Assembly (NCBI RefSeq): GCF_030866805.1
Contig: NZ_CP133019.1
Coordinates: forward strand, 2,356,001-2,420,000
From: Microbacterium terrisoli
GTDB lineage: Bacteria > Actinomycetota > Actinomycetes > Actinomycetales > Microbacteriaceae
Length of the DNA stretch: 64,000 nt
Reading direction: 5' to 3'
Positions 1 through 64,000 of the stretch are shown here, piece by piece. Within the stretch, counting starts at the first letter, position 1, and every line of letters starts with the position of its first letter. The position numbers and the translations under genes were made by a program. The notes below the pieces were generated by a model that worked only from the letters and a program-made list of their open reading frames with translations, did no database searches and had not been told where the DNA came from.

Positions 1-1435
1 GGCTCTGCGACACGATGATCCCCGATTCGTGCGCGGCGGCCACCAGGTCGCCGCGGTCGTAAGGGACGAGGGCCGTGATCTCCACCGCCGGCAGGGGCAG
101 CGTCTGCTCGATGCGCTCGCGCAGCACGTCCACCCCCTCGCCGGTGCGGCTGGAGACGAACATCGCATCCGGCTCGAGTCCGCGCAGCACGAGACGTGTG
201 TCGTCCGAGACGAGGTCCGCCTTGTTGAACACGACGATCTCGGGGATGTCCCGCCCGCCCACGTCGCCGATGACATCGCGCACCGTCGCCAGCTGTGCGG
301 CCGGATCGGGGTGCGCAGCGTCCACGACGTGCACGATCACGTCGGCATCGGCGACCTCTTCGAGGGTCGAACGGAACGCCTCGACCAGCTGGTGCGGCAG
401 ATTGCGCACGAACCCGACGGTGTCGGTCAGGGTGTAGACGCGACCGTCTGCCGCCTCGGACCGGCGGACGGTGGCATCCAGCGTCGCGAACAGCGCGTTC
501 TCGACCAGCACACCGGCGCTGGTCAGACGGTTCAGCAGGCTGGACTTGCCCGCGTTCGTGTACCCGGCGATGGCCACCGACGGCACCGTGTGCCGTTTGC
601 GCTCGGCGCGCTTGGCCTCTCGGGCCGGCCCGAAGTCCTTGATCTGGCGGCGCAGCAGCGCCATCCGCGTACGGATGCGACGACGGTCCAGCTCGATCTT
701 GGTCTCACCGGGTCCGCGCGAGCCCATTCCCGCACCGCCGGCGCCGACCTGGCCACCGGCCTGACGGCTCATCGAATCACCCCAGCCACGCAGGCGCGGC
801 AGCAGGTATTCCAGCTGCGCGAGCTCGACCTGCGCCTTGCCCTCACGGCTCTTGGCGTGCTGGCTGAAGATGTCCAGGATGACGGTGGTCCGGTCGATGA
901 CCTTGACCTTCACGACATCTTCCAGCGCACGCCGCTGGCTCGGGGCCAGCTCGGTGTCGGCGATCACGGTATCGGCGCCCAGGGCCGCCACCGCATCGCG
1001 CAGCTCCTGCGCCTTGCCGCGACCGACGTAGGTCGCGGGGTCCGGATGCGGGCGCCGCTGCAGCAGACCGTCGAGAACGACGGCTCCCGCCGTCTCGGCG
1101 AGCGCGGCCAGCTCACGCAGCGAATTCTCCGCGTCTTCGGTGGCGCCCTGCGGGTGCACGCCGACCAGGATCACGTTCTCCAGACGCAGCTGGCGGTACT
1201 CGACCTCGGTGACGTCTTCGAGCTCGGTCGACAGCCCCTGCACACGGCGCAGCGCCGCGCGCTCCTCACGATCCCACTGCTCTCCGTTGAAAGCCGTGTC
1301 GGAGCCGTCGCCGGCCGCGGTCGCGGCATCCTGCAGCGCTTGCGCCGCGCCGAACACCCTCACGCCCGAGTGCGCGTCAGCGTGCGCGAGCACCCGGTCC
1401 ACCGGGTCGACGGGCTCGGAACGGGTCTCATCCAT
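1..1435 (-). CDS. hflX: GTPase HflX, 3' end cut by window edge
   Basis: Ribosome-associated GTPase that splits or rescues stalled ribosomes. About 478 residues are visible and the C-terminus lies beyond the left edge. Visible: the HflX N-terminal domain with the glycine-rich linker GGQVGAGGAGMGSRGPGETK, then a TRAFAC GTPase domain with P-loop GYTNAGKSS near residue 290, G3 DTVGF near 338 and G4 NKAD near 403. The ATG lies 7 nt after a TAGAGT -10 element, so the mRNA is probably leaderless. It is transcribed divergently from the methyltransferase at 1490. In many actinobacteria hflX follows miaA; here miaA is about 6.5 kb away. Confidence 0.95.
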   Translation of the reverse strand, partial: MDETRSEPVDPVDRVLAHADAHSGVRVFGAAQALQDAATAAGDGSDTAFNGEQWDREERAALRRVQGLSTELEDVTEVEYRQLRLENVILVGVHPQGATEDAENSLRELAALAETAGAVVLDGLLQRRPHPDPATYVGRGKAQELRDAVAALGADTVIADTELAPSQRRALEDVVKVKVIDRTTVILDIFSQHAKSREGKAQVELAQLEYLLPRLRGWGDSMSRQAGGQVGAGGAGMGSRGPGETKIELDRRRIRTRMALLRRQIKDFGPAREAKRAERKRHTVPSVAIAGYTNAGKSSLLNRLTSAGVLVENALFATLDATVRRSEAADGRVYTLTDTVGFVRNLPHQLVEAFRSTLEEVADADVIVHVVDAAHPDPAAQLATVRDVIGDVGGRDIPEIVVFNKADLVSDDTRLVLRGLEPDAMFVSSRTGEGVDVLRERIEQTLPLPAVEITALVPYDRGDLVAAAHESGIIVSQS

Positions 1436-1442
1436 TTGTAAA

Positions 1443-1448
1443 ACTCTA
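1443..1448 (-). promoter_or_regulatory. -10 element of hflX (leaderless)
   Basis: TAGAGT on the minus strand ends 7 nt before the hflX ATG, the spacing expected if transcription starts at the start codon. No convincing -35 hexamer is seen. Confidence 0.6.
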
Positions 1449-1475
1449 GCCTGGGGCACACGCCCCTCCTTCCGC

Positions 1476-1481
1476 TACTCT
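1476..1481 (+). promoter_or_regulatory. -10 element of methyltransferase gene (leaderless)
   Basis: TACTCT ends 8 nt before the ATG at 1490. The two divergent promoters share an intergenic region of only 54 bp, so their upstream elements must overlap. Confidence 0.55.
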
Positions 1482-1489
1482 GAAGCATC

Positions 1490-2131
1490 ATGGGCAGTGA
1501 CCACTACTTCAGCGCGTCTCCTGCCAGCGCCGAGAACCTCCGTCAGATCTCCGCCCACTTGGCGGGGCGCGACGTCCAGGTCACGACCGCCGGCGGAGTG
1601 TTCAGTCCGGATCGAGTGGATGCCGGAACCCAAGTGCTCCTGGCGAACACCCCTCCGCCTCCTCCGGGCGGCGACATCCTCGATCTGGGTTGCGGCTGGG
1701 GTCCTGTCTCTCTGTCGGTGGCCATGGACTCGCCGCACGCCACCGTGTGGGCAGTGGACGTGAACGAACGCGCCCTCGATCTCGTGCGCCGCAATGCCGA
1801 ACGTCTCGGCCTTGCCAACATCAACGCCGTCACACCCGACGATGTTCCCGCAGACGTCGTGTTCCGCGGCATCCGGTCCAATCCCCCGATCCGGGTCGGC
1901 AAGAGCGTGCTGCACGACATGCTGCTGCGGTGGATCCCGCGTCTGGACGAGCGCGGCGACGGCTGGTTCGTCGTGCAGCGCAACCTGGGCTCGGACTCAC
2001 TGCAGCGGTGGCTGGCGGCCACTCTCGACGAGTCTTTCAGCGTGCATCGTGCCGCCACGGCGCGCGGCTACCGGGTGCTCAAAGTGCGTCGGCACGGCAC
2101 ACCGGCCACCGAATCGATCACGCTGCCCTGA
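1490..2131 (+). CDS. class I SAM-dependent methyltransferase, RsmC/RlmG type
   Basis: 213-aa methyltransferase of the RsmC-like family (MTS domain), which methylates guanine N2 in rRNA. Motif I DLGCGWGPVSLS lies near residues 63-74, an acidic cofactor-binding strand (AVDVNERAL) follows, and the catalytic motif SNPPIR is near 129. It lacks the N-terminal pseudo-methyltransferase half of E. coli RsmC, as usual in Gram-positives. The exact target (16S G1207 or another guanine) cannot be told from sequence. The start is set by the nearby -10 element. Confidence 0.85.
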   Translation: MGSDHYFSASPASAENLRQISAHLAGRDVQVTTAGGVFSPDRVDAGTQVLLANTPPPPPGGDILDLGCGWGPVSLSVAMDSPHATVWAVDVNERALDLVRRNAERLGLANINAVTPDDVPADVVFRGIRSNPPIRVGKSVLHDMLLRWIPRLDERGDGWFVVQRNLGSDSLQRWLAATLDESFSVHRAATARGYRVLKVRRHGTPATESITLP

Positions 2132-2155
2132 CGAGCCGGCTCTGCGACCTGGTGC

Positions 2156-2170
2156 TCTGCCGTGGGCCGA
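2156..2170 (+). promoter_or_regulatory. PopR-like operator box 1 of clpP operon
   Basis: TCTGCC-GTG-GGCCGA matches 11 of 12 positions of the palindrome TCTGCC-N3-GGCAGA that I recall as the Streptomyces PopR operator. It abuts box 2 with a 15-bp period. Confidence 0.55.
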
Positions 2171-2185
2171 TCTGCCTGCAGCGGA
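2171..2185 (+). promoter_or_regulatory. PopR-like operator box 2 of clpP operon
   Basis: TCTGCC-TGC-AGCGGA matches 10 of 12 positions of the same palindrome. It covers -55 to -41 relative to the clpP ATG, just upstream of where a -35 element would lie and therefore a plausible activator site. Confidence 0.55.
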
Positions 2186-2213
2186 TCCGAGTGCACGTCC
2201 GGCCGGGATCGCA

Positions 2214-2219
2214 CAGGCT
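2214..2219 (+). promoter_or_regulatory. putative -10 of accessory clpP operon
   Basis: CAGGCT ends 6 nt before the ATG at 2226. It is a weak match (C for T at the first position), fitting an activator-dependent, nearly leaderless promoter. The intervening GAGGG could also serve as a ribosome-binding site. Confidence 0.4.
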
Positions 2220-2225
2220 GAGGGC

Positions 2226-2846
2226 ATGAGCGAAGACACCCCGCGCCACCTGTTCGACACCGAGACCCGCCGTTCGCTGTACGCCCGACGCGTGCTGGTG
2301 CTGGACGGCCCGCTCGACGACGACAACGGCGTGCTGCTGATGACACAGCTGCTGGCTCTGGCCGCCGAAGACGACCGAGCCGACATCACCCTGTGGATAC
2401 ACTCTCCCGGCGGCTCGGTGCCGGCGATGCTGGCGATCCGCGACCTCATGCGCACGGTGCCCTGCGACGTGGCTACGGTGGCGTTCGGGCTGGCCTGCAG
2501 CGCCGGCCAGTTCCTGCTCTCGGCCGGCACGCCGGGAAAGCGCCGCGCGCTGCCGCACAGCCGCATCCTGCTGCACCAGGGCTCGTCCGGCATCGGCGGC
2601 ACGGCCGTGGACGTCGAGCTGCAGGCCGCCGACCTGCGTGAGACCCGTGACACGGTGCTCGGGCTCATCGCCCACGACACCGGGCAGCCGTTGGACCGCG
2701 TGTTCGAAGACTCGCTGCACGATCGCTGGTTCAGCGCCGACGAGGCTCTGGCCTACGGGTTCATCGATGAGATCACCACCTCGTTCCCCGACATCCTCCC
2801 CCACGTCGCCCGCCGCGCCGTGGGCCTTGCCACCGAGGCGGCCTGA
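2226..2846 (+). CDS. clpP: accessory ClpP protease subunit with intact triad
   Basis: 206-aa ClpP-family serine peptidase (S14). The catalytic triad is complete: Ser92 in GLACSAGQ, His117 in ILLHQ and Asp166 in LHDRWFS. It should form a heptameric ring working with a Clp ATPase, probably mixed with the product of the next gene, whose ATG begins one base after this stop. No tig, clpX or core clpP1P2 operon is nearby, so this looks like an accessory pair analogous to Streptomyces clpP3/clpP4. The C-terminus is TEAA. Two PopR-like boxes lie upstream. Confidence 0.9.
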   Translation: MSEDTPRHLFDTETRRSLYARRVLVLDGPLDDDNGVLLMTQLLALAAEDDRADITLWIHSPGGSVPAMLAIRDLMRTVPCDVATVAFGLACSAGQFLLSAGTPGKRRALPHSRILLHQGSSGIGGTAVDVELQAADLRETRDTVLGLIAHDTGQPLDRVFEDSLHDRWFSADEALAYGFIDEITTSFPDILPHVARRAVGLATEAA

Positions 2847-2847
2847 C

Positions 2848-3450
2848 ATGGCGCAGTTTCTGATCCCCAACGTGATCGCCGAATCCCCCCGCGGAGACCG
2901 CGTGATGGACGTCTATTCGCAGCTGCTGACCGAAAGGGTGATCTACCTGGGCACCCCGCTGGATGCCGATGTGGCCAACTCGCTCGTCGCGCAGCTGCTG
3001 CACCTGGACGCCCAGGGCGGCGACCGTGACATCCAGCTGTACATCAACTGCGCGGGCGGTGACCCGAGCGCGATGCTCGCGGTCTACGACACGATGCGCT
3101 TCGTGCGCAGCGACATCGCGACCTTCTGCATCGGTGAAGCCGTCGCCGTGGGCGCCGTGCTGCTGGCGGCCGGCACTCCGGGAAAGCGGGCGGCCCTCCC
3201 GCACGCGCGGGTGATCCTGCACCAGCCGGCCGCACAGGCCCGAGGCGCCGTGCCCGACCTGATCCTGCAGGCCGACGAGGTCGTGCGGGTGCGCGGAGAG
3301 ATCGAACGGATCCTCACCACCCACACGGGTCAGAGCATCCAGCGGCTGCGGGCCGACACCGACCACGATCTCGTGCTGACCGCCGACGGCGCCCGCGACT
3401 ACGGCATCGTCGACCAGGTGATCTCGCAGCGGGCTCCTTCGGCTGCGTGA
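2848..3450 (+). CDS. clpP: accessory ClpP-like subunit lacking the catalytic serine
   Basis: 200-aa ClpP-fold protein. The nucleophile position in the conserved GxAxSxGA segment reads GEAVAVGA, so Ser is Ala100. His125 (ILHQP) and Asp174 (TDHDLVLTA) remain. The oxyanion-side SPGG motif is altered to CAGG. It is therefore predicted to be proteolytically inactive but still able to assemble, like cyanobacterial or plastid ClpR. The single-base gap from the upstream clpP implies translational coupling and fixed stoichiometry. The C-terminus is PSAA. It converges on the regulator gene six bases downstream. Confidence 0.9.
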   Translation: MAQFLIPNVIAESPRGDRVMDVYSQLLTERVIYLGTPLDADVANSLVAQLLHLDAQGGDRDIQLYINCAGGDPSAMLAVYDTMRFVRSDIATFCIGEAVAVGAVLLAAGTPGKRAALPHARVILHQPAAQARGAVPDLILQADEVVRVRGEIERILTTHTGQSIQRLRADTDHDLVLTADGARDYGIVDQVISQRAPSAA

Positions 3451-3456
3451 TATGCC

Positions 3457-3819
3457 TCAGGCGGCCAGGGCGTACGCGGCCCGCAGGACCGCCCGTTGCG
3501 GCGAGGCAACCCGGTCGGGGGCCGTCGCCACGCGTTCGGCGACGCCGAGCGTCAGGTCGAGCAGGGTCAGGCCGAGCGCCCCGGCCACCGCCGCGAGCAT
3601 CTCGCTCGAGGGCTCCTTGCGTCCGCGTTCGATCTCGGACAGATACTGCGGCGAGATGCCGGCACGCCGCGACGTGTCGGCGAGTGTCTCGTCGCGCTCC
3701 GTGCGCCGCGCGCGCAGCACGTCGCCGACGAGTTCGCGCCACAGTGGTTCGGGCGCCGGCGGCGTGCCGTGGTCGGTCTGACACGAACGGAGATCCGGTG
3801 GTGCGGCGGCTTCGGTCAT
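3457..3819 (-). CDS. XRE-family regulator, ClgR/PopR-like
   Basis: 120-aa DNA-binding protein with a Cro/C1-type helix-turn-helix; the segment YLSEIERGRKEPSSEML is characteristic of ClgR and PopR. These proteins activate clp genes in actinobacteria and are themselves Clp substrates. The C-terminus is YALAA, matching the Ala-Ala degron of Streptomyces ClgR and PopR. ATG at 3819 is preferred over GTG at 3825 because TAGCAT ends 6 nt before it. A box resembling the clpP boxes lies 42-56 nt upstream. The window holds a second, canonical clgR at 12700. I infer this one controls the adjacent accessory clpP operon and itself. Confidence 0.85.
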   Translation of the reverse strand: MTEAAAPPDLRSCQTDHGTPPAPEPLWRELVGDVLRARRTERDETLADTSRRAGISPQYLSEIERGRKEPSSEMLAAVAGALGLTLLDLTLGVAERVATAPDRVASPQRAVLRAAYALAA

Positions 3820-3825
3820 GGCCAC

Positions 3826-3831
3826 ATGCTA
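3826..3831 (-). promoter_or_regulatory. -10 element of PopR-like regulator gene (leaderless)
   Basis: TAGCAT on the minus strand ends 6 nt before the ATG at 3819. Confidence 0.5.
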
Positions 3832-3860
3832 GGCGCGCACGGCCGCGCACCGCACGATTC

Positions 3861-3875
3861 TCTGCTGAGAGCGGA
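3861..3875 (-). promoter_or_regulatory. PopR-like box upstream of its own regulator gene
   Basis: Read on the plus strand this is TCTGCT-GAG-AGCGGA, sharing the AGCGGA half with clpP box 2. Minus-strand match to TCTGCC-N3-GGCAGA is 9 of 12. It sits 42-56 nt before the regulator ATG, almost exactly the spacing of box 2 before clpP, which suggests autoregulation. Confidence 0.45.
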
Positions 3876-3883
3876 AAGATGCG

Positions 3884-4747
3884 TCAGGCGAGGGTGATGG
3901 TCCCCGAATAGGCCAACGCGGCCGGCCCTGACAGAAAGACGTGACCGTCATCCACGCGCACGCCCAGGCGCCCGCCGGGCACATCGACGATCCAGCGATC
4001 GGGGGCGGCGCTGCCCGCCCACGCCCGCACCGCGAGAGCGGCCGCCGCAACCCCGGTGCCGCAGCTGAGCGTCTCGCCCACTCCGCGCTCGAACACCCGC
4101 ATCCTGATCGCACCGACGCCGTCGGTGACCAGGGGGTCGGCGGGCACGACGAACTCGACGTTGGCACCGGCGGTCGGACGCGGGTCGAGGACCGGTGCGA
4201 CGTGCAGATCGAGCCCGTTCAGTTCGGCCACGGATGAGACGGCCACCACGACGTGCGGGTTGCCGACGTCCACGCCCTGGCCGGGACGGGCGACATCCAG
4301 CCCGCGTGCACGCACGAGCACGTCATCGTCCTCGACACGGAAAGGTCCGAGATCGACCTCGTAGCCGAGGTCGCTGCGGGTCATGCGCAGCACGCCGTTG
4401 CGCGTGCCGATGCCGATCGCGCCGTCGGCATCCAGCTGTGCGAGCCCGGTCTTGAGCAGATAGTGCAGATACACGCGGATGCCGTTGCCGCACATCTCGG
4501 CGGCAGAGCCGTCCGCGTTGCGGTAATCCATGAACCACTGCGCACCGGCGGCTGCGGCATCCTGTCCTTCATCGATGGCGCGAGAGCGCACGACGCGCAG
4601 CAGCCCGTCGCCGCCGACGCCGAAGTGGCGGTCGCACAGCGCGGCCACCTGATCGTCGGTGAGGGCAAGGGCGCCGTCCGCGTCGGCCACGACCACGAAG
4701 TCGTTGCCGGTGCCGTGGCCCTTGGTGAACGCGAGTGAGGTAGGCAT
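3884..4747 (-). CDS. dapF: diaminopimelate epimerase
   Basis: 287 aa. Converts LL- to meso-diaminopimelate, the precursor of lysine and of peptidoglycan in many bacteria. The two catalytic cysteines are in [10 protein letters not shown] (near residue 84) and [13 protein letters not shown] (near 227), and the N-terminal KGHGTGNDF motif is intact. The ATG at 4747 is chosen because family members begin just before KGHGTGND and TAGGAT lies 7 nt upstream. dapA and dapB are elsewhere in this window. Confidence 0.95.
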
Positions 4748-4754
4748 CCCCTTC

Positions 4755-4760
4755 ATCCTA
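4755..4760 (-). promoter_or_regulatory. -10 element of dapF
   Basis: TAGGAT ends 7 nt before the dapF ATG. The gap GAAGGGG could alternatively act as a ribosome-binding site. Confidence 0.5.
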
Positions 4761-4857
4761 GGGTTGCACGCCCGCACTCAGACATCGGCGAGCGTACGCT
4801 CGATGTCACGCTGCGGACGGTGATCGATATCCTCCGATTCTGCCGGCGACGCCGCCC

Positions 4858-7218
4858 ATGGCCCGAATCGGCGTCGCCGCGTGTTTGGATGAAGTCGTGA
4901 AAGGGTGGTTCGATCGTGCGATCGGCGCTCCCGGAACCGTCTCATTCGACCGGTTCCAGGCCGCGGTGGACGACGCGCGCACCCTCGAGCCCTGGGCGCG
5001 GGCGCTTTCCGACGCCGAGCTGCGGCCCGCCGCCCGCGCTGCGGTTCTGCACGGCGATCAGGCCAGCGGGCGCACAGCGGGCGCGGGACTTCTGGCCGTA
5101 CTGCGCACCGCCGCCGAACGCACGCTCGGACAGCGTCCGTTCGACCAGCAGATGCTCGCCTGCTGCGCCCTGATCAGCGGACATGCCATCGAGCTGGACA
5201 CCGGCGAAGGCAAGACGCTGGTGGGCGCCATGGCCGCGGCGGCCTACGCCCTGGCCGGCCGCCGCGTGCATGTGCTGACGGTCAACGACTACCTCGCCCG
5301 GCGCGACGCGGAATGGATGCGGCCGCTGTATGCCGCCCTCGGCATGAGTTCGGGATGCGTCGGTCAGGACACTCCGCACGGTGAGCGTCGGCAGCTGTAC
5401 CGCGCCGACATCGTGCACGCTCCGGTCAGCGAGATCGGCTACGACGTGCTGCGCGATCGTTTCGTCACGACCGCCGGTGCGCGCGTCGCCCCTGCGCAGG
5501 ACGTGGCCATCGTCGACGAGGCCGACGCCGTCATGATCGATGAGGCGATGTCGCCGCTCGTCCTGGCGGGCACGGCGCCGGCGGCCACCGGGAACGTGGC
5601 CCTGGCCGACCAGCTGGTGCAGACGCTGCGCGCCGGCGAGCACTACACGGTCGACGACGATCACGCCACCGTGTCGCTGACCGATGCCGGCATCGACGCG
5701 CTGGAGTGGCGCCTGGGCGGGGTGAACCTCTATGACGCGGCGCAGGCAGAGACTCTCACCCGCATCAATCTCGCCCTGCACGCACACGTGCTGATCGTGC
5801 GCGACGTGGACTATCTGGTGCAGGACGGCGAGGTCATCCTGATCAGCGCCGCGCGGGGGCGTGTGGCCGAACACCAGCGGTGGCCCGACGGTCTGCATGC
5901 CGCGATCGAGCAGAAGGAACATCTGGCGCTGTCCTCGCCGGGCATGGTGCTCGACAACCTCACGGTGCAGGACCTGCTGCGCGGCTACGCCACGGTGGTG
6001 GGGATGAGCGGAACCGTGCTGCCGGTCGCCGAGGAGCTCTCGGAGTTCTACGGACTGTCCTCCGGTCGCGTCCCCCGACGACTGCCGAACCGGCGCGTCG
6101 ATCTGCCGCAGCGCGTGTTCCTCGACGACGAGAGCCGTACGCAGGCTCTGGTCGCTGAGGTACAGGAGCGCCATCGCACCGGTCAGCCGATCCTGGTCGG
6201 CACGCAGAGCGTCGCCGAGTCGGAGCGGGTGGCCGCACGTCTGACCGGCATCGGGCTGGAGGTGGACGTGCTCAACGCCCGCAATGACGCGGCCGAGGCA
6301 TCTGTCATCTCCGCGGCGGGTGAGTTCGGATCGATCACGATCTCCACGCAGATGTCTGGACGCGGCACCGACATCCGCCTCGGCGGCGCCGATGAGCGCG
6401 ACCACGACCGGGTGGCCCGAGCCGGAGGTCTGGCCGTGCTGCAAGTCGGCCGCTACCCCTCGCAGCGCCTGGATGCTCAGCTGCGGGGCCGCTCGGGTCG
6501 GCAGGGAGATCCGGGGGTCGCCGTGACGTTCACGAGCCTCGACGACGAACTCGTGCTCACGCACGCGCCGGCGTACCTGATGACCAAGGCGACGCGCCAG
6601 GACGGCGCGGCCGACACTCACGCGCTGGGCGCCGTCGTCGACGCGGCGCAGCGGATCGCCGAAGGTGCGCGACGCGACCGCCACCGCGACACCTGGGACT
6701 TCTCCCGCGCCATCGCCCGGCAGCGGCACACGGTGCTGGCCGAGCGTGACGAGGTGATGCGCGGCGAGCACGTGCGCGAGCAGCTGGGCAGCCGCATCCC
6801 GACCCAGCTGAAAGCCTTGACCGCCGCGACCTCCGTGCAGACCGTCGACGACGCGGCCCGCGAGGTCATCCTGTGGTGCCTGGACGATGCGTGGAGCGAC
6901 CACCTGGCCCAGCTGGGTGAGATCCGTGACGGCATCCATCTGCAGGCGCTGGCAGGCCTCAGCCCGCGCGACGAGTTCCACCGCATCACCCTGCGCCGAT
7001 TCGAGGGCTTCTTCGACACGGTCTACGACCGGGCCGCCGGCATCCTGCGCACGATCACCGCCGCACAGCTCACCGCCGGAGGTGCCGCGCTGGGGATGCG
7101 CCGACCATCGGCGACGTGGACATACATGGTGCGCGAGAACCCGTTCGGCGGGTCACTGGAGCGCGGTGCGCGCACGGCAGGTCGGTGGTTTCGCTCACGC
7201 GTCCTCGGCATCGAATGA
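4858..7218 (+). CDS. secA2: accessory preprotein translocase ATPase SecA2
   Basis: 786 aa, close to mycobacterial SecA2 (about 780) and much shorter than housekeeping SecA1. Visible: Walker A DTGEGKT near residues 114-120, Walker B VDEAD near 217-221, the SGRGTDIRLGG motif near 500 and LRGRSGRQGDPG after it. The C-terminal zinc-binding tail of SecA1 is absent. SecA2 drives export of a limited protein set with the SecYEG channel. ATG at 4858 or GTG at 4897 could be the start. The 3' end overlaps the convergent RibD-like gene by 24 bp. No secY2, asp or glycosylated adhesin genes are nearby, so this is the actinobacterial SecA2-only type. Confidence 0.9.
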   Translation: MARIGVAACLDEVVKGWFDRAIGAPGTVSFDRFQAAVDDARTLEPWARALSDAELRPAARAAVLHGDQASGRTAGAGLLAVLRTAAERTLGQRPFDQQMLACCALISGHAIELDTGEGKTLVGAMAAAAYALAGRRVHVLTVNDYLARRDAEWMRPLYAALGMSSGCVGQDTPHGERRQLYRADIVHAPVSEIGYDVLRDRFVTTAGARVAPAQDVAIVDEADAVMIDEAMSPLVLAGTAPAATGNVALADQLVQTLRAGEHYTVDDDHATVSLTDAGIDALEWRLGGVNLYDAAQAETLTRINLALHAHVLIVRDVDYLVQDGEVILISAARGRVAEHQRWPDGLHAAIEQKEHLALSSPGMVLDNLTVQDLLRGYATVVGMSGTVLPVAEELSEFYGLSSGRVPRRLPNRRVDLPQRVFLDDESRTQALVAEVQERHRTGQPILVGTQSVAESERVAARLTGIGLEVDVLNARNDAAEASVISAAGEFGSITISTQMSGRGTDIRLGGADERDHDRVARAGGLAVLQVGRYPSQRLDAQLRGRSGRQGDPGVAVTFTSLDDELVLTHAPAYLMTKATRQDGAADTHALGAVVDAAQRIAEGARRDRHRDTWDFSRAIARQRHTVLAERDEVMRGEHVREQLGSRIPTQLKALTAATSVQTVDDAAREVILWCLDDAWSDHLAQLGEIRDGIHLQALAGLSPRDEFHRITLRRFEGFFDTVYDRAAGILRTITAAQLTAGGAALGMRRPSATWTYMVRENPFGGSLERGARTAGRWFRSRVLGIE

Positions 7219-7755
7219 GTCGAGCGTGCCGGGGGCGCCCACGACGCCGTACCGGCCGCACAGGAAGTCACGGTTGCGAGCCACCTCGAGCAGCTCCAGT
7301 TCCAGCGCAAGCGGCATGAACGGGAAGCCTGCGCCGAGGGTCACCGGCGCGAACTGCACCCAGACCTCATCGAGCAGGCCCGCCACCGCGAACTGTCCGG
7401 CGACGTCTCCCCCGCCGACCACCCACAGATCACGGCCACCAGCCGCCTTGGTCATCTGCTTGTGCACGCGGCGCACATCTCCGTACGCGAATCGCACGTC
7501 GGCGCCTGCCCGCTGGGGCAGCGTCCGGTGCGTGAGAACCCACGTCGGCTGCGTGTACGCCCACCCCTTGTCATGGGCGAGGACCCACTCGTACGTCGCC
7601 GCGCCCATCACGAGCGCGCCGACCGACCGCGCGAAAGCGTTGTAGCCCATCGGCCCGTCAGGATCGACATCCCGCCGCAGCAGCCAATCGAGCCGGTGCT
7701 GCGCAGTGGCGATGAATCCGTCAAGACTCGAGGCCGTGTAGAAGACGGTGGTCAT
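7195..7755 (-). CDS. dihydrofolate reductase-family protein (RibD C-terminal-like)
   Basis: 186 aa. The RibD_C/DHFR-like fold is recognised from the N-terminal SSLDGFIA segment, GALVMGAATYEW, and the nucleotide-binding WVVGGGDVAGQF. Such stand-alone proteins reduce pterin-like or other substrates with NADPH; the true substrate is unknown. It is not the biosynthetic folA, which lies at 20510. The start MTTVFYTAS at 7755 matches the family N-terminus. Its 3' end overlaps secA2 tail to tail. Confidence 0.8.
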   Translation of the reverse strand: MTTVFYTASSLDGFIATAQHRLDWLLRRDVDPDGPMGYNAFARSVGALVMGAATYEWVLAHDKGWAYTQPTWVLTHRTLPQRAGADVRFAYGDVRRVHKQMTKAAGGRDLWVVGGGDVAGQFAVAGLLDEVWVQFAPVTLGAGFPFMPLALELELLEVARNRDFLCGRYGVVGAPGTLDSFDAEDA

Positions 7756-7873
7756 ACCGACATCATTGCGCACGCCACCGACAACGGCGCACTGCCGCCT
7801 TCTCTGCCGGATCGAGGTTCCCGTGTCACCTCGCCCCTTGTGTCTCCCAGCCCGTGTGACGCCCCCTTCCGCC

Positions 7874-8806
7874 TCAGCGCACCAGGGCCGCGGCGCCCGT
7901 TCTCGGCGCCACCCACTCGATGCCCGGGTAGCGCTTGAACCACGACACCTGCCGGCGCGCGTAACGGCGCGTCAGCGCTTGGGTCTCGGCGATCGCCTCG
8001 GCCTCGGTCTTCTCACCGCGCAGCTGTGCCAACGCCTGCGCGTAGCCGATCGCCCGGGGCGCCGTCGTGCCGCGCTCCAGGCCCGCCGCGCGCAGCCGCT
8101 CGACCTCGTCGAGCAGGCCGCCCTGCCACATGTGCTGGACGCGCGCGTCCAGCCGGGGCACGAGCTCGGCCCGATCGGCGTGCACACCGACGATGCGCGT
8201 GTCAGAATGCCACAGCACAGGCTGATCGGGCAATGCCGCGCCATGCGTGGCATGACCCTGGGCGAGCACCTCGAGCGCACGCACGATGCGGCGCCCGTTG
8301 CGCGGATCGATCCGTGCCGCCGTGGCGGGGTCCTGCTCGCGCAGGCGGGCGAACAGCACCGCCGCGCCGTGCTGTTCGAGCTCGGCCTCGAGGGCCGCGC
8401 GCACCGCATCGTCCCGCGGCGGAAAGCGGAAGTCGTAGAGGACGCTGGACACATACAGCCCCGAGCCGCCGACGAGGATCGCGTCGGCGCCGCGCGCGTG
8501 GATCTGTTCGATCGCGGTCCGCGCATCGCCCTGATAGCGAACCACGGCGGCGTCTTCGGTCACCTCGAGCACGTCGAACACGTGGTGCGGGATGCCGCGG
8601 CGCTCCGAGTGCGGCAGCTTGGCCGTACCGACGTCCATGCCGCGATACAGCTGCATCGCATCGGCGTTGACGATTTCGGCGGGCGCGCCGGCTGCGGCGA
8701 GCGCCTCGGCGAGGTCGAGCGACAGGGCTGTCTTGCCGGTGCCGGTGGCGCCGACGAGCGCCCAGAGCCTGCGGCGGCGCCGTTTCGACTCGCTGCGCTC
8801 GCTCAA
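7874..8806 (-). CDS. miaA: tRNA dimethylallyltransferase MiaA, probable TTG start inside a REP element
   Basis: 310 aa from TTG. Transfers dimethylallyl to A37 of tRNAs reading UNN codons. P-loop GATGTGKT is at residues 19-26, [15 protein letters not shown] follows, and the C-terminal [15 protein letters not shown] matches the family. Family members normally begin about one residue before LWALVGATG. Here no ATG or GTG is available there, and the first usable codon is TTG at 8806, which overlaps the miaB stop as TTGA. This adds a basic 13-residue leader ([13 protein letters not shown]) whose first part is encoded by a REP-like element. Translational coupling to miaB is likely. Confidence 0.9.
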
Positions 8807-8811
8807 CGACC
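8781..8811. repeat. REP-like element at the miaB/miaA junction
   Basis: About 31 bp running from CGTTTCGACTCG to CTCGCTCAACGACC. The copy at 57963-58005 shares both ends (CGTTTCG at one side, CTCGCTCAACGACC at the other) with a different middle. I recall elements of this type being common in Microbacteriaceae. It supplies the miaB stop codon and the likely miaA TTG start. Confidence 0.7.
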
Positions 8812-10356
8812 TGTGGAGCGCAGGCCGATCGACGGCATGCCCAGTGACACCGCACCCCCGGTGGAGCCACCGTGCGAGGGCACACCGCACGTGTCGGCCT
8901 GGCCGCGCTCCCACGCATCGCCGGCCTGCGTGCGGCGGATGCGCAGCTGCGCACCGTCGGGTGAATCGGCCAACAGGTGGAACGGCGCCGCGTGCGTGAT
9001 CTGCACGGTCACCATGTCTCCGGGCCGCGGCAGGTCGGAGCCTGCGGGGGCCTCGAAGTGGACGAGCCGGTTGTCGCGCGCACGCCCGGTGAGCCGGTGG
9101 GTCGCGGCATCCTTCTTGCCTTCACCGGTCGAGACGAGCACCTCGACCTCGCGACCTACCTGCTTCTCGTTCTCTTCGAGCGAGATCCGCTCCTGCACGG
9201 CGAGCAGGCGATCGTAGCGCTCCTGCACGACCTCCTTCGGCACCTGGTCGGCCATGGTCGCCGCGGGTGTGCCTTCGCGGATCGAGTACTGGAAAGTGAA
9301 AGCGCTGGAGAAGCGTGCCTGCTCGACGACCCGCAGGGTGTCTTCGAAGTCCTCGTCGGTCTCACCGGGGAAGCCCACGATGATGTCGGTGGTGATCGAG
9401 GCGTCGGGCATTTTCGCGCGCACGCGGTCGAGGATGCCGAGGAAGCGCGCACTGCGGTACGAGCGGCGCATCGCGCGCAGCACGCGATCGCTGCCCGACT
9501 GCAGGGGCATGTGCAGCTGCGGCATGACGTTGGGCGTCTCGGCCATCGCGTCGATGACGTCGTCGGTGAACATGGCCGGGTGCGGGCTGGTGAACCGCAC
9601 GCGCTCGAGCCCCTCGATCGAGCCGGCGGCGCGCAGCAGCTTCGCGAACGCCTGCCGGTCGCCGAACTCGACTCCGTAGGAGTTGACATTCTGGCCGAGC
9701 AGTGTGACCTCGACGGCACCGTCATCGACCAGCAGCCGAATCTCGCTGAGGATGTCGCCAGGCCGGCGATCCTTCTCTTTGCCGCGCAGGCTCGGCACGA
9801 TGCAGAAAGTGCAGGTGTTGTTGCAGCCGACCGAGATCGACACCCACCCGCTGTAGGCGCTCTCGCGCTTGGTCGGCAGCGTCGAGGGGAAGACCTCGAG
9901 GGACTCCAGGATCTCGAGCTCGGCCTCGCCGTTGTGGCGCGCGCGCTCGAGCAGACCCGGCAGCGAACCCATGTTGTGCGTGCCGAACACGACATCCACC
10001 CACGGCGCCTTGTCGAGCACGGCCTGCTTGTCCATCTGGGCCAGGCAGCCGCCGACGGCGATCTGCATGCCGTCGTGCACGTCTTTCTTGCTCTTGAGGT
10101 GCCCGAGCGTGCCGTACAGCTTGCCGGCAGCGTTCTCACGCACCGCGCACGTGTTGATCACGACGACGTCGGGGTCCTGCCCCTCGGTCGCGCGGATGTA
10201 TCCGGCGCTCTCGAGCGAGCCGGCAAGACGCTCGGAATCGTGCACGTTCATCTGACAGCCGAACGTACGGACTTCGTAAGTGCGCGCGTGCCCGAAGTCA
10301 TCGAGCGCGGCAGGCGAGGGCGCGATGATCGTCGGGGCTGAAGAGGGCGAAGACAT
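8803..10356 (-). CDS. miaB: tRNA-2-methylthio-N6-dimethylallyladenosine synthase MiaB
   Basis: 517 aa radical-SAM methylthiotransferase acting on the i6A37 made by MiaA. The N-terminal UPF0004 domain has the three cluster cysteines ([26 protein letters not shown]). The radical SAM motif CNNTCTFC is near residue 176, and a C-terminal TRAM domain is present. ATG at 10356 is preferred over GTG at 10362; TAGAAT lies 9 nt upstream. The stop codon sits inside a REP-like element and overlaps miaA by four bases. Confidence 0.95.
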
Positions 10357-10418
10357 AGTCACAACATTCTACGAGCCGCAGCCGAGGGCCGGGTCATCCG
10401 CTCTGTGGGCGACGGCGC

Positions 10419-11147
10419 TCAGAGCTCGTCGAGCGCCCGACGTGCGGCATCCAGCGCCGCCGATCCGTACCCGCGCCGCGCGAGCTGGCCGACCAACCTG
10501 CGCAGAGCGACGTCGCGTTCGAGGCCGTGCATCGACCGCGCCTTCTGCCGTGCGAACTCCAGCGCCCGTTCGGCGTCGTCATCGGGAAGCTCCGCCAGCG
10601 CAGCATCGATCACATCCCGTGGGATGCGCCGCTTGGCAAGGCTTTGCGCGATGATCTTGCGCCCCTGTCCCTTGCGTTCCACGGCCGCTGTGACCAACTG
10701 CTCGGCCAGCGCACGATCATCGAGGTATCCCCGACGCACGAACACGTGCAGCAGCTTGTCGACGTCGTGTGCTTCGAGATCGCGCTCGGCGACCACCGTG
10801 CGGGCCTCCGAGACCGACAGCTGCCGCGTACGGAGCTTGCGCAGCAGGTCGCGCTCGGCGACGTCGAGCTCAGCCCGCAGGCTCTCATCGATCTCGCCGC
10901 CGACGTCGTCCGCGGCGTCTTCTTCGTCATCCCAGACGGAGTGCCACGTCGCGGACGGCGGGGGCGTCGTCTCGTCTCGCGGCGCTTGCGCTACGACCGG
11001 AAGCTGTGCTTGCGCTACGACCGGAACCGTCGTCCGCTCCTCGGCCGGATTCGGTGCGCGATCGGCTGCCGGAGGCTCGGACCGACCGCCGAAGAGCGGG
11101 ATCACGGGGGCAAGCCGCTCACGGCCGCCCCCGTTCTCGTCGGCCAT
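10419..11147 (-). CDS. recX: recombination regulator RecX
   Basis: 242 aa; binds and inhibits RecA filaments. The C-terminal two thirds show the RecX helical repeats (RKLRTRQLSVSEA, RRGYLDDRALAEQLV, LAKRRIPRDVIDAAL). The first 90 residues are low-complexity and acidic/proline-rich. That leader holds a short repeat (TTVPVVAQAQLPVVAQAP) encoded by near-identical 24-bp units around 10981-11030. It starts two bases after the recA stop, as in most actinobacteria, so it is co-transcribed with recA. Confidence 0.9.
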   Translation of the reverse strand: MADENGGGRERLAPVIPLFGGRSEPPAADRAPNPAEERTTVPVVAQAQLPVVAQAPRDETTPPPSATWHSVWDDEEDAADDVGGEIDESLRAELDVAERDLLRKLRTRQLSVSEARTVVAERDLEAHDVDKLLHVFVRRGYLDDRALAEQLVTAAVERKGQGRKIIAQSLAKRRIPRDVIDAALAELPDDDAERALEFARQKARSMHGLERDVALRRLVGQLARRGYGSAALDAARRALDEL

Positions 11148-11149
11148 GA

Positions 11150-12211
11150 TCAGGCAGAGACCTTCTGCGGCACCGCGTCGTCAGCACCCTCGGCGACCGC
11201 TTCGACGGCCTTCGGCACGCCGATGCCGAGCTTCACCTTGATCTTCGACTCGATGTCGTCCGCGACGTCCGGGTGCTTGAGCAGGAAGTTGCGGGCGTTC
11301 TCTTTGCCCTGCCCGAGCTGCTCGCCGTCGTACGTGTACCACGCACCCGACTTCTTGACGATCGCGTGCTCGACGCCGAAGTCGATGAGGCTGCCCTCAC
11401 GCGAGATGCCGATGCCGTACAGAATGTCGAATTCCGCCTGCTTGAACGGCGGCGCCATCTTGTTCTTGACGACCTTGACGCGGGTCCGGTTGCCGACCGC
11501 GTCCGATCCGTCCTTGAGCGTCTCGATGCGACGGATGTCCAGACGCACGGACGCATAGAACTTCAGCGCCTTTCCACCGGCGGTGGTCTCGGGCGAGCCG
11601 AAGAAGACGCCGATCTTCTCACGCAGCTGGTTGATGAAGATCGCGGTCGTCTTGGTCTGGTTCAGACCACCGGTGAGCTTGCGCAGCGCCTGCGACATGA
11701 GTCGTGCCTGCAGACCGACGTGCGAGTCGCCCATCTCGCCTTCGATCTCGGCACGCGGCACGAGGGCGGCCACCGAGTCGATCACGACGAGGTCGATCGC
11801 CCCCGAGCGGATCAGCATGTCGGCGATCTCGAGCGCCTGCTCACCTGTGTCGGGCTGCGACACGAGCAGCTGATCGATGTCGACCCCCAGCTTCTTCGCG
11901 TAGTCGGGGTCCAGCGCGTGCTCGGCGTCGATGAACGCAGCGATGCCGCCTGCGCTCTGGACGTTCGCGATCGCATGCAGCGTCAGCGTCGTCTTGCCCG
12001 AGGACTCCGGGCCGTAGATCTCGATGATGCGGCCGCGCGGAAGGCCACCGACGCCGAGGGCGACGTCGAGGGCGATCGAGCCGGTGGGGATGACCTCGAC
12101 CGGAGCACGCTCGTCACTGCCGAGGCGCATCACCGAGCCCTTTCCGAATTGCCGGTCAATCTGAGCGAGAGCCGATTCGAGGGCTTTCTCGCGGTCAGCG
12201 GGAGAGGGCAT
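11150..12211 (-). CDS. recA: recombinase RecA
   Basis: 353 aa. Catalyses strand exchange and triggers LexA self-cleavage. Walker [10 protein letters not shown] is near residue 69, the signature [13 protein letters not shown] is present, and no intein interrupts it. ATG at 12211 is preceded by AAGGAG seven bases upstream. A LexA-type box lies about 200 bp upstream, overlapping a candidate promoter, which implies an untranslated leader of about 180 nt. Confidence 0.98.
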
Positions 12212-12395
12212 GACGTGCTCCTTACACAATCGGTGTCCGTCGCCTGTAGGCTGTCACGCTCTGTCCGTCTGGACGGATGCTGCGACAAGGCGGAGGTGTC
12301 GTTCGACGCTGTTCACAGTACGAGCGGGCTCCGACATCCTCTGCCGTTCACCGTCGCATCCGTGGACAATCGCCTTCACGAACCTGCTGTGCAGG

Positions 12396-12401
12396 AGCCT
12401 A
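12396..12401 (-). promoter_or_regulatory. candidate recA -10 element
   Basis: TAGGCT on the minus strand. A -35 region 17 bp upstream would fall inside the LexA-type box. The predicted leader to the recA ATG is about 180 nt; nothing coding was seen in it. Confidence 0.4.
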
Positions 12402-12409
12402 CGCTTATC

Positions 12410-12425
12410 TCGAACGCATCTTCGA
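12410..12425. promoter_or_regulatory. LexA (SOS) box upstream of recA
   Basis: TCGAAC-GCAT-CTTCGA matches 11 of 12 fixed positions of the actinobacterial SOS box TCGAAC-N4-GTTCGA. It overlaps the -35 region of the candidate recA promoter, where LexA would block transcription. Confidence 0.7.
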
Positions 12426-12471
12426 CGACACGCCGCACGCGTCGGCGCGCAGAAATCGTGCGCGGTGCCCC

Positions 12472-12696
12472 TCAGGATCGCCGCGGTTCGAGCCGGCCCG
12501 CACCGTGCCGACGCGACTCGGGCACATCTGTTTCGATGCACAGCGCGAGCCAGACCTCTCGCGGCGGGATGCCGGCATCCAGCGCTTCTGCTGCCGTGCG
12601 ATCACCCAGGCCCGGCAGCACGAGGTCGTTCACCAACGCCGACGAGCGGCCGCCGAACTCTGCGGCGACCGCCCGTTGGAACTCGCTGCGACGCAC
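12472..12696 (-). CDS. DUF3046 family protein
   Basis: 74 aa from GTG. The DUF3046 signature is clear: MRRSEFQRAVAAEFG at the start and AAEALDAGIPPREVWLALC later. Function is unknown. Members are small actinobacterial proteins repeatedly found between clgR and recA, as here; it begins three bases after the clgR stop. Confidence 0.85.
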   Translation of the reverse strand: MRRSEFQRAVAAEFGGRSSALVNDLVLPGLGDRTAAEALDAGIPPREVWLALCIETDVPESRRHGAGRLEPRRS

Positions 12697-12699
12697 GCG

Positions 12700-13008
12700 T
12701 CAGCGCAGCGACAGTTCGGGACCGACCTCTGCCACAAGGTCGTCGGGCACCACGTCCGGGAAGGACTGGACGCCCTCGAGCACCGAGATGCGGTCGCTGA
12801 CTTCGCGCATGATCGTCGAGATGGGAACATCGAGCGCGTCGGCGACCGATGCGAGGATCTCGCTCGATGCCTCCTTCTGGCCGCGCTCGACCTCACTGAG
12901 GTAGCCGAGGGCGACGCTCGCGCGGCCCGCCACCTGCCGGAGGGTATCGCCCTTCTGCTGACGGAAGTCGCGAAGCACGTCGCCGATCTCTTGACGTACC
13001 AGGATCAT
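12700..13008 (-). CDS. clgR: Clp gene regulator ClgR (XRE family)
   Basis: 102 aa. The helix-turn-helix with YLSEVERGQKEASSEIL identifies ClgR, the activator of clpP1P2, clpC and other genes in Corynebacterium, Mycobacterium and Streptomyces. Location after pgsA-cinA and before DUF3046-recA matches the M. tuberculosis clgR (Rv2745c) setting. ATG at 13008 follows GAGGAGG. The C-terminus reads ELSLR and lacks the Ala-Ala degron described for Streptomyces ClgR, whereas the paralogue at 3457 has it. Confidence 0.9.
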   Translation of the reverse strand: MILVRQEIGDVLRDFRQQKGDTLRQVAGRASVALGYLSEVERGQKEASSEILASVADALDVPISTIMREVSDRISVLEGVQSFPDVVPDDLVAEVGPELSLR

Positions 13009-13164
13009 TTCGGGCCCCTCCTCACCGTTATTTCCCTCGTTGCCGGGTGCACAAGAGTACAACACCCGTGTGGGTCACACTAATCCCACGCGCTTGGTAA
13101 TACTTGGGAATCGCCGAATGCAACCGTTCTGTGACGGGGGTTGTTCCCGATCGGCCGAACCATG

Positions 13165-13650
13165 TCACAATGCGCCGATCGCGGCACGAAGGGCGAGCCG
13201 CACCGCGTCATGCCGGATGTCATCACGGTTGCCCGAGAGCACTGCCGAGACGACCTGCGTCCCCTCGGGGGTCGCCACGCCGACGTGCACCGTACCCACC
13301 GGCTGGCCGTCGGGAGAGGTCGGGCCTGCGATGCCGGTGGTGGCGATGCCGACGTCGGCCGGGCCGTCCGCCGTCGTCGTGGCCGCACGGACGCCTTCTG
13401 CCATCTGCCGCGCGACGTCGGGATGCACGGGGCCGTGCTCGGCCAGCAGCACGGCGTCCACGCCGAGGATCCGGTGCTTGAGCTCGGTGGCGTACGCGAC
13501 CACTCCCCCACGCACCCACGCTGAAGCACCTGGCACGTCGATGAGGGATGCCACCACCAGGCCGCCGGTCAGCGACTCGGCGACTCCGACCGTCCACCCT
13601 CGCGCCTGCAGCCGCGCGAGCACCTCGACCGCATCGGGAGAGGCTGTCAC
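13165..13650 (-). CDS. cinA: CinA C-terminal domain nicotinamide-nucleotide amidase
   Basis: 161 aa, only the PncC/CinA_C amidase domain, without the MoaB-like N-terminal half. Deamidates NMN to NaMN in pyridine nucleotide salvage. Diagnostic segments: TVGVAESLTGGLV, GGVVAYATELK, MAEGVRA and IATTGIAGP. The GTG start overlaps the pgsA stop by four bases (GTGA), so it is co-translated with pgsA. Confidence 0.93.
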   Translation of the reverse strand: MTASPDAVEVLARLQARGWTVGVAESLTGGLVVASLIDVPGASAWVRGGVVAYATELKHRILGVDAVLLAEHGPVHPDVARQMAEGVRAATTTADGPADVGIATTGIAGPTSPDGQPVGTVHVGVATPEGTQVVSAVLSGNRDDIRHDAVRLALRAAIGAL

Positions 13651-14213
13651 CGCTGCTTCTTCCGGCTGCCGCGCACCTCGCTGACGATGTAGTCGATGCC
13701 GCTGGCGATGGTCAGCACAACGGCGATCGTCATCGTGACGATGTTCACCCAGCGGATCCAGTCGCCCACGAGCATCGCCAGCGGCAGCAGGGCCAGGGTC
13801 AGCGCGACAGCTTGCGCCAGGGTCTTCAGCTTGCCCATCCACGCCGCCGCCAGAACGTGGTCGCTGACCACCGCGAACCGGTAGATCGTGATGCCCACCT
13901 CGCGCACCAGCACGATGATCGTGATCCACCAGTCCAGCTCGCCGAGGATCGACAGCCCGACGAAGGCGCAGCCGGTGAGCGCCTTGTCGGCGATGGGATC
14001 CAGGATCTTGCCCACATCGGTGACGATGTCGTTGTGGCGCGCGAGGTAGCCGTCGATGCCGTCGGTGGCGATCGCCACGACGAACAGGACAGCCGACCAC
14101 CACCGCAACGGGCCGTTCGCGCCGTCGTCTGCCAGCAGCATCCACAGGAACACCGGCGCACAGATGATGCGCACCACGGTGATGGCATTGGGCAATTGGC
14201 GGGGAACAGTCAC
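13647..14213 (-). CDS. pgsA: CDP-diacylglycerol-glycerol-3-phosphate phosphatidyltransferase
   Basis: 188-aa CDP-alcohol phosphatidyltransferase with several membrane helices. The catalytic motif D-G-x2-A-R-x8-G-x3-D-x3-D is complete in DGIDGYLARHNDIV followed by GKILDPIADK. Makes phosphatidylglycerol phosphate, the precursor of phosphatidylglycerol and cardiolipin. GTG start at 14213, 17 bp after the ftsK stop, so it belongs to the ftsK-pgsA-cinA block. Several CDP-alcohol transferases exist in actinobacteria; gene order supports pgsA. Confidence 0.9.
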   Translation of the reverse strand: MTVPRQLPNAITVVRIICAPVFLWMLLADDGANGPLRWWSAVLFVVAIATDGIDGYLARHNDIVTDVGKILDPIADKALTGCAFVGLSILGELDWWITIIVLVREVGITIYRFAVVSDHVLAAAWMGKLKTLAQAVALTLALLPLAMLVGDWIRWVNIVTMTIAVVLTIASGIDYIVSEVRGSRKKQR

Positions 14214-14231
14214 GGCTTCAGTATTGCAGTG

Positions 14232-16925
14232 CTACTCGCGGCCGGTGAGGCCCCAGGCATCCTCGTCGCCGTCATCGCCGTCCACCACGGGCAGACCGTC
14301 GTACTGCGCCTCGATCGGGTCGCCGCTGTACGGCTCAGGGGGCGCCGCCGAAGCCGCCGGAGCCGGCGGCTCCTCTCCGCGCAGCCGCGCGAGCACCTGG
14401 GGCAGCTGCTCGGCCGTCACCAGCACGTCGCGGGCCTTCGACCCTTCGGACGGTCCGACGATCTCGCGCGATTCGAGCAGATCCATGAGCCGGCCGGCCT
14501 TCGCGAAGCCGACGCGCAGCTTGCGCTGCAGCATCGATGTCGACCCGAACTGCGTGGAGATGATCTGCTCGGCGGCCGCCAGCAGCAGGTCGAGGTCATC
14601 CCCGATGTCGGCGTCGACCTCTTTCCTGTGCACGACGGCCTGCACATCGGAGCGGTATTCGGGCCGCGCCTGGCCGGTCACGTGCTTGACCACGCGCTCG
14701 ATCTCGGGCTCGCTGACCCACGCCCCCTGCACGCGGATGGGCTTGGAGGCGCCCATCGGCAGGAACAGCGCGTCGCCCTGTCCGATCAGTCGGTCGGCGC
14801 CGGGCTGGTCGAGGATGACCCGTGAGTCGGTGACGCTGGTCACCGCGAACGCCAGACGCGAAGGGACGTTGGCCTTGATCAGGCCCGTCACCACATCGAC
14901 CGACGGTCGCTGCGTGGCAAGGACGAGGTGGATGCCGCTGGCCCGCGCGAGCTGCGTGATGCGCACGATCGAATCCTCGACGTCACGCGGGGCCACCATC
15001 ATGAGGTCGGCGAGCTCATCGACGACGACCAGCAGGTAGGGATAGGGCTTGAGCACCCGCTCGCTTCCCGGAGGCAGATGGATCTGGTCGGCGACAACCG
15101 CCTTGTTGAAGTCGTCGATGTGACGGAAGCCGAACGACGCGAGGTCGTCGTAGCGCAGGTCCATCTCTTTCACGACCCATTGCAGCGCCTCGGCGGCCTT
15201 CTTCGGGTTCGTGATGATGGGCGTGATCAGGTGCGGCACGCCCGTGTAGCCGGTCAGCTCCACGCGCTTGGGGTCGATGAGCACCATGCGCACTTCGCTG
15301 GGCTTGGAGCGCATCAGCAGACTCGTGATCATCGAGTTCACGAAGCTCGACTTGCCCGATCCGGTGGACCCGGCCACCAGAAGGTGCGGCATTTTCGCGA
15401 GGTTGGCCACCACATAGCCGCCGCCGACGTCCTTGCCGACGCCGATCGTCATGGGGTGTTTGGCCTTGGCTGCGGCATCCGAGCGAAGGATGTCGCCGAG
15501 CGTCACGATCTCGCGATCCGTGTTGGGGATCTCGACTCCGATCGCGCTCTTGCCCGGGATCGGGGCGAGGATGCGCACCTCGTTGGATGCCACGGCATAG
15601 GCGATGTTGTTCGTCAGGGCCGTGATGCGCTCGACCTTGACGCCCGAGCCCAGCGAGATCTCGTACTGCGTCACGGTCGGGCCACGGGAGAAGCCCGTGA
15701 CCCGGGCATCCACTTTGAACTGCTGGAAGACGCCCGTGATCGCGGCCACGACCTTGTCGTTGGCCTCTGATCGCGTCTTGCCGGGCTCACCGGCGACCAG
15801 CGTCTGCGTGGACGGCAGCTGATAGGGAGTGGAGGGCACGATCCGCTCTCCCGAACCGCTGATGCCGGTCAGACCCGGCAGGGCCGCGTCCACCGGTCCG
15901 GTGTCGCTGTCATCGGCCAGCCCGGTGGCGGCCGCATCCACGCGACGCTGCGCCCCGGCGAGCACAGACGGCGAGATGACCTCGGTCACCGCGTCCGGCA
16001 GCGCCGGTGGCGTACTCGGGGCGATCGCTTGCTCGAAGCCTCCGTGGTCCGAACCCGGAACCAGCAGATCAAGGTCCTGCGAGCCGACCGTGGCATCGGC
16101 ATCCTTCTCGCGGCCGCTCTTGTTGCGACGCCACCAGGGCAGCTTGTCATCGCCGTCGTCGCCTGCCGGCAGCACAGCCGTCGGTGCGTTGGCGTCATCG
16201 CCACCGCGCTCGGCACCGAACATCCACGAATAGAGGTCGCCCAGACGCCGGCCGATGCGATTGGGCGGAGTCCGGGTGAGGATCAGGACCGACAGGACGG
16301 TCAGCAGCGACAAGACGACAGTGGCGCCGATCTGCGTGAGGAAGCTCAGCGGCTCGCCGAGCATCCACCCGAACAGCCCTCCCGCCGCACTCAGCGAGGG
16401 AAGCCCGTCCTTGGGGTTCGGACGCCCCCCGAAGACGTGGCAGAAGCCGGCCGCGGACAGAATGAACAGGGCGAAGCCGATGCCGATGCGCCCGTTGTCG
16501 TGCACCGAGGCAGGATGCCGGAACAGCCACCCGGCCAGAAGGATCAGCAGCACCGGGAGGACGAAGGCGACGCGGCCGATCAGCCCGCCGACCGAGTAGG
16601 CGCTGATGTTCATCGCGACCGGATCGCCGATGAAGAACCACTCGTCCACGGCGCCCGCGACGGCCAGCAGCACGATCAGGAACGGGAAGCCGTCGCGACG
16701 CTGCTCCTTCTGGAGCGTCTCGGGGCCGAACGCGCGAAACAGCCCGCCCACCACGTGCGCCAGACCCAGCCACATCCGTACGATCAGAGGCGGTCTGTCG
16801 ACCTCGCCGACATACCGCCTCGGCGCCGGCGCAGGCTTCTTGGCGCGCGAAGGCGCCTCTTTCGCCTTCGCACGCGACGACGAGCCTTTCGCGGGCGTGC
16901 GACTGCTCGTGGTGCTCCTGGCCAT
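14232..16925 (-). CDS. ftsK: DNA translocase FtsK
   Basis: 897 aa. Septal motor that clears chromosome DNA and activates XerCD. Layout: basic Ser/Lys/Ala-rich N-terminus (1-40), four or five membrane helices within residues 60-230, a linker, the FtsK alpha/beta motor with Walker [10 protein letters not shown] near 518 and Walker B VVDELADL near 632, and a winged-helix gamma domain ([18 protein letters not shown]) near the end. TAGCGT lies 6 nt before the ATG. Separated from rnj by 92 bp containing a repeat. Confidence 0.96.
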
Positions 16926-16931
16926 TGCTCC

Positions 16932-16937
16932 ACGCTA
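16932..16937 (-). promoter_or_regulatory. -10 element of ftsK
   Basis: TAGCGT ends 6 nt before the ftsK ATG; the gap reads GGAGCA, so SD-led initiation is also possible. Confidence 0.5.
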
Positions 16938-16975
16938 TCGCGGGGTGCCGACCTCGGCCCGGAGCGACGCGGGTT

Positions 16976-17030
16976 TAGAGGCTCACGCCTCGATACTGCG
17001 CCGGTCAGTGGTCGAGGCTATGCCTCGATC
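16976..17030. repeat. paired-hairpin repeat at the 3' end of rnj
   Basis: Two short hairpins, GAGGC-TCAC-GCCTC (16978-16991) and CGAGGC-TAT-GCCTCG (17013-17027), flank a GC-rich spacer. The second overlaps the last rnj codons and stop. It resembles the REP elements with paired GAGGC/GCCTC hairpins I recall from Microbacteriaceae. It could act as a weak terminator or RNA stabiliser for rnj. Confidence 0.45.
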
Positions 17031-18697
17031 ACCAACGGAACGATCATCGGCCGGCGACGCAGCTTCTGGTTCACCCAGCGGCCGATCGTGCGCCGCACGA
17101 TCTGCGACAGCGCGTGGCTGTCGCGCACGCCGTTGCCGGCCGCCTCGCGCAGCGCCGCGACGATCTTGGGGACGACATCATCGAAGACCGCGTCATCCTC
17201 TGCCACACCGCGGGCGTGGATCTCGGGACCGGAGATGATCTTGCCGGTCGAGGAGTCGACCACGACGATCACCGAGATGAACCCCTCTTCGCCCAGGATC
17301 CGGCGGTCCTTGAGGTCGGCATCGGTGATCTCGCCGACGGTCGACCCGTCGACGTAGACGAAGCCGAGGTCGAGCTGGCCGACGACCTTCGCGATCCCGT
17401 CGCGCAGATCGACCACGGTGCCGTTCTCGCCCAGGATCGTGCGCTCGACGGGCACACCGGTGTCTTGGGCGAGCTGCGCGTTGGCGCGCAGGTGCCGGTG
17501 CTCGCCGTGGATCGGCATGACGTTGCGCGGGCCCACGATGTTGTAGCAGTACAGCAGCTCACCGGCGGCCGCATGCCCGGAGACGTGCACCTTCGCATTG
17601 CCCTTGTGCACGACGGTCGCCCCGAGCTTGGTCAAGCCGTCGATCACACGGTAGACCGCGTTCTCGTTGCCGGGGATCAGACTGGATGCCAGGATCACGG
17701 TGTCGCCGGGACCCGGCTCGATCGCGTGGTCGAGGTTCGCCATGCGCGACAGGACCGCCATCGGCTCGCCCTGCGAGCCCGTGGACATGTAGACGATCTG
17801 GTCGTCCGGGAGATCCTTGGCCTTCTTGTAGTCGATCAGCACGCCCTCGGGCACGTGCAGGTAGCCGAGCTGTTCGGCGATGGTCATGTTGCGCACCATG
17901 CTGCGGCCGAGGAACGCGACGCGGCGGCCGTGGGCGTGCGCGGCGTCGATGACCTGCTGCACCCGGTGCACGTGGCTCGAGAAGCTGGCCACGATCACGC
18001 GCCGCGGGGCCCTGCCGATCACCTGGTCCAGCACGGGACCGATCGACCGCTCCAACGCGGTGAAGCCCGGGATGTCGGCATTGGTGGAGTCGACCATGAA
18101 CAGGTCGACTCCCTCTTCACCCAGGCGTGCGAACGCGCGCAGGTCGGTCAGACGCCCGTCCAGCGGCAGCTGGTCCATCTTGAAGTCACCGGTGCCCAGC
18201 ACCAGGCCTGCGGGCGTGCGGATCGCGACGGCCAGTGCGTCGGGGATCGAGTGGTTCACCGAGACGAACTCGAGGTCGAACGCGCCGACCTTCTCGCGCT
18301 GCCCCTCTTTGACGGTCAAGGTGTAGGGCTTGATGCGGTGCTCTTTGAGCTTGGCCTCCACCAGCGCCAGCGTCAGACCCGAGCCGATGAGCGGGATGTC
18401 GCCCTTCAGCTTGAGCAGGTACGGCACCGCGCCGATGTGGTCCTCGTGACCGTGCGTGAGCACGACGCCGACGATGTCGTCGAGACGGTCGCGGATCGGC
18501 TCGAAGTCGGGGAGGATCAGGTCCACGCCCGGCTGGTTCTCTTCGGGGAAGAGCACGCCGCAGTCGACGACGAGCAGCTTGCCGTCGAACTCGAAGACGG
18601 TCATGTTGCGCCCGACCTCGCCGAGGCCCCCGAGGGGGATGACGCGCAGGGTGCCGGATTCAAGTGCCGGCGGATCGAGGACCTGCTGCGCGATCAT
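17018..18697 (-). CDS. rnj: ribonuclease J
   Basis: 559-aa metallo-beta-lactamase/beta-CASP RNase with both endo- and 5'-exonuclease activity in the family. The metal motif THGHEDH is at residues 81-87, and later motifs NHSIPDA, GTGDFKMD and VHVSGHA are present. ATG at 18697 overlaps the dapA stop (ATGA), so translation is coupled. The dapA-rnj pairing is typical of actinobacteria. Confidence 0.95.
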   Translation of the reverse strand: MIAQQVLDPPALESGTLRVIPLGGLGEVGRNMTVFEFDGKLLVVDCGVLFPEENQPGVDLILPDFEPIRDRLDDIVGVVLTHGHEDHIGAVPYLLKLKGDIPLIGSGLTLALVEAKLKEHRIKPYTLTVKEGQREKVGAFDLEFVSVNHSIPDALAVAIRTPAGLVLGTGDFKMDQLPLDGRLTDLRAFARLGEEGVDLFMVDSTNADIPGFTALERSIGPVLDQVIGRAPRRVIVASFSSHVHRVQQVIDAAHAHGRRVAFLGRSMVRNMTIAEQLGYLHVPEGVLIDYKKAKDLPDDQIVYMSTGSQGEPMAVLSRMANLDHAIEPGPGDTVILASSLIPGNENAVYRVIDGLTKLGATVVHKGNAKVHVSGHAAAGELLYCYNIVGPRNVMPIHGEHRHLRANAQLAQDTGVPVERTILGENGTVVDLRDGIAKVVGQLDLGFVYVDGSTVGEITDADLKDRRILGEEGFISVIVVVDSSTGKIISGPEIHARGVAEDDAVFDDVVPKIVAALREAAGNGVRDSHALSQIVRRTIGRWVNQKLRRRPMIVPLVIEA

Positions 18698-19671
18698 CGG
18701 GTGGTCCCCGAGACCTTCGGCAGCGCGCCGCCGGCGGCGGCATTGCGGTCGGGACGGAAGTCCGAGAAGTCGACGCCCGGAATGCCGGTCACCAATGCCA
18801 GTTCGTCTTCGATCTTCGCCGCCTCCCATTCCTCGGGTCCCACCAGCGGCAATCGCACGCGGGGGCTGGAGATACGGCCGAGGCCGTGCAAGATGTACTT
18901 CGCCGAGACGGTGCCCGGCACGTGGGTCATGACAGCACGCACGAGGGGTTCGAGCTTCTTGTGCGCTTCGGTCGCGGCCGCCAGATCGCCGCGGTTCACC
19001 GCGTCCACGATCGTCCGGTACGGCTGGGCGGCGATGTTCGCGGTGACCCCGACCAGGCCGACCGCGCCGATGGCCATGTGCGGCAGCACGTTGGAGTCGT
19101 CACCGGAGAAGTACATCAGGTCAGTCTGGTTCAGCACGCGAGAGACCTCGCTGAAGTTCCCCTTCGCGTCCTTCACCGCCAGGATGTTCGGATGCTTGGC
19201 CAGTCGCAAGATCGTCTCGTACGCGATCGGGACGCCGGTGCGGCCCGGGATGTCGTACAGCATCATCGGCAGGTCGGTGGAATCGGCGATCAGCCGGAAG
19301 TGCGTGAGGATTCCCGCCTGGGTGGGCTTGTTGTAGTACGGCGTGACCACCAGGATGCCGTCGGCGCCGGCTTTCGCGCTGTCGCGGTAGAGCTGTATCG
19401 CGTGTGCGGTCTCGTTCGACCCGCCGCCGGTGATGATCGTCGCCCGGCCCGCGGCCACCTCTTTGCCGACCTCCACGAGGCGCACCTTCTCGGCGTCGGT
19501 GAGCGTGCTGGTCTCACCGGTGGTGCCGGTGACCAGGATGCTGTCGGCCCCGGCCGTGATCACGTCGTCCATGTGCTTGGCGACGGCTGGCCAGTCGACT
19601 TCGCCGTCCGCTGTCATCGGAGTGACCAGCGCGACGATCACCTGCCCGAAGGGGTTGCCCGTATGCGTCAT
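18694..19671 (-). CDS. dapA: 4-hydroxy-tetrahydrodipicolinate synthase
   Basis: 325 aa, class I aldolase fold. Condenses pyruvate with aspartate semialdehyde, the first step of the diaminopimelate branch. Schiff-base Lys167 is in AVKDAKG, the catalytic Tyr139 in MLYDIPGRTG, and GTTGE (50-53) binds the substrate carboxylate. The ATG lies 6 nt after TACTCT. dapB and dapF are in the same window but in separate transcription units. Confidence 0.96.
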   Translation of the reverse strand: MTHTGNPFGQVIVALVTPMTADGEVDWPAVAKHMDDVITAGADSILVTGTTGETSTLTDAEKVRLVEVGKEVAAGRATIITGGGSNETAHAIQLYRDSAKAGADGILVVTPYYNKPTQAGILTHFRLIADSTDLPMMLYDIPGRTGVPIAYETILRLAKHPNILAVKDAKGNFSEVSRVLNQTDLMYFSGDDSNVLPHMAIGAVGLVGVTANIAAQPYRTIVDAVNRGDLAAATEAHKKLEPLVRAVMTHVPGTVSAKYILHGLGRISSPRVRLPLVGPEEWEAAKIEDELALVTGIPGVDFSDFRPDRNAAAGGALPKVSGTTR

Positions 19672-19677
19672 ATCCCC

Positions 19678-19683
19678 AGAGTA
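19678..19683 (-). promoter_or_regulatory. -10 element of dapA (leaderless)
   Basis: TACTCT ends 6 nt before the dapA ATG. Confidence 0.6.
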
Positions 19684-19735
19684 TCGGTTCGGCCCACCCC
19701 GGTGATGTGCACCCCCAGCGCCGTCCCGCGCGACC

Positions 19736-20506
19736 TCAGGCCTCGGACGAGCGCCCGCGCTGGCCGATTCGGGCAGTCAGGCGGTCGGGCAGCAGCGGCA
19801 GCACTCGGGCGACGAGCTTGTAGCGCAGCGATGGAATCGACACAGCGCGGCCGTGGGCGAGATCGCGCAGCGATGCGCGCACCACCAGGGGCGCGTCCAG
19901 CCACATCCAGCCGGGGATGCCCTCCTGGCCCGGCGGCAGACCCAGCCGCTCGTGGAAGTTCGTGTGCACGAACCCCGGGCACACCGCGGTCACCGTCACC
20001 CCGCGCGGCGCGTACGTGACGTTCGCCCAGCGGCAGAACGACACCAGCCACTGCTTGACCGCGCCGTAGGTCGAGCGCGGCATGAAGGCCGCGATCGATG
20101 CGACGGTCAGGATCTTGCCATGCCCGCGGTCGAGCATCGGCCCCAGAGCCGCGTGGATCAGCCGGAGTGCGACCTCATCGTGCAGACGCAGGTGGCGCAC
20201 TTCGGCCTCGACGTCGTTGTGCTCGAATGCCAGCGACAACCCGTGCCCGGCGTTGCTGACCAGCACCTCGACCGGCCGCTGGGCGTCGGTCAGCCGCGCC
20301 ACCACCGTCGCGATCTGCGCGGGGTCGAGCAGGTCGGCCACGAGCACCTCAGCCTCGCGGCCCTGCACCCGAACCTCGGCGGCCACGCTCTCCAGGGCCT
20401 GCCGGTCACGACCCACCAGGACGACATCGGCGCCCCGCTCGGCCAACTGCCGCGCGTACTCCGCGCCGAGCCCCGAGCTCGCCCCCGTCACCAGTGCCGT
20501 CACCAT
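19736..20506 (-). CDS. short-chain dehydrogenase/reductase
   Basis: 256 aa classical SDR. The NAD(P)-binding TGASSGLGAEYA is at residues 7-18, NAG at the cofactor strand, and the catalytic Tyr-Lys is in STYGAVKQWL. The C-terminus is basic. Substrate unknown; the sequence resembles the DltE-like acyl or steroid dehydrogenase group. TAGCGT 7 nt before the ATG lies within the end of folA, so it may have its own promoter as well as read-through from thyA-folA. Confidence 0.85.
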   Translation of the reverse strand: MVTALVTGASSGLGAEYARQLAERGADVVLVGRDRQALESVAAEVRVQGREAEVLVADLLDPAQIATVVARLTDAQRPVEVLVSNAGHGLSLAFEHNDVEAEVRHLRLHDEVALRLIHAALGPMLDRGHGKILTVASIAAFMPRSTYGAVKQWLVSFCRWANVTYAPRGVTVTAVCPGFVHTNFHERLGLPPGQEGIPGWMWLDAPLVVRASLRDLAHGRAVSIPSLRYKLVARVLPLLPDRLTARIGQRGRSSEA

Positions 20507-20509
20507 GCG

Positions 20510-21100
20510 TCACACGCTACTGCCTGGCACTCCTGGGGACAGGGACGATGTCCTTACCTCGCGCACGTAACGCACGAAGCGGTAGCGCACACCGGTGCGC
20601 GAGGAGTGCCACTCGGTCGGCGACGGATCGGATGCCGCGGGCCGCCATCCGGCGATCTCGGGCGCCGTCGTGTCTCCGGGCACGTCCAGGTCCAACTCGG
20701 TGACTTCGAGCACGGTGACGCCGAGCTCGTCGGCACGCGCGATCGCATCGCGGAAGATCTGGCCCCCGCCGATGACCCAGACGACGCCATCGGCACCGTG
20801 CTCGTCAGGCTCGCCGGCGGCCCCGCCACCGGCGAGCGCGAGCGCAGCATCCAGTGACGCCGCTCGCTCGGCGCCGTCGGCCGCCCAGCCGTCGTTGCGG
20901 GTGATCACGATGTTGCGTCGCCCGGGCAGCGGGCGGAACCGTTCGGGGAACGACTCCCATGTGCGGCGTCCCATCACCACAGGGTGCCCCGTCGTGAGCT
21001 GTCTGAAATGCGCCATGTCTTCGGGAACGTGCCAGGGCATGCCGCCGGCGGCACCGATCACTGCCCCGCGCGCCTGCGCCCAGATCAGTCCGACGGGCAT
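20510..21100 (-). CDS. folA: dihydrofolate reductase
   Basis: 196 aa. Reduces dihydrofolate to tetrahydrofolate with NADPH. Recognised by GLIWAQARGAVIGAAGGMPW, the DMAHFRQLT helix with the substrate Asp, VVMGRRTWESFP and VIGGGQIFRDAI. The ATG at 21100 lies one base past the thyA stop, so it is coupled to thyA, which produces its substrate. The last 15 residues after the conserved core look non-conserved. Confidence 0.95.
   Translation of the reverse strand: MPVGLIWAQARGAVIGAAGGMPWHVPEDMAHFRQLTTGHPVVMGRRTWESFPERFRPLPGRRNIVITRNDGWAADGAERAASLDAALALAGGGAAGEPDEHGADGVVWVIGGGQIFRDAIARADELGVTVLEVTELDLDVPGDTTAPEIAGWRPAASDPSPTEWHSSRTGVRYRFVRYVREVRTSSLSPGVPGSSV
20514..20519 (-). promoter_or_regulatory. 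-10 element of the SDR gene (leaderless)
   Basis: TAGCGT ends 7 nt before the SDR ATG and lies at the 3' end of folA. Confidence 0.5.
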
Positions 21101-21101
21101 C

Positions 21102-21905
21102 TCAGACGGCGACGGCGGCACGGATCGTGGGGTGATGCTGGTAGTCCTCGAGGATGAAGTCCTCGTAGTCGTAGTCGAAGATCGACTCCGGCGTGCGGGC
21201 GAATCGCAGCGTCGGGTAGGGGTACGGATCGCGGCTGAGCTGCTCGCGCACCTGTTCGCGGTGGTTGTCGTAGATGTGGCAGTCTCCGCCGGTCCACACG
21301 AAATCGCCGGGCTCGAGGCCGGTCTGCTGGGCGACCATGAGCGTCAGCAGCGCGTAGGAGGCGATGTTGAACGGCACGCCCAGGAACAGATCGGCACTGC
21401 GCTGGTACAGCTGGCACGACAGCCTGCCGTCGGCGACGTAGAACTGGAAGAACGCGTGGCAGGGCGCGAGCGCCATCTCGGGGATCTCGGCCACGTTCCA
21501 CGCCGACACGATCAGCCGGCGCGAGTCGGGGGTCGAACGGATCTGGTCGAGAACCTGCGAGATCTGATCGATGTGCGCACCGTCGGGCGTCGGCCATGAG
21601 CGCCACTGCACGCCGTACACCGGACCCAGCTCACCGTCGGCATCCGCCCACTCGTCCCAGATCGAGACGCCGTGCTCGTGCAGCCAGCGCACGTTCGACT
21701 CGCCCCGCAGGAACCACAGCAGCTCATAGGCCAGAGACTTGAAGTGCACCCGCTTGGTCGTGATGAGGGGGAACGACTGCGACAGGTCGAACCGCAGCTG
21801 CCTTCCGAACACGCTCGTGGTTCCGGTTCCGGTGCGGTCGTCCTTGTGCGTGCCGCCTGCCAGCACGTCGCGCAGCAGATCCTCATAGGGCGTCGGGATG
21901 CTCAC
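21102..21905 (-). CDS. thyA: thymidylate synthase
   Basis: 267 aa, near the 264 of E. coli ThyA. Methylates dUMP to dTMP using methylene-tetrahydrofolate. Catalytic Cys near residue 148 in [13 protein letters not shown]; substrate motifs [24 protein letters not shown] and GDCHIYDNH are intact. GTG at 21905 is chosen because TATCGT ends 7 nt before it; an in-frame ATG at 21929 would add eight residues not usual in the family. Confidence 0.95.
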
Positions 21906-21912
21906 GTCCGCC

Positions 21913-21918
21913 ACGATA
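21913..21918 (-). promoter_or_regulatory. -10 element of thyA (leaderless GTG)
   Basis: TATCGT ends 7 nt before the GTG at 21905, supporting that start over the upstream ATG. Confidence 0.5.
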
Positions 21919-21966
21919 CCCGCTGACACACTGCGTCATCCAGAAGCCGGCGGGGTGGCGCCCGAC

Positions 21967-21972
21967 TAGCGT
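21967..21972 (+). promoter_or_regulatory. -10 element of thioredoxin-like gene (leaderless)
   Basis: TAGCGT ends 7 nt before the ATG at 21980, deciding that start among three closely spaced candidates (GTG 21971, ATG 21974, ATG 21980). Confidence 0.5.
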
Positions 21973-21979
21973 GATGGAC

Positions 21980-22414
21980 ATGCCCGTCTGGATCGCCCTG
22001 GTCGTCGTGGCCGCGCTGGTGGTCGCCACCACCGTCGGCGGCCTGCTGTGGCGGCTCGGTCAGAGCCGCGCCCGCTCGGTCGCCGACGGAGACCTCGACG
22101 TGGCCGGGCTCGAGCTGGGCGAACGCGGCGAACGGGCCACGCTCGTGCTGTTCAGCACCGAGTTCTGCTCGCGCTGCCCCCAGGTTCGGCGGACCCTGGA
22201 TGCCGTGGCCGGCGAACACGTCGGCGTCACGCACGCCGAGGTCGATCTGACGCATCGCCCCGACCTGGCGACCCGACTGCACATCCTGCAGACGCCCACG
22301 GTGTTCGTGCTCGACGCCGACGGCGCCGTGCACTCGCGCTTCGGCGGCGCCCCGCACCGGCAGGCCGTCGCCGCCGAGCTCACCCGACTGATCGGAGAAC
22401 CCGCCCATGCCTGA
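21980..22414 (+). CDS. membrane-anchored thioredoxin-family protein
   Basis: 144 aa. One N-terminal membrane helix (IALVVVAALVVATTVGGLLW) is followed by a thioredoxin fold with the redox motif FCSRC (Cys 63 and 66) and the cis-proline segment QTPTVFVLD. Faces the outside if the helix is a signal anchor. Overlaps the DUF4395 gene by eight bases; that pairing is recurrent in actinobacteria and suggests a joint thiol-redox function. Confidence 0.8.
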   Translation: MPVWIALVVVAALVVATTVGGLLWRLGQSRARSVADGDLDVAGLELGERGERATLVLFSTEFCSRCPQVRRTLDAVAGEHVGVTHAEVDLTHRPDLATRLHILQTPTVFVLDADGAVHSRFGGAPHRQAVAAELTRLIGEPAHA

Positions 22415-22910
22415 CAAGACCATCGGCATCGACCCGCGCGGCCCGCGTTTCGGCGCCGCGATCACTTCGGTTCTGACCCTGATCACGATCGTGCTGGGCC
22501 TGACGGGGCTGTCCACGACGGCTCTGATCGCAAGCGCGACCATCGGCGCCCGCATCCTGGACCCGGCATTCCTTCTGCTCCTGGTGATCGCCCTGCTGTT
22601 CACATGGGGCGTCGGCTGGCCGCGCACCGCACCGTGGGGTGCGCTGTTCCGCCGATTCGTGCAGCCGCGCCTTGCCGCACCGAGCGAGCTCGAAGACCCC
22701 CGCCCGCCGCGCTTCGCACAGGGCGTCGGACTGCTGGTGAGCGTCATCGGCCTGGTGCTGCAGCTGGCAGGAGTCCCGTGGGGACTGACGGTCGCGGCCG
22801 CCGCAGCGTTCGTCGCCGCATTCCTGAACGCCGCCTTCGGATTCTGCCTCGGCTGCCAGCTGTACCTGCTGCTGCAGCGGGCCGGCGTCATCGGGCACGC
22901 CACCGCGTAG
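22407..22910 (+). CDS. DUF4395 membrane protein
   Basis: 167 aa, about four membrane helices and a C-terminal CLGCQLYLLL motif with a CxxC pair, diagnostic of DUF4395. The function is unknown, but the CxxC next to a membrane helix and coupling to the thioredoxin-like gene suggest transmembrane electron or disulfide exchange (inference). Confidence 0.8.
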   Translation: MPDKTIGIDPRGPRFGAAITSVLTLITIVLGLTGLSTTALIASATIGARILDPAFLLLLVIALLFTWGVGWPRTAPWGALFRRFVQPRLAAPSELEDPRPPRFAQGVGLLVSVIGLVLQLAGVPWGLTVAAAAAFVAAFLNAAFGFCLGCQLYLLLQRAGVIGHATA

Positions 22911-22987
22911 GCTCGGCAACCCGTCGCACCGGTCGCCGCCCACGATTAGGCTGGGCCGCACACGACCGATCGACGACGGAGGACACC

Positions 22988-23413
22988 ATGAGCGTCACCA
23001 GCGAAGCCGCGGCACAGTGGAGCGGCAGCCTGTTCGAAGGATCCGGCCGAGTGAGCCTGACCAGCTCGGGCCAGGGCTCGTTCCCGGTGAACTGGAAGGC
23101 GCGAAGCGAAGGCTCTGACGCGGTCACGACTCCCGAGGAGCTGCTCGCCGCCGCCCACGCCTCCTGCTACTGCATGGCGCTGTCGAATGCCCTGGCGCAG
23201 AACGGCACTCCGCCCGAGAACCTGCAGGCATCGGCATCCGTCACCTTCACGCCGGGCACCGGGATCACCGGCAGTCACCTGAACGTGTCGGCGGTCGTCC
23301 CCGGCCTCACCGAGGCCGACTTCGACCGCCTGGCCGAAGAGGCGAAGGTCGGCTGCCCGGTCTCGCAGGCCCTGGCGGGTGTCGAGATCACCCTCGAGGC
23401 ATCGCTTGCCTGA
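22988..23413 (+). CDS. OsmC/Ohr-family peroxiredoxin
   Basis: 141 aa. Detoxifies organic hydroperoxides. Both redox cysteines are visible, one in the HASCYCMAL helix and one in KVGCPVSQAL. GGAGG precedes the ATG at 22988; a TAGGCT motif about 35 nt upstream is a plausible -10. It follows the thioredoxin/DUF4395 pair, which fits a local redox theme. Confidence 0.92.
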   Translation: MSVTSEAAAQWSGSLFEGSGRVSLTSSGQGSFPVNWKARSEGSDAVTTPEELLAAAHASCYCMALSNALAQNGTPPENLQASASVTFTPGTGITGSHLNVSAVVPGLTEADFDRLAEEAKVGCPVSQALAGVEITLEASLA

Positions 23414-24377
23414 AACCCCTTCCTCTGCCGGCCACATCGTCGTGGCGGGCGCATCCGGCCTGATCGGGACCGCGCTGACGGCAGCCCTGCAGGCAGACGG
23501 CGTGCGGGTCACCCGGCTCGTGCGCCGCGCACCGCGCGGGCCGGGAGAGGTGCAGTGGCTGGCCGATGCCCGCCCGCTGGATCCCGACGTGCTCGCCGGC
23601 GCCGAGGCGGTGGTGGGGCTGAACGGCGCCTCGATCGGGCGGATGCCGTGGACCGCACGCTATCGCAGCACTTTGCTGTGGTCGCGCGTCACTCCGACGC
23701 GGACGCTGGCCACCGCGATCCGTGCGCTGGGTGTGGATGCCCCGGCCTTCGTCAGTGCGTCGGCGGTCGGCGTGTACGGCTCGGCCCCGGGCCTCACCCT
23801 GACCGAGCAGTCACCCCGAGGCGACACGTTCCTGGCCGATCTGTGCGGCGAGTGGGAGCACGCCGCCGCAGACGCAGGTCCGCACGCACGCGTGGCCGTG
23901 CTGCGCACCGCGCCGGTCGTGCATGCCCAGGGCGTGCTCAAACCGCTGATCCTGCTCACCCGGGCGGGCCTTTCCGGGCCGCTCGGGCGCGGCACGCAGG
24001 CGTGGCCGTGGATCTCGCTGGTCGACCAGGTGCGGGCGATCCGACACATCATCGACGCCGGCCTGTCGGGGCCGGTCAATCTGACCGGCCCGACCCGCGC
24101 CACTGCGAACGACCTCGGCTTCGGGCTGGCGGTGCGCCTGAACCGGCCGTACCTGGTGCGCGCACCTGCCTGGGCGATGCGCCTCGCGCTGGGCGCTGCC
24201 GCCGAGGCGCTGCTGCTGGCCGACGCACACGTCGTCCCGGCCGCGCTGCTGAACTCGGGCTTCTCGTTCGTGCACGCGACGGTCGACGACGCGATCGCTG
24301 CCGCCGTACCCCGTCCCGGAGATGCGGACGCGGCCTCTTCTCAGGCCTTGTCGGCCGACTCGAGCTTGATCGACTGA
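23406..24377 (+). CDS. TIGR01777-family epimerase (SDR fold, DUF1731)
   Basis: 323 aa from TTG. Rossmann start VVAGASGLIGTALTAAL, then the family hallmarks NGASIGRMPWT, SASAVGVYG and the C-terminal DUF1731 region. Related to E. coli YfcH; function unknown, possibly linked to nucleotide-sugar or division-associated chemistry. TTG at 23406 has GAGG six bases upstream and overlaps the osmC-like gene by eight bases; GTG at 23379 is an alternative. The tail overlaps the convergent TPR-like gene by 37 bp. Confidence 0.8.
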   Translation: MPETPSSAGHIVVAGASGLIGTALTAALQADGVRVTRLVRRAPRGPGEVQWLADARPLDPDVLAGAEAVVGLNGASIGRMPWTARYRSTLLWSRVTPTRTLATAIRALGVDAPAFVSASAVGVYGSAPGLTLTEQSPRGDTFLADLCGEWEHAAADAGPHARVAVLRTAPVVHAQGVLKPLILLTRAGLSGPLGRGTQAWPWISLVDQVRAIRHIIDAGLSGPVNLTGPTRATANDLGFGLAVRLNRPYLVRAPAWAMRLALGAAAEALLLADAHVVPAALLNSGFSFVHATVDDAIAAAVPRPGDADAASSQALSADSSLID

Positions 24378-24787
24378 CGGATCGCGCCCCGCGCGCGCTT
24401 GCGGTCACCGGCGGCGTCGTACGCAAGGCCCAACCGGTACCACGCGCGCCAGTCGTCGGGGTGCGCCTGCGCCTCGTCGCGGTAATGCGGGAAGACCGCG
24501 TCGCCGTCCGCGCGCACCACGCGGCCGCTGGGATGGACTGCGACGTCGTCGTCGGGCAGGCCGCCCTCCTTCTCGAGCCGACGGCCGACCTGTTCGGCGC
24601 GCACACCGAACCAGATCTCCCGCCCGATGGCCCATGCGGCGATCACCGGCAGCACGAACAGCGCGACGCCCATGACGACTGCCAGCGCGCTGCCGCTGGC
24701 CAGCAGCAGCCAGGCCCACTGGGCGATCACAACGATGTACAGCACCAGCACTGCCGCGATCAGAGCCACGGAGATGCGGGTCTTCAT
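24341..24787 (-). CDS. membrane protein with TPR-like tail
   Basis: 148 aa: two N-terminal hydrophobic helices (about 8-28 and 33-55), then a soluble region containing a single tetratricopeptide-like unit (DDWRAWYRLGLAYDAAGDRK). No family name recognised. ATG overlaps the dapB stop (ATGA), so it is translated with dapB, but a link to lysine synthesis is not evident. Confidence 0.7.
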   Translation of the reverse strand: MKTRISVALIAAVLVLYIVVIAQWAWLLLASGSALAVVMGVALFVLPVIAAWAIGREIWFGVRAEQVGRRLEKEGGLPDDDVAVHPSGRVVRADGDAVFPHYRDEAQAHPDDWRAWYRLGLAYDAAGDRKRARGAIRQSIKLESADKA

Positions 24788-25554
24788 GCGCGGCCGGCGT
24801 CGCCGGCCGCACGGGGCGCGCCGATGCCGATGTCCAGGAAGCTGTCGAGCCCGACGACCACTCCGCGCACCGTGAGGGCATTGCGCAGCGCCAGTCGGAT
24901 GCCGGGAGCGTATGCCGCCGCCGAATCGACGGTGTCGTGCACGATCGACAGCGTCTCGCCCGCTCCCGACAGGAGCACTTCCTGACGGGCGATCACGCCG
25001 GGGCGGCGCAGCGAATGCACCGGAACAGAGCCGACCTGCTGTCCGCGTGCACGCTGATCGGCGTGCGGGGCCAGCACGGGACCCTGCGCCACGCGGGCCG
25101 CAGCGATCAGCTCGGCCGTGCGCACCGCGGTGCCGCTGGGCGAGTCGACCTTGGTGTCGCGGTGCGCCTCGACGACCTCCGCGGAGGGGAAGAACGGCGC
25201 TGCCGCAGCCGCCAGCGCCGAGCCGAGCACCGATCCGAGGGAGAAGTTCGGCACGAACACCGCGCCGGTGCCCGCCGCCTCCACCAGCGGACGCACGAGG
25301 GCGATGCGCTCGGCCGACCAGCCAGACGTTCCGACCACGATCGTGATGCCACGCTCGATGGCTGCGCGCACCACATCGATCGACACCGCCGGGGTCGAGG
25401 CATCCACCACCAGATCCGCGCCGGCGATCGAGGCGATGTCATCGCGCGATGAAAGGGTCGCGTGCACAGCGAAGTCGGGCTCGGATGCCACGACCTCGCG
25501 GATGACGCCACCGAGCTTTCCGGTGCCACCCACGATCGCCACGCGTGTCGTCAT
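24784..25554 (-). CDS. dapB: 4-hydroxy-tetrahydrodipicolinate reductase
   Basis: 256 aa. NAD(P)-binding VGGTGKLGGVI at the N-terminus, a VVGTSGW loop, and the substrate motif EAHRDTKVDSPSGTA, which corresponds to the usual E-x-H-H-x3-K-x-D-x-PSGTA with Arg in place of the second His. Reduces HTPA to tetrahydrodipicolinate. TAGGCT lies 7 nt before the ATG. Confidence 0.92.
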   Translation of the reverse strand: MTTRVAIVGGTGKLGGVIREVVASEPDFAVHATLSSRDDIASIAGADLVVDASTPAVSIDVVRAAIERGITIVVGTSGWSAERIALVRPLVEAAGTGAVFVPNFSLGSVLGSALAAAAAPFFPSAEVVEAHRDTKVDSPSGTAVRTAELIAAARVAQGPVLAPHADQRARGQQVGSVPVHSLRRPGVIARQEVLLSGAGETLSIVHDTVDSAAAYAPGIRLALRNALTVRGVVVGLDSFLDIGIGAPRAAGDAGRA

Positions 25555-25561
25555 GACATCA

Positions 25562-25567
25562 AGCCTA
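25562..25567 (-). promoter_or_regulatory. -10 element of dapB (leaderless)
   Basis: TAGGCT ends 7 nt before the dapB ATG. Confidence 0.55.
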
Positions 25568-25631
25568 CGTTGCGCGCGAGGGGTGATGACGCCATATGGC
25601 GACTACGGCATATATGTGCGCTGCAGTGCGC

Positions 25632-26252
25632 TCAGACCGGCAGCGGCTCGGGCAGGCCGGTCTGCAGCTCGAATGGCAGGTGCGCGAGGTCATTGTGCGT
25701 CAGCAGGCTCCACGGGCGCCCGGGCTTCTGCGCGATGACGGTGAGGCCGCAGTGGGCCTGGTTGAGGGTCATCCAGCGCCATTCGGGCATCTGCAGCACT
25801 TCGCGCACGAACCAGCTGATGACGAAGTTGTGGGTGATCAGCACCTCGTGCACATCACCGGGCTTGCGCACGAGGAACGCGCTGATCGCGTCGCTCATCT
25901 GAGCGCGTCCGGCCTCGATCTCGGCGTCGGTGACAGATCCGAAGAACGGCTCGTAGACCGCCGGCGTGTCCGGGGTCATCCCGGTGGGCACGCAGTCGAA
26001 CAGCAGCGCGGACGGCTGCGGGTCGACCGAGGGCAGGCGCGCGGCCACGGCGCGGGCGGTCTCGGCTGCCCGCTCGAGCGGCGAGTGCCACACGGCGGTC
26101 AGCGGCAGCCCCGAGAGCCGGTCGGCCAGCGCCTCGGCCTGACGACGGCCACGCGCCGACAGCGGCCCGTCGGCGACTCCCTGTTCCGCGTCTTGGTGTT
26201 CGCCGTGCCGCACGAGATAGATGTAATGCGTCACGCCAAGCTCTCTCTTCAT
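25632..26252 (-). CDS. histidine phosphatase family protein
   Basis: 206 aa phosphoglycerate-mutase-like phosphatase. Catalytic motif LVRHGEH near the start, SPLERAAETA with the second Arg, and the distal catalytic His in ITHNFVISWF. Substrate unknown. ATG at 26252 has no clear ribosome site; the in-frame GTG at 26234, following GAGAG, may be the real start. Confidence 0.85.
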   Translation of the reverse strand: MKRELGVTHYIYLVRHGEHQDAEQGVADGPLSARGRRQAEALADRLSGLPLTAVWHSPLERAAETARAVAARLPSVDPQPSALLFDCVPTGMTPDTPAVYEPFFGSVTDAEIEAGRAQMSDAISAFLVRKPGDVHEVLITHNFVISWFVREVLQMPEWRWMTLNQAHCGLTVIAQKPGRPWSLLTHNDLAHLPFELQTGLPEPLPV

Positions 26253-26329
26253 CGGGGGAGGAATCGGACCGAAGGCCCACTTCCAGCTTATGCGAGGTTC
26301 ACGCCTCGCAGGGTCGTGCCGACCCGTGC

Positions 26330-27409
26330 TTATTCTGCGGCGCGCACGATCTCGGCCAGCTGCGCGCGGCTGAATCGCACACCGACCCCTCGGACGAGTT
26401 CATCGACCTGAGTGGGAGCGAAGGCGTTGACGATCGGCGCGGTCACGATCGGCTGTGCGAGTAGCCAGGCCACGGCCACCGCCGCGGTGGGCACGCCCAG
26501 TTCTTCGCCGATGCCGTCCAGTGCGCGCAGCGTGCGCGTGCCCCGACGGTTCATATTGCCCGCCAGCTGCGCGCCGCGCGTCGACCGCGCGAGATCTCCG
26601 CGCGTGCGGTGCCGGCCGGAGAGGAATCCGTGTTCGAGCGCGTGCGACGCAGTGACCGCCATCGACTGGGCGCCGGCCACGAGCTTGAGGTCGCCCTCGA
26701 ATTCGTGGCGGCGGAGCACATTGTAGGGCGCGTCCAGCACGGTGATGCGCGGATACCCTGCCGAGGCCAGGATGCGGGCCTCGACCAGCTGGGCGGCGGT
26801 GAACCCGAACGCCCCGACCGCGCGTGCCTTGCCGGTCTCGACGAGCCACTCAGACGTGGCCAGCACGTCTTCCATCGCCGTGATTCCGCTGCTGGCGTTC
26901 AGATAGACCACGTCGATGTGGTCGGTGCCCAGACGCGTGAGGGATGACTCCACCGCGCGGACGAGGTTCACCGGGCCGAGGCCGGGATGATCGGGGTGGG
27001 CACCCACGCGGACGGCGAGGGCGACCTCGTCGCGCACGCCGCGCGTACGCAGCCATTCACCGATGATGTGCTCGCTGCGCCCGCCGGCGAAGCTGTCGGC
27101 CGTGTGCACGGCGTTGCCGCCGCGCTCCAGGTAGGCGTCGAGGATCTCGTGGCTGGATTCGACGTCGACGTTCCACCCGAACTCGGCTCCCCCGAGCATG
27201 AGCGGGAAGATCCGCGGGCCGCCTTCGCCGAGCTCGACGCGCACCTGCGCCCCGACAGCTCTTCCCTGCACGGGGATGGGAGCCGACGGGTGCACGGTGG
27301 TCGCCGCCTCGGGCATCGTGACCGCGGGCGGAGTGGACGGGGCGGGCATGGCCGTCGGCGCGGAGCGCCCCCCGGCTGCTCGCGCAGAACCGACACCGAA
27401 GACCGCCAT
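26330..27409 (-). CDS. aldo/keto reductase-fold protein with all four tetrad residues replaced
   Basis: 359 aa. The TIM-barrel AKR scaffold is clear (GAEFGWNVD, TADSFAGGRSEHIIGEWL, SLTRLGTDHID, LDAPYNVLRRHEFEG, VAWLLAQPIV). Aligned to the AKR tetrad Asp-Tyr-Lys-His, the positions read His102, Phe107, Arg134 and Asn171, so normal hydride-transfer chemistry is not expected. An Ala/Pro-rich extension of about 65 residues precedes the barrel. ATG at 27409 follows GAGGGGGT. It may be a binding or regulatory pseudoenzyme, or may use other chemistry. Confidence 0.85.
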   Translation of the reverse strand: MAVFGVGSARAAGGRSAPTAMPAPSTPPAVTMPEAATTVHPSAPIPVQGRAVGAQVRVELGEGGPRIFPLMLGGAEFGWNVDVESSHEILDAYLERGGNAVHTADSFAGGRSEHIIGEWLRTRGVRDEVALAVRVGAHPDHPGLGPVNLVRAVESSLTRLGTDHIDVVYLNASSGITAMEDVLATSEWLVETGKARAVGAFGFTAAQLVEARILASAGYPRITVLDAPYNVLRRHEFEGDLKLVAGAQSMAVTASHALEHGFLSGRHRTRGDLARSTRGAQLAGNMNRRGTRTLRALDGIGEELGVPTAAVAVAWLLAQPIVTAPIVNAFAPTQVDELVRGVGVRFSRAQLAEIVRAAE

Positions 27410-27605
27410 GCCCACCCCCTCACGAATCTCCATGATCCGTGGCCACTGTTATGCGCGCCCCCCGGCGCGTACTTCGAGCGTAGGTGACGAGTGTGACCTT
27501 GCTGGGCACTGAAGCATGACCCGGGTAAACATTCGGTAACGCTTTGGCGCGTCTGAAGCCATTTGTCCCCCATCCGGCGGACAAATGCCGTCCCATCGGC
27601 CGAAA

Positions 27606-27648
27606 ACGGACGGTGCCCGTGCCCCGAAGGGACACGGGCACCGTCCGT
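27606..27648 (-). terminator. rho-independent terminator of pnp
   Basis: A perfect 16-bp stem (arms 27606-27621 and 27633-27648), 8-40 nt beyond the pnp stop, is followed on the minus strand by TTTTCGG. The rest of the gap to the AKR gene shows nothing coding. Confidence 0.85.
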
Positions 27649-27655
27649 CGAAGGA

Positions 27656-29938
27656 TCAGGCTTCGGCGGGAGCCGTCTCAGCCGCGGGCGCGGCCTCGGC
27701 GGGAGCGGACTGGTCTGCGACCTCTTCGAGCACGGGCTCGAGCGACAGCTTGCCGCGGTCGTCGACCTTGGTGATGCGCACGAGCAGCTTCTGGCCGACC
27801 GACAGCACGTCGTCGACGTTCTCGACGCGCTTGCCACCGGTCAGCTTGCGCACCTCGCTGATGTGCAGCAGACCATCCCTGCCCGGCAGCAGCGAGATGA
27901 ACGCGCCGAACGTCGCGATCTTCACGACCGTGCCGAGGAACTGCTCACCCACTTCGGGGTTGGTCGGGTTGGCGATCGCATTGACCTGGGCGCGCGCGGC
28001 CTCGGCTGAAGGACCGTCGACCGCACCGATGTACACGGTGCCGTCCTCTTCGATCGAGATGTCCGCACCGGTCTCGTCCTGGATCGCGTTGATCGTCTTG
28101 CCCTTCGGGCCGATCAGCTCGCCGATCTTGTCGACGGGGATCTGCACGCTGATCACACGCGGCGCGGTCGGAGCCATCTCGTCCGGGGCGTCGATCGCCG
28201 CGTTCAAGACGTTCAGGATCGTGATGCGCGCGTCGTGCGCCTGCTGCAGGGCGGCCGACAGCACCGACGACGGGATGCCGTCGAGCTTGGTGTCCAGCTG
28301 GATCGCGGTGACGAAATCGCTCGTGCCGGCGACCTTGAAGTCCATGTCGCCCAGCGCGTCTTCGGCACCCAGGATGTCGGTCAGCGCCGCATAGCGGGTC
28401 TCACCGTCGACGGTGTCGGACACGAGGCCCATCGCGATGCCGGCCACAGGTGCGCGCAGCGGCACACCGGCATTGAGCAGTGCGAGCGTCGATGCGCAGA
28501 CCGAGCCCATCGAGGTGGAGCCGTTGGATCCGAGCGCCTCGGAGACCTGACGGATCGCGTACGGGAACTCCTCGCGCGAGGGCAGCACCGGCACGAGCGC
28601 GCGCTCGGCCAGGAACCCGTGGCCGATCTCGCGACGCTTGGGGCTGCCGACCCGGCCGGTCTCACCGGTCGAGTAGGGCGGGAAGTTGTAGTGGTGGATG
28701 TACCGCTTGTGCGTGACCGGCGACAGCGAGTCGATCTGCTGCTCCATCTTGAGCATGTTCAGCGTGGTGACACCCAGGATCTGGGTCTCGCCGCGCTGGA
28801 AGATGGCCGAGCCGTGCACGCGCGGGATGACCTGCACCTCGGCGTCCAGCGGGCGGATGTCGGCAAGGCCCCGACCGTCGATGCGCACGCCTTCGGCGAG
28901 GATGCGACCGCGCACGATCTTCTTCGTGACGGCCTTGTACGCGGCCGAGAACTCGGATGCGGCGACCTCATCGAGCGAGCCGTCGGCGACAGCTGCGGAC
29001 AGCTGCTCCTTGACGCGGTCCTTGATCGCGTCGTCGGCGTTCTGGCGCTCGATCTTGTCGGCGATCTGGTAGACGCCCACGAGGTCGTCGTACGCGCGCT
29101 CGGCGACGAAGTCGTACGTGGCCTGCGAGTAGGGCAGGAACACGGGGAACGACTGGATCTCCTTCGCGGCGGTGTTCGCCACGACGCTCTGCGCAGCGAC
29201 GAGCTCCTTGATGAAGGGCTTGGCGGCTTCCAGTCCGCTGGCGACGACCTGCTCGCTCGGCTTGGTGGCGCCGCCCTTGATGAGGTTCCAGCTGTGCTCG
29301 GTGGCCTCGGCTTCGACCATCATGATCGCGACATCGCCGTCGTCGAGCACGCGGCCCGCGACCATGATGTCGAACACTGCCTCTTCGAGCAGCTTCGCGC
29401 TCGGGAACGCGACCCACTGGTCTTCGTGCTGGCCGTAACCGGGAACCAGCGCCAGGCGCACGCCGGCGATCGGACCGGAGAACGGCAGACCGGAGATCTG
29501 CGTCGACAGCGAGGCCGCGTTGATGGCCAGGGCGTCGTAGAACTCGCCCGGAGCGATCGAGAGGACCGTGACGACGATCTGCACCTCGTTGCGCAGGCCG
29601 TCGACGAACGACGGGCGCAGCGGGCGGTCGATCAGACGGCACACCAGGATCGCATCGGTCGAGGGGCGACCTTCGCGACGGAAGAACGAACCGGGGATCT
29701 TGCCGGCAGCGTACGAACGCTCCTCGACATCGACGGTGAGCGGGAAGAAGTCGAACCCTTCACGGGGGTGCTTGCCGGCGCTCGTGGCCGACAGCAGCAT
29801 GGTCTCATCGTCCAGATATGCGGCGACAGAACCCTGTGCCTGCTGGGCGAGGCGCCCGGTTTCGAACCGGACAGTACGGGTGCCGAAGCGGCCGTTGTCC
29901 AAAACGGCCTCGGCGGCAGTGATTTCAGGACCTTCCAA
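27656..29938 (-). CDS. pnp: polyribonucleotide nucleotidyltransferase (PNPase/GpsI)
   Basis: 760 aa. Phosphorolytic 3'-5' exoribonuclease. Two RNase PH domains, a KH domain ([13 protein letters not shown] near residue 605) and an S1 domain (680-745), ending in an Ala/Glu/Pro-rich tail. The start is TTG at 29938: family members begin with [15 protein letters not shown] and AAGGAGA lies seven bases upstream, while no ATG or GTG is suitably placed. It has its own terminator. Unusually it is not next to rpsO, which is 7.3 kb away. Confidence 0.96.
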
Positions 29939-30018
29939 GAGGTCTCTCCTTCTTTGTTTAGACTCGTCCGCGCGTATCGCAGGCGAGGTCATGCGAAGGA
30001 GCAGCAGGCAGATATGAG

Positions 30019-30034
30019 CGCATGACGTCATGCG
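30019..30034. promoter_or_regulatory. perfect 16-bp palindrome upstream of pnp
   Basis: CGCATGACGTCATGCG, centred about 88 bp upstream of the pnp TTG. It is long enough for a dimeric repressor site; the protein is unknown. As RNA the arms could not form a normal hairpin because there is no loop, which favours a DNA-binding role. Confidence 0.45.
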
Positions 30035-30157
30035 TGATGCGCATGTCGTCGCGACGACCGCCCGCGCTGGTCACCAGTAGAAGATCACCCTCGTGTCGAC
30101 CATCGGACCGGAGAGGAACCCACCACAGGAGACCAGCTTCTCACCGGTCTGCTCCTG

Positions 30158-30176
30158 GAGCTCGATATTCGAGCTC
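30158..30176. repeat. inverted repeat GAGCTCG-N5-CGAGCTC
   Basis: Seven-bp arms around ATATT in the pnp upstream region. Could be an operator or an RNA hairpin in the pnp leader. Confidence 0.4.
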
Positions 30177-30261
30177 AGTATTCGATTGAGCGGATGCCAC
30201 ACGGCAACCTTCGCAATCCTATCAGGAGGGGTACGGGATGGCGGGCACCCGGGCCCTCGCC

Positions 30262-30267
30262 TAGGGT
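30262..30267 (+). promoter_or_regulatory. -10 element of DUF5302 gene (leaderless)
   Basis: TAGGGT ends 6 nt before the ATG at 30274. Confidence 0.55.
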
Positions 30268-30273
30268 GGGACC

Positions 30274-30459
30274 ATGAGCGACGACGACACCACGCAGTCC
30301 GCGGCATCCGATGAGGTGAAGCGCAAGTTCCGTGAGGCGCTCGACAGGAAGAACGCCCGCAGCCGCGACGGCGAGTCCCACCTGGACGGACGGGGCTCGG
30401 TTGCAGAGCCTCACGGTCGGGCCGGCCAGAAGCGCGAGTTCCGCCGCAAGAGCGGGTGA
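30274..30459 (+). CDS. DUF5302 small protein
   Basis: 61 aa, hydrophilic and basic. The family signature is visible: EVKRKFREALDRKNAR in the first half and the C-terminal FRRKSG. Function unknown; distribution is actinobacterial. Probably translated from a leaderless mRNA. Confidence 0.8.
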   Translation: MSDDDTTQSAASDEVKRKFREALDRKNARSRDGESHLDGRGSVAEPHGRAGQKREFRRKSG

Positions 30460-30502
30460 GCGCTGTGCTGCCCGCCCCTTCATGCCGCGTGGCCGCACCG
30501 AA

Positions 30503-31150
30503 TCACTCCCCCGAGAGCCCGCCCAGCAGGTTCTCGAAGGAGTTTCCACCGCGCAGATAATTCGCGGGGTCGAACGGGTCCGACGAGGTCGCCGGCTGCC
30601 GTTGCGCGACGGCGTCGGCGAGCTCGCTGGCGCCCTTCTCGATGCGCGCTCCCAGCGGCGCGACCTGGTCTGCCGTGACCCCCCAGTCATCGGAGGCGGC
30701 GAACACACCGGTCGAGACGGCGTCTGCGTGCAGGTAGGCGAACAACGGGCGGATCGCGTAGTCGATCGCCAGCGAATGGCGCGACGTGCCGGCGGTGGCG
30801 CCGATGAGCACCGGCTTGCCGATCAGGGAATCCTTGTCGAGGACGTCGATGAACGACTTGAACAGACCCGAGTAGCTCGTGGTGAAGATCGGGGTGACCA
30901 CGATGATCGCGTCGGCCGAGATCACGGTGTTGATCATCGACTCCAGTTCGGGCGCGGCGAAGCCGGTGAGCAGATGGTTCGTGATCTCGTGCGCGTAGTC
31001 GCGCAGCTCGAATGTGTCGACGGATGCCTCGATGTCGCGCTCGCGCAGGTGCTGCACGACCGCATGGGCGAGCCGGTCGGCGAGCATGCGCGTCGAGGAG
31101 GGTGTGGACAGCCCCGCCGCAACAACGGCGATGCGCCGCGGCGCGCTCAC
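30503..31150 (-). CDS. LLM-partnered NADPH-dependent FMN reductase (CE1759 type)
   Basis: 215 aa flavodoxin-like FMN reductase. FMN-binding loop GLSTPSSTRMLAD near the N-terminus and VTPIFTTSYSGLFKSFID in the middle. It supplies reduced FMN to the luciferase-like monooxygenase encoded just upstream; GTG start overlaps that gene's stop (GTGA). The pair matches the CE1758/CE1759 arrangement known in actinobacteria. Substrate of the pair unknown. Confidence 0.88.
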   Translation of the reverse strand: MSAPRRIAVVAAGLSTPSSTRMLADRLAHAVVQHLRERDIEASVDTFELRDYAHEITNHLLTGFAAPELESMINTVISADAIIVVTPIFTTSYSGLFKSFIDVLDKDSLIGKPVLIGATAGTSRHSLAIDYAIRPLFAYLHADAVSTGVFAASDDWGVTADQVAPLGARIEKGASELADAVAQRQPATSSDPFDPANYLRGGNSFENLLGGLSGE

Positions 31151-32385
31151 CGTGCGCCGCCGAGGCCGAACGCGGCGCCTGCCGGTGCGGGGGTGTCCTG
31201 GTAGGGCGAGCCACCGGTGACGTTGTCGCCGCGGTTGGCGTTCGGCCGGGGCTGGCGTACCGGTCCGTCGCCGTAGGCCGCCTTCACCAGCGATGCATGG
31301 GTCGGGGCATCCGGAACCGCCGCGGGGCGGTTCTTCGCGAGCTCGCGACGAAGCACCGGCACGACCTCGCCGCCGAGCAGATCCAACTGCTCGAGCACGG
31401 TCTTCAGCGGCAGGCCGGAGTGGTCGATCAGGAACAGCTGACGCTGGTAGTCGCCGAACAGGTCGCGCATGCCGGCGTAGCGATCGATGACCTGCTGCGG
31501 CGAGCCGACCGTCAGGGGCGTCATCTTGGTGAAGTCCTCCATCGACGGACCGTGCCCGTACACCGGGGCGTTGTCGAAGTAGGGGCGGAACTCGTTGACC
31601 GCGTCCTGCGAGTTCTTGCGCATGAACGCCTGGCCGCCCAGGCCCACGATGGCCGTCTCAGGGGCCCCGTGGCCGTAGTGGTCCCAGCGCTGGCGGTACA
31701 GCTCGATCAGGCGCTGATAGTGCTCGGCGGGCCAGAAGATGTTGTTGGCGAAGAAGCCGTCGCCGTAATACGCGGCCTGCTCGGCGATCTCAGGCGTGCG
31801 GATCGACCCGTGCCAGACGAACGGCGGCACGCCGTCCAGCGGACGCGGCGTCGAGGTGAAGCCCTGCAGCGGCGTGCGGAACTTCCCTTCCCAGTCCACC
31901 ACGTCTTCGCGCCACAGCTTGTGCAGCAGCGCATAGTTCTCCACGGCCAGCGGCAGACCCTGTCGGATGTCCTTTCCGAACCACGGGTACACGGGACCGG
32001 TGTTGCCACGGCCCAGCATCAGGTCGGCGCGGCCGCCGGACACGTGCTGCAGCACGGCGAAATCCTCGGCGATCTTCACCGGGTCGTTCGTCGTGATCAG
32101 GGTCGTGGCCGTCGAGACGATCAGGCGCTCGGTCTTCGCGGCGATGTAGGCGAGGGTGGTGGTCGGCGACGAGGACCAGAACGGCGGGTTGTGGTGCTCG
32201 CCGATCGCGAAGACGTCGAGCCCGACCTCTTCGGCGTGCGTGGCGATCGTCAGCGTCGCCTGGATGCGCTCGGCCTCACTCGGGGTCACGCCCGTGGTCG
32301 GGTCCTGTGTGATGTCGCTGACCGAGAACAGGCCGAACTGCATGCCTGCGTCGGTTGCTCCCGCGCCCGTGGTGTTCTCGCTCAT
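31147..32385 (-). CDS. LLM-class flavin-dependent oxidoreductase (CE1758 type)
   Basis: 412 aa luciferase-like monooxygenase fold. Typical segments: FAIGEHHNPPFWSSSP, SGGRADLMLGRGNTGPVYPWFG, PPFVWHGSIRTPEIAEQAA. The tail is Pro/Asn/Gly-rich. It requires reduced flavin from the coupled reductase. The ATG at 32385 is the second in frame; an upstream start at 32415 would add ten residues. A perfect palindrome GGATGCCGCGGCATCC lies at 32402-32417, just upstream of the start. Confidence 0.88.
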   Translation of the reverse strand: MSENTTGAGATDAGMQFGLFSVSDITQDPTTGVTPSEAERIQATLTIATHAEEVGLDVFAIGEHHNPPFWSSSPTTTLAYIAAKTERLIVSTATTLITTNDPVKIAEDFAVLQHVSGGRADLMLGRGNTGPVYPWFGKDIRQGLPLAVENYALLHKLWREDVVDWEGKFRTPLQGFTSTPRPLDGVPPFVWHGSIRTPEIAEQAAYYGDGFFANNIFWPAEHYQRLIELYRQRWDHYGHGAPETAIVGLGGQAFMRKNSQDAVNEFRPYFDNAPVYGHGPSMEDFTKMTPLTVGSPQQVIDRYAGMRDLFGDYQRQLFLIDHSGLPLKTVLEQLDLLGGEVVPVLRRELAKNRPAAVPDAPTHASLVKAAYGDGPVRQPRPNANRGDNVTGGSPYQDTPAPAGAAFGLGGAR

Positions 32386-32401
32386 CGAAGTCTCGCTTTC
32401 G

Positions 32402-32417
32402 GGATGCCGCGGCATCC
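32402..32417. promoter_or_regulatory. 16-bp palindrome upstream of the LLM gene
   Basis: GGATGCCGCGGCATCC, perfect, 17-32 nt before the LLM ATG. Each arm contains the 7-mer that is over-represented across the window, so it may be a back-to-back pair of that word rather than an operator. Confidence 0.3.
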
Positions 32418-32491
32418 ACCTCTATGCAACTGAATGTATCTGATCAAACACGGAGCCGCTGAGATTATTCCTCGCGTTCAGGATGCCTGAT

Positions 32492-33751
32492 TCAGGTCGC
32501 CGCGAACAGCCCCGCACCCACGTACGAGCCCTCTTCGGTCCCCGGCGGGACCGCGAAGATCGCAGACCCGACATGGACGAGGTATTCGGCCATCAGGTCT
32601 TTGGCCACTGACCGCTGCACACGGATGAATCGGTCCGGCGAGCGCTGATAGGACAGGAAGAACAGTCCCGCCGACAGGTCTCCGGTCAGGTCATTGCCGT
32701 TGACGAAGTTGTAGCCCCGGCGCAGCAGACGCACTCCCTGATTGAGTTCGGGATGCGCGAGGCGCGCGTGTGCCTTGACATCGATCGCGGGGCGGCCGGC
32801 GGCATCCTTCTTGTGGAAGTCCAGGGCGGTGAACTCGGTGCCTCCGGACAGCGGAGCCCCCTCGCCCTTGTCTCGGCCGATGATCTGCTCCTGCTCGACG
32901 AGCCGCACACGATCCCACGTCTCGATGCGCTGGCGGATGTTGCGCACCGCGAGATACGAGCCACCGACAAGCCACGCGGGCCCATCCGACGCGGACGCCC
33001 ACACGTGCTCGTCAAGCGCCTTCGGATCGTCGGCGAGGATGTTGGCCGTGCCGTCCTTGAATCCGAAGAGATTGCGCGGAGTGGACTGATCTGCGGTGGT
33101 CTTGGACGTGCGCCCGAAGCCGAGCTGCGACCAGCGGATGCGCGCGCGACCGAACGCGATGCGGCTGAGGTTGCGCACGGCGTGGAAGGCGACCTGGGGG
33201 TCATCCGCGCACGCCTGGATGCAGAGGTCTCCCCCGCACAGCTGTGCATCGAGCTGCTCGCCGATGAACGGCGGCAGGTCTGCGAGCTGCGCCGGGCGAG
33301 CGGCAGCGAGCCCGAACGACGCGTTCGTGAACAGCCCGGGGCCGAAGCCGAAAGTGATCGTCAGGGCCGAAGCCGACAGCCCCAGAGCCTCGCCGGTGTC
33401 ATCGGGCGGCGCCTGCGGCGAGCCGTGGACGGCACCCTTCGCGCTGACGTCCAGACCCTTGGTCATGCGGGCTGACGCGTAGGTCCAGTCCTTCAGCAGC
33501 GAGATGAGATCGTCGCGGGTGGCATCGTCGGCCATGTCGAACGCGGCGAAGTGCAGGTGCTCCTGCACGGGGGTGGAGATGCCGCCCTGGTGCGCACCGT
33601 AGAACGGGTGCACGGTGCCGGCGGCCCCGGCTGCAGCCGACGAGGCCACGCCCGCGCCGATCGCCACTCCCCCGATGCCACCGACGACCAGACCACCGGC
33701 ACCTGCCCCGAGCAGGCCCAGGAGTCCGCGGCGGCTCAGACCCTCGCTCAT
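32492..33751 (-). CDS. efeB: Tat-exported Dyp-type haem peroxidase/deferrochelatase EfeB
   Basis: 419 aa. A twin-arginine signal (LSRRGLLGLLGAG) is at the N-terminus. The Dyp-peroxidase motif GFKDGT lies near residue 230 and the proximal-haem region near ELNQGVRLLRRGYNF. Third gene of efeUOB; start overlaps the efeO stop (ATGA). Thought to oxidise Fe2+ or release iron from haem on the outer face of the membrane. Confidence 0.95.
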   Translation of the reverse strand: MSEGLSRRGLLGLLGAGAGGLVVGGIGGVAIGAGVASSAAAGAAGTVHPFYGAHQGGISTPVQEHLHFAAFDMADDATRDDLISLLKDWTYASARMTKGLDVSAKGAVHGSPQAPPDDTGEALGLSASALTITFGFGPGLFTNASFGLAAARPAQLADLPPFIGEQLDAQLCGGDLCIQACADDPQVAFHAVRNLSRIAFGRARIRWSQLGFGRTSKTTADQSTPRNLFGFKDGTANILADDPKALDEHVWASASDGPAWLVGGSYLAVRNIRQRIETWDRVRLVEQEQIIGRDKGEGAPLSGGTEFTALDFHKKDAAGRPAIDVKAHARLAHPELNQGVRLLRRGYNFVNGNDLTGDLSAGLFFLSYQRSPDRFIRVQRSVAKDLMAEYLVHVGSAIFAVPPGTEEGSYVGAGLFAAT

Positions 33752-34977
33752 GACAGGATCGTCTGCGTCAGCTGCGAGAGCGGCTCGGCGAGGCGGTTGA
33801 TGAGATCGGTGAGGTCGCGACGGTCCTGATCGGTGAGCTTGCCGTACGCGACGTAGCCCTTGTCTGCATCGCCGTAGGTGGCCAGCTTCGCCTGCAGCTC
33901 CTGGTAGCCCTTGTCGATCTTGGCGACCAGAGCCGTGCCGTCAGAGCCCGCGGACCCTGCCAGGTCGCGCACGAGCGAGAAGGCCATCTTCGAACCTTCC
34001 ACGTTCGCTGCGAAGTCCCACAGATCGGTGCCACTCCACCAGTCCTCTTCACCGGTGATCTTGTTCTTGGCGACTTCGTCGAGCAGGCTGATCGCACCGT
34101 TGGACAGGCCCGCGACGCCCTGCTCCTCCAGCGCGGCGACGAACTGGCCGCCGTGCACGTAGTCATACAGCGACTGCACGTCGGTCACCAGCTGCGCGCC
34201 GATCGTGGCACGCTCGGCGGGCGTCGAGGGCACCCAGTCCTTCCACGCCGGCGTCGCGTCGTCGGCGTTCAGAGCGTTCTTCGCGGGGACCCAGAGGTCC
34301 TTCTCGATGCGGTGGAAACCGGTCCACGGGATGCCGTCGGCCTTCGCATCGACCTCACGGAAGTCGATCTTCGGGTCGAGGTCGCCGAGCGACTCGGCGA
34401 TCGGTTCGATGCGCTCGTAGAAGGAGCGCACGCGCGGGAACTGCTCTTTGGCAGCAGCGTCGTCACCCTTCTCGTACACGGCGGCGAACGTCTTGACCGC
34501 CGGCAGCAGCTGACCTGTCTGGTCCTTCACGAACGCGGCGTACAGGTCGACGGCCTTCTTCTTCTGTGCGGCGTCCGACCCTTCCGCCTTGACCTTTTCG
34601 CCCGAGACCGTGAACGAGGCTTTCCCGACACCGTCGCCGACCATGCCGGGCTTGCACAGCGTGTAGTAGTCGCCCGGCTGGGCGACCAGCGTCAGTGTGC
34701 GCGTGGCGCCGGGGGCGACGTTCTCGACTTCGCCGATGATTCGCAGACCGTCGTCTGCCAGCAGGTAGAACTCGGTGACCTGGCTGCCGGTGTTGGACAC
34801 ATCGAACGCAAGAGTGCCGCTGGTGGCCTTCGGTGCCGAGACGGTGCACGCGGTGTCCGTCGAGGTGACCGTCAACGCGTCAGAGGCCGCGACGTCGGCC
34901 TTCGCGACGCACCCGGTGAGGGCGAGAGCGGCGACGCCGACGGCGGCGGATAGGGCGAGGGCGCGGGGCGCGGTCAT
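33748..34977 (-). CDS. efeO: iron uptake lipoprotein EfeO (cupredoxin + M75 peptidase domains)
   Basis: 409 aa. Lipoprotein signal with lipobox LTGC (Cys 22), a cupredoxin-like domain (about 30-130) and the imelysin/M75 domain with the HxxE metal motif HRIE near residue 221. Binds and delivers iron to EfeU. Four-base overlaps at both ends (with efeU and efeB) indicate a single translation-coupled operon. Confidence 0.95.
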   Translation of the reverse strand: MTAPRALALSAAVGVAALALTGCVAKADVAASDALTVTSTDTACTVSAPKATSGTLAFDVSNTGSQVTEFYLLADDGLRIIGEVENVAPGATRTLTLVAQPGDYYTLCKPGMVGDGVGKASFTVSGEKVKAEGSDAAQKKKAVDLYAAFVKDQTGQLLPAVKTFAAVYEKGDDAAAKEQFPRVRSFYERIEPIAESLGDLDPKIDFREVDAKADGIPWTGFHRIEKDLWVPAKNALNADDATPAWKDWVPSTPAERATIGAQLVTDVQSLYDYVHGGQFVAALEEQGVAGLSNGAISLLDEVAKNKITGEEDWWSGTDLWDFAANVEGSKMAFSLVRDLAGSAGSDGTALVAKIDKGYQELQAKLATYGDADKGYVAYGKLTDQDRRDLTDLINRLAEPLSQLTQTILS

Positions 34978-35909
34978 CGGACTCCTTGGTGTGAGGGGGT
35001 GACGGTTGTGAGAGAAGGAGCGGGCGCGCTCACGGCGCGCGCCGGTGCGCGCAGCCCGCGCAGGAAGAACGTGCCGACCACCGCGACGTAGAGCACCCAG
35101 GCGATGACCTGGACCCAGCTCATCTGCGGCATGAAGCCGACCAGTGCCTGCAGGACGACGGCCAGCGCACTGCCGGGGGCGATCACGTGCGAGACGTCGA
35201 AAGCCCAGCCGAAGGGGAAGCCTGCCCACCCGACGGCCACGGCACCGTTCGCCGCAACCGGTGCCAGAGCGGTGAACGGCCCCGGAACCACTCCCGCTTC
35301 CTGCAGATCGTGCAGGGCATAGGCCAGAACTCCCGCGGCCACGATCACCAGGAACGCTCCGGTCCACGCGAAGAACAGCCGCAGATTCAGATGCAGCATG
35401 CCCTTGGCCAAGGCCCAGCCGGCGACGGCGGCGACCGCGAATCCGAGCAGGGCGCCCAGCAGCACCGCAGGCGACGAGCCGAAGGACTGCGTCATCGACC
35501 ACAGCAGCAGCGCGGACTCGACGCCCTCGCGGGCCACCGAGACGAAGCCGACCAGGACGAGCGCCCAGATCGTTCCCGAGGCCAGCGCCTTGTCGAGATG
35601 CCCCTCCAACGCCTTCTTCATATGGCGCGAGGTCTTCTGCATCCAGAAGATCATCCAGGTGACCATTGCCACGGCCACCAGCGACAGCAGGCCGCCGAGG
35701 ATCTCCTGCCCCTGGAACGTCAGCGCGTATTCGCCGAACGTGAGCACCGCGCCCACACCGACCGCCAGGACGATCGCCAGGCCCACCCCGATCCACAGAC
35801 GCGGCAGCACGTCGCGGCGGCCGAGGCGGCTGAGATACGCGGCGAGGATGCCGACGACGAGAGCCGCTTCGAGGCCTTCGCGCAGGCCGATGAGGAAGGT
35901 TGCGAGCAC
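34974..35909 (-). CDS. efeU: high-affinity iron permease EfeU (Ftr1 family)
   Basis: 311 aa from GTG at 35909, seven or so membrane helices, with the two iron-binding REGLE-type motifs REGLEAAL and REGVESALL. The family starts with xFATFLIGLREGLEAAL, so the GTG is favoured over the far TTG at 35993. First gene of efeUOB. An iron box lies 88-106 nt upstream. Confidence 0.92.
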   Translation of the reverse strand: MLATFLIGLREGLEAALVVGILAAYLSRLGRRDVLPRLWIGVGLAIVLAVGVGAVLTFGEYALTFQGQEILGGLLSLVAVAMVTWMIFWMQKTSRHMKKALEGHLDKALASGTIWALVLVGFVSVAREGVESALLLWSMTQSFGSSPAVLLGALLGFAVAAVAGWALAKGMLHLNLRLFFAWTGAFLVIVAAGVLAYALHDLQEAGVVPGPFTALAPVAANGAVAVGWAGFPFGWAFDVSHVIAPGSALAVVLQALVGFMPQMSWVQVIAWVLYVAVVGTFFLRGLRAPARAVSAPAPSLTTVTPSHQGVR

Positions 35910-35996
35910 GGGGGATCCGATCTCGATCGTGATGACGGGACACGGGTCGCCTGCGTCTCTCCGACGCCCTGCACCGGTGCAGTCCGACAGCAAAAG

Positions 35997-36031
35997 TCAG
36001 GTAAGGCGACCCTCAGTAAGTATGACCTTAC
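35997..36031. promoter_or_regulatory. DtxR/IdeR-type iron box(es) upstream of efeUOB
   Basis: TCAGGTAAGGCGACCCTCA (35997-36015) matches about 14 of 19 positions of the DtxR/IdeR consensus. It is followed directly by the inverted repeat GTAAG-N6-CTTAC (36016-36031). Iron-bound repressor here would shut off efeUOB. Confidence 0.6.
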
Positions 36032-36142
36032 CGTGAGCGGACCATGGCACTCAAGGCGGGCGCGGACCGTGAACAGATTGTCACAAACCGCCGTCGGCGT
36101 TCACGCAGGGCAACACGATCCGACCAGACTGCGACATCCCTC

Positions 36143-36148
36143 TAACGT
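36143..36148 (+). promoter_or_regulatory. -10 element of dioxygenase-like gene (leaderless)
   Basis: TAACGT ends 6 nt before the ATG at 36155. Confidence 0.5.
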
Positions 36149-36154
36149 CGGACC

Positions 36155-37156
36155 ATGACGACGTTGAACCTTCCGATCCTCGACCTGTCGCTGCTGGACG
36201 ACGGGCCGGCCGCCGGCGCCCGCTTTCGCGACGAGCTGCGCACTGCCACGCACGACGTCGGATTCTTCTATCTGACGGGCACGGGGGTGCCGCCCGAACT
36301 CGAAGAGCGGCTGCTGCGCACCGCCCGCGCGTTCTTCGCACTGCCCGAGGCCGACAAGCTCGCGATAGAGAACGTGAACAGCCCGCATTTCCGTGGGTAC
36401 ACGCGGATCGGCGGCGAACGCACGCAGGGTCGGGTGGATTGGCGCGAGCAGATCGACATCGGTCCAGAGCGCGAGGCCGTCGCGTGGGAGGATGCCCCCG
36501 GCTACGCCCGGCTGATCGGACCGAATCTGTGGCCGGCGGCCCTGCCCGAGCTGCGCGAAGTGGTCGACGACTGGGAAGCGCACCTGCGGGACGTCTCCCG
36601 CCGCCTGCTGCGCGCCTGGGCGCTCGCCCTCGGCGCCGAGGAGTCGTACTTCGACGCGCACTTCGGCGAGCCGTCGACCCTGACGAAGATCGTGCGGTAC
36701 CCCGGCATCGACGACCCCGCCGGTCAGGGGGTGGGCGCGCACAAGGATTCGGGCGTGCTCACGCTGCTGTGGGTCGAGCCCGGCAAGGGCGGGCTGCAGG
36801 TGCAGCGAGACGGCGTGTGGGTCGACGCACCTCCCGTTCCGGGCGCGTTCGTCGTGAACATCGGCGAGCAGCTCGAGTACGCGACCCAGGGATACCTGAC
36901 GGCGACCAACCACCGCGTGATCTCGCCCGCACGCCCGGACGAGCGCATCTCGGTGCCGTTCTTCTTCAACCCTCAGCTGGATCGGCGGCTGCCGCTGATC
37001 GAGCTGCCCGACGAGCTGGCCGCACAGGCACGCGGAGTGGAACGGGACCCGGCCAACCCGATCCATGCGCTGTATGGCGAGAATGCTCTGAAGTCACGGC
37101 TGCGCGCGCACCCCGACGTCGCGGCCAAGTGGCACTCCGATCTCATCGCACACTGA
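36155..37156 (+). CDS. isopenicillin N synthase-family Fe(II)/2-oxoglutarate dioxygenase
   Basis: 333 aa. DIOX_N domain at the start (GFFYLTGTGVP, FFALPEADKLAI) and the iron facial triad His196-x-Asp198 in GAHKDSG with His253 in TNHRV; the co-substrate Arg is in RISVPFFF. No beta-lactam genes are nearby, so this is a generic oxygenase. It sits next to iron uptake genes but on the opposite strand. Confidence 0.9.
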   Translation: MTTLNLPILDLSLLDDGPAAGARFRDELRTATHDVGFFYLTGTGVPPELEERLLRTARAFFALPEADKLAIENVNSPHFRGYTRIGGERTQGRVDWREQIDIGPEREAVAWEDAPGYARLIGPNLWPAALPELREVVDDWEAHLRDVSRRLLRAWALALGAEESYFDAHFGEPSTLTKIVRYPGIDDPAGQGVGAHKDSGVLTLLWVEPGKGGLQVQRDGVWVDAPPVPGAFVVNIGEQLEYATQGYLTATNHRVISPARPDERISVPFFFNPQLDRRLPLIELPDELAAQARGVERDPANPIHALYGENALKSRLRAHPDVAAKWHSDLIAH

Positions 37157-37196
37157 GTGCGCAGGCGCTGACCGCGTCAGCAGCCCGGCAACGACG

Positions 37197-37224
37197 AAGG
37201 CCGTCCCCACCGGGGGACGGCCTT
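37197..37224. terminator. bidirectional hairpin between dioxygenase gene and rpsO
   Basis: Perfect 12-bp stem AAGGCCGTCCCC / GGGGACGGCCTT with a 4-nt loop, between two convergent genes. No long T-run on either side. Confidence 0.75.
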
Positions 37225-37264
37225 CCAAGAATGTTTGGAGCGATTGAACGCTGGTTCGCGTGCC

Positions 37265-37534
37265 TTAGCGGCGGAGCCCCAGGCGCTCGATCAACGAGCG
37301 ATAACGCGCGATGTCGATGTCCTGAAGATAGCCGAGCAGACGGCGGCGCTGACCCACGAGCAGGAAGAGCCCACGACGCGAGTGGTGGTCGTGCTTGTGC
37401 TCTTTCAGGTGCTCGGTCAGGTCTTTGATGCGCTGCGTCAGCATCGCGACCTGCACCTCGGGGGAACCGGTGTCACCGGGGTGCGTCGCGTACTCTTCGA
37501 TGATCGCCTTCTTGACTTCTGCATCCAGTGCCAT
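37265..37534 (-). CDS. rpsO: 30S ribosomal protein S15
   Basis: 89 aa, full length. Typical [13 protein letters not shown] and [21 protein letters not shown] segments. Binds 16S rRNA and organises the platform. Preceded by GAGGGGACC. A TAGACT motif about 90 nt upstream could be the -10. pnp, the usual downstream gene, is displaced by 7.3 kb. Confidence 0.98.
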
Positions 37535-37624
37535 AAAGCGGTCCCCTCTCTGGTCATTGCGCGGTGCCCGACGCCCGATGCGTGAGCTCTCTTTATCCGC
37601 GGCCGATCGAACGGCAACCGAACA

Positions 37625-37630
37625 AGTCTA
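37625..37630 (-). promoter_or_regulatory. candidate rpsO -10 element
   Basis: TAGACT on the minus strand, giving a leader of about 85 nt before rpsO. No clear -35. Confidence 0.35.
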
Positions 37631-37726
37631 CCGCACGACGCAGCGTCCGCCGTCCTGCGTCGGAGGGTGTGAAACCACGCACCTGCTCGTGCCAGTTCGT
37701 GCCCGGTGACGTGCCCTGTTCGCGGA

Positions 37727-39307
37727 TCAGTAGGGTGCGGGGTCGTCGGCGAGTTGTTGTGCGAACTGGTGTTTCAGGTGCGGGTCAGGGTCGATCAGTT
37801 GTATCGGGGTGAATCTGACGGTCCCGGGTGGTCTGGTGGTGTGGACGCGCCTGGTCGGCGCGGTGAACCGGAGGATCCCACCAGAGAGTTGCTCGACCGT
37901 CCAGGCGGTGTCGTGTTTGACGGTGTGATGGCGTTTGCAGAAGTGTTCCAGGTTGCACAGGCACGTCGGCCCGCCCTGCGCGTACGGGATGGTGTGGTCG
38001 ATGTCGCATGTTTGGGCGGGGCGGCGGCAGCCGGGGAACCGGCAGTGCCGGTCCCGCACCTGCAGGAACAGTTTCTGTTTCTTGGAGGGCCGGTACCGGT
38101 CCACACTGATCGGGATGCCGGAGCACGGGTCGGTGAACACCCGCACCCACGCTTTCGCGACCCCAGCAAGATGTTTCGCCGTGGTGTCGTCGATGGGTCC
38201 GAACCCGTCCACCGCCGCCCCGCCGACCGTCGCCCCGGCAAGGGTCGTGGCAGGGATGGTCACCTGCACGGTCGGGGTGATGCTGTTGATCGCATCCCGG
38301 CCCGCCTCGGTGGTGCCGTGCCCGTGCGTGTTTCCGGTCAGCAGCAGGTCGCAGAAGATGTCCGCCATGATCTGCGTGTGCGTGCGCTCATCGAACACCA
38401 CAGCATCAGCATCCACATCCTCGGCATCCACATCCTCGGCATCGGCATCAGCGCTGGCTTCGGCAGTACCGGCGCCCGCAGCTTCGGCGCCATCAGCTTC
38501 GGCGCCCGCAGCTTCGGCGCCATCGGCCTTGGCCGCGGCGTCGTCCGTGGCCGCAGCGTCAGCCGCGGCCTTCTCAGCCGCGGCCTTCTGCGCCGCAACG
38601 TCAGCAGCGGCGGCTTCGGCATCAGCCTTGACGGTGGTGTTCTGGTCGTGCAGTTCGGTGGCCATCGCCCGGATCCGGTCGATGATGCCCGCACCCTGCG
38701 CGGTGGGCACATCCGCGGTGATCCGGGTCAGCCCCGGCTCAACCTCCCGGGCGGTGACCTTCCGACGTGCCACCGCATCCCGCACCCGCCTCTCGCAGCC
38801 TTCCGGGTCCAGGCGCTGCACCAGCCCGGCCAGCGCCGCCTTCAACTGCCCCGGCGTCAGCTCCGCCGCCAGCTCCCGCGCGATCCGCTCGAACTCCGCC
38901 CGGATCGTCGCGTTCTCGATCACCGCGCCCGCGTCGGCGATCAGCGCCGCGTGCTCCCCGGAGAACACCCCGCAGCTCGCGTCGCACAGCGTCTCATGGA
39001 ACTGGTGCATCAACGTCCACGCCGACGACACCTTCCGCGCGACCTGCCATTCGCTGAGCTTGAGTGCGGCGCCGATCTCGGCGAACACCTCCCGCATCCC
39101 CAACTGCGAGGACCGGGTGATCGCCCCCTCATCGGCCGCGGCACGCTCGGCCTCCCGGCGTTCGACGATCCCGGCGACCTGCTCGAAGAAGAACATCTCC
39201 GCCGCGAACATCCGCGCCGCCCGCTCCCGCGACGCGGTCAGATGACCCACCAACTCATCCAACTCCACCAGCACCGGAGACAAGCCCGCGTTCGTCAACA
39301 TCGACAT
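37727..39307 (-). CDS. DUF222/HNH endonuclease-domain protein (13E12-repeat type)
   Basis: 526 aa. N-terminal DUF222 helical region (about 1-230), an Ala/Asp/Glu-rich low-complexity insert (about 222-305) encoded by in-frame tandem repeats, and a C-terminal HNH nuclease domain with CRFPGCRRPAQTCDIDH, the HNH asparagine in CNLEHFC and RHHTVKH. Such genes are multi-copy in actinobacteria; their role (mobile nuclease or other) is unsettled. AGGAGG ribosome site and a strong TTGACT/TAGTAT promoter precede it, unlike its mostly leaderless neighbours. Confidence 0.92.
   Translation of the reverse strand: MSMLTNAGLSPVLVELDELVGHLTASRERAARMFAAEMFFFEQVAGIVERREAERAAADEGAITRSSQLGMREVFAEIGAALKLSEWQVARKVSSAWTLMHQFHETLCDASCGVFSGEHAALIADAGAVIENATIRAEFERIARELAAELTPGQLKAALAGLVQRLDPEGCERRVRDAVARRKVTAREVEPGLTRITADVPTAQGAGIIDRIRAMATELHDQNTTVKADAEAAAADVAAQKAAAEKAAADAAATDDAAAKADGAEAAGAEADGAEAAGAGTAEASADADAEDVDAEDVDADAVVFDERTHTQIMADIFCDLLLTGNTHGHGTTEAGRDAINSITPTVQVTIPATTLAGATVGGAAVDGFGPIDDTTAKHLAGVAKAWVRVFTDPCSGIPISVDRYRPSKKQKLFLQVRDRHCRFPGCRRPAQTCDIDHTIPYAQGGPTCLCNLEHFCKRHHTVKHDTAWTVEQLSGGILRFTAPTRRVHTTRPPGTVRFTPIQLIDPDPHLKHQFAQQLADDPAPY
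38411..38535. repeat. in-frame tandem repeats inside the DUF222/HNH gene
   Basis: Two perfect copies of ATCCACATCCTCGGC (38411-38440), then after a spacer three variants of a 15-bp unit beginning GCTTCGGCGCC (about 38480-38530). Period 15 preserves the reading frame and encodes Asp/Ala/Glu-rich repeats, which predicts length variation between strains. Confidence 0.8.
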
Positions 39308-39340
39308 GAACGGCTCCTCCCGGCTGACCTTGTATCACCC

Positions 39341-39370
39341 ATACTATCGAACATGTGTACCCATAGTCAA
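39341..39370 (-). promoter_or_regulatory. promoter of DUF222/HNH gene
   Basis: -35 TTGACT (39365-39370) and -10 TAGTAT (39341-39346) with an 18-bp spacer. Two direct TATGGGT motifs 22 bp apart overlap the promoter and could be operator half-sites on one DNA face. Confidence 0.6.
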
Positions 39371-39508
39371 GAGACGCATTGATCTCTTTTCCAGCCTTTC
39401 CCGTGGCGTTTGCGCTGCACCACAGCCCTGACAGCGGCCAAACGCGCGAGATCCTCCACTTTCGTAGATATCGACTCCTATGCGGCCCACCCCTGAGCCC
39501 GACCCCAC

Positions 39509-39514
39509 TAGTCT
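39509..39514 (+). promoter_or_regulatory. -10 element of DUF167 gene (leaderless)
   Basis: TAGTCT ends 7 nt before the ATG at 39522. Confidence 0.5.
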
Positions 39515-39521
39515 CGACGAC

Positions 39522-39743
39522 ATGCAGCTCACGGTGCGCGTCAAGCCCGGCAGTCGCAAAGGGCCTCTCGTAGAAGAGGAAGCCGATGGCCTGATCGTGT
39601 TCGTCCGCGAACGGGCCGCAGAAGGCGCCGCGAACAAGGGCGTCGAGCGTGCGCTGGCCGCGCACTTCGGCGTCGCGCCGAGCCGTGTGCGGATCGTGCG
39701 CGGCCACACCTCCCGCACGAAACGCGTCGAGATCGACGAGTAG
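39522..39743 (+). CDS. DUF167 (YggU-family) protein
   Basis: 73 aa. Family pattern VRVKPGSRKGPLV, ERAAEGAANKGVERALA and RIVRGHTSRTK. Function unknown. The start at 39522 rather than 39480 fits the family length and the nearby -10 element. Confidence 0.88.
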   Translation: MQLTVRVKPGSRKGPLVEEEADGLIVFVRERAAEGAANKGVERALAAHFGVAPSRVRIVRGHTSRTKRVEIDE

Positions 39744-39823
39744 AGGCCCGCACCCGACCCTGGCTCGCGCACGGGCTACGCTCGAATCGTGCGACATACC
39801 CCGCGGGTACGGGCACTGCAGTG

Positions 39824-41131
39824 ATGGCCCGACTCTCCCGCGATCATTTCATCGACCTGCGACCTCTGACCACCTCTCCCGCGTTCGCGCGCCTGTGGGC
39901 AGGCTCCACGCTGTCGGGCCTGGGCGGTCAGCTGACGATCGTGGCAGCAATGTTGCAGATGTACGCGATCACACATGACACGTTCGCCGTCTCGATGATC
40001 GCCGTGGCCGGCCTGGTGCCGATGATCCTCGCAGGTCTGTACGGCGGCATGCTCGCCGACGCGTTCGACCGGCGCAAGGTCGCGTTGGCCGCGGCATCCA
40101 TCACCTTCGCCTCGACCCTGCTGCTGGCACTCCTGACGTGGTTCGGGTGGGAGACCCAGTGGTGGCTGTATGCCCTGAGCGTGGTGAATTCGGCAGCCAA
40201 CTCGATCGTGATGGCCGCACGCACGGCGATCGTGCCGCGGCTGATCCCGGTGGTGCTGCTGCCGGCCGCTTCGGCGCTGAACGGCATCGGCTTCGGCCTG
40301 ATGGTCATGGCCGGTCCGGCGCTGGCCGGCATCCTGGTGGCCACCACGGGCTACGCCTGGACGTACACGGTCGACGTCGTGCTGATGACGTCGCTGTTCC
40401 TCGGGCTGTGGACGCTGCCGGCGATCCGCCCCGAAGGGGCGATCGTGCGCCCGGGGCTCGAGTCGCTGAAGGACGGATGGCGGTTCCTGCGGCGCGCGTC
40501 GAACATCCGCGTGCAGTACCTGATGGATATCACGGCCATGACATTCGGCCAGCCGTTGACACTGTTCCCCGCGATCGGGGCAGTGCTGCTGGGCGGAGGA
40601 GCCATCACCACCGGCGTGCTGACCGCTGCCGTCGCTGCGGGCACGCTCCTGTCGAGCGTGTTCTCAGGCCCGATCGGGCGGGTGCGTCATCACGGCCTGG
40701 GCATCCAGCGTGCCGTGACCGCTTACGGCGCCGCGATCGCCGCGTTCGGCCTCGTCCTGGTGGCCGCCGCCGTCGGATGGTTCGCACCGGCGCACGTGGA
40801 CGAGAGCTCGGCGAACATCGTGCTGATCTGCGCAGCAGCGGTGCTGCTGGCGCTGTCGGGAGCCGCCGACAACATCAGCTCGATCTACCGCAACACGATG
40901 ATGCAGGCCGCGGTGCCCGACGCGATGCGCGGCCGGCTGCAGGGGATCTTCATCGTCGTGGTCGCCGGCGGCCCGCGCGTGGGAGCGCTGTATGCCGGTG
41001 CCCTCGCGACGTTCACGACGCTGTGGTTTCCGCCGCTGCTGGGTGGACTGATCGTCATCGCCCTGGTGGCCACGTTCGCGCGCATGCACCCGCGGTTCCG
41101 GGAGTACGACGCACTGCACCCCGTACCGTGA
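39824..41131 (+). CDS. MFS transporter, EntS/multidrug exporter-like
   Basis: 435 aa with about 11-12 membrane helices. The ADAFDRRKVAL loop between helices 2 and 3 matches MFS motif A of the TIGR00900/EntS-like group. ATG 39824 or GTG 39821 could be used. Substrate cannot be inferred. Followed by a 12-bp tandem repeat and a terminator. Confidence 0.88.
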   Translation: MARLSRDHFIDLRPLTTSPAFARLWAGSTLSGLGGQLTIVAAMLQMYAITHDTFAVSMIAVAGLVPMILAGLYGGMLADAFDRRKVALAAASITFASTLLLALLTWFGWETQWWLYALSVVNSAANSIVMAARTAIVPRLIPVVLLPAASALNGIGFGLMVMAGPALAGILVATTGYAWTYTVDVVLMTSLFLGLWTLPAIRPEGAIVRPGLESLKDGWRFLRRASNIRVQYLMDITAMTFGQPLTLFPAIGAVLLGGGAITTGVLTAAVAAGTLLSSVFSGPIGRVRHHGLGIQRAVTAYGAAIAAFGLVLVAAAVGWFAPAHVDESSANIVLICAAAVLLALSGAADNISSIYRNTMMQAAVPDAMRGRLQGIFIVVVAGGPRVGALYAGALATFTTLWFPPLLGGLIVIALVATFARMHPRFREYDALHPVP

Positions 41132-41148
41132 CGAGGCAGCCCCGCTCC

Positions 41149-41184
41149 CTGCAACCGACCCTGCAACCGACCCTGCAACCGACC
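41149..41184. repeat. three tandem 12-bp repeats
   Basis: CTGCAACCGACC repeated three times without mismatch, just after the MFS stop; degenerate continuation to about 41213. Confidence 0.9.
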
Positions 41185-41232
41185 GCGCGGCCGGACCCGC
41201 AGCCGACCGCACAGGCACACCCGCAGACGCGA

Positions 41233-41268
41233 AACGACCCCGACCGTCTGGGATGGGTCGGGGTCGTT
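41233..41268. terminator. bidirectional terminator between MFS and YceI genes
   Basis: Perfect 13-bp stem AACGACCCCGACC / GGTCGGGGTCGTT with a 10-nt loop between convergent genes. Confidence 0.8.
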
Positions 41269-41279
41269 CGCAGAAGGCG

Positions 41280-41843
41280 TCAGGCGCTCAGCGCACCCTG
41301 CAGGTCGAGTTCGATGGTGACGTCCTTGCCGACGAGCACGCCGCCGGTCTCGAGGGCGGCATTCCAAACGAGGCCGAAGTCCTCACGGTTCACGACGGTC
41401 TTGGCGGTCGCGCCGGCCTTGTAGTTGCCGTACGGGTCGGAGCCGAAGCCACCGAAGTCGAAGTCGAACGTGACGGGCTTGGTGACCCCGCGGATGGTCA
41501 GGTCGCCGTCGACGAGGAAGTCGCCCTTCTGGAGGCGCACGCCGGTGGAGCGGAACTCCATCGTCGGGTGGTTCTCGACGTCGAAGAAGTCGGCCGAACG
41601 CAGGTGGCCGTCGCGGCCGTCGTCGTTGGTGTCGACGCTGGTGACGTCGACGGTGGCCTCAACACGGGCCTCGAGCGGGTTCTCGGGCGCGTAGAGCGTC
41701 GCGCTCTTGACACCGAAGGTGCCACGCACCTTCGAGATCATCATGTGGCGCACGCTGAACTGCACCTCACTGTGAGCGGGGTCGAGCACGTACGTGCCGG
41801 GCTTGTAGCCTGCGATCTCGGGGGCGAGGGTCGTGTCGGTCAT
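41280..41843 (-). CDS. YceI family protein
   Basis: 187 aa lipocalin-like barrel. Hallmarks: YVLDPAHSEVQFSVRHMM, VRGTFGVKSATL, GHLRSADFFDVENHPTMEF, DLTIRGVTKPV and NREDFGLVWNAALE. Family members bind isoprenoid-like lipids; no signal peptide is seen here, so it is cytoplasmic. ATG 41843 follows AAGGAC. Confidence 0.92.
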   Translation of the reverse strand: MTDTTLAPEIAGYKPGTYVLDPAHSEVQFSVRHMMISKVRGTFGVKSATLYAPENPLEARVEATVDVTSVDTNDDGRDGHLRSADFFDVENHPTMEFRSTGVRLQKGDFLVDGDLTIRGVTKPVTFDFDFGGFGSDPYGNYKAGATAKTVVNREDFGLVWNAALETGGVLVGKDVTIELDLQGALSA

Positions 41844-41932
41844 AACAGTCCTTTTGTCTGGGGAACGCCGGACGGCGCGGTCAGAGACGTGTAACTGCCC
41901 CTCCACAATATCTATTCCTGTGAATTGAAAAA

Positions 41933-41968
41933 AGAGAGTGGATGCCTCAGCCGAGGCATCCACTCTCT
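41933..41968 (-). terminator. rho-independent terminator of FKBP gene
   Basis: Perfect 16-bp stem (arms 41933-41948, 41953-41968) with a 4-nt loop, followed on the minus strand by TTTTTTC. Lies about 12-48 nt after the FKBP stop. Confidence 0.88.
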
Positions 41969-41980
41969 GTTCGCGCGGCG

Positions 41981-42349
41981 TCAGCCGACGGCGATGAGGT
42001 CGATGACGAAGATCAGGGTCTTTCCCCCCAGGAAGTGCCCACCGGCCGGCCCGTAGGCCAGGTGCGGCGGGATGACCAGCTCGCGACGGCCACCCACCTT
42101 CATGCCCGGGATGCCGTCCTGCCATCCCTGGATGAGCCCGCGCAGCGGGAACTGGATGGATTCGCCGCGGGTCCACGACGAATCGAACTCCTCACCCGAC
42201 TCGTACTCCACGCCGGCGTAGTGCACGGTGACGGTGTCACCGGCCTTGGCCTCGGCGCCGTCGCCGACGATGAGGTCGCGGACGACCAGTTCTGTCGGAG
42301 CGGGCCCGGTGGGCGCATCGATCTCAGGCTTCGTGCGGTTGTCAGTCAT
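41981..42349 (-). CDS. FKBP-type peptidyl-prolyl cis-trans isomerase
   Basis: 122 aa single FKBP domain without signal peptide. DTVTVHYAGVEYESGEEFDSS, the QFPLRGLIQGWQDGIPGMKVGGRR loop region and LAYGPAG are recognisable. Assists proline isomerisation in folding. Start MTDNRTK at 42349. Confidence 0.93.
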   Translation of the reverse strand: MTDNRTKPEIDAPTGPAPTELVVRDLIVGDGAEAKAGDTVTVHYAGVEYESGEEFDSSWTRGESIQFPLRGLIQGWQDGIPGMKVGGRRELVIPPHLAYGPAGGHFLGGKTLIFVIDLIAVG

Positions 42350-42446
42350 GGGTTCTATCCAACCGGACGGTCCGCCCGTGGTCAACGCGCGTGACGCCGC
42401 AGTGCTTGACGCCTCTGACGGCCCGTGTCATCCTGGTGGCAGACCA

Positions 42447-42497
42447 ACTCAGCGCTCGGGAGACACGCAGGCATCGCCGCGGCACCGGGCGCTGAGT
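42447..42497. other. long imperfect hairpin in the prsW-FKBP gap
   Basis: Arms of 13 bp (42447-42459 and 42485-42497) with one mismatch and a 25-nt loop. No U-run follows on either strand, so a terminator is uncertain; could be the end structure of the prsW mRNA. Confidence 0.4.
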
Positions 42498-42519
42498 CTT
42501 GATTCGGGGGCCTTGGCCC

Positions 42520-43686
42520 TCACGGTGCGAACAGCGCCCGGCGAGCGGCGACCGTGCGGATCAACAGCGTCTGCTGATCCGCTGCCGCCGCCGGATCACG
42601 ACCCGTCACGATGCGCTGGCGCACGGCGGCCAGGGATGTGGCGTCCGCGATGAAGCCCTTCATGATCCCGGTGCGATCGCCTCGCAGCGTGCGCGCCCAC
42701 GCCCGCGCCGCTCGGCGACCGTGCGACGTGGCGAGCATGTCGACCTCTTGCGGGGTGAACCAGCCCGCCGCGGCATACTCCCCCAGCCGTTCCCGGGTCA
42801 GCCGCCGCTCCTCGCGGCGCAGCAGCACGATGCCGACGATGAACGCGATGAACAGCGGTATCTGCAGCGTGACGTACAGCGCGAAGAAGTCGAAGAACTG
42901 GGCGGAGGCGTTCCACAGCGCGTGCAGAGCGGCGGCTCCGAGGATCCCCAGCAGCCATGGGCCGACCGCGGCCGAGGTGCGCACTCCGCGCCGCGCGGCA
43001 AGACCGAGCATGAAGCCGGTCACCGACGTGAACATGACGTGCGCGAACGGCGAGAGGAGTCCGCGCAGGATGAACGTCGCGGTCAACTGCGTCGTGCCGC
43101 CCTCGATCATGCTGACGGCGAAGTACTGGATGTTCTCGGTGAACGCGAAGCCGGCGGCGACCAGGGCCCCGTAGACGATGCCGTCCACGGGGCCGTCGAA
43201 CGCGCGTCGGGCCGTTGCGAAGATGAGGAAGACACCGAGGCCCTTCGCGAACTCTTCCACCAGTGGGGCCTGCAGCACCGCTCGAAGCGCATCATGCAGC
43301 TCAGTGTCGGGGAGGGCGAACGTGCGGGTCAGCAGCAGGTCCACGCCCAGCGCAATGGCCACAGCAGCGATGGCGCCCCATGCGAGGGCGAACAGCACGA
43401 GGCCGCGCGGTTCGGGCTCCCAGCGATCGACGAAGCGGACGGCCAGCAGCACCACCGTCAGCGGCACCAGCGCGATGACCATGCCGACGATCGATGCACC
43501 GGGTCCTATCGCCTCGAGGAAATACGCGACCAGACCCAGCAGCGCCACGACCAGGACGGCCACCAGCCACGGCACCACTCGACGCCCGCGCGAAGCGAGC
43601 TGAGGCAGCGGTGGGACGGCGGGTCCGGTGGGCACCGGCGCGGCATCGTCGGAGTAGCCGCGAGCCAGCGGTGAAGGGAACGACAT
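42520..43686 (-). CDS. PrsW family intramembrane metalloprotease
   Basis: 388 aa, about eight membrane helices. PrsW catalytic-site motifs: VEEFAKG near residue 142, FAFTENIQYF near 185 and HALWNA near 255. Relatives cleave membrane anti-sigma factors; no sigma/anti-sigma pair is in the window. ATG at 43686 is chosen because TATGCT ends 7 nt before it; another ATG at 43698 exists. Confidence 0.9.
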   Translation of the reverse strand: MSFPSPLARGYSDDAAPVPTGPAVPPLPQLASRGRRVVPWLVAVLVVALLGLVAYFLEAIGPGASIVGMVIALVPLTVVLLAVRFVDRWEPEPRGLVLFALAWGAIAAVAIALGVDLLLTRTFALPDTELHDALRAVLQAPLVEEFAKGLGVFLIFATARRAFDGPVDGIVYGALVAAGFAFTENIQYFAVSMIEGGTTQLTATFILRGLLSPFAHVMFTSVTGFMLGLAARRGVRTSAAVGPWLLGILGAAALHALWNASAQFFDFFALYVTLQIPLFIAFIVGIVLLRREERRLTRERLGEYAAAGWFTPQEVDMLATSHGRRAARAWARTLRGDRTGIMKGFIADATSLAAVRQRIVTGRDPAAAADQQTLLIRTVAARRALFAP

Positions 43687-43693
43687 GTCGTTC

Positions 43694-43699
43694 AGCATA
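43694..43699 (-). promoter_or_regulatory. -10 element of prsW-like gene (leaderless)
   Basis: TATGCT ends 7 nt before the ATG at 43686, favouring that start over 43698. Confidence 0.5.
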
Positions 43700-43770
43700 G
43701 AAGCCGCACGCCACGTCGTTGCGCCGTGGACGGCGACGACGCGGCGCGCGTTCTGTGCAGCTCAGCCGGC

Positions 43771-44352
43771 TCAGCGAGAGCCGGTGGTGAAGTCCGTGCA
43801 GCTGACCGAGACGCCCCAGATGTTCACGTACGCCGACGGGTCGTTCGCACACACATTGACCGCGTTGGTGAGAGAAGACAGCGCGACGATCAACACGATC
43901 AGCGCGATGATCGACAGCACGACCAGGATGGCGCCGATGATGATGGCCGCCAGGGCGAAGCCGTTCTTGTGGCCCGCCTTCTTGCTCTGCACCATCGCGA
44001 CGATGCCGAGCACCAGCCCCACAAGCGCCGTGATGCCGGTGACCAGTCCCACCAGCGACAGCACCATCGCAACGATGCCCATCGTGCGGCCCGGGATCGT
44101 CGCCGGCTGCTGGCCGTAGACCGGCGGCGCCTGCGGGTAGGCCGGCACCTGTCCGTACGGGGCGGCCTGACCATAGGCAGGGGCCTGCCCGTACGGCGGC
44201 GCCTGCTCATATGCGGGCTGCTGCCCGTAGGCGGGCGGGGCCGGCGGCACGGCGGCCGGCGGCTGCTCGGGCGCCTGCGGCTGCTCGGGGGGCACCGGCT
44301 GCTGCGGGTCCTGCGCAGGCTGCGGAGTGCCGGAGTCGGGAACGTTGGTCAT
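43771..44352 (-). CDS. DUF4190-type membrane protein with Pro/Gln/Tyr-rich N-terminus
   Basis: 193 aa. Residues 1-85 are Pro/Gln/Ala/Tyr-rich with repeated YGQAPA-type units; two membrane helices follow (GIVAMVLSLVGLVTGITALV and AAIIIGAILVVLSIIALIVL), then a short tail with two Cys. The disordered Tyr-rich segment resembles those of actinobacterial cell-pole or division-associated membrane proteins. Function unknown. Confidence 0.8.
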   Translation of the reverse strand: MTNVPDSGTPQPAQDPQQPVPPEQPQAPEQPPAAVPPAPPAYGQQPAYEQAPPYGQAPAYGQAAPYGQVPAYPQAPPVYGQQPATIPGRTMGIVAMVLSLVGLVTGITALVGLVLGIVAMVQSKKAGHKNGFALAAIIIGAILVVLSIIALIVLIVALSSLTNAVNVCANDPSAYVNIWGVSVSCTDFTTGSR

Positions 44353-44442
44353 TGCTTTGCCTTCCGGTGGGGATGCTGTGCGGACACGTTTTCGGCTTCC
44401 CACGCTACAGCGCAGTCCGCCCGCTCACGCGGAAGACGCGGC

Positions 44443-45912
44443 TCAGTGCTCCTCGGCGACGACGTTCTCGGCGGGCTGCACGATCGGGATCTCGGTCGTG
44501 ACCGCCTCCAGCCCCGACAGCCGGGCAGGCGACAACTGCTTGGTGACCTCTTCGCGGGCCATCAGCCCGGCTTCCACGACCAGGTCGCTGACGTTGCGGC
44601 CGGTCAGCAGCGCCGTCTTGGCCAGAGCCGCCGACGCCGCGTAGCCGATGAAGGGAGTCAGCGCCGTGACCACGCCCACCGACGAGCCGACCATGGCGCC
44701 CAGACGCTCGCGGTTGGCGGTGATCCCGTCGATGCAGTTCACGCGCAGGGTCCACATCGCCTGGCGCATCCAGGTGATCGACTGGAAGATCGAATGCGCG
44801 ATGACCGGCTCGAAGGCGTTCAACTGGAGCTGCCCGGCCTCGGCGGCCATCGTGACGGTGACGTCGGCGCCGGCGACCGAGAAGGCGACCTGGTTGACGA
44901 CCTCGGGGATGATCGGGTTGACCTTGCCCGGCATGATCGAGGAGCCTGCCGCCTTCGCGGGCAGGTTGATCTCGCCCAGACCCGCCTGCGGGCCGCTCGA
45001 GAGCAGGCGCAGGTCGTTGCAGATCTTCGACAGCTTGATCGCGCTGCGCTTGAGCGACGAGGAGAACGACATGAACGAGCCGGTGTCGCTGGTGGCCTCG
45101 ACAAGGTCGGATGCGGTGGCCAGATCCAGACCCGTGATCTCGCGCAGATGCCGCAGGACCGCCGGCGCGTAGCCGGGGTGGGTGGTGATGCCGGTGCCGA
45201 TGGCGGTGGCGCCCATGTTGATCTCGAACATGAGGCTGGCGTTCTCCGTCAGCCGCTGGTGGTCGTAGCCGAGTGTGGAGGCGAACCCGTGGAACTCCTG
45301 CCCCAGCGTCATGGGCACGGCATCCTGCAGCTGCGTGCGACCGACCTTCAGGATGTCGTGGAACTCGACGGCCTTGGCCAGGAACGACGCGCGCAGCAGG
45401 CTCATCTCTTCGAGCAGGCTCTGCAGCAGCAGCGACAGACCCACCTTGACCGCGGTCGGGTACACGTCGTTGGTGGATTGGCTGCGGTTGGTGTCATCGA
45501 TCGGCGCGAGGAAGGCATAGTCGCCCTTCTCGCGGCCGGCCAGCTCCAGGGCGACGTTGGTGATGACCTCGTTCGCGTTCATGTTGGTCGACGTGCCCGC
45601 GCCGCCCTGGATGACGCCGACCACGAATTGGTCGTGGAACTTGCCGTCGATCACGAGCTGCGCGGCGCGATCGATGAGATCTGCCTTCTCGTGCGAGAGC
45701 ACGCCGATCTCGCGGTTCGCGCGCGCCGATGCCTGCTTGACCATCGCGAGGGCCTTCACGAAGTCGTCGTACACCGAGATCGGCCGCTTCGCGATCGGGA
45801 AGTTCGCCAGAGCCCGCGCCGTATGGATGCCCCAATAGGCATCGGCGGGGATCTCCATCGAGCCCAGTGAATCGGTCTCGGTGCGTGTGCGCATCGTTGC
45901 GTCCATAGCCAT
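44443..45912 (-). CDS. aspA: aspartate ammonia-lyase
   Basis: 489 aa, aspartase/fumarase superfamily. The signature GSSIMPGKVNP is near residue 320, with the TRTETDSLGSMEIPADAYWG N-terminus and GTSTNMNANEVITN of aspartases. Interconverts aspartate and fumarate plus ammonia. Fumarase C is the main alternative; N-terminus and length favour aspartase. AAGGACG precedes the ATG. Confidence 0.88.
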   Translation of the reverse strand: MAMDATMRTRTETDSLGSMEIPADAYWGIHTARALANFPIAKRPISVYDDFVKALAMVKQASARANREIGVLSHEKADLIDRAAQLVIDGKFHDQFVVGVIQGGAGTSTNMNANEVITNVALELAGREKGDYAFLAPIDDTNRSQSTNDVYPTAVKVGLSLLLQSLLEEMSLLRASFLAKAVEFHDILKVGRTQLQDAVPMTLGQEFHGFASTLGYDHQRLTENASLMFEINMGATAIGTGITTHPGYAPAVLRHLREITGLDLATASDLVEATSDTGSFMSFSSSLKRSAIKLSKICNDLRLLSSGPQAGLGEINLPAKAAGSSIMPGKVNPIIPEVVNQVAFSVAGADVTVTMAAEAGQLQLNAFEPVIAHSIFQSITWMRQAMWTLRVNCIDGITANRERLGAMVGSSVGVVTALTPFIGYAASAALAKTALLTGRNVSDLVVEAGLMAREEVTKQLSPARLSGLEAVTTEIPIVQPAENVVAEEH

Positions 45913-46032
45913 GTGTGTCAGCGTCCTTGTGGGTCACGGCGGATCGGAAGTGATCGCTTCGAGCTTACCTGCCCGCACACCACGATCCGGTGTACATCGG
46001 GTACAACCGCAAGCCGCCGGCTGTACCTGACG

Positions 46033-46953
46033 TCAGTCCGCGTTGCGCGGGGGTTTGCGTGCGAATCGCTCGAGCCGCTCCTCGGGACTCAGCGCAGCCA
46101 TGGCCGCAAGCCACTCTTCATTGAAGACATCCGCCGTGGGTGCGTCGACCACGGGCACCACGGCGTGCGTGATCGTGTCGTCGTACACGTGGACGAGATG
46201 GAAGGACTGGCCGGCATCCATCCCGTTGACCTCCACCGCCGGACGCGCGAGGTTCATCGTGTAGCACGACGCGGCCGACACGCTCACCGGCACTCCCGCG
46301 AACATTCCATGCGTCGAGTAGTGCAGATGACCGGCGAGGATGCCGCGGACATCGGTGCCCGCGATCACCGCCGCCAACGCGTCCTGATGCCGCAGCTCGA
46401 GCAGGTCGAAGAACGGGATGTGGCCGGGCAGCGGCGGATGGTGCATCGCCAGCAGCGTGCCCAGCGGCGCGGGCTCTGCCAGCACGCCGCCCAGCCACTC
46501 CAGCTGAGCGGCATCCAGATCGCCGTGGTGCCAGCCGGGCACCGAGGAGTCGAGTGCGATCAGCCGCAGCCCGCTGAGGTCCCAGACGCCGGTGACGGGC
46601 TGCTGACTGGGTTCGCGCCCCAGCAGGGAGCGCCGCAGCTCGGGTCGTTCGTCGTGATTGCCGGCCACCCAGATCACGGGCGCGCCCAGGCGCTGCGCGA
46701 CCGGTTCGACGGCCTGCTTCAACGCCACGTAGGCAGCAGGCTCACCGAGATCGGTCAGATCGCCGGTGAACACCAGGGCGTCGGGGCGCAGCGACAATCG
46801 CTCTATCGCCGCGAGCGTCCGCTGCAGGTTCGCCGAGGTGTCGTAACGCCCGTTCAGCGGACGGTTGCCACCCATCAGGTGCGTGTCGCTGACGTGGACG
46901 ATGGTGCGAAGTGCTGGCGAGTGGGACCCGAAGCGAGGGAACGCGGCATCCAT
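46033..46953 (-). CDS. calcineurin-like phosphodiesterase, CpdA/Rv0805-like
   Basis: 306 aa metallophosphoesterase. All dimetal motifs are present: SDTHL, GDLTDLG, GNHDE, MHHPPLPG and GHLHYSTHG. Members of this subgroup hydrolyse cyclic nucleotides among other esters; the physiological substrate is not defined by sequence. TAGGCT ends 6 nt before the ATG. Confidence 0.88.
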   Translation of the reverse strand: MDAAFPRFGSHSPALRTIVHVSDTHLMGGNRPLNGRYDTSANLQRTLAAIERLSLRPDALVFTGDLTDLGEPAAYVALKQAVEPVAQRLGAPVIWVAGNHDERPELRRSLLGREPSQQPVTGVWDLSGLRLIALDSSVPGWHHGDLDAAQLEWLGGVLAEPAPLGTLLAMHHPPLPGHIPFFDLLELRHQDALAAVIAGTDVRGILAGHLHYSTHGMFAGVPVSVSAASCYTMNLARPAVEVNGMDAGQSFHLVHVYDDTITHAVVPVVDAPTADVFNEEWLAAMAALSPEERLERFARKPPRNAD

Positions 46954-46959
46954 CCCCTC

Positions 46960-46965
46960 AGCCTA
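46960..46965 (-). promoter_or_regulatory. -10 element of phosphodiesterase gene (leaderless)
   Basis: TAGGCT ends 6 nt before the ATG at 46953. Confidence 0.55.
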
Positions 46966-46994
46966 GGGGCGCAGCCCCCCGGACCCGCACAGCT

Positions 46995-47330
46995 TCAGTG
47001 GTTGAAGACGATCAGCAGGATGCCGCTGAGCACCGCCGCCCCGCACAGCGTGAACGACGCGCAGGCGGCGACGAACGCCAGGTCCTTCTGCGCCGTGGTC
47101 AGCGGGCTCTTCTTGGCGGCCTTCGCCGCCGCCTTCTCGGCACGTGCCGCCTCTTTCGGCGTGATCACCGTGATCGCATCGGTGAATTCAGCCGGGGCGA
47201 CGACCGGCACCCGGCCCGCACGCACGAGCATGCGCACCCCGATCGCATAGAACCCGACGACGATGATCGCACCGCCCAGGGCCACGACGAAGACCTGCAC
47301 GAATGCGAGCCAGTTGATGTCGACCGTCAT
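46995..47330 (-). CDS. small membrane protein downstream of pit
   Basis: 111 aa: a membrane helix at about 7-30, an Ala/Lys-rich cytoplasmic stretch (ARAEKAAAKAAKKS) and a second helix at about 85-108. No family recognised. Its ATG overlaps the pit stop (ATGA), so it is co-translated and may be an accessory of the transporter (inference). Confidence 0.7.
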   Translation of the reverse strand: MTVDINWLAFVQVFVVALGGAIIVVGFYAIGVRMLVRAGRVPVVAPAEFTDAITVITPKEAARAEKAAAKAAKKSPLTTAQKDLAFVAACASFTLCGAAVLSGILLIVFNH

Positions 47331-48793
47331 TTCGCGCCCTTCCCGCCCGCGGCGTTCCTCGCTGCGGCGCCTCGTTCGGCTTCAGCGACCTTCTTCTTGC
47401 CGCCGGTCTTCTTGCCGTCCGCCTTCTTCTTCTTGTCCGTGCGCTTCTTCTCGCCGTCGCTCTTCTTGGCGTCGGCCTTCGCCTTCGCCTTCTTCTCGGC
47501 CTTCGCACGTGCTTCTTCTTCGAGCCGGCGGCGCTCGCGCTCGCGCTCTTCGGCTTTGCGGCGCGCCTTCTCTTCGGCCTTGCGACGTTCTTCTTCGCGG
47601 ATGATCGCCCGCTGGCGACGCGTGGGCGGCGGGTTCTTCTTGACCTTGACCGCACGGCCCGACTCGGCCACGTCGCTCATCGCATTCGCCGCGGTGACGG
47701 CGTTGCGCCGCGACCGCAGGAACAGTCCGACGATCAGTGCCAGTGCCAGCACGCCATCGACGAGGATGCCCCAGTTGCCCAGCCATCCGACGATCAGCGC
47801 CGCCACCGCCCCGACCGCACCGGCCGCCGGCAGTGTCAGCAGCCATCCGACGGCGATCTTTCCAGCGGTGCCCCAGCGCACTTTCGATCCGCGGCGGCCG
47901 AGGCCCGAGCCGATGACCGATCCCGACGCGACCTGCGTCGTGGACAGCGCGAAGCCCACCGCGCTGGAGGCGAGGATCGTGGCGGCCGTCGCGGTCTCGG
48001 CGGCGAACCCCTGGGCGGGCTTGACGTCGGTCAGCCCCCTGCCGAGGGTGCGGATGATGCGCCAGCCGCCGAGGTAGGTGCCCAGCGCGATCGTGAACGC
48101 ACAGGCCAGGATCACCCAGATGTGGGGCTCGGCCTGGTCCTTGTTCTGCCAGCCGGCCATGATCAGGGCGAGGGTGATGATGCCCATCGTCTTCTGCGCG
48201 TCGTTCGTGCCGTGCGCCAGAGCGACCATCGACGAGGTGAAGATCTGGCCCCAGCGGAAGCCGCTGCGTCCGTCGGGCTTGTTGTCGTACCGGCGGGTCA
48301 GCGCGTAGGCGAGCCGGGTGGCCAGGAACGCGACGATCCCGGCCGTCAGCGGCGAGAGCAGCGCCGGCAGGATGACCTTGCCGAACACTTCGCCGAAGTT
48401 GACCCCGATCACTCCCACACCCACGAGGGTCGCGCCGATCAGGCCGCCGAACAGAGCATGCGACGAGCTGGAGGGAAGGCCCAGCAGCCAGGTCAGCATG
48501 TTCCAGGCCACGGCGCCGATCAGCCCGGCGAAGATGAGGGCGAGGAACTGCGTCGAATTCGTGATCTGATCTTCACGGATGATGCCGTGCGAGATGGTCT
48601 GCGACACCTCGGTGGACAGGAACGCCCCCACCAGGTTCAGCCCTGCGGCCAGTCCCACGGCGACCTTGGGCTTGAGAGCGCCGGTCGCGATGGGCGTCGC
48701 CATCGCATTCGCGGTGTCGTGGAAGCCATTCGTGAAGTCGAAGAAGAGTGCCAGAGCGATGACCAGCACGACGATCAGAGCTGCGGTTTCCAC
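47327..48793 (-). CDS. pit: inorganic phosphate transporter, PiT family
   Basis: 488 aa. About ten membrane helices with both PiT signatures (FDFTNGFHDTANAMATPIAT and VALAHGTNDAQKTMG). The last 110 residues form a highly charged Lys/Glu/Arg-rich coiled coil, absent from typical Pit. GTG start at 48793 after GGAAAGCG. Confidence 0.93.
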   Translation of the reverse strand: METAALIVVLVIALALFFDFTNGFHDTANAMATPIATGALKPKVAVGLAAGLNLVGAFLSTEVSQTISHGIIREDQITNSTQFLALIFAGLIGAVAWNMLTWLLGLPSSSSHALFGGLIGATLVGVGVIGVNFGEVFGKVILPALLSPLTAGIVAFLATRLAYALTRRYDNKPDGRSGFRWGQIFTSSMVALAHGTNDAQKTMGIITLALIMAGWQNKDQAEPHIWVILACAFTIALGTYLGGWRIIRTLGRGLTDVKPAQGFAAETATAATILASSAVGFALSTTQVASGSVIGSGLGRRGSKVRWGTAGKIAVGWLLTLPAAGAVGAVAALIVGWLGNWGILVDGVLALALIVGLFLRSRRNAVTAANAMSDVAESGRAVKVKKNPPPTRRQRAIIREEERRKAEEKARRKAEERERERRRLEEEARAKAEKKAKAKADAKKSDGEKKRTDKKKKADGKKTGGKKKVAEAERGAAARNAAGGKGAK

Positions 48794-48933
48794 CGTTCGC
48801 TTTCCGGGATTTGTGGGCGTGGATGGGCCGATGGTGTCGGCGATGCGAACGAAGAGTTCACAGATCTCGCGGCCCCGGCTTCCCGGGACACAGAAATACT
48901 CTCACGTGCGGCTGAGAACCGTGAACCGGCGAC

Positions 48934-48939
48934 TACGGT
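48934..48939 (+). promoter_or_regulatory. -10 element of oligopeptidase B gene
   Basis: TACGGT ends 8 nt before the GTG at 48948. Confidence 0.4.
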
Positions 48940-48947
48940 GGACTACC

Positions 48948-51080
48948 GTGACCGAATCGCGCGCCGCCGCTGCGGCATCCGTCTCCGCCCCCGTCGCCGA
49001 CCGCCGCCCGACCGCCCGCACGCATCACGGCGACACCGTCCAAGACCCGTACGAGTGGCTGCGCGCGAAGGACGACCCGCAGGTGATCGAGCACCTGGAG
49101 GCGGAGAACGCCTATACGCAGGCCCGCACGGCGCACCTGGAGTCGCTGCGCGAGCGGGTGTTCGGTGAGATCAAGAGCCGCACGCAGGAGAGCGACCTGT
49201 CGGTGCCCACTCGGCGCGGCGACTGGTGGTACTACGGACGCACCGTTGAGGGCAAGCAGTACGGCATCCAGTGCCGGGCACCCCTGGCCTCGCCCGACGA
49301 CTGGACGCCCCCCGAGCTGTCGGCCGACGTGGAGGTGCCCGGCGAGGAGGTGCTGCTGGACGCCAACGTCGAAGCGGAGGGCCACGAGTTCTTCTCGCTG
49401 GGCAGCTTCGAGGTCTCCACCGACGGCAACCTCATGCTCTACGGAGTGGATGTCGCCGGCGACGAGCGCTACCTGCTGCGCGTGCGGGACCTGCGCACCG
49501 GCCAGGACCTGCCCGACGAGATCCCCGACACGTTCTCGGGGGCCTCGCTCTCACCCGACAGCCGCTTCGTCGTGTACTCCACGGTCGATGACGCCTGGCG
49601 CCCCGACACCGTGTGGCTGCACGAGCTGGGCACGCCGGTGGCCGACGACGCGAAGCTCTTCCACGAGCCCGACGAGAAGTTCTGGGTGGGTGCCGGCTTC
49701 ACCCGCAGCGACAAGTACCTCATGATCGGGCTGGGCTCCTCGATCACCAGCGAGGAGTGGATCCTGGACGCCGACGACCTGCGCGGGCAGGCGCGCGTGG
49801 TCTGGCCGCGCGAAGAGGGCGTGGAGTACGACAGCGACCACGCCGTCGTGGACGGCCAGGACGTGCTGTACATCCTGCACAACAAGAACGCGCTGGACTT
49901 CGAGCTGGTGCGGGTCGCGGCATCCGACCCTCAAGGAACGCCCGAGGTGGTCGTGCCGCACGCACCCGGCAGGCGACTGCTGGGGCTGTCGACCTTCCGC
50001 GACTTCGCCGTGATCGGGTACCGGCGCGAAGGCCTCGCGCGCATGGGCATGTTCGACTACGCCACCAGCGGCATCGACGAGCTCACATTCGACGAGCCTC
50101 TCTATGCCGCCGGCGCCGCCGGCAATCCGGAGTGGGCGCCGCCGGTGATCCGCTTGGGCTACGCGTCGTTCGTCACCCCCGGCACCGTCTACGACTACGT
50201 CGTGGCCACCGGCGAGAAGCTGCTGCGCAAGCGCGAACCGGTGCTGGGCGGCTATGAGCCGGCCGACTACGCGCAGCAGCGCATGTGGGCGACGGCTGCG
50301 GACGGCACGCAGGTGCCCGTCTCGCTCGTGTGGAAGCGCTCGTTCGGCGACGAGCTCGGTGACGCGCCGCGCCCGCTGCACCTGTACGGGTACGGATCGT
50401 ACGAGCACTCGATCGAGCCGGGCTTCTCGGTGGCGCGGCTGAGCGAGCTGGACCGCGGCGTCGTGTTCGCCGTGGCCCATGTGCGCGGCGGCGGCGAGAT
50501 GGGCCGGCAGTGGTACGAAGACGGCAAGCTGCTGCACAAGCGCAACACGTTCACCGACTTCGTCGACTGCGCCCGCCACCTGATCGACGCCGGTATCACC
50601 TCTCCCGACCGTCTGGTGGCCGAGGGCGGGTCGGCGGGCGGTCTGCTCATGGGCGCGATCGCCAACCTCGCCCCCGAGCTGTTCGCGGGCGTGCTGGCCA
50701 ACGTGCCGTTCGTCGATGCGCTCACCAGCATCCTCGACCCGTCGCTGCCGCTGACCGTCATCGAATGGGACGAGTGGGGCGACCCGCTGCACGACGCCGA
50801 TGTGTACGCGTACATGAAGTCGTACACCCCGTATGAGAATGTCCGAGAGGATGCCGCGTACCCGCACATCCTCGCGGTGACCTCGCTGAACGACACCCGC
50901 GTGCTGTACGTGGAGCCGGCCAAATGGGTGGCACGGCTGCGCGAGGCGGGAGCCGACGCGCTGCTGAAGTGCGAGATGGTGGCCGGGCACGGCGGCGTCA
51001 GCGGGCGTTACAACGCGTGGCGGGAGCGGGCGTTCGAGCTGGCCTGGCTGCTGGACGTGCTGGGCGTCGCCGAGGCGTGA
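48948..51080 (+). CDS. ptrB: oligopeptidase B (prolyl oligopeptidase family S9A)
   Basis: 710 aa. Seven-bladed propeller N-terminal part and alpha/beta-hydrolase C-terminal part. Catalytic Ser near 562 in GGSAGG, Asp near 649 in SLNDTRV, His near 681 in GHGGVSGR. Cleaves short peptides after Arg/Lys in the cytoplasm. GTG at 48948 is chosen: the frame stays open much further upstream, but that part is antisense to pit and lacks family similarity. Confidence 0.92.
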   Translation: MTESRAAAAASVSAPVADRRPTARTHHGDTVQDPYEWLRAKDDPQVIEHLEAENAYTQARTAHLESLRERVFGEIKSRTQESDLSVPTRRGDWWYYGRTVEGKQYGIQCRAPLASPDDWTPPELSADVEVPGEEVLLDANVEAEGHEFFSLGSFEVSTDGNLMLYGVDVAGDERYLLRVRDLRTGQDLPDEIPDTFSGASLSPDSRFVVYSTVDDAWRPDTVWLHELGTPVADDAKLFHEPDEKFWVGAGFTRSDKYLMIGLGSSITSEEWILDADDLRGQARVVWPREEGVEYDSDHAVVDGQDVLYILHNKNALDFELVRVAASDPQGTPEVVVPHAPGRRLLGLSTFRDFAVIGYRREGLARMGMFDYATSGIDELTFDEPLYAAGAAGNPEWAPPVIRLGYASFVTPGTVYDYVVATGEKLLRKREPVLGGYEPADYAQQRMWATAADGTQVPVSLVWKRSFGDELGDAPRPLHLYGYGSYEHSIEPGFSVARLSELDRGVVFAVAHVRGGGEMGRQWYEDGKLLHKRNTFTDFVDCARHLIDAGITSPDRLVAEGGSAGGLLMGAIANLAPELFAGVLANVPFVDALTSILDPSLPLTVIEWDEWGDPLHDADVYAYMKSYTPYENVREDAAYPHILAVTSLNDTRVLYVEPAKWVARLREAGADALLKCEMVAGHGGVSGRYNAWRERAFELAWLLDVLGVAEA

Positions 51081-51095
51081 GCGGCCGCGGGCACA

Positions 51096-52124
51096 TCAGC
51101 CGAACAGGACGGCGGCCTCGTCGTAGCGGTACTGCGGAACCGTGTTCAGCTCCCCCAGCGCCTCGGCGAACGGCACCCGCACGATGTCGGTGCCGCGCAT
51201 GGCCACCATCTGGCCCCACGCGCCCTCGACCACGGCGTCGGCCGCATGCAGCCCGAGCCGGGTGGCCAGCACCCGGTCGAAACCCGACGGCGATCCCCCG
51301 CGCTGGATGTGGCCGAGCACCGTCGCACGGGTCTCGATGCCGGTGATGCGTTCGATCTCGGGCGCCATCACATCGCCGATGCCGCCCAGGCGCGGACGGT
51401 TGAACGCGTCCATGCCCTTGTCGCTGTAGGCCTCGTCCATGCCGGTCAGGGTGAACCCCTCCGAGACGACGACCAGCGGCGCACGCCCCCGGTCATGAGC
51501 GCTGGTGACCAGGTCGCACACGTCGTCGATCGACATCGGCACCTCGGGGATGCAGATCACGTGGGCGCCGGCGGCCATGCCGGCGTGCAGCGCGATCCAC
51601 CCGACGTGCCGGCCCATCACCTCGGCCACCATGCAGCGCTGGTGGGAGTCGCCAGTGGTGCGCAGCCGGTCCATCGCATCGGTCGCGATGTTCACCGCGG
51701 TGTCGAACCCGAACGAATAGTCGGTGGCCCGCAGATCGTTGTCGATCGTCTTGGGCACACCCAGGACGTTCAGACCGTCTCCGGCCAGTCGGTCGGCTGC
51801 CGCGAGAGTGCCCTCGCCGCCGATCGCGATGATCCCGTCGATGCGGTGGCCGTACAGCGTCTTGGCGATGTTCTCGGCGCCGCCGCGCGGTCCCTCGTAG
51901 GGGTTGGTGCGGCTCGTGCCGAGGATCGTGCCGCCCACCTTGGACAGGCCCTTGACCTCGTGGCGGGTAAGCGGGAAGAAATCGCCCTCGACGACGCCGC
52001 GCCACCCGTCGCGGATGCCGACGAACTCGAGGTCGTACGTCGTGGTCCCCTTCAGCACGACGCCGCGGATCACCGCATTCAGTCCGGGGCAGTCGCCACC
52101 ACTGGTCAGGATGCCGATCTTCAT
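51096..52124 (-). CDS. pfkA: 6-phosphofructokinase
   Basis: 342 aa. GILTSGGDCPGLNAVIRG, IAIGGEGTLAAADRL, PKTIDNDL and IQRGGSPSGFDR are the PfkA signatures. The phosphoryl-donor site reads GGEGT (Gly where PPi-dependent enzymes have Asp), pointing to ATP, although PKTIDND is shared with PPi-type enzymes; group III actinobacterial PFK. Its stop faces oligopeptidase B with a 15-bp gap. GAGGACG precedes the ATG. Confidence 0.93.
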   Translation of the reverse strand: MKIGILTSGGDCPGLNAVIRGVVLKGTTTYDLEFVGIRDGWRGVVEGDFFPLTRHEVKGLSKVGGTILGTSRTNPYEGPRGGAENIAKTLYGHRIDGIIAIGGEGTLAAADRLAGDGLNVLGVPKTIDNDLRATDYSFGFDTAVNIATDAMDRLRTTGDSHQRCMVAEVMGRHVGWIALHAGMAAGAHVICIPEVPMSIDDVCDLVTSAHDRGRAPLVVVSEGFTLTGMDEAYSDKGMDAFNRPRLGGIGDVMAPEIERITGIETRATVLGHIQRGGSPSGFDRVLATRLGLHAADAVVEGAWGQMVAMRGTDIVRVPFAEALGELNTVPQYRYDEAAVLFG

Positions 52125-52239
52125 GCTTATCGTCCTCAGGTCGGGTTGGGGGGTACCGGCGACGCTGCCACGATCGACATTAGCGCCCCCGATGACCGAC
52201 CGTTGACACGTGTGCAGCGCCTGCGCGCACGCGAGCGGG

Positions 52240-54390
52240 TCACTCCGCGCCGAGCGCCTGACGGGTCAGGTGCATGAGCGCCGACAGCTGCACCGAGTCG
52301 CTCGAGGTCGGATCCACCGCTTCACCGTCGAGGGCGCGGGCAGCCAGACCCTGCTTCGAATCGATGAGCTCGGCGATCTTCGTGTCGATCGTGTGTGCGG
52401 CGATGATCCGCCACGCCGTGACCGGCTCGTCCTGCCCGATGCGGTGCACACGGTCGATCGCCTGCGTCTGCTCGGCGGCGGTCCAGCTCAGCTCGGCGAG
52501 CACGACGTTGGACGCTGCCTGCATGTTCAGTCCGACCCCCGCGGCGGTCAGCGAACAGACCGCGACCCCGACGGCCGGATCGTTGTTGAACGCGTCGATG
52601 GCCTGCTGCCGCGCGGGCGTGGACTGGTCGCCGCGCACCGACACAGAGGTGAGGCCGGATGCCGCGAAGTGGGCTTCTGCGGCATCCATCACGTCGATGT
52701 GCTTCGCGAAGAACACGACCTTGCCCACCGACCGCTGCAGCTGCACGGCATAGTCGGCGGCCAGCAGCGCCTTGGCCTGACCGATCTTGCGGACCATCGT
52801 GAAGACGTTGTCACCGCCCGTGCCTGCCGCCTTCGACTCGTCGAGCTCGTTCTGGGCGACCAGGCGCACGATGTCATCGTCGACCTCACCGGGGGCGAGC
52901 CCGCGGTCTCCGCGCGCCGCGACGATGCGGCGATAGCGGGCCGCCAGCCGCTCGCCGAGCTCGTGCTCGGCCTGACGGATCGACCGGCCGTACTCGTCGT
53001 CGAGCTCGACCGGCAGGTCGGCGACGAGCTTGTCGGGCAGGTCGGCGGCGACATCCTTCTTCTTGCGCCGGACGATGCCCATCGAGATCACGGCGTCGCG
53101 CGCCGCGGGGTAGAAGGCCTTGTCGGCGGGGGTCAGCCCCGTCGCGTCGAGCTTCTGCATGAGCTGCGCACCCGGCTTCTCGCCGTTGGTCCACCCCAGG
53201 AAGCGCCAGATCGCATCGAAGTCCTCGACATCGTTGATCAGCGGCGTTCCGGTCAGCGCCAGCATGAGCGGGTTGCTGACCTGCTCGCGGATGCGCCCGG
53301 CCAGTGCCAGCACATTCTGGGAGCGCTGCGACGAGAGATTCTTGATGAAGTGGGCCTCGTCGACGACCAGCCCCTTCAGTCCGAGCCCGCTCAGCCACGA
53401 CAGGTGCCGATCGAGGATCTCGTAGTTGATGATGAACACGTCGGCGAAGGCGTCCACGTCTTCGCCGTCGCCGGAGATGACGGTTGCGCGCCGCTGCGGC
53501 GTCCACCGCTCGACCTCGCGCGCCCAGTTCATCTTCACGACGTTCGGAACGACCGCCAGCAGCGGATACGCCTCGGCGACCGAGGCGGCGAGCACCGACT
53601 CGGCCGTCTTGCCCAGACCCGGCTCGTCGGCCAGCAGGAACGAGCGATGCCCGGCACGCACGGCCTCGAGGAACCGGGATTGGTGCGCCATGACCTCCAG
53701 GCCCTTCGGCGACAGCCGATCGAACTCCGGAACCGGGGGCAGGTCCATGGTGGCCGCTCCCCCGCCGGCGCCGGTGGCGAACGACTTGTAGAGCGGGCCC
53801 ATCAGCTCCCAGCCGTCAAGCCGCCGTCGCGGAGTGCCCGACGCAGGCCTCAGGCCCAGATCGGGAGCGAGGAACGGATTCGCGTCGCGACGCGCCTCGA
53901 TCTGCGGCGGGATGACCTGGCGCTCGGCGAGCCCCGCAGGCACCACGGTGGCCTGCATCGGGACGACGTCGGTGATGATGAGCTCGTCGGGAGCCAGCTC
54001 GGCGCCCGATTCGAGAAGCCAATCGCGCCGCATGCGCTTGGCCACCGGCGACGTCGCCTGGTCGGCCTCCAGCAGCTGGATCAGCGAGGTGTCGCGCGCG
54101 GCCGTCTTGGCGAGGATCGTCGCCACGCCGTCCAGGCGCTTGAGCAGCTCGGCGCGCACGGAGTCTGTCTGTGCGGTGTCGGCCTTCACGCGGGCGCGCT
54201 CTTCGCGCACCAGGAACGCGATGACCTGGAACTTGACGCGGTTGGTGGGTCCGAGCTTGCCGCGCTGCGCCTTGGCCTCGACCTCGCGCACCTTGCGGGC
54301 GAGAATCGGGATGATGGGCGCGTCGTCGTCGTGTCGTGACGACGACTTCCGGCGGCGGACGGAAGTCTGGGCGGGTGCCGTGGTCGGCAT
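52240..54390 (-). CDS. SNF2-family DEAD/DEAH helicase
   Basis: 716 aa. Helicase motifs in order: I DEPGLGKT near 255, II VDEAH near 345, III LTGTP, V/VI SLTAAGVGLNMQAA and QAIDRVHRIGQ. The first 200 residues lack a recognised domain. Architecture is closest to stand-alone bacterial SNF2/SMARCAL1-like translocases. No restriction or defence genes adjoin it, so a DNA-repair or remodelling role is more likely than phage defence (inference). AGGAGG precedes the ATG at 54390. Confidence 0.9.
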   Translation of the reverse strand: MPTTAPAQTSVRRRKSSSRHDDDAPIIPILARKVREVEAKAQRGKLGPTNRVKFQVIAFLVREERARVKADTAQTDSVRAELLKRLDGVATILAKTAARDTSLIQLLEADQATSPVAKRMRRDWLLESGAELAPDELIITDVVPMQATVVPAGLAERQVIPPQIEARRDANPFLAPDLGLRPASGTPRRRLDGWELMGPLYKSFATGAGGGAATMDLPPVPEFDRLSPKGLEVMAHQSRFLEAVRAGHRSFLLADEPGLGKTAESVLAASVAEAYPLLAVVPNVVKMNWAREVERWTPQRRATVISGDGEDVDAFADVFIINYEILDRHLSWLSGLGLKGLVVDEAHFIKNLSSQRSQNVLALAGRIREQVSNPLMLALTGTPLINDVEDFDAIWRFLGWTNGEKPGAQLMQKLDATGLTPADKAFYPAARDAVISMGIVRRKKKDVAADLPDKLVADLPVELDDEYGRSIRQAEHELGERLAARYRRIVAARGDRGLAPGEVDDDIVRLVAQNELDESKAAGTGGDNVFTMVRKIGQAKALLAADYAVQLQRSVGKVVFFAKHIDVMDAAEAHFAASGLTSVSVRGDQSTPARQQAIDAFNNDPAVGVAVCSLTAAGVGLNMQAASNVVLAELSWTAAEQTQAIDRVHRIGQDEPVTAWRIIAAHTIDTKIAELIDSKQGLAARALDGEAVDPTSSDSVQLSALMHLTRQALGAE

Positions 54391-54607
54391 GCTCCTCCTG
54401 AGCGTGAGATCTGCGCCGGACTGTGCTGCCGGCGCGACCGGTTCGGGCTGTGATGCCCCGAAGGCGCACGAACGGGGCGCTGACGAGGCGGGAGGCATCG
54501 GCCGGCAACCGTCGCTTCGGCGTCGTGCCGCAGATGATCCCCGCCGCCATTCTACGGCATCCGCGCCGTCAACACATCGTCGTGTCCCGCGCGTCGCAGG
54601 TGTGCCC

Positions 54608-54613
54608 TATGGT
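54608..54613 (+). promoter_or_regulatory. -10 element of DHA2 MFS gene (leaderless GTG)
   Basis: TATGGT ends 6 nt before the GTG at 54620. Confidence 0.5.
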
Positions 54614-54619
54614 GATGCC

Positions 54620-56038
54620 GTGGACGACGGTGCGAATGATGGCGAGACGACCGGTGCGGGAGCGGCATCCGCGCGCGCGCAGCGGCTGGTCCTGCTGATC
54701 GCGATCCTGGCCTCGTTCGTCTCGTTCCTGGACGGCACCGTCGTCACCGTCGCCCTGCCGGCGATCCAGCGCGATCTGGGCGGAGGCCTTGCCACCCAGC
54801 AATGGGTCGTCGACGCCTACCTGATCACGCTCGGCTCCCTCATCCTGGTGGCAGGCTCCCTCAGCGACGTGTTCGGGCGGATCGTCGTTCTCCGGGTGGG
54901 GCTGATCGGATTCGGCATCACCTCTATCGCCGCCGCCGCTGCGATCGACCCCATGTTCCTGATCGTCGCACGCGGTCTTCAGGGCATCGCAGGGGCCCTC
55001 CTGGTGCCGAGCTCCCTGGCTCTGATCACCTCGACGTTCCGCGGTCCTGCGCAGTCCCGCGCGATCGGCACGTGGACGGGGGCGACGACGGCGGCCATGC
55101 TCGTGGGGCCGGTGTTGGGCGGTGCGTTCGTCGACCTCGTGTCGTGGCGGCTGGTGTTCCTCATCAATGTGCTGCCCATCGGCGCGACGCTCTGGCTGCT
55201 GGCGATCCTGCATCAGCGCGACAAGCGGCGCGCGGGCGCGACGGTGGACTGGCTCGGCGCGATGCTGTGCACGGTGGGCCTGGGGGGCGCGGTCTTCGCG
55301 CTGATCGAGCAGGAGCGGCTGGGCTGGTCGTCGCCGGCGATCTGGGGCACCATGGTCATCGGCATCCTGTGCATCGCCGGCTTCCTCGTGCGACAGAGGT
55401 TCGCCCGCGAGCCGATGATGCCGCTGGGGCTGTTCCGCATCCGCAACTTCTCGGCGGGCAATCTCGCGACCGCGTTCGTGTACGGCGCGCTCTCATTGAA
55501 CGGGTTGGTGCTGGCCGTCTATCTGCAGCAGGGTGCCGGTCTGCCCGCCACGCTCGCGGGCCTTGCGAGCCTGCCCTCGACGGTCATCATGATCCTGTTC
55601 AGCTCGCGCGTGGGCACCTGGGCGGGAAAGCTCGGTCCACGGATGTTCATGACGCTCGGGCCCCTGACGATGGCGGTCGGAATGCTCCTGCTGCTGACGG
55701 TGCGCGAAGACTTCGACTACTGGCTGCAGGTACTGCCCTCGGTGATCGTGTACGGCATCGGACTGACGATCACGGTCGCCCCGCTGACCGCGGCGATCCT
55801 GGGCTCGATCGAGCCGGAGCGCAGCGGCATCGCCTCGGCGGTCAACAATGCCGTCGCCCGCATCGCGGGACTGGTCACCGTCGCGCTGCTGGGCATGATG
55901 GTGGGTGGGGTGCTCGACCTGCAGGGCTTCTGGAGGGTCGCGATCGTCACGGCGGCGATGTTCGCACTCGGCGGGGTGATCTCGTTCGCGGGCATCCGCA
56001 ACCCGCGCGCGGTGGCGGATGTCTCACCCTCGATGTGA
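54620..56038 (+). CDS. MFS multidrug exporter, DHA2 (14-TM) family
   Basis: 472 aa. Motif C region FLDGTVVTVALPAIQRDL and LVAGSLSDVFGR (motif A) with RGLQGIAGALLVPSSLALI place it in the EmrB/QacA drug:H+ antiporter family. Fourteen helices expected. Adjacent TetR-type repressor absent. Its 3' end overlaps the convergent TDT transporter gene by 15 bp. Confidence 0.9.
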   Translation: MDDGANDGETTGAGAASARAQRLVLLIAILASFVSFLDGTVVTVALPAIQRDLGGGLATQQWVVDAYLITLGSLILVAGSLSDVFGRIVVLRVGLIGFGITSIAAAAAIDPMFLIVARGLQGIAGALLVPSSLALITSTFRGPAQSRAIGTWTGATTAAMLVGPVLGGAFVDLVSWRLVFLINVLPIGATLWLLAILHQRDKRRAGATVDWLGAMLCTVGLGGAVFALIEQERLGWSSPAIWGTMVIGILCIAGFLVRQRFAREPMMPLGLFRIRNFSAGNLATAFVYGALSLNGLVLAVYLQQGAGLPATLAGLASLPSTVIMILFSSRVGTWAGKLGPRMFMTLGPLTMAVGMLLLLTVREDFDYWLQVLPSVIVYGIGLTITVAPLTAAILGSIEPERSGIASAVNNAVARIAGLVTVALLGMMVGGVLDLQGFWRVAIVTAAMFALGGVISFAGIRNPRAVADVSPSM

Positions 56039-57010
56039 TCGCACGGTCTGCCGAGTCCGTACGCCTCCACTGACGTGCACTGCGGCGATCGCCACCCACA
56101 CCACGAGCGTCTCGACGGCGACGATCACCGCCACCGGCTGCATGCCAGGTGCCGGCAGAAGAAGCGCCACCTGGGCAGTGCCCAGCGCGTACACGCCGCT
56201 GGAGAAGGCCGGCGGCCACGCGCCGCCCACGCGTCGCCGCCGCCACAGCGAGAGCACGCTGCCCACGCCGATCGGCACGAACACGATCGTGGCGACCGTC
56301 CAGCACGCCACGGCGGCCACGGTGAACGCGGAGCGGGCGCCCGGATCGACCACGGCGACATGCCCGAGCGCATCGGCGGCAAGGCCCCCGCACCCGGTCA
56401 CGATCCACCAGGCCACCCCCGGTGCACCGGCGAAGCGATGGCGTACGACCCGCACCGCTGCCACCACCAGCAGTACCGCGTAGCCTGCGACCCCGCACCA
56501 CACGCACCACACCGCGACCGCCACCGCCGCATCGGCCGCCGCCGGTGCCGCCGCCGGCACAAGCACCACGGCGGCTGCGGCATCGGCCAGCAGCGCGGCC
56601 GGCGCGATGAACCAGACGCCGTTCACCGCGGCAAGGCCCGGACGCGACCACGGCAGATGCCCGACCACCGCCACCAGCAGAACGGCCGTGGAGGCCCACG
56701 CCGCCACCGCGCACCCGGTGCGCAGGACCGCCGGCGCGGGGGCATCGGCGCCGGCCAGCGTCACCGCGATCACACCGAGACCGACCGGGATCGTGAAATG
56801 CCCGAACCCGACGCGCAGCGCACCCGGCCGGCGCAGGCCGAGCACGCCTGTGACCGTCACGGCGGCCGCGATCACGATCGTCAGCACCACGAACAGCGGA
56901 GCCCACGCGGCGACCCCCACGAGGTCGCACAGCTGTGCGGCGGCGCCCGTGGCCATCACCGCCCCGAACGGCAGACCGGTGCCGCTTCGCGCAGTCGGCC
57001 GGGTGCTCAT
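56024..57010 (-). CDS. TDT family (TehA/SLAC1-like) transporter
   Basis: 328 aa with about ten membrane helices. PFGAVMATGAAAQLCDLVG at the start and GFGHFTIPVGLGVIAVTLAG in helix 3-4 resemble tellurite-resistance/dicarboxylate transporters (anion channel fold). Starts 53 bp after the truncated ALDH gene on the same strand and may be the last gene of the deo operon. Confidence 0.75.
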   Translation of the reverse strand: MSTRPTARSGTGLPFGAVMATGAAAQLCDLVGVAAWAPLFVVLTIVIAAAVTVTGVLGLRRPGALRVGFGHFTIPVGLGVIAVTLAGADAPAPAVLRTGCAVAAWASTAVLLVAVVGHLPWSRPGLAAVNGVWFIAPAALLADAAAAVVLVPAAAPAAADAAVAVAVWCVWCGVAGYAVLLVVAAVRVVRHRFAGAPGVAWWIVTGCGGLAADALGHVAVVDPGARSAFTVAAVACWTVATIVFVPIGVGSVLSLWRRRRVGGAWPPAFSSGVYALGTAQVALLLPAPGMQPVAVIVAVETLVVWVAIAAVHVSGGVRTRQTVRSHRG

Positions 57011-57063
57011 CTCACTGTCGAGTGTGGCACGCGCGCCCAGCCTTGGCGGCCGGGTGCCCGGGA

Positions 57064-57915
57064 CTAGAGCATGCTCTTGGGGTGCCAGACCGTCTTGATC
57101 TCGGTGAACGCGGCGATGCGCTGCGGCGAGGGCACCGGGTCGCCCGGCACGAGAACGCGCTTGAGGGTCTCGGCGGCGCGCACCTGCAGGTCGATCCAGT
57201 CGAGCTCGGCGGCACCGGCCAGATCCAGCGCGTTCACATCGGCGTGATCGGCCAGCCACGGGCCGAGCTCTGCCGGCGACCCGGTGAGCACGTTGACCAC
57301 TCCCCCGGGAATGTCGCTGGTGGCCAGCACCTCGGCAAGGCTGATGGCCGACAGCGGACTGCGTTCGCTGGCGACCACGACGACGGTGTTGCCCGCCACC
57401 AGAGCCGGCGCGAGAACTGCCACCAGCCCCAGCAACGCGGAGTCCTGCGGTGCGATCACGGCGACCACGCCGGTCGGCTCGGGAGCCGAGATGTTGAAGT
57501 ACGCTCCGGCGACCGGGTTCAGTCCGCCGGCGACCTGGGCGTACTTGTCGCACCAGCCGGCGTACCAGACCCACAGGTCGATCGCGGCGTCGACCTGGGC
57601 GCCGGCGACCGTGGCGGTCACACCCTCTTGCGCGACGATCTCGTCGACGAACTGCGCACGGCGGCCCTCGAGGATCTCGGCGACCCGATACAGCACCTGT
57701 CCGCGGTTGTAAGCGGTCGCCCCCGCCCAGCCGGACTGCGCGCCGCGCGCCGCGCGCACGGCATCGCGGGCGTCTTTGCGCGAAGCCTTCGCGGCGTTGG
57801 CGAGGAATGTGCCGGCAGCCGAGACGACCTCGTAGGTGCGCCCGGACTCGCTGCGCGGGAACGCCCCGCCGATCGCCAGCTTGTACGTCTTGGGCACGGT
57901 CAGTCGGGCGCTCAT
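57064..57915 (-). CDS. truncated, non-catalytic aldehyde dehydrogenase-like protein
   Basis: 283 aa: only the N-terminal and cofactor-domain part of an ALDH fold. The nucleophile domain with Cys is missing, PWNF is replaced by PQDS and there is no ELGGK-type Glu segment, so it cannot be catalytic by the usual mechanism. ATG/GTG start overlaps the full-length ALDH stop by four bases. The tandem order catalytic ALDH plus dead ALDH-like half mirrors the two-domain ALDH16 family, here split into two genes. It is not a decayed pseudogene: frame and codon use are intact. Confidence 0.88.
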   Translation of the reverse strand: MSARLTVPKTYKLAIGGAFPRSESGRTYEVVSAAGTFLANAAKASRKDARDAVRAARGAQSGWAGATAYNRGQVLYRVAEILEGRRAQFVDEIVAQEGVTATVAGAQVDAAIDLWVWYAGWCDKYAQVAGGLNPVAGAYFNISAPEPTGVVAVIAPQDSALLGLVAVLAPALVAGNTVVVVASERSPLSAISLAEVLATSDIPGGVVNVLTGSPAELGPWLADHADVNALDLAGAAELDWIDLQVRAAETLKRVLVPGDPVPSPQRIAAFTEIKTVWHPKSML

Positions 57916-59474
57916 CGCGAGGCCTCCTTGCGGGACTTGCGGGCAGGTCTGTCGGCAGCGTGCGTTTCGTCTCGGTCGCGCCTCGCGCGGCCTCGCTCAA
58001 CGACCGGAGTGTCGCGCTTGGCGCGTTCAGCGACCGGCGCGGCGGGCTTCAGGTACGCGGACAAGCCGTGGCGTCCGCCCTCGCGGCCGTAGCCGGACTC
58101 CTTGTATCCACCGAAGGGCGACGCCGGATCGAACCGGTTGAAGGTGTTGGCCCACACCACGCCGGCGCGCAGCCGGTCGGCGACGGCCAGGATGCGCGAC
58201 CCCTTGTCGCTCCAGATCCCCGCCGACAGGCCGTACGGCGTGTTGTTGGCTTTGGCGATGGCCTCGGCGGGCGTGCGGAAGGTGAGCACCGACAGCACGG
58301 GCCCGAAGACCTCTTCGCGCGCGATGCGGTGGGATGCCTCGACGCCGGTGAAGATCGTCGGCGCGAACCAGAACCCCTTGTCGGGAATGACGCAATCTGC
58401 GGTCCACCGCTCGGCGCCCTCCAGCTCCCCGGCGTCGCTGAGCGTGCGGATGCGCTCGAGCTGGGCGGCGGAGTTGATCGCACCGATGTCGGTGTTCTTG
58501 TCGAGCGGGTCGTCCAGCCGCAGCGTCGACAGCCGCGTCTTCAACCGATCGATGACCTCGTCGTGGATCGACTCCTGCACCAGCAGACGGCTGCCCGCGC
58601 AGCACACGTGCCCCTGGTTGAAGAAGATGCCGTTGACGATCCCCTCGATCGCCTGGTCGATCGGTGCATCGTCGAAGACGATGTTCGCGGCCTTGCCGCC
58701 CAGTTCCAGTGTCAGCGATTTTCCGGTGCCGGCGACGGTGCGCGCGATCTGACGCCCCACCCCGGTGGAGCCGGTGAAGGCGACCTTGTCGACATCGGGA
58801 TGCCGCACCAGGGCCGCTCCGGTGGCGCCGGCGCCGGTGACGATGTTCACGACACCGGCGGGGAGGTCGGCCTGCTGCAGGATCTCGGCGAAGATGAGCG
58901 CCGACAGGGGCGTCGTCTCGGCGGGTTTGAGCACGACGGTGTTGCCCGCCGCCAGCGCCGGCGCGATCTTCCACGCGAGCATCAGCAGCGGGAAGTTCCA
59001 CGGGATCACCTGCCCGGCAACCCCCAGCGACCGCGGATCGGCGCCCAGGCCCGCGTAGTCGAGCTTGTCGGCCCACCCCGCGTAGTAGAAGAACCACGCT
59101 GCCACCAGCGGCACGTCCACGTCACGGCTCTCCTTGATCGGCTTGCCGTTGTCCAGGCTCTCGGCCACGGCCAGCTCGCGCGCCCGCTCTTGCACGAGCC
59201 GTGCGATGCGGAACAGATACTTGCCGCGGTCGCGCCCGCTCATCTTCGCCCACACCGCCGTGTGCGCGCGGCGCGCGGCGGCCACCGCGCGATCGACATC
59301 CTCATCTGAGGCGAGCGCGATCTCGGCGATGCGCGACTCGTCGGCCGGTGAGATCGTCGTGAACGAGCCGCCCGTGCCGTCGACGAAGTCACCGTCGATG
59401 AACAGGCCGTACCGGTCTTTCAGGTTCAGGATGCTGCGCGACTCGGGGGCCGGCGCGTACTCGAGAAAGCTCAT
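57912..59474 (-). CDS. aldehyde dehydrogenase (ALDH16-like N-terminal part)
   Basis: 520 aa. Complete ALDH core: PWNFPLLM, FTGSTGVGRQ, ELGGKAANIVF with Glu near 255, and the nucleophile Cys near 290 in HVCCAGSR. The N-terminus MSFLEYAPAPES resembles the EYGPxPES segment of ALDH16. Probably oxidises acetaldehyde released by DeoC to acetate. The last about 40 residues after YLKPAAP are Arg/Asp/Glu-rich and encoded by a REP-like element. GAGGGA precedes the ATG at 59474. Confidence 0.92.
   Translation of the reverse strand: MSFLEYAPAPESRSILNLKDRYGLFIDGDFVDGTGGSFTTISPADESRIAEIALASDEDVDRAVAAARRAHTAVWAKMSGRDRGKYLFRIARLVQERARELAVAESLDNGKPIKESRDVDVPLVAAWFFYYAGWADKLDYAGLGADPRSLGVAGQVIPWNFPLLMLAWKIAPALAAGNTVVLKPAETTPLSALIFAEILQQADLPAGVVNIVTGAGATGAALVRHPDVDKVAFTGSTGVGRQIARTVAGTGKSLTLELGGKAANIVFDDAPIDQAIEGIVNGIFFNQGHVCCAGSRLLVQESIHDEVIDRLKTRLSTLRLDDPLDKNTDIGAINSAAQLERIRTLSDAGELEGAERWTADCVIPDKGFWFAPTIFTGVEASHRIAREEVFGPVLSVLTFRTPAEAIAKANNTPYGLSAGIWSDKGSRILAVADRLRAGVVWANTFNRFDPASPFGGYKESGYGREGGRHGLSAYLKPAAPVAERAKRDTPVVERGRARRDRDETHAADRPARKSRKEASR
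57963..58005. repeat. REP-like element encoding the ALDH C-terminal tail
   Basis: Begins CGTTTCGTCTCGGTCG and ends CTCGCTCAACGACC, sharing both ends with the copy at 8781-8811. The middle contains the inverted segments GGTCGCGCC and GGCC. A degenerate partial copy (GCGCGTTCAGCGACCGG) follows to about 58036. Both are read in frame by the ALDH gene. Confidence 0.7.
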
Positions 59475-59487
59475 GTTCGATCCCTCG

Positions 59488-60489
59488 TCAATCCAGGGTG
59501 ACATAGTCGGGGCCGGAGTACCGGCCGGTGGACATCTTCTGGCGCTGCAGCAGCACGTCGTTGAGCAGGCTCGACGCGCCGAAGCGGAACAGGTGCGGCT
59601 GCAGCCAATGCTCGCCGGCGGTCTCGGCGACCGTCACGAGGTACTTCACGGCATCCTTCGACGTGCGGATGCCGCCCGCGGGCTTGACCCCGATGTATTC
59701 ACCGGTCAGCCGATGCCAATCGCGGACGACCTCGAGCATCAGCAGTGTCACCGGCAGCGTGGCCGCCGGTGAGACCTTGCCGGTCGAGGTCTTGATGAAA
59801 TCCCCACCGGCGAGGATCGCGAGCCATGAGGCGCGCTTGACGTTGTCGTAGGTGTTCAGCTCGCCGGTCTCCAAGATCACCTTCAGCGCTGCCGAGGACC
59901 CATCCGAGCGCCGGCAGGCCTCTTTGACCTGCACGATCTGGTCGAACACCAGCGAATAGCGGCCGGACAGGAACGCACCGCGGTCGATGACCATGTCGAT
60001 CTCGTCGGCACCGGCGGCCACCGCATCGCGGGTGTCGGCGAGCTTGACCTCCAGCGACGCGCGACCGCTGGGGAAGGCCGTTGCCACCGCCGCCACGCCG
60101 ATCCTGCCATCGTCGGGGTCGCCGTGCCGGTCGCCGAGCGCCTCGATCGCGTACGGCACCATGTCGCCGTACACGCAGATCGCCGCCACCGGCGGACACG
60201 TCGGGTCGGCGGCATCCGGATGCTGCGCCTTCGCGGCGAGCGAGCGCACCTTGCCCGGTGTGTCGGCGCCCTCGAGGGTCGTCAGGTCGATGAGTCCGAC
60301 GATGCGCTCCAGCGCCCAGGCCTTCGAGGTCGTCTTGATCGAACGGGTGCCCAGGGCTGCCGCGCGCTGCTCGAGGCCCACGGCATCCACCCCCGGCAGC
60401 CCGTGCACGAAGCGCTTGAGCGTGTGGTCGTCGGGCGCGCCGCCGAGAACGTCGATGGCGGTGCGCCGAGTGAGTTCTTGAATGGTCAT
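59488..60489 (-). CDS. deoC: deoxyribose-phosphate aldolase, long (eukaryote-like) type
   Basis: 333 aa, longer than the E. coli 259. Splits 2-deoxyribose-5-phosphate to acetaldehyde and glyceraldehyde-3-phosphate. Schiff-base Lys near 232 in DFIKTSTGK, second Lys in GVKPAGGIRTSKDA. The segments LIDLTTLEGADT, LFRFGASSLLNDV and TGRYSGPDY resemble human DERA. GGAGG precedes the ATG; followed 13 bp later by the ALDH gene. Confidence 0.94.
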   Translation of the reverse strand: MTIQELTRRTAIDVLGGAPDDHTLKRFVHGLPGVDAVGLEQRAAALGTRSIKTTSKAWALERIVGLIDLTTLEGADTPGKVRSLAAKAQHPDAADPTCPPVAAICVYGDMVPYAIEALGDRHGDPDDGRIGVAAVATAFPSGRASLEVKLADTRDAVAAGADEIDMVIDRGAFLSGRYSLVFDQIVQVKEACRRSDGSSAALKVILETGELNTYDNVKRASWLAILAGGDFIKTSTGKVSPAATLPVTLLMLEVVRDWHRLTGEYIGVKPAGGIRTSKDAVKYLVTVAETAGEHWLQPHLFRFGASSLLNDVLLQRQKMSTGRYSGPDYVTLD

Positions 60490-61265
60490 CGTTCCTCCAG
60501 TGGTGGCAGGTCTGTATGCTGCGCGAGCAGTGTCTCCACGAGCGCGTCGGGCGGGATGCCGCGACGGCGGGCCTCTTGTTCGAGACGGGTCACCGCCCCC
60601 GGCGAGAGTGCGACGGGCGACAGTGCGCCGGCCGAGGGTGCGACGGCACCGGATCGCGCGTCCGGCAACAGCAGCGACATCACCGGCACCACGACCGCGC
60701 CGAGCGCGGCCAGAATGCCGCCGATGCCGAGCGCACGCGGATACACCTGATCGTCGACGGTCTCGGATCCCCAGATGAGATACACGATCAAGAGCACCAC
60801 GACGGCGAACAGCGCCAACGTGATGATGAGTCCGATGCGCACGGGGGCGCGGCGACGATCGGCGAGAAGCAGAAGCAGGCTGCCCAGCGCCAGAGCGATC
60901 GAGGCGGTGACGCAGGTCCCGGTCACCTTGGCGACGATCTCCCAGGCCGTGCCGCCGTCGCCGTCGTACCACACCGTCCAGATCACGAGCGCGGCCGCCA
61001 GCACCGAGACCGCCACCCCGACCATGCCCACCGGCTGCAGCGGCCGGCCGAGCAGTGCGGCACAGCACAGCACGGCGACGCTGAAGGCGCCGACGATGGC
61101 GGTCGTCCCGATGACGCGCCATGCCGCCTGGCCGAGGTCGCCGCCGAGCAGCACGACGATGCCGCCGAGGGCTGCGAGCGAGAAGGCCACGATGATCACG
61201 CCGACGATGATGCGGCGCAGCCGTGTCACCGTCGGTCGTGGACCCGGAGTGGCGAGCGTGGTCAT
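60486..61265 (-). CDS. membrane protein in deo operon
   Basis: 259 aa with about six membrane helices up to residue 200, then a soluble tail with ARRRGIPPDALVETLLAQ, a short helix motif. No transporter family recognised. Start overlaps the SorC-regulator stop (ATGA) and stop overlaps the deoC start (ATGA), so it is translationally coupled to both. It could be a deoxyribose/deoxynucleoside-related membrane component (inference). Confidence 0.75.
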   Translation of the reverse strand: MTTLATPGPRPTVTRLRRIIVGVIIVAFSLAALGGIVVLLGGDLGQAAWRVIGTTAIVGAFSVAVLCCAALLGRPLQPVGMVGVAVSVLAAALVIWTVWYDGDGGTAWEIVAKVTGTCVTASIALALGSLLLLLADRRRAPVRIGLIITLALFAVVVLLIVYLIWGSETVDDQVYPRALGIGGILAALGAVVVPVMSLLLPDARSGAVAPSAGALSPVALSPGAVTRLEQEARRRGIPPDALVETLLAQHTDLPPLEER

Positions 61266-62212
61266 GCGTCCTCCAGCAGGGATCGAGCCGTGTTCTCGTC
61301 GGTGACGACGACGGTGCACAGGCCGCTGCCGACCACCGTGCGGGCCAGGTCGTGCTTGGCGGCGCCCGCGGTGACGAACACCGCGACCTGCGCCTCGCGC
61401 AGACGCGCGAGCGGCATGCCGACGGTTCGCGCGTCCAGCGCCGGGTCGACGATGTTGCCGTCGGGGTCGAGGTAACGGCCGAGCACATCGCCGACCGCGC
61501 CGCGCTGCTGCAGCCGGCGGATCTCGGCGAGGTCGAGGTAGCCGTTCTCGACGTGCGCGGACGACGCGTCGCACACGCCGGCCGAGAAGACATACGCGTC
61601 GGCGGCCGCTGCTCGTGCGAGCACCCCAGCGACGGTGCGATCCCACTGGATGGCCTGCGCGGTCTCTTCCTGCTCGAGGATCGCGGGGCTCGGCAGCAGC
61701 ACCGCTTCGCCGCCTGCGCGCTCGGCGATCGTGGCGGCCAGATGTGCCGCACCGCCGGGCCTGCGGTTGACGCTGACGCCGCCGTTCACCTGCACGACCG
61801 TCACGCCGTGCGCCCAGTCCTGCGGCAGATGCTCGGCGACGGCATTCAGCGTGCGCCCCCAGCTGACGCCGAGGGTGCGCGGGACCGGCCGCAGGGCGCG
61901 CAGGTGGTCGGCGGCGGCCTGTCCGACGCGATCGGTAAGCGCGGAGGCGTCGTCGGTCGCCGGGACCACGACGGCCTCACGCAGCCGCGCGAAGCGCTCG
62001 ACGAGCGCCCTTTCCACGCCGAGCCGGCGTGCGCCGGGGTGGATGATCTCGATGCGGACGATGCCCGATTCGCGGGCCTGGGTCAGCAGCCGTCCGACCT
62101 TCCAGCGCGAGATGCCCAGAAGCGCGCCGACCTCGTCCTGCGTCTTGCCGGCGTCGTAGTACAGCTCGGCGACGCGGACCGAGAGCAGCTCTTCGTCCAC
62201 GGCGGTCTCCAC
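61262..62212 (-). CDS. SorC/DeoR-type sugar-binding transcriptional regulator
   Basis: 316 aa. N-terminal HTH (YYDAGKTQDEVGALLGISRWKVGRLLTQA) plus a SugarIsomerase-like effector domain (SorC C-terminal), as in B. subtilis DeoR and CggR. Likely represses the deo genes unless deoxyribose-phosphate is bound. GTG at 62212 is chosen because TAGTCT ends 7 nt before it; ATGs at 62233 and 62260 lie upstream of that promoter. A 9-bp inverted repeat lies 50-80 bp upstream. Confidence 0.88.
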   Translation of the reverse strand: METAVDEELLSVRVAELYYDAGKTQDEVGALLGISRWKVGRLLTQARESGIVRIEIIHPGARRLGVERALVERFARLREAVVVPATDDASALTDRVGQAAADHLRALRPVPRTLGVSWGRTLNAVAEHLPQDWAHGVTVVQVNGGVSVNRRPGGAAHLAATIAERAGGEAVLLPSPAILEQEETAQAIQWDRTVAGVLARAAAADAYVFSAGVCDASSAHVENGYLDLAEIRRLQQRGAVGDVLGRYLDPDGNIVDPALDARTVGMPLARLREAQVAVFVTAGAAKHDLARTVVGSGLCTVVVTDENTARSLLEDA

Positions 62213-62219
62213 ACCTTCG

Positions 62220-62225
62220 AGACTA
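62220..62225 (-). promoter_or_regulatory. -10 element of the deo operon regulator (leaderless GTG)
   Basis: TAGTCT ends 7 nt before the GTG at 62212. Confidence 0.5.
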
Positions 62226-62242
62226 CGCGGCATCCCGCATTC

Positions 62243-62258
62243 GCGCACCGGCGTGCGC
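62243..62258. promoter_or_regulatory. inverted repeat in the -35 region of the deo operon
   Basis: GCGCAC-N4-GTGCGC lies 31-46 bp upstream of the regulator GTG, where it would cover the -35 region. Confidence 0.4.
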
Positions 62259-62260
62259 AT

Positions 62261-62291
62261 ATGAGCAGAATCCGTCGCGGCGTCTGCTCAT
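62261..62291. promoter_or_regulatory. candidate operator of the deo operon
   Basis: ATGAGCAGA-N13-TCTGCTCAT, a perfect 9-bp inverted repeat with half-site spacing of two helical turns, between ribF and the regulator gene. A SorC-type dimer/tetramer could bind it; alternatively it forms a hairpin at the ribF mRNA end, but no U-run follows. Confidence 0.5.
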
Positions 62292-62294
62292 CCG

Positions 62295-63284
62295 TCAGGC
62301 CAGCAGCGCTCGCACGCGCTCCACGTCGTCGGCCATCTGTGCCTTCAGCGCCTCGACGCCGTCGAAGGCGACCATGCCGCGCACCCGCTGGACGAACTGC
62401 ACCTCGACGAAGTGGTCGTACAGGTCCAGCTCGGTGTGGTCGAGCACGTACGCTTCGACCACGCGGACGGGCACGTCGTCGAACGTGGGATTGGTCCCCA
62501 CACTGATGGCCGCCGGGTGCCGGATGCCGTGCGGCAGCACGGTGCCGCCGTCCGCATCGGCCGATCCCGCATCCGCCGGCCCCTCGTCGATGAGCCAGCC
62601 GGCATAGACGCCGTCGGCGGGGACGAAGCCCTCCATCTGCGGCGACAGGTTCGCGGTGGGAAAGCCCAGCTCGCGTCCGCGCTTGAGTCCGTGCACGACT
62701 TCGCCCCACACCGCGTGCGCGCGCCCCAGCAGCTGAGCGGCTCCCGCCACATCTCCTGCGGCCAGCAGCTCGCGCACCCAGGTCGAGGAGACGCGCCGCG
62801 CGGCGTCATCGGCACGCACGTCGTCGATGATGTCGACGCGGAAGCCGAGCTGTTCGCCGAAGCGCTGCAGCATCTCGGGGCTGCCTGCCCCGCCCCTGCC
62901 GAACCGGAAGTCGCGCCCGACCAGCACCGTCTGCACGTTCAGCGCGTCGGCCAGCACGCCCTGGATGAACTCCTCCGCCGGCTGGGCCGCCATCTGCGCG
63001 TCGAAGCGCAGCACCAGCACGCCGTCGATGCCGGACTCGGCCAGCAGCTCGAGTTTCTGGTGCAGCCCGATCACGTCTTCGGGGCACACCTCGGGACGAA
63101 GGGTGGCGAGCGGATTGCGGTCGAATGTGACGGCGACGACCGCGGCGCCTGTGGACGCGGCATCCTTCTTCGCGCGCTCGAGGATGGCCCGGTGCCCTGC
63201 GTGCACGCCGTCGAACTTGCCGATCGCCACCACCGACGGCCCGAACGACGCGGGGACCTCCGCCGGGTCGTGGAAGACGATCAC
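62295..63284 (-). CDS. ribF: bifunctional riboflavin kinase/FAD synthetase
   Basis: 329 aa. N-terminal nucleotidyltransferase (IGKFDGVHAGHRAIL, VTFDRNPLATLRP, VGRDFRFGRG) making FAD from FMN, and C-terminal flavokinase domain (LGFPTANLSP, ISVGTNPTFDD, VEAYVLDHTELDLYD). GTG start overlaps the upstream membrane-protein stop (GTGA). Confidence 0.96.
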   Translation of the reverse strand: MIVFHDPAEVPASFGPSVVAIGKFDGVHAGHRAILERAKKDAASTGAAVVAVTFDRNPLATLRPEVCPEDVIGLHQKLELLAESGIDGVLVLRFDAQMAAQPAEEFIQGVLADALNVQTVLVGRDFRFGRGGAGSPEMLQRFGEQLGFRVDIIDDVRADDAARRVSSTWVRELLAAGDVAGAAQLLGRAHAVWGEVVHGLKRGRELGFPTANLSPQMEGFVPADGVYAGWLIDEGPADAGSADADGGTVLPHGIRHPAAISVGTNPTFDDVPVRVVEAYVLDHTELDLYDHFVEVQFVQRVRGMVAFDGVEALKAQMADDVERVRALLA

Positions 63285-63718
63285 GCGGCCACCACCGGTT
63301 CGGGTGCGCTCACGGGGCGGTGGGTGATCAGCCACCACAGCCCGAAGAACGGCAGCACCAGCGGGATGAACAGATAGCCCATGCCGTAGAACGACCACAC
63401 CGTGGCTTCGGGGAACAGGTCGGGGCGCACGAGGCTGAGTGTGCCGATCGAGAGCACACCGACCATTTCGAAGAGGATCGCGATCCAGGCGACGCGATAC
63501 CACGCGCGTCGCGCCGAGAAGATCAGGGCGAGGGTCGCGACGATGTAGACGAGGGCGGATGCCGCGGACAGCGTGAACGCGAGCGGTGCGTGATCGAACC
63601 GCTCGATGATCTGCACGAGCGAGCGGCCCGTGGCTCCGAGGGCGAGGATGCCGTAGACGACGACGAGGACGCGGCCGATGCCGGTCATCCGGCGGCGGGA
63701 GTGTGCTGGCGATGACAT
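63281..63718 (-). CDS. four-helix membrane protein upstream of ribF
   Basis: 145 aa with four membrane helices (about 15-35, 50-70, 75-100, 110-130). No named family. ATG at 63718 follows TAGGAT by 10 nt. Co-transcribed and coupled with ribF; a riboflavin-transport role cannot be shown from sequence, and no FMN riboswitch is seen upstream. Confidence 0.75.
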   Translation of the reverse strand: MSSPAHSRRRMTGIGRVLVVVYGILALGATGRSLVQIIERFDHAPLAFTLSAASALVYIVATLALIFSARRAWYRVAWIAILFEMVGVLSIGTLSLVRPDLFPEATVWSFYGMGYLFIPLVLPFFGLWWLITHRPVSAPEPVVAA

Positions 63719-63728
63719 GTCACCGTCG

Positions 63729-63734
63729 ATCCTA
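63729..63734 (-). promoter_or_regulatory. -10 element of the membrane protein-ribF operon
   Basis: TAGGAT ends 10 nt before the ATG at 63718. Confidence 0.45.
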
Positions 63735-63885
63735 ACTTCCACGGGGTACACCGCTCGCACACCACATGCCTCATACACCTCATTGCCATCAGGAGTAGAC
63801 AGACACCCCGTTGGGTGACAAGATTTACGCACGGTAAACCCCCCGACCGCATCTCTGTCCGCCTCCTCTCCGCGAAGTGCCTCTC

Positions 63886-64000
63886 ATGCGATCGATCCGC
63901 GCTGCCCTGCCTGCCGCCCTCACCACTGCCTTCCTCATCGCGTCCTTCGTCGGCGCCGTCCCCGCCGCGAGCGCCGCCGCGCCGCCGACCGCGGTCGTCG
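63886..64000 (+). CDS. secreted protein, N-terminus only
   Basis: 38 residues are visible before the right edge: MRSIRA, a hydrophobic core of about 20 residues and an AASAAA-type cleavage region, i.e. a Sec signal peptide. The mature part is outside the window, so function is unknown. Upstream, TTGGGT and GTAAAC with a 17-bp spacer (63807-63836) are a weak promoter candidate. Confidence 0.65.
   Translation, partial: MRSIRAALPAALTTAFLIASFVGAVPAASAAAPPTAVV

Follow-up and report, generated by a model that had tools for sequence, protein, structure and literature searches.

The stretch of DNA considered here, called the window, comprises 64,000 nucleotides of the genome of Microbacterium terrisoli. 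Close to its beginning, two clpP genes form an operon (2226-3450) with two abutting boxes upstream, and the gene of an XRE regulator faces this operon from the opposite strand, with a single box in its own promoter. The features of the locus are the following:

2156..2170, + strand: distal PopR-like box of the clpP promoter, TCTGCCGTGGGCCGA, which reads TCTGCC-GTG-GGCCGA; in relatives a box starts at -70 or -71
2171..2185, + strand: proximal PopR-like box of the clpP promoter, TCTGCCTGCAGCGGA, which reads TCTGCC-TGC-AGCGGA and abuts the distal box with a 15-bp period
2214..2219, + strand: -10-like hexamer CAGGCT, 12 nt before the clpP ATG, with a putative function in a transcript predicted to be leaderless or nearly so
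2226..2846, + strand: first accessory ClpP subunit, 206 aa, with Ser, His and Asp of the triad present (PF00574, 4e-53; alignment)
2848..3450, + strand: second accessory ClpP subunit, 200 aa, with the catalytic Ser replaced by Ala100 and the His and Asp kept (PF00574, 2.6e-62; alignments)
3457..3819, - strand: PopR-type XRE regulator, 120 aa, convergent (tail to tail) with the clpP operon (HTH_3, 2e-12; ClgR model, 73 bits; protein tree)
3460..3468, - strand: codons of a C-terminal Leu-Ala-Ala, a proposed ClpP1P2 degron (AA ends in relatives; degron role after the excerpt of PMC9775585)
3826..3831, - strand: -10-like TAGCAT of the regulator promoter, 12 nt before the ATG (sequence; TAnnnT in relatives)
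3861..3875, - strand: single PopR-like box of the regulator promoter, TCTGCTGAGAGCGGA, which on the + strand reads TCTGCT-GAG-AGCGGA (sequence; position in relatives)
12778..13017, - strand: HTH region of a separate ClgR-like paralogue, outside the circuit (homology; row C_L073 in the ClgR clade of the tree)

The circuit of PopR and the clpP3 clpP4 genes in Streptomyces reportedly goes back to the founding work of Viala and colleagues in 2000 and 2002. Later articles, used here in excerpt, present Streptomyces PopR as paralogous to ClgR and subject to degradation by ClpP1P2 (PMC9765437) and as an activator (PMC9765437, PMC9775585), and in S. lividans the C-terminal alanines of PopR are the likely site of recognition by ClpP (PMC9775585). 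In the excerpt of PMC9775585, a review, the PopR site of S. lividans reads TCTGCC-3N-GGCGAATCTGCC-3N-GGCAGA, a tandem of two abutting 15-mers, and the ClgR site reads GTTCGC-5N-GCG. An earlier note on this DNA had named TCTGCC-N3-GGCAGA as the PopR site, in agreement with this tandem. Among the articles on PopR, ClgR, ClpP4, and ClpR (including PMC9765437, PMC12607617, PMC9775585, PMC3258218, PMC10149685, and PMC7966870), the excerpts contained no account of PopR outside Streptomyces and none of triad loss in ClpP4, although the PopR paper of 2000 may already describe either.

The three boxes of the window have exactly the sequences and positions that the earlier note had claimed (2156-2170, 2171-2185, and 3861-3875). 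The matched spacing also holds, with the near clpP box at -55 to -41 relative to the ATG at 2226 and the regulator box at -56 to -42 relative to the ATG at 3819. Compared with TCTGCC-N3-GGCAGA, the two clpP boxes match 11 and 10 of the 12 positions, and the right halves of the three boxes are GGCCGA, AGCGGA and, on the strand of the regulator, AGCAGA. Within the 64 kb the box pattern occurs three times against an expectation of 0.27, and none of 100 shuffled sequences reached at least three matches. In a scan of the whole window genome, which had been proposed as a check, the pattern is not enriched (16 matches, against 22 for the reversed control); the remaining 13 matches fall inside long open frames (12 by script and the 13th by the printed frames), so that only the three boxes of the window appear intergenic. 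For these reasons the genome-wide count proves little by itself and was dropped as evidence; the main support for the boxes is comparative.

For the comparison, relatives of the regulator were collected from 58 related genomes, from named genome contigs (the best 80 of 586 confirmed matches), and from 296 genomes of the class, the 40 stretches from this last search being a selection by hand and not the complete list of matches. A total of 143 loci were analysed, 129 of which hold all three genes and fall into 121 distinct groups; the set was selected by similarity to the regulator and does not sample genomes at random. Its named members belong to Microbacterium, Nocardioides, Nonomuraea, Streptosporangium, Actinomadura, Nocardia, Promicromonospora, Glycomyces, and Lentzea. 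The clpP sequences of L044, L049, and L052, which are of the same genus as the window, are shared with named Microbacterium contigs. The loci called Streptomyces-like come from a group of large genomes (g44), and the label is inferred from their likeness to a named Streptomyces record. Seven loci with a relative of the regulator and no accessory clpP pair (L064 and L066-L071) were taken as ClgR-type and omitted before the 143 were counted. One or more genes are absent from the stretch in 14 of the 143 loci, namely L199-L202, which are ClgR loci included deliberately, and L196, L198, L057, L086, L089, L116, L129, L133, L140, and L205. The genome of L057 has a clpP pair elsewhere on the same contig; L196 (genome G094) and L198 (G225) are PopR-like genes of Streptomyces-like genomes with no clpP pair within the stretch compared. 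A disrupted locus (L060) and one with a fragmentary first subunit (L085) were retained among the 121.

The earlier note had named a lack of box conservation in relatives with the same gene order as evidence that would speak against its reading. Across the 121 loci, boxes, spacing, and gene order are conserved, the order being convergent in 129 of the 129 loci that hold both clpP genes and the regulator. The boxes were scored as the best match to the 12 positions of TCTGCC-N3-GGCAGA within 150 nt upstream, two loci being short of upstream sequence for clpP and one for the regulator. Of 119 promoters of the first clpP gene, 106 reach at least 10 matched positions and 115 reach at least 9, whereas 49 and 81 of 120 regulator promoters, respectively, do so; in control windows of the same loci, at least 10 positions match in 63 of 7281 (0.9%) and at least 9 in 9.5%. 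A second, abutting box is found in 106 of the 115 clpP promoters with a best match of at least 9, versus a single one of the 81 regulator promoters with a box. The box ends 40-42 nt before the start codon, its standard position, in 93 of these 115 clpP promoters and for 62 of the 81 regulator boxes. The same picture is obtained when columns are simply anchored on the start codon with no selection for boxes: information averages 0.34 bits at -71 to -41 of clpP (n=121) and 0.44 bits at -56 to -41 of the regulator (n=120), versus 0.03 and 0.02 bits, respectively, in the background columns -110 to -75 and about 0.1 bits at -38 to -16. This unselected profile is lower, yet clear, compared with that of promoters preselected for a box at the standard position, which is partly circular.

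Downstream of the boxes the promoters share a further element. When the 121 clpP promoters are aligned by their start codons, the strongest signal is in columns -11 and -7, and a permissive hexamer (NNNGCT or [CGT]ANNNT) lies 28-30 nt past the near box in 93 of 93 clpP promoters, which is a raw count. Of the 62 regulator promoters whose box is at -57 to -55, 60 have TAnnnT at -11 to -13, a position that suggests transcripts that are leaderless or nearly so. Outside the Streptomyces-like loci, 28-30 nt separate the box from this -10 element in 60 of 62 standard regulator promoters.

The regulator box itself is weaker or absent in some lineages. When a relaxed palindrome of 10 scored positions was sought near the fixed position, with lineages assigned by hand, 42 of 43 Microbacterium regulator promoters matched in full; at least 9 positions matched in 15 of 18 Streptosporangiaceae-type promoters and 29 of 46 others (control: at least 9 in 4.0%, all 10 in 0.6%). 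None of the 14 Streptomyces-like promoters did so, many of their start codons being misjudged. The box takes an altered form, T[TC]C[ACG]C[CT]-N3-RGC, in 12 of these 14 loci as well as the named Streptomyces record, and there it lies 33-34 nt before the -10 element, whereas the regulator box of the window type is regular, single, and 28-30 nt from it. The clp boxes are also usually closer to the start codon here than in the Streptomyces-like loci. In other respects the named and Streptomyces-like loci resemble the window, with a convergent clpP pair, an abutting tandem operator of the form TCTGCC-N3-GGC, and a C-terminal LAA. The genes follow the order of the window on a large plasmid of Streptomyces fungicidicus, whose tandem site agrees exactly with the form given in the excerpt of PMC9775585. 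The same order is found on a large plasmid of Prescottella equi (the two plasmid loci being L265 and L266), in which the clp box is weaker (9/12) and no regulator box was found.

Since the regulator gene has a single box in its own promoter, as seen in 42 of 43 Microbacterium loci, the circuit is probably self-activating. XRE regulators are often repressors, and the regulator might instead repress both promoters; a regulator gene under its own control fits autorepression as well as autoactivation. This reading appears very improbable to us, because boxes at the standard position end 28-30 nt before the -10-like hexamer, and hence lie upstream of the core promoter and not over it, and because Streptomyces PopR is described as an activator in the excerpts of both articles cited above.

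With respect to the identity of the regulator, its sequence places it outside the ClgR clade as a ClgR-paralogous XRE regulator, a kind that the Streptomyces PopR circuit also has. It scores 73 bits against the NCBIfam ClgR model, under the cut-off of 170, and in the protein tree it lies outside the clade formed by the 12 ClgR rows (support 100/99). The tree has no supported clade that unites it with Streptomyces PopR, and the root among the PopR-like rows is open; one of these rows, C_L198, groups with the Streptomyces-type PopR. The regulator of the window ends in YALAA, and AA ends are found in 116 of the 121 distinct regulators and in 136 of the 143 loci overall, four of which are ClgR; L075 is tallied as lacking AA, though another frame at this locus ends in LAA. 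The kinship with actinobacterial ClgR is nonetheless evident: identity over the HTH is 43-50% with the ClgR-type loci, eight of the 12 ClgR rows of the tree end in AA, and clp promoters are the targets of ClgR and the predicted targets here. The differences are the separate clade, the absence of an adjoining accessory clpP pair from the ClgR genes in the stretches compared, and another type of site, which is GTTCGC-5N-GCG in the excerpt of PMC9775585 and probably appears as a GGCGAACA half-site before clpP1 in the genus.

The similarity of the box cores (GCY-N3-RGC), together with the presence of a ClgR-like gene in the same window, raises the question of whether the boxes are in fact sites of ClgR, which would control housekeeping and accessory clp genes alike and leave the adjacent regulator with another role. 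Four ClpP genes are present in the window genome, the accessory pair and a distinct pair near 1.988 Mb that is taken as clpP1P2. The GGCGAACA right half occurs in 29 of 29 clpP1 promoters of the genus (L010 and L223-L251), where it probably marks the ClgR site, and it is absent from the three boxes of the window. Seven of these 29 promoters, including that of the window genome (TCTGCC-CAG-GGCGAA, 10 of the 12 PopR positions), contain TCTGCC-N3-GGCGAA, a form that the S. lividans PopR site has in its distal half (PMC9775585, in excerpt). This leaves room for cross-recognition between PopR and ClgR, and discrimination of boxes between the two regulators, judged by their sequences, is not clean. 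Against control by ClgR, the tandem site is assigned to PopR in Streptomyces (PMC9775585, in excerpt), and in 35 genomes of the genus the regulator (E < 1e-20) and the accessory clpP pair are either both present (18) or both absent (17), with a hypergeometric probability of 2e-10 computed with no correction for relatedness. The 18 include G025, in which the clpP genes are in pieces, and the 17 include G023, an incomplete genome in which no ClpP was seen. On balance, we regard ClgR as an improbable owner of these boxes and favor the adjacent PopR-type regulator.

The two accessory subunits differ in their catalytic residues. In an alignment of 121 pairs, the Ser-His-Asp triad is present in 120 of the first subunits, with the fragmentary L085 as the only exception, and in 14 of the second ones, being incomplete in the other 107. 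The second subunit of the window, a family member by sequence (PF00574), has Ala-His-Asp and thus lacks the triad, a point on which the earlier note is silent. The serine position is occupied by Ala in 50 second subunits, by Gly in 42, and by Ser in 29; among the 29 with Ser, the His is missing from 15. The loss also takes distinct forms: the Ser is lost here, while the His is lost in the Streptomyces-like second subunits and in the named Streptomyces one, which have Gly at that position. In a tree of 60 rows the Ser-less state needs at least three changes. The nearest relatives of the second subunit of the window, L076 and L139, have Ser, which indicates that the loss of catalysis is not fixed.

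Such a variety of losses could also be the sign of an accessory operon in decay, whose second gene is on its way out instead of encoding a maintained inactive subunit. L060 (in G025) is visibly disrupted, with clpP fragments and a repeated piece of the second subunit around an unrelated frame of 322 aa, and the first subunit of L085 is fragmentary. Nonetheless, the catalytic His is kept in 104 of the 121 second subunits, the Asp in 117, and Tyr at E. coli position 62 in 119, and Ser is found in L053, L076, and L139 inside a Ser-less part of the tree, where it was either regained or retained. Decay is, in our opinion, an unlikely explanation, and a maintained second subunit is preferred. Its position 82 is Phe, Tyr, or His in 121 of 121, whereas the first subunit has Trp at position 62 in 94 of 121 and Leu at position 82 in 95 of 121. 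Positions 62 and 82 are presumably part of the ATPase-docking pocket of E. coli ClpP, and the pattern of residues suggests that the first subunit cuts and the second docks the ATPases. Given the triad counts, the backup protease looks like an active/inactive pair of the ClpP/ClpR kind. According to the excerpt of PMC7966870, the ClpP/ClpR cores of cyanobacteria, plastids, and apicoplasts likewise combine catalytic and triad-less paralogues encoded together; unlike them, the pair described here has usually lost only one triad residue and is linked to a PopR-type gene. The likeness is one of genes and does not imply shared ancestry with those cores. Labour is also divided in the two-subunit ClpP1P2 core of Streptomyces, where ClpP1 cuts and ClpP2 binds the ATPases, although both subunits have intact triads there (PMC9765437, in excerpt).

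Taken together, the locus very probably encodes a PopR-type regulatory circuit, in which the regulator activates a backup clpP pair and itself when ClpP1P2 fails. The claim of the earlier note that this circuit extends outside Streptomyces gains support from the conservation of boxes, spacing, and tail-to-tail gene order in relatives, as well as from the co-occurrence of the genes, the tandem site described for S. lividans PopR, and the AA ends. According to this proposal, the product of 3819-3457 would be a ClgR-paralogous activator that housekeeping ClpP1P2 normally removes by means of its C-terminal LAA. Once ClpP1P2 is blocked or has too much to degrade, this activator would accumulate and then bind to the tandem box before the accessory clpP pair and to the single box before its own gene. 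Both sites would lie just upstream of the -35 region, with transcripts predicted to start at or near the start codon. In this way the regulator would turn on the backup ClpP core and amplify its own expression until ClpP activity returns. The two subunits would most likely form a mixed backup core, with the cutting done by the first, while the second, apparently catalytically dead here, has a structural role and perhaps docks the ATPase.

The new parts of this proposal are the putative self-activation and the predicted core with an inactive subunit. In a more general version, for which we see about even chances, the PopR-controlled backup ClpP is a ClpP/ClpR-type machine across the actinomycetes, and the active site of its second subunit has been lost in more than one way, through replacement of Ser by Ala or Gly in many families and of His by Gly in Streptomyces. 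In this version, the activator of most non-Streptomyces lineages would also turn on its own gene, so that a failure of housekeeping ClpP is answered in an all-or-none manner. A circuit described in one Streptomyces species would thereby become a testable and widespread module of actinomycetes, in whose operator grammar the target has two boxes, the regulator has one, and a certain spacing is preferred. A further prediction is that the backup core normally contains a subunit with a deficient triad. This may bear on what is observed for ClpP3P4, namely its insensitivity to ADEP antibiotics and its lack of equivalence with ClpP1P2 (PMC12607617, in excerpt). In genera in which PopR has not been studied, the circuit could possibly be used to report a loss of ClpP function.

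Some minor observations concern the surroundings of the locus. A Clp ATPase was considered for the longer gaps between the clpP pair and the regulator, and was rejected on the example of L135, where the gap gene (6335-7579), on the strand of the regulator, encodes a LigD primase-polymerase domain (PF21686). By visual comparison, similar frames are found in seven other Microbacterium gaps of more than 1 kb (L044, L052, L055, L056, L138, L141, and L144), and the genes of the other long gaps are unrelated or of unclear kind. In the window itself, an accessory SecA2 gene of the mycobacterial type (TIGR04221, 857 bits) is found at 4858-7218, adjoining dapF.
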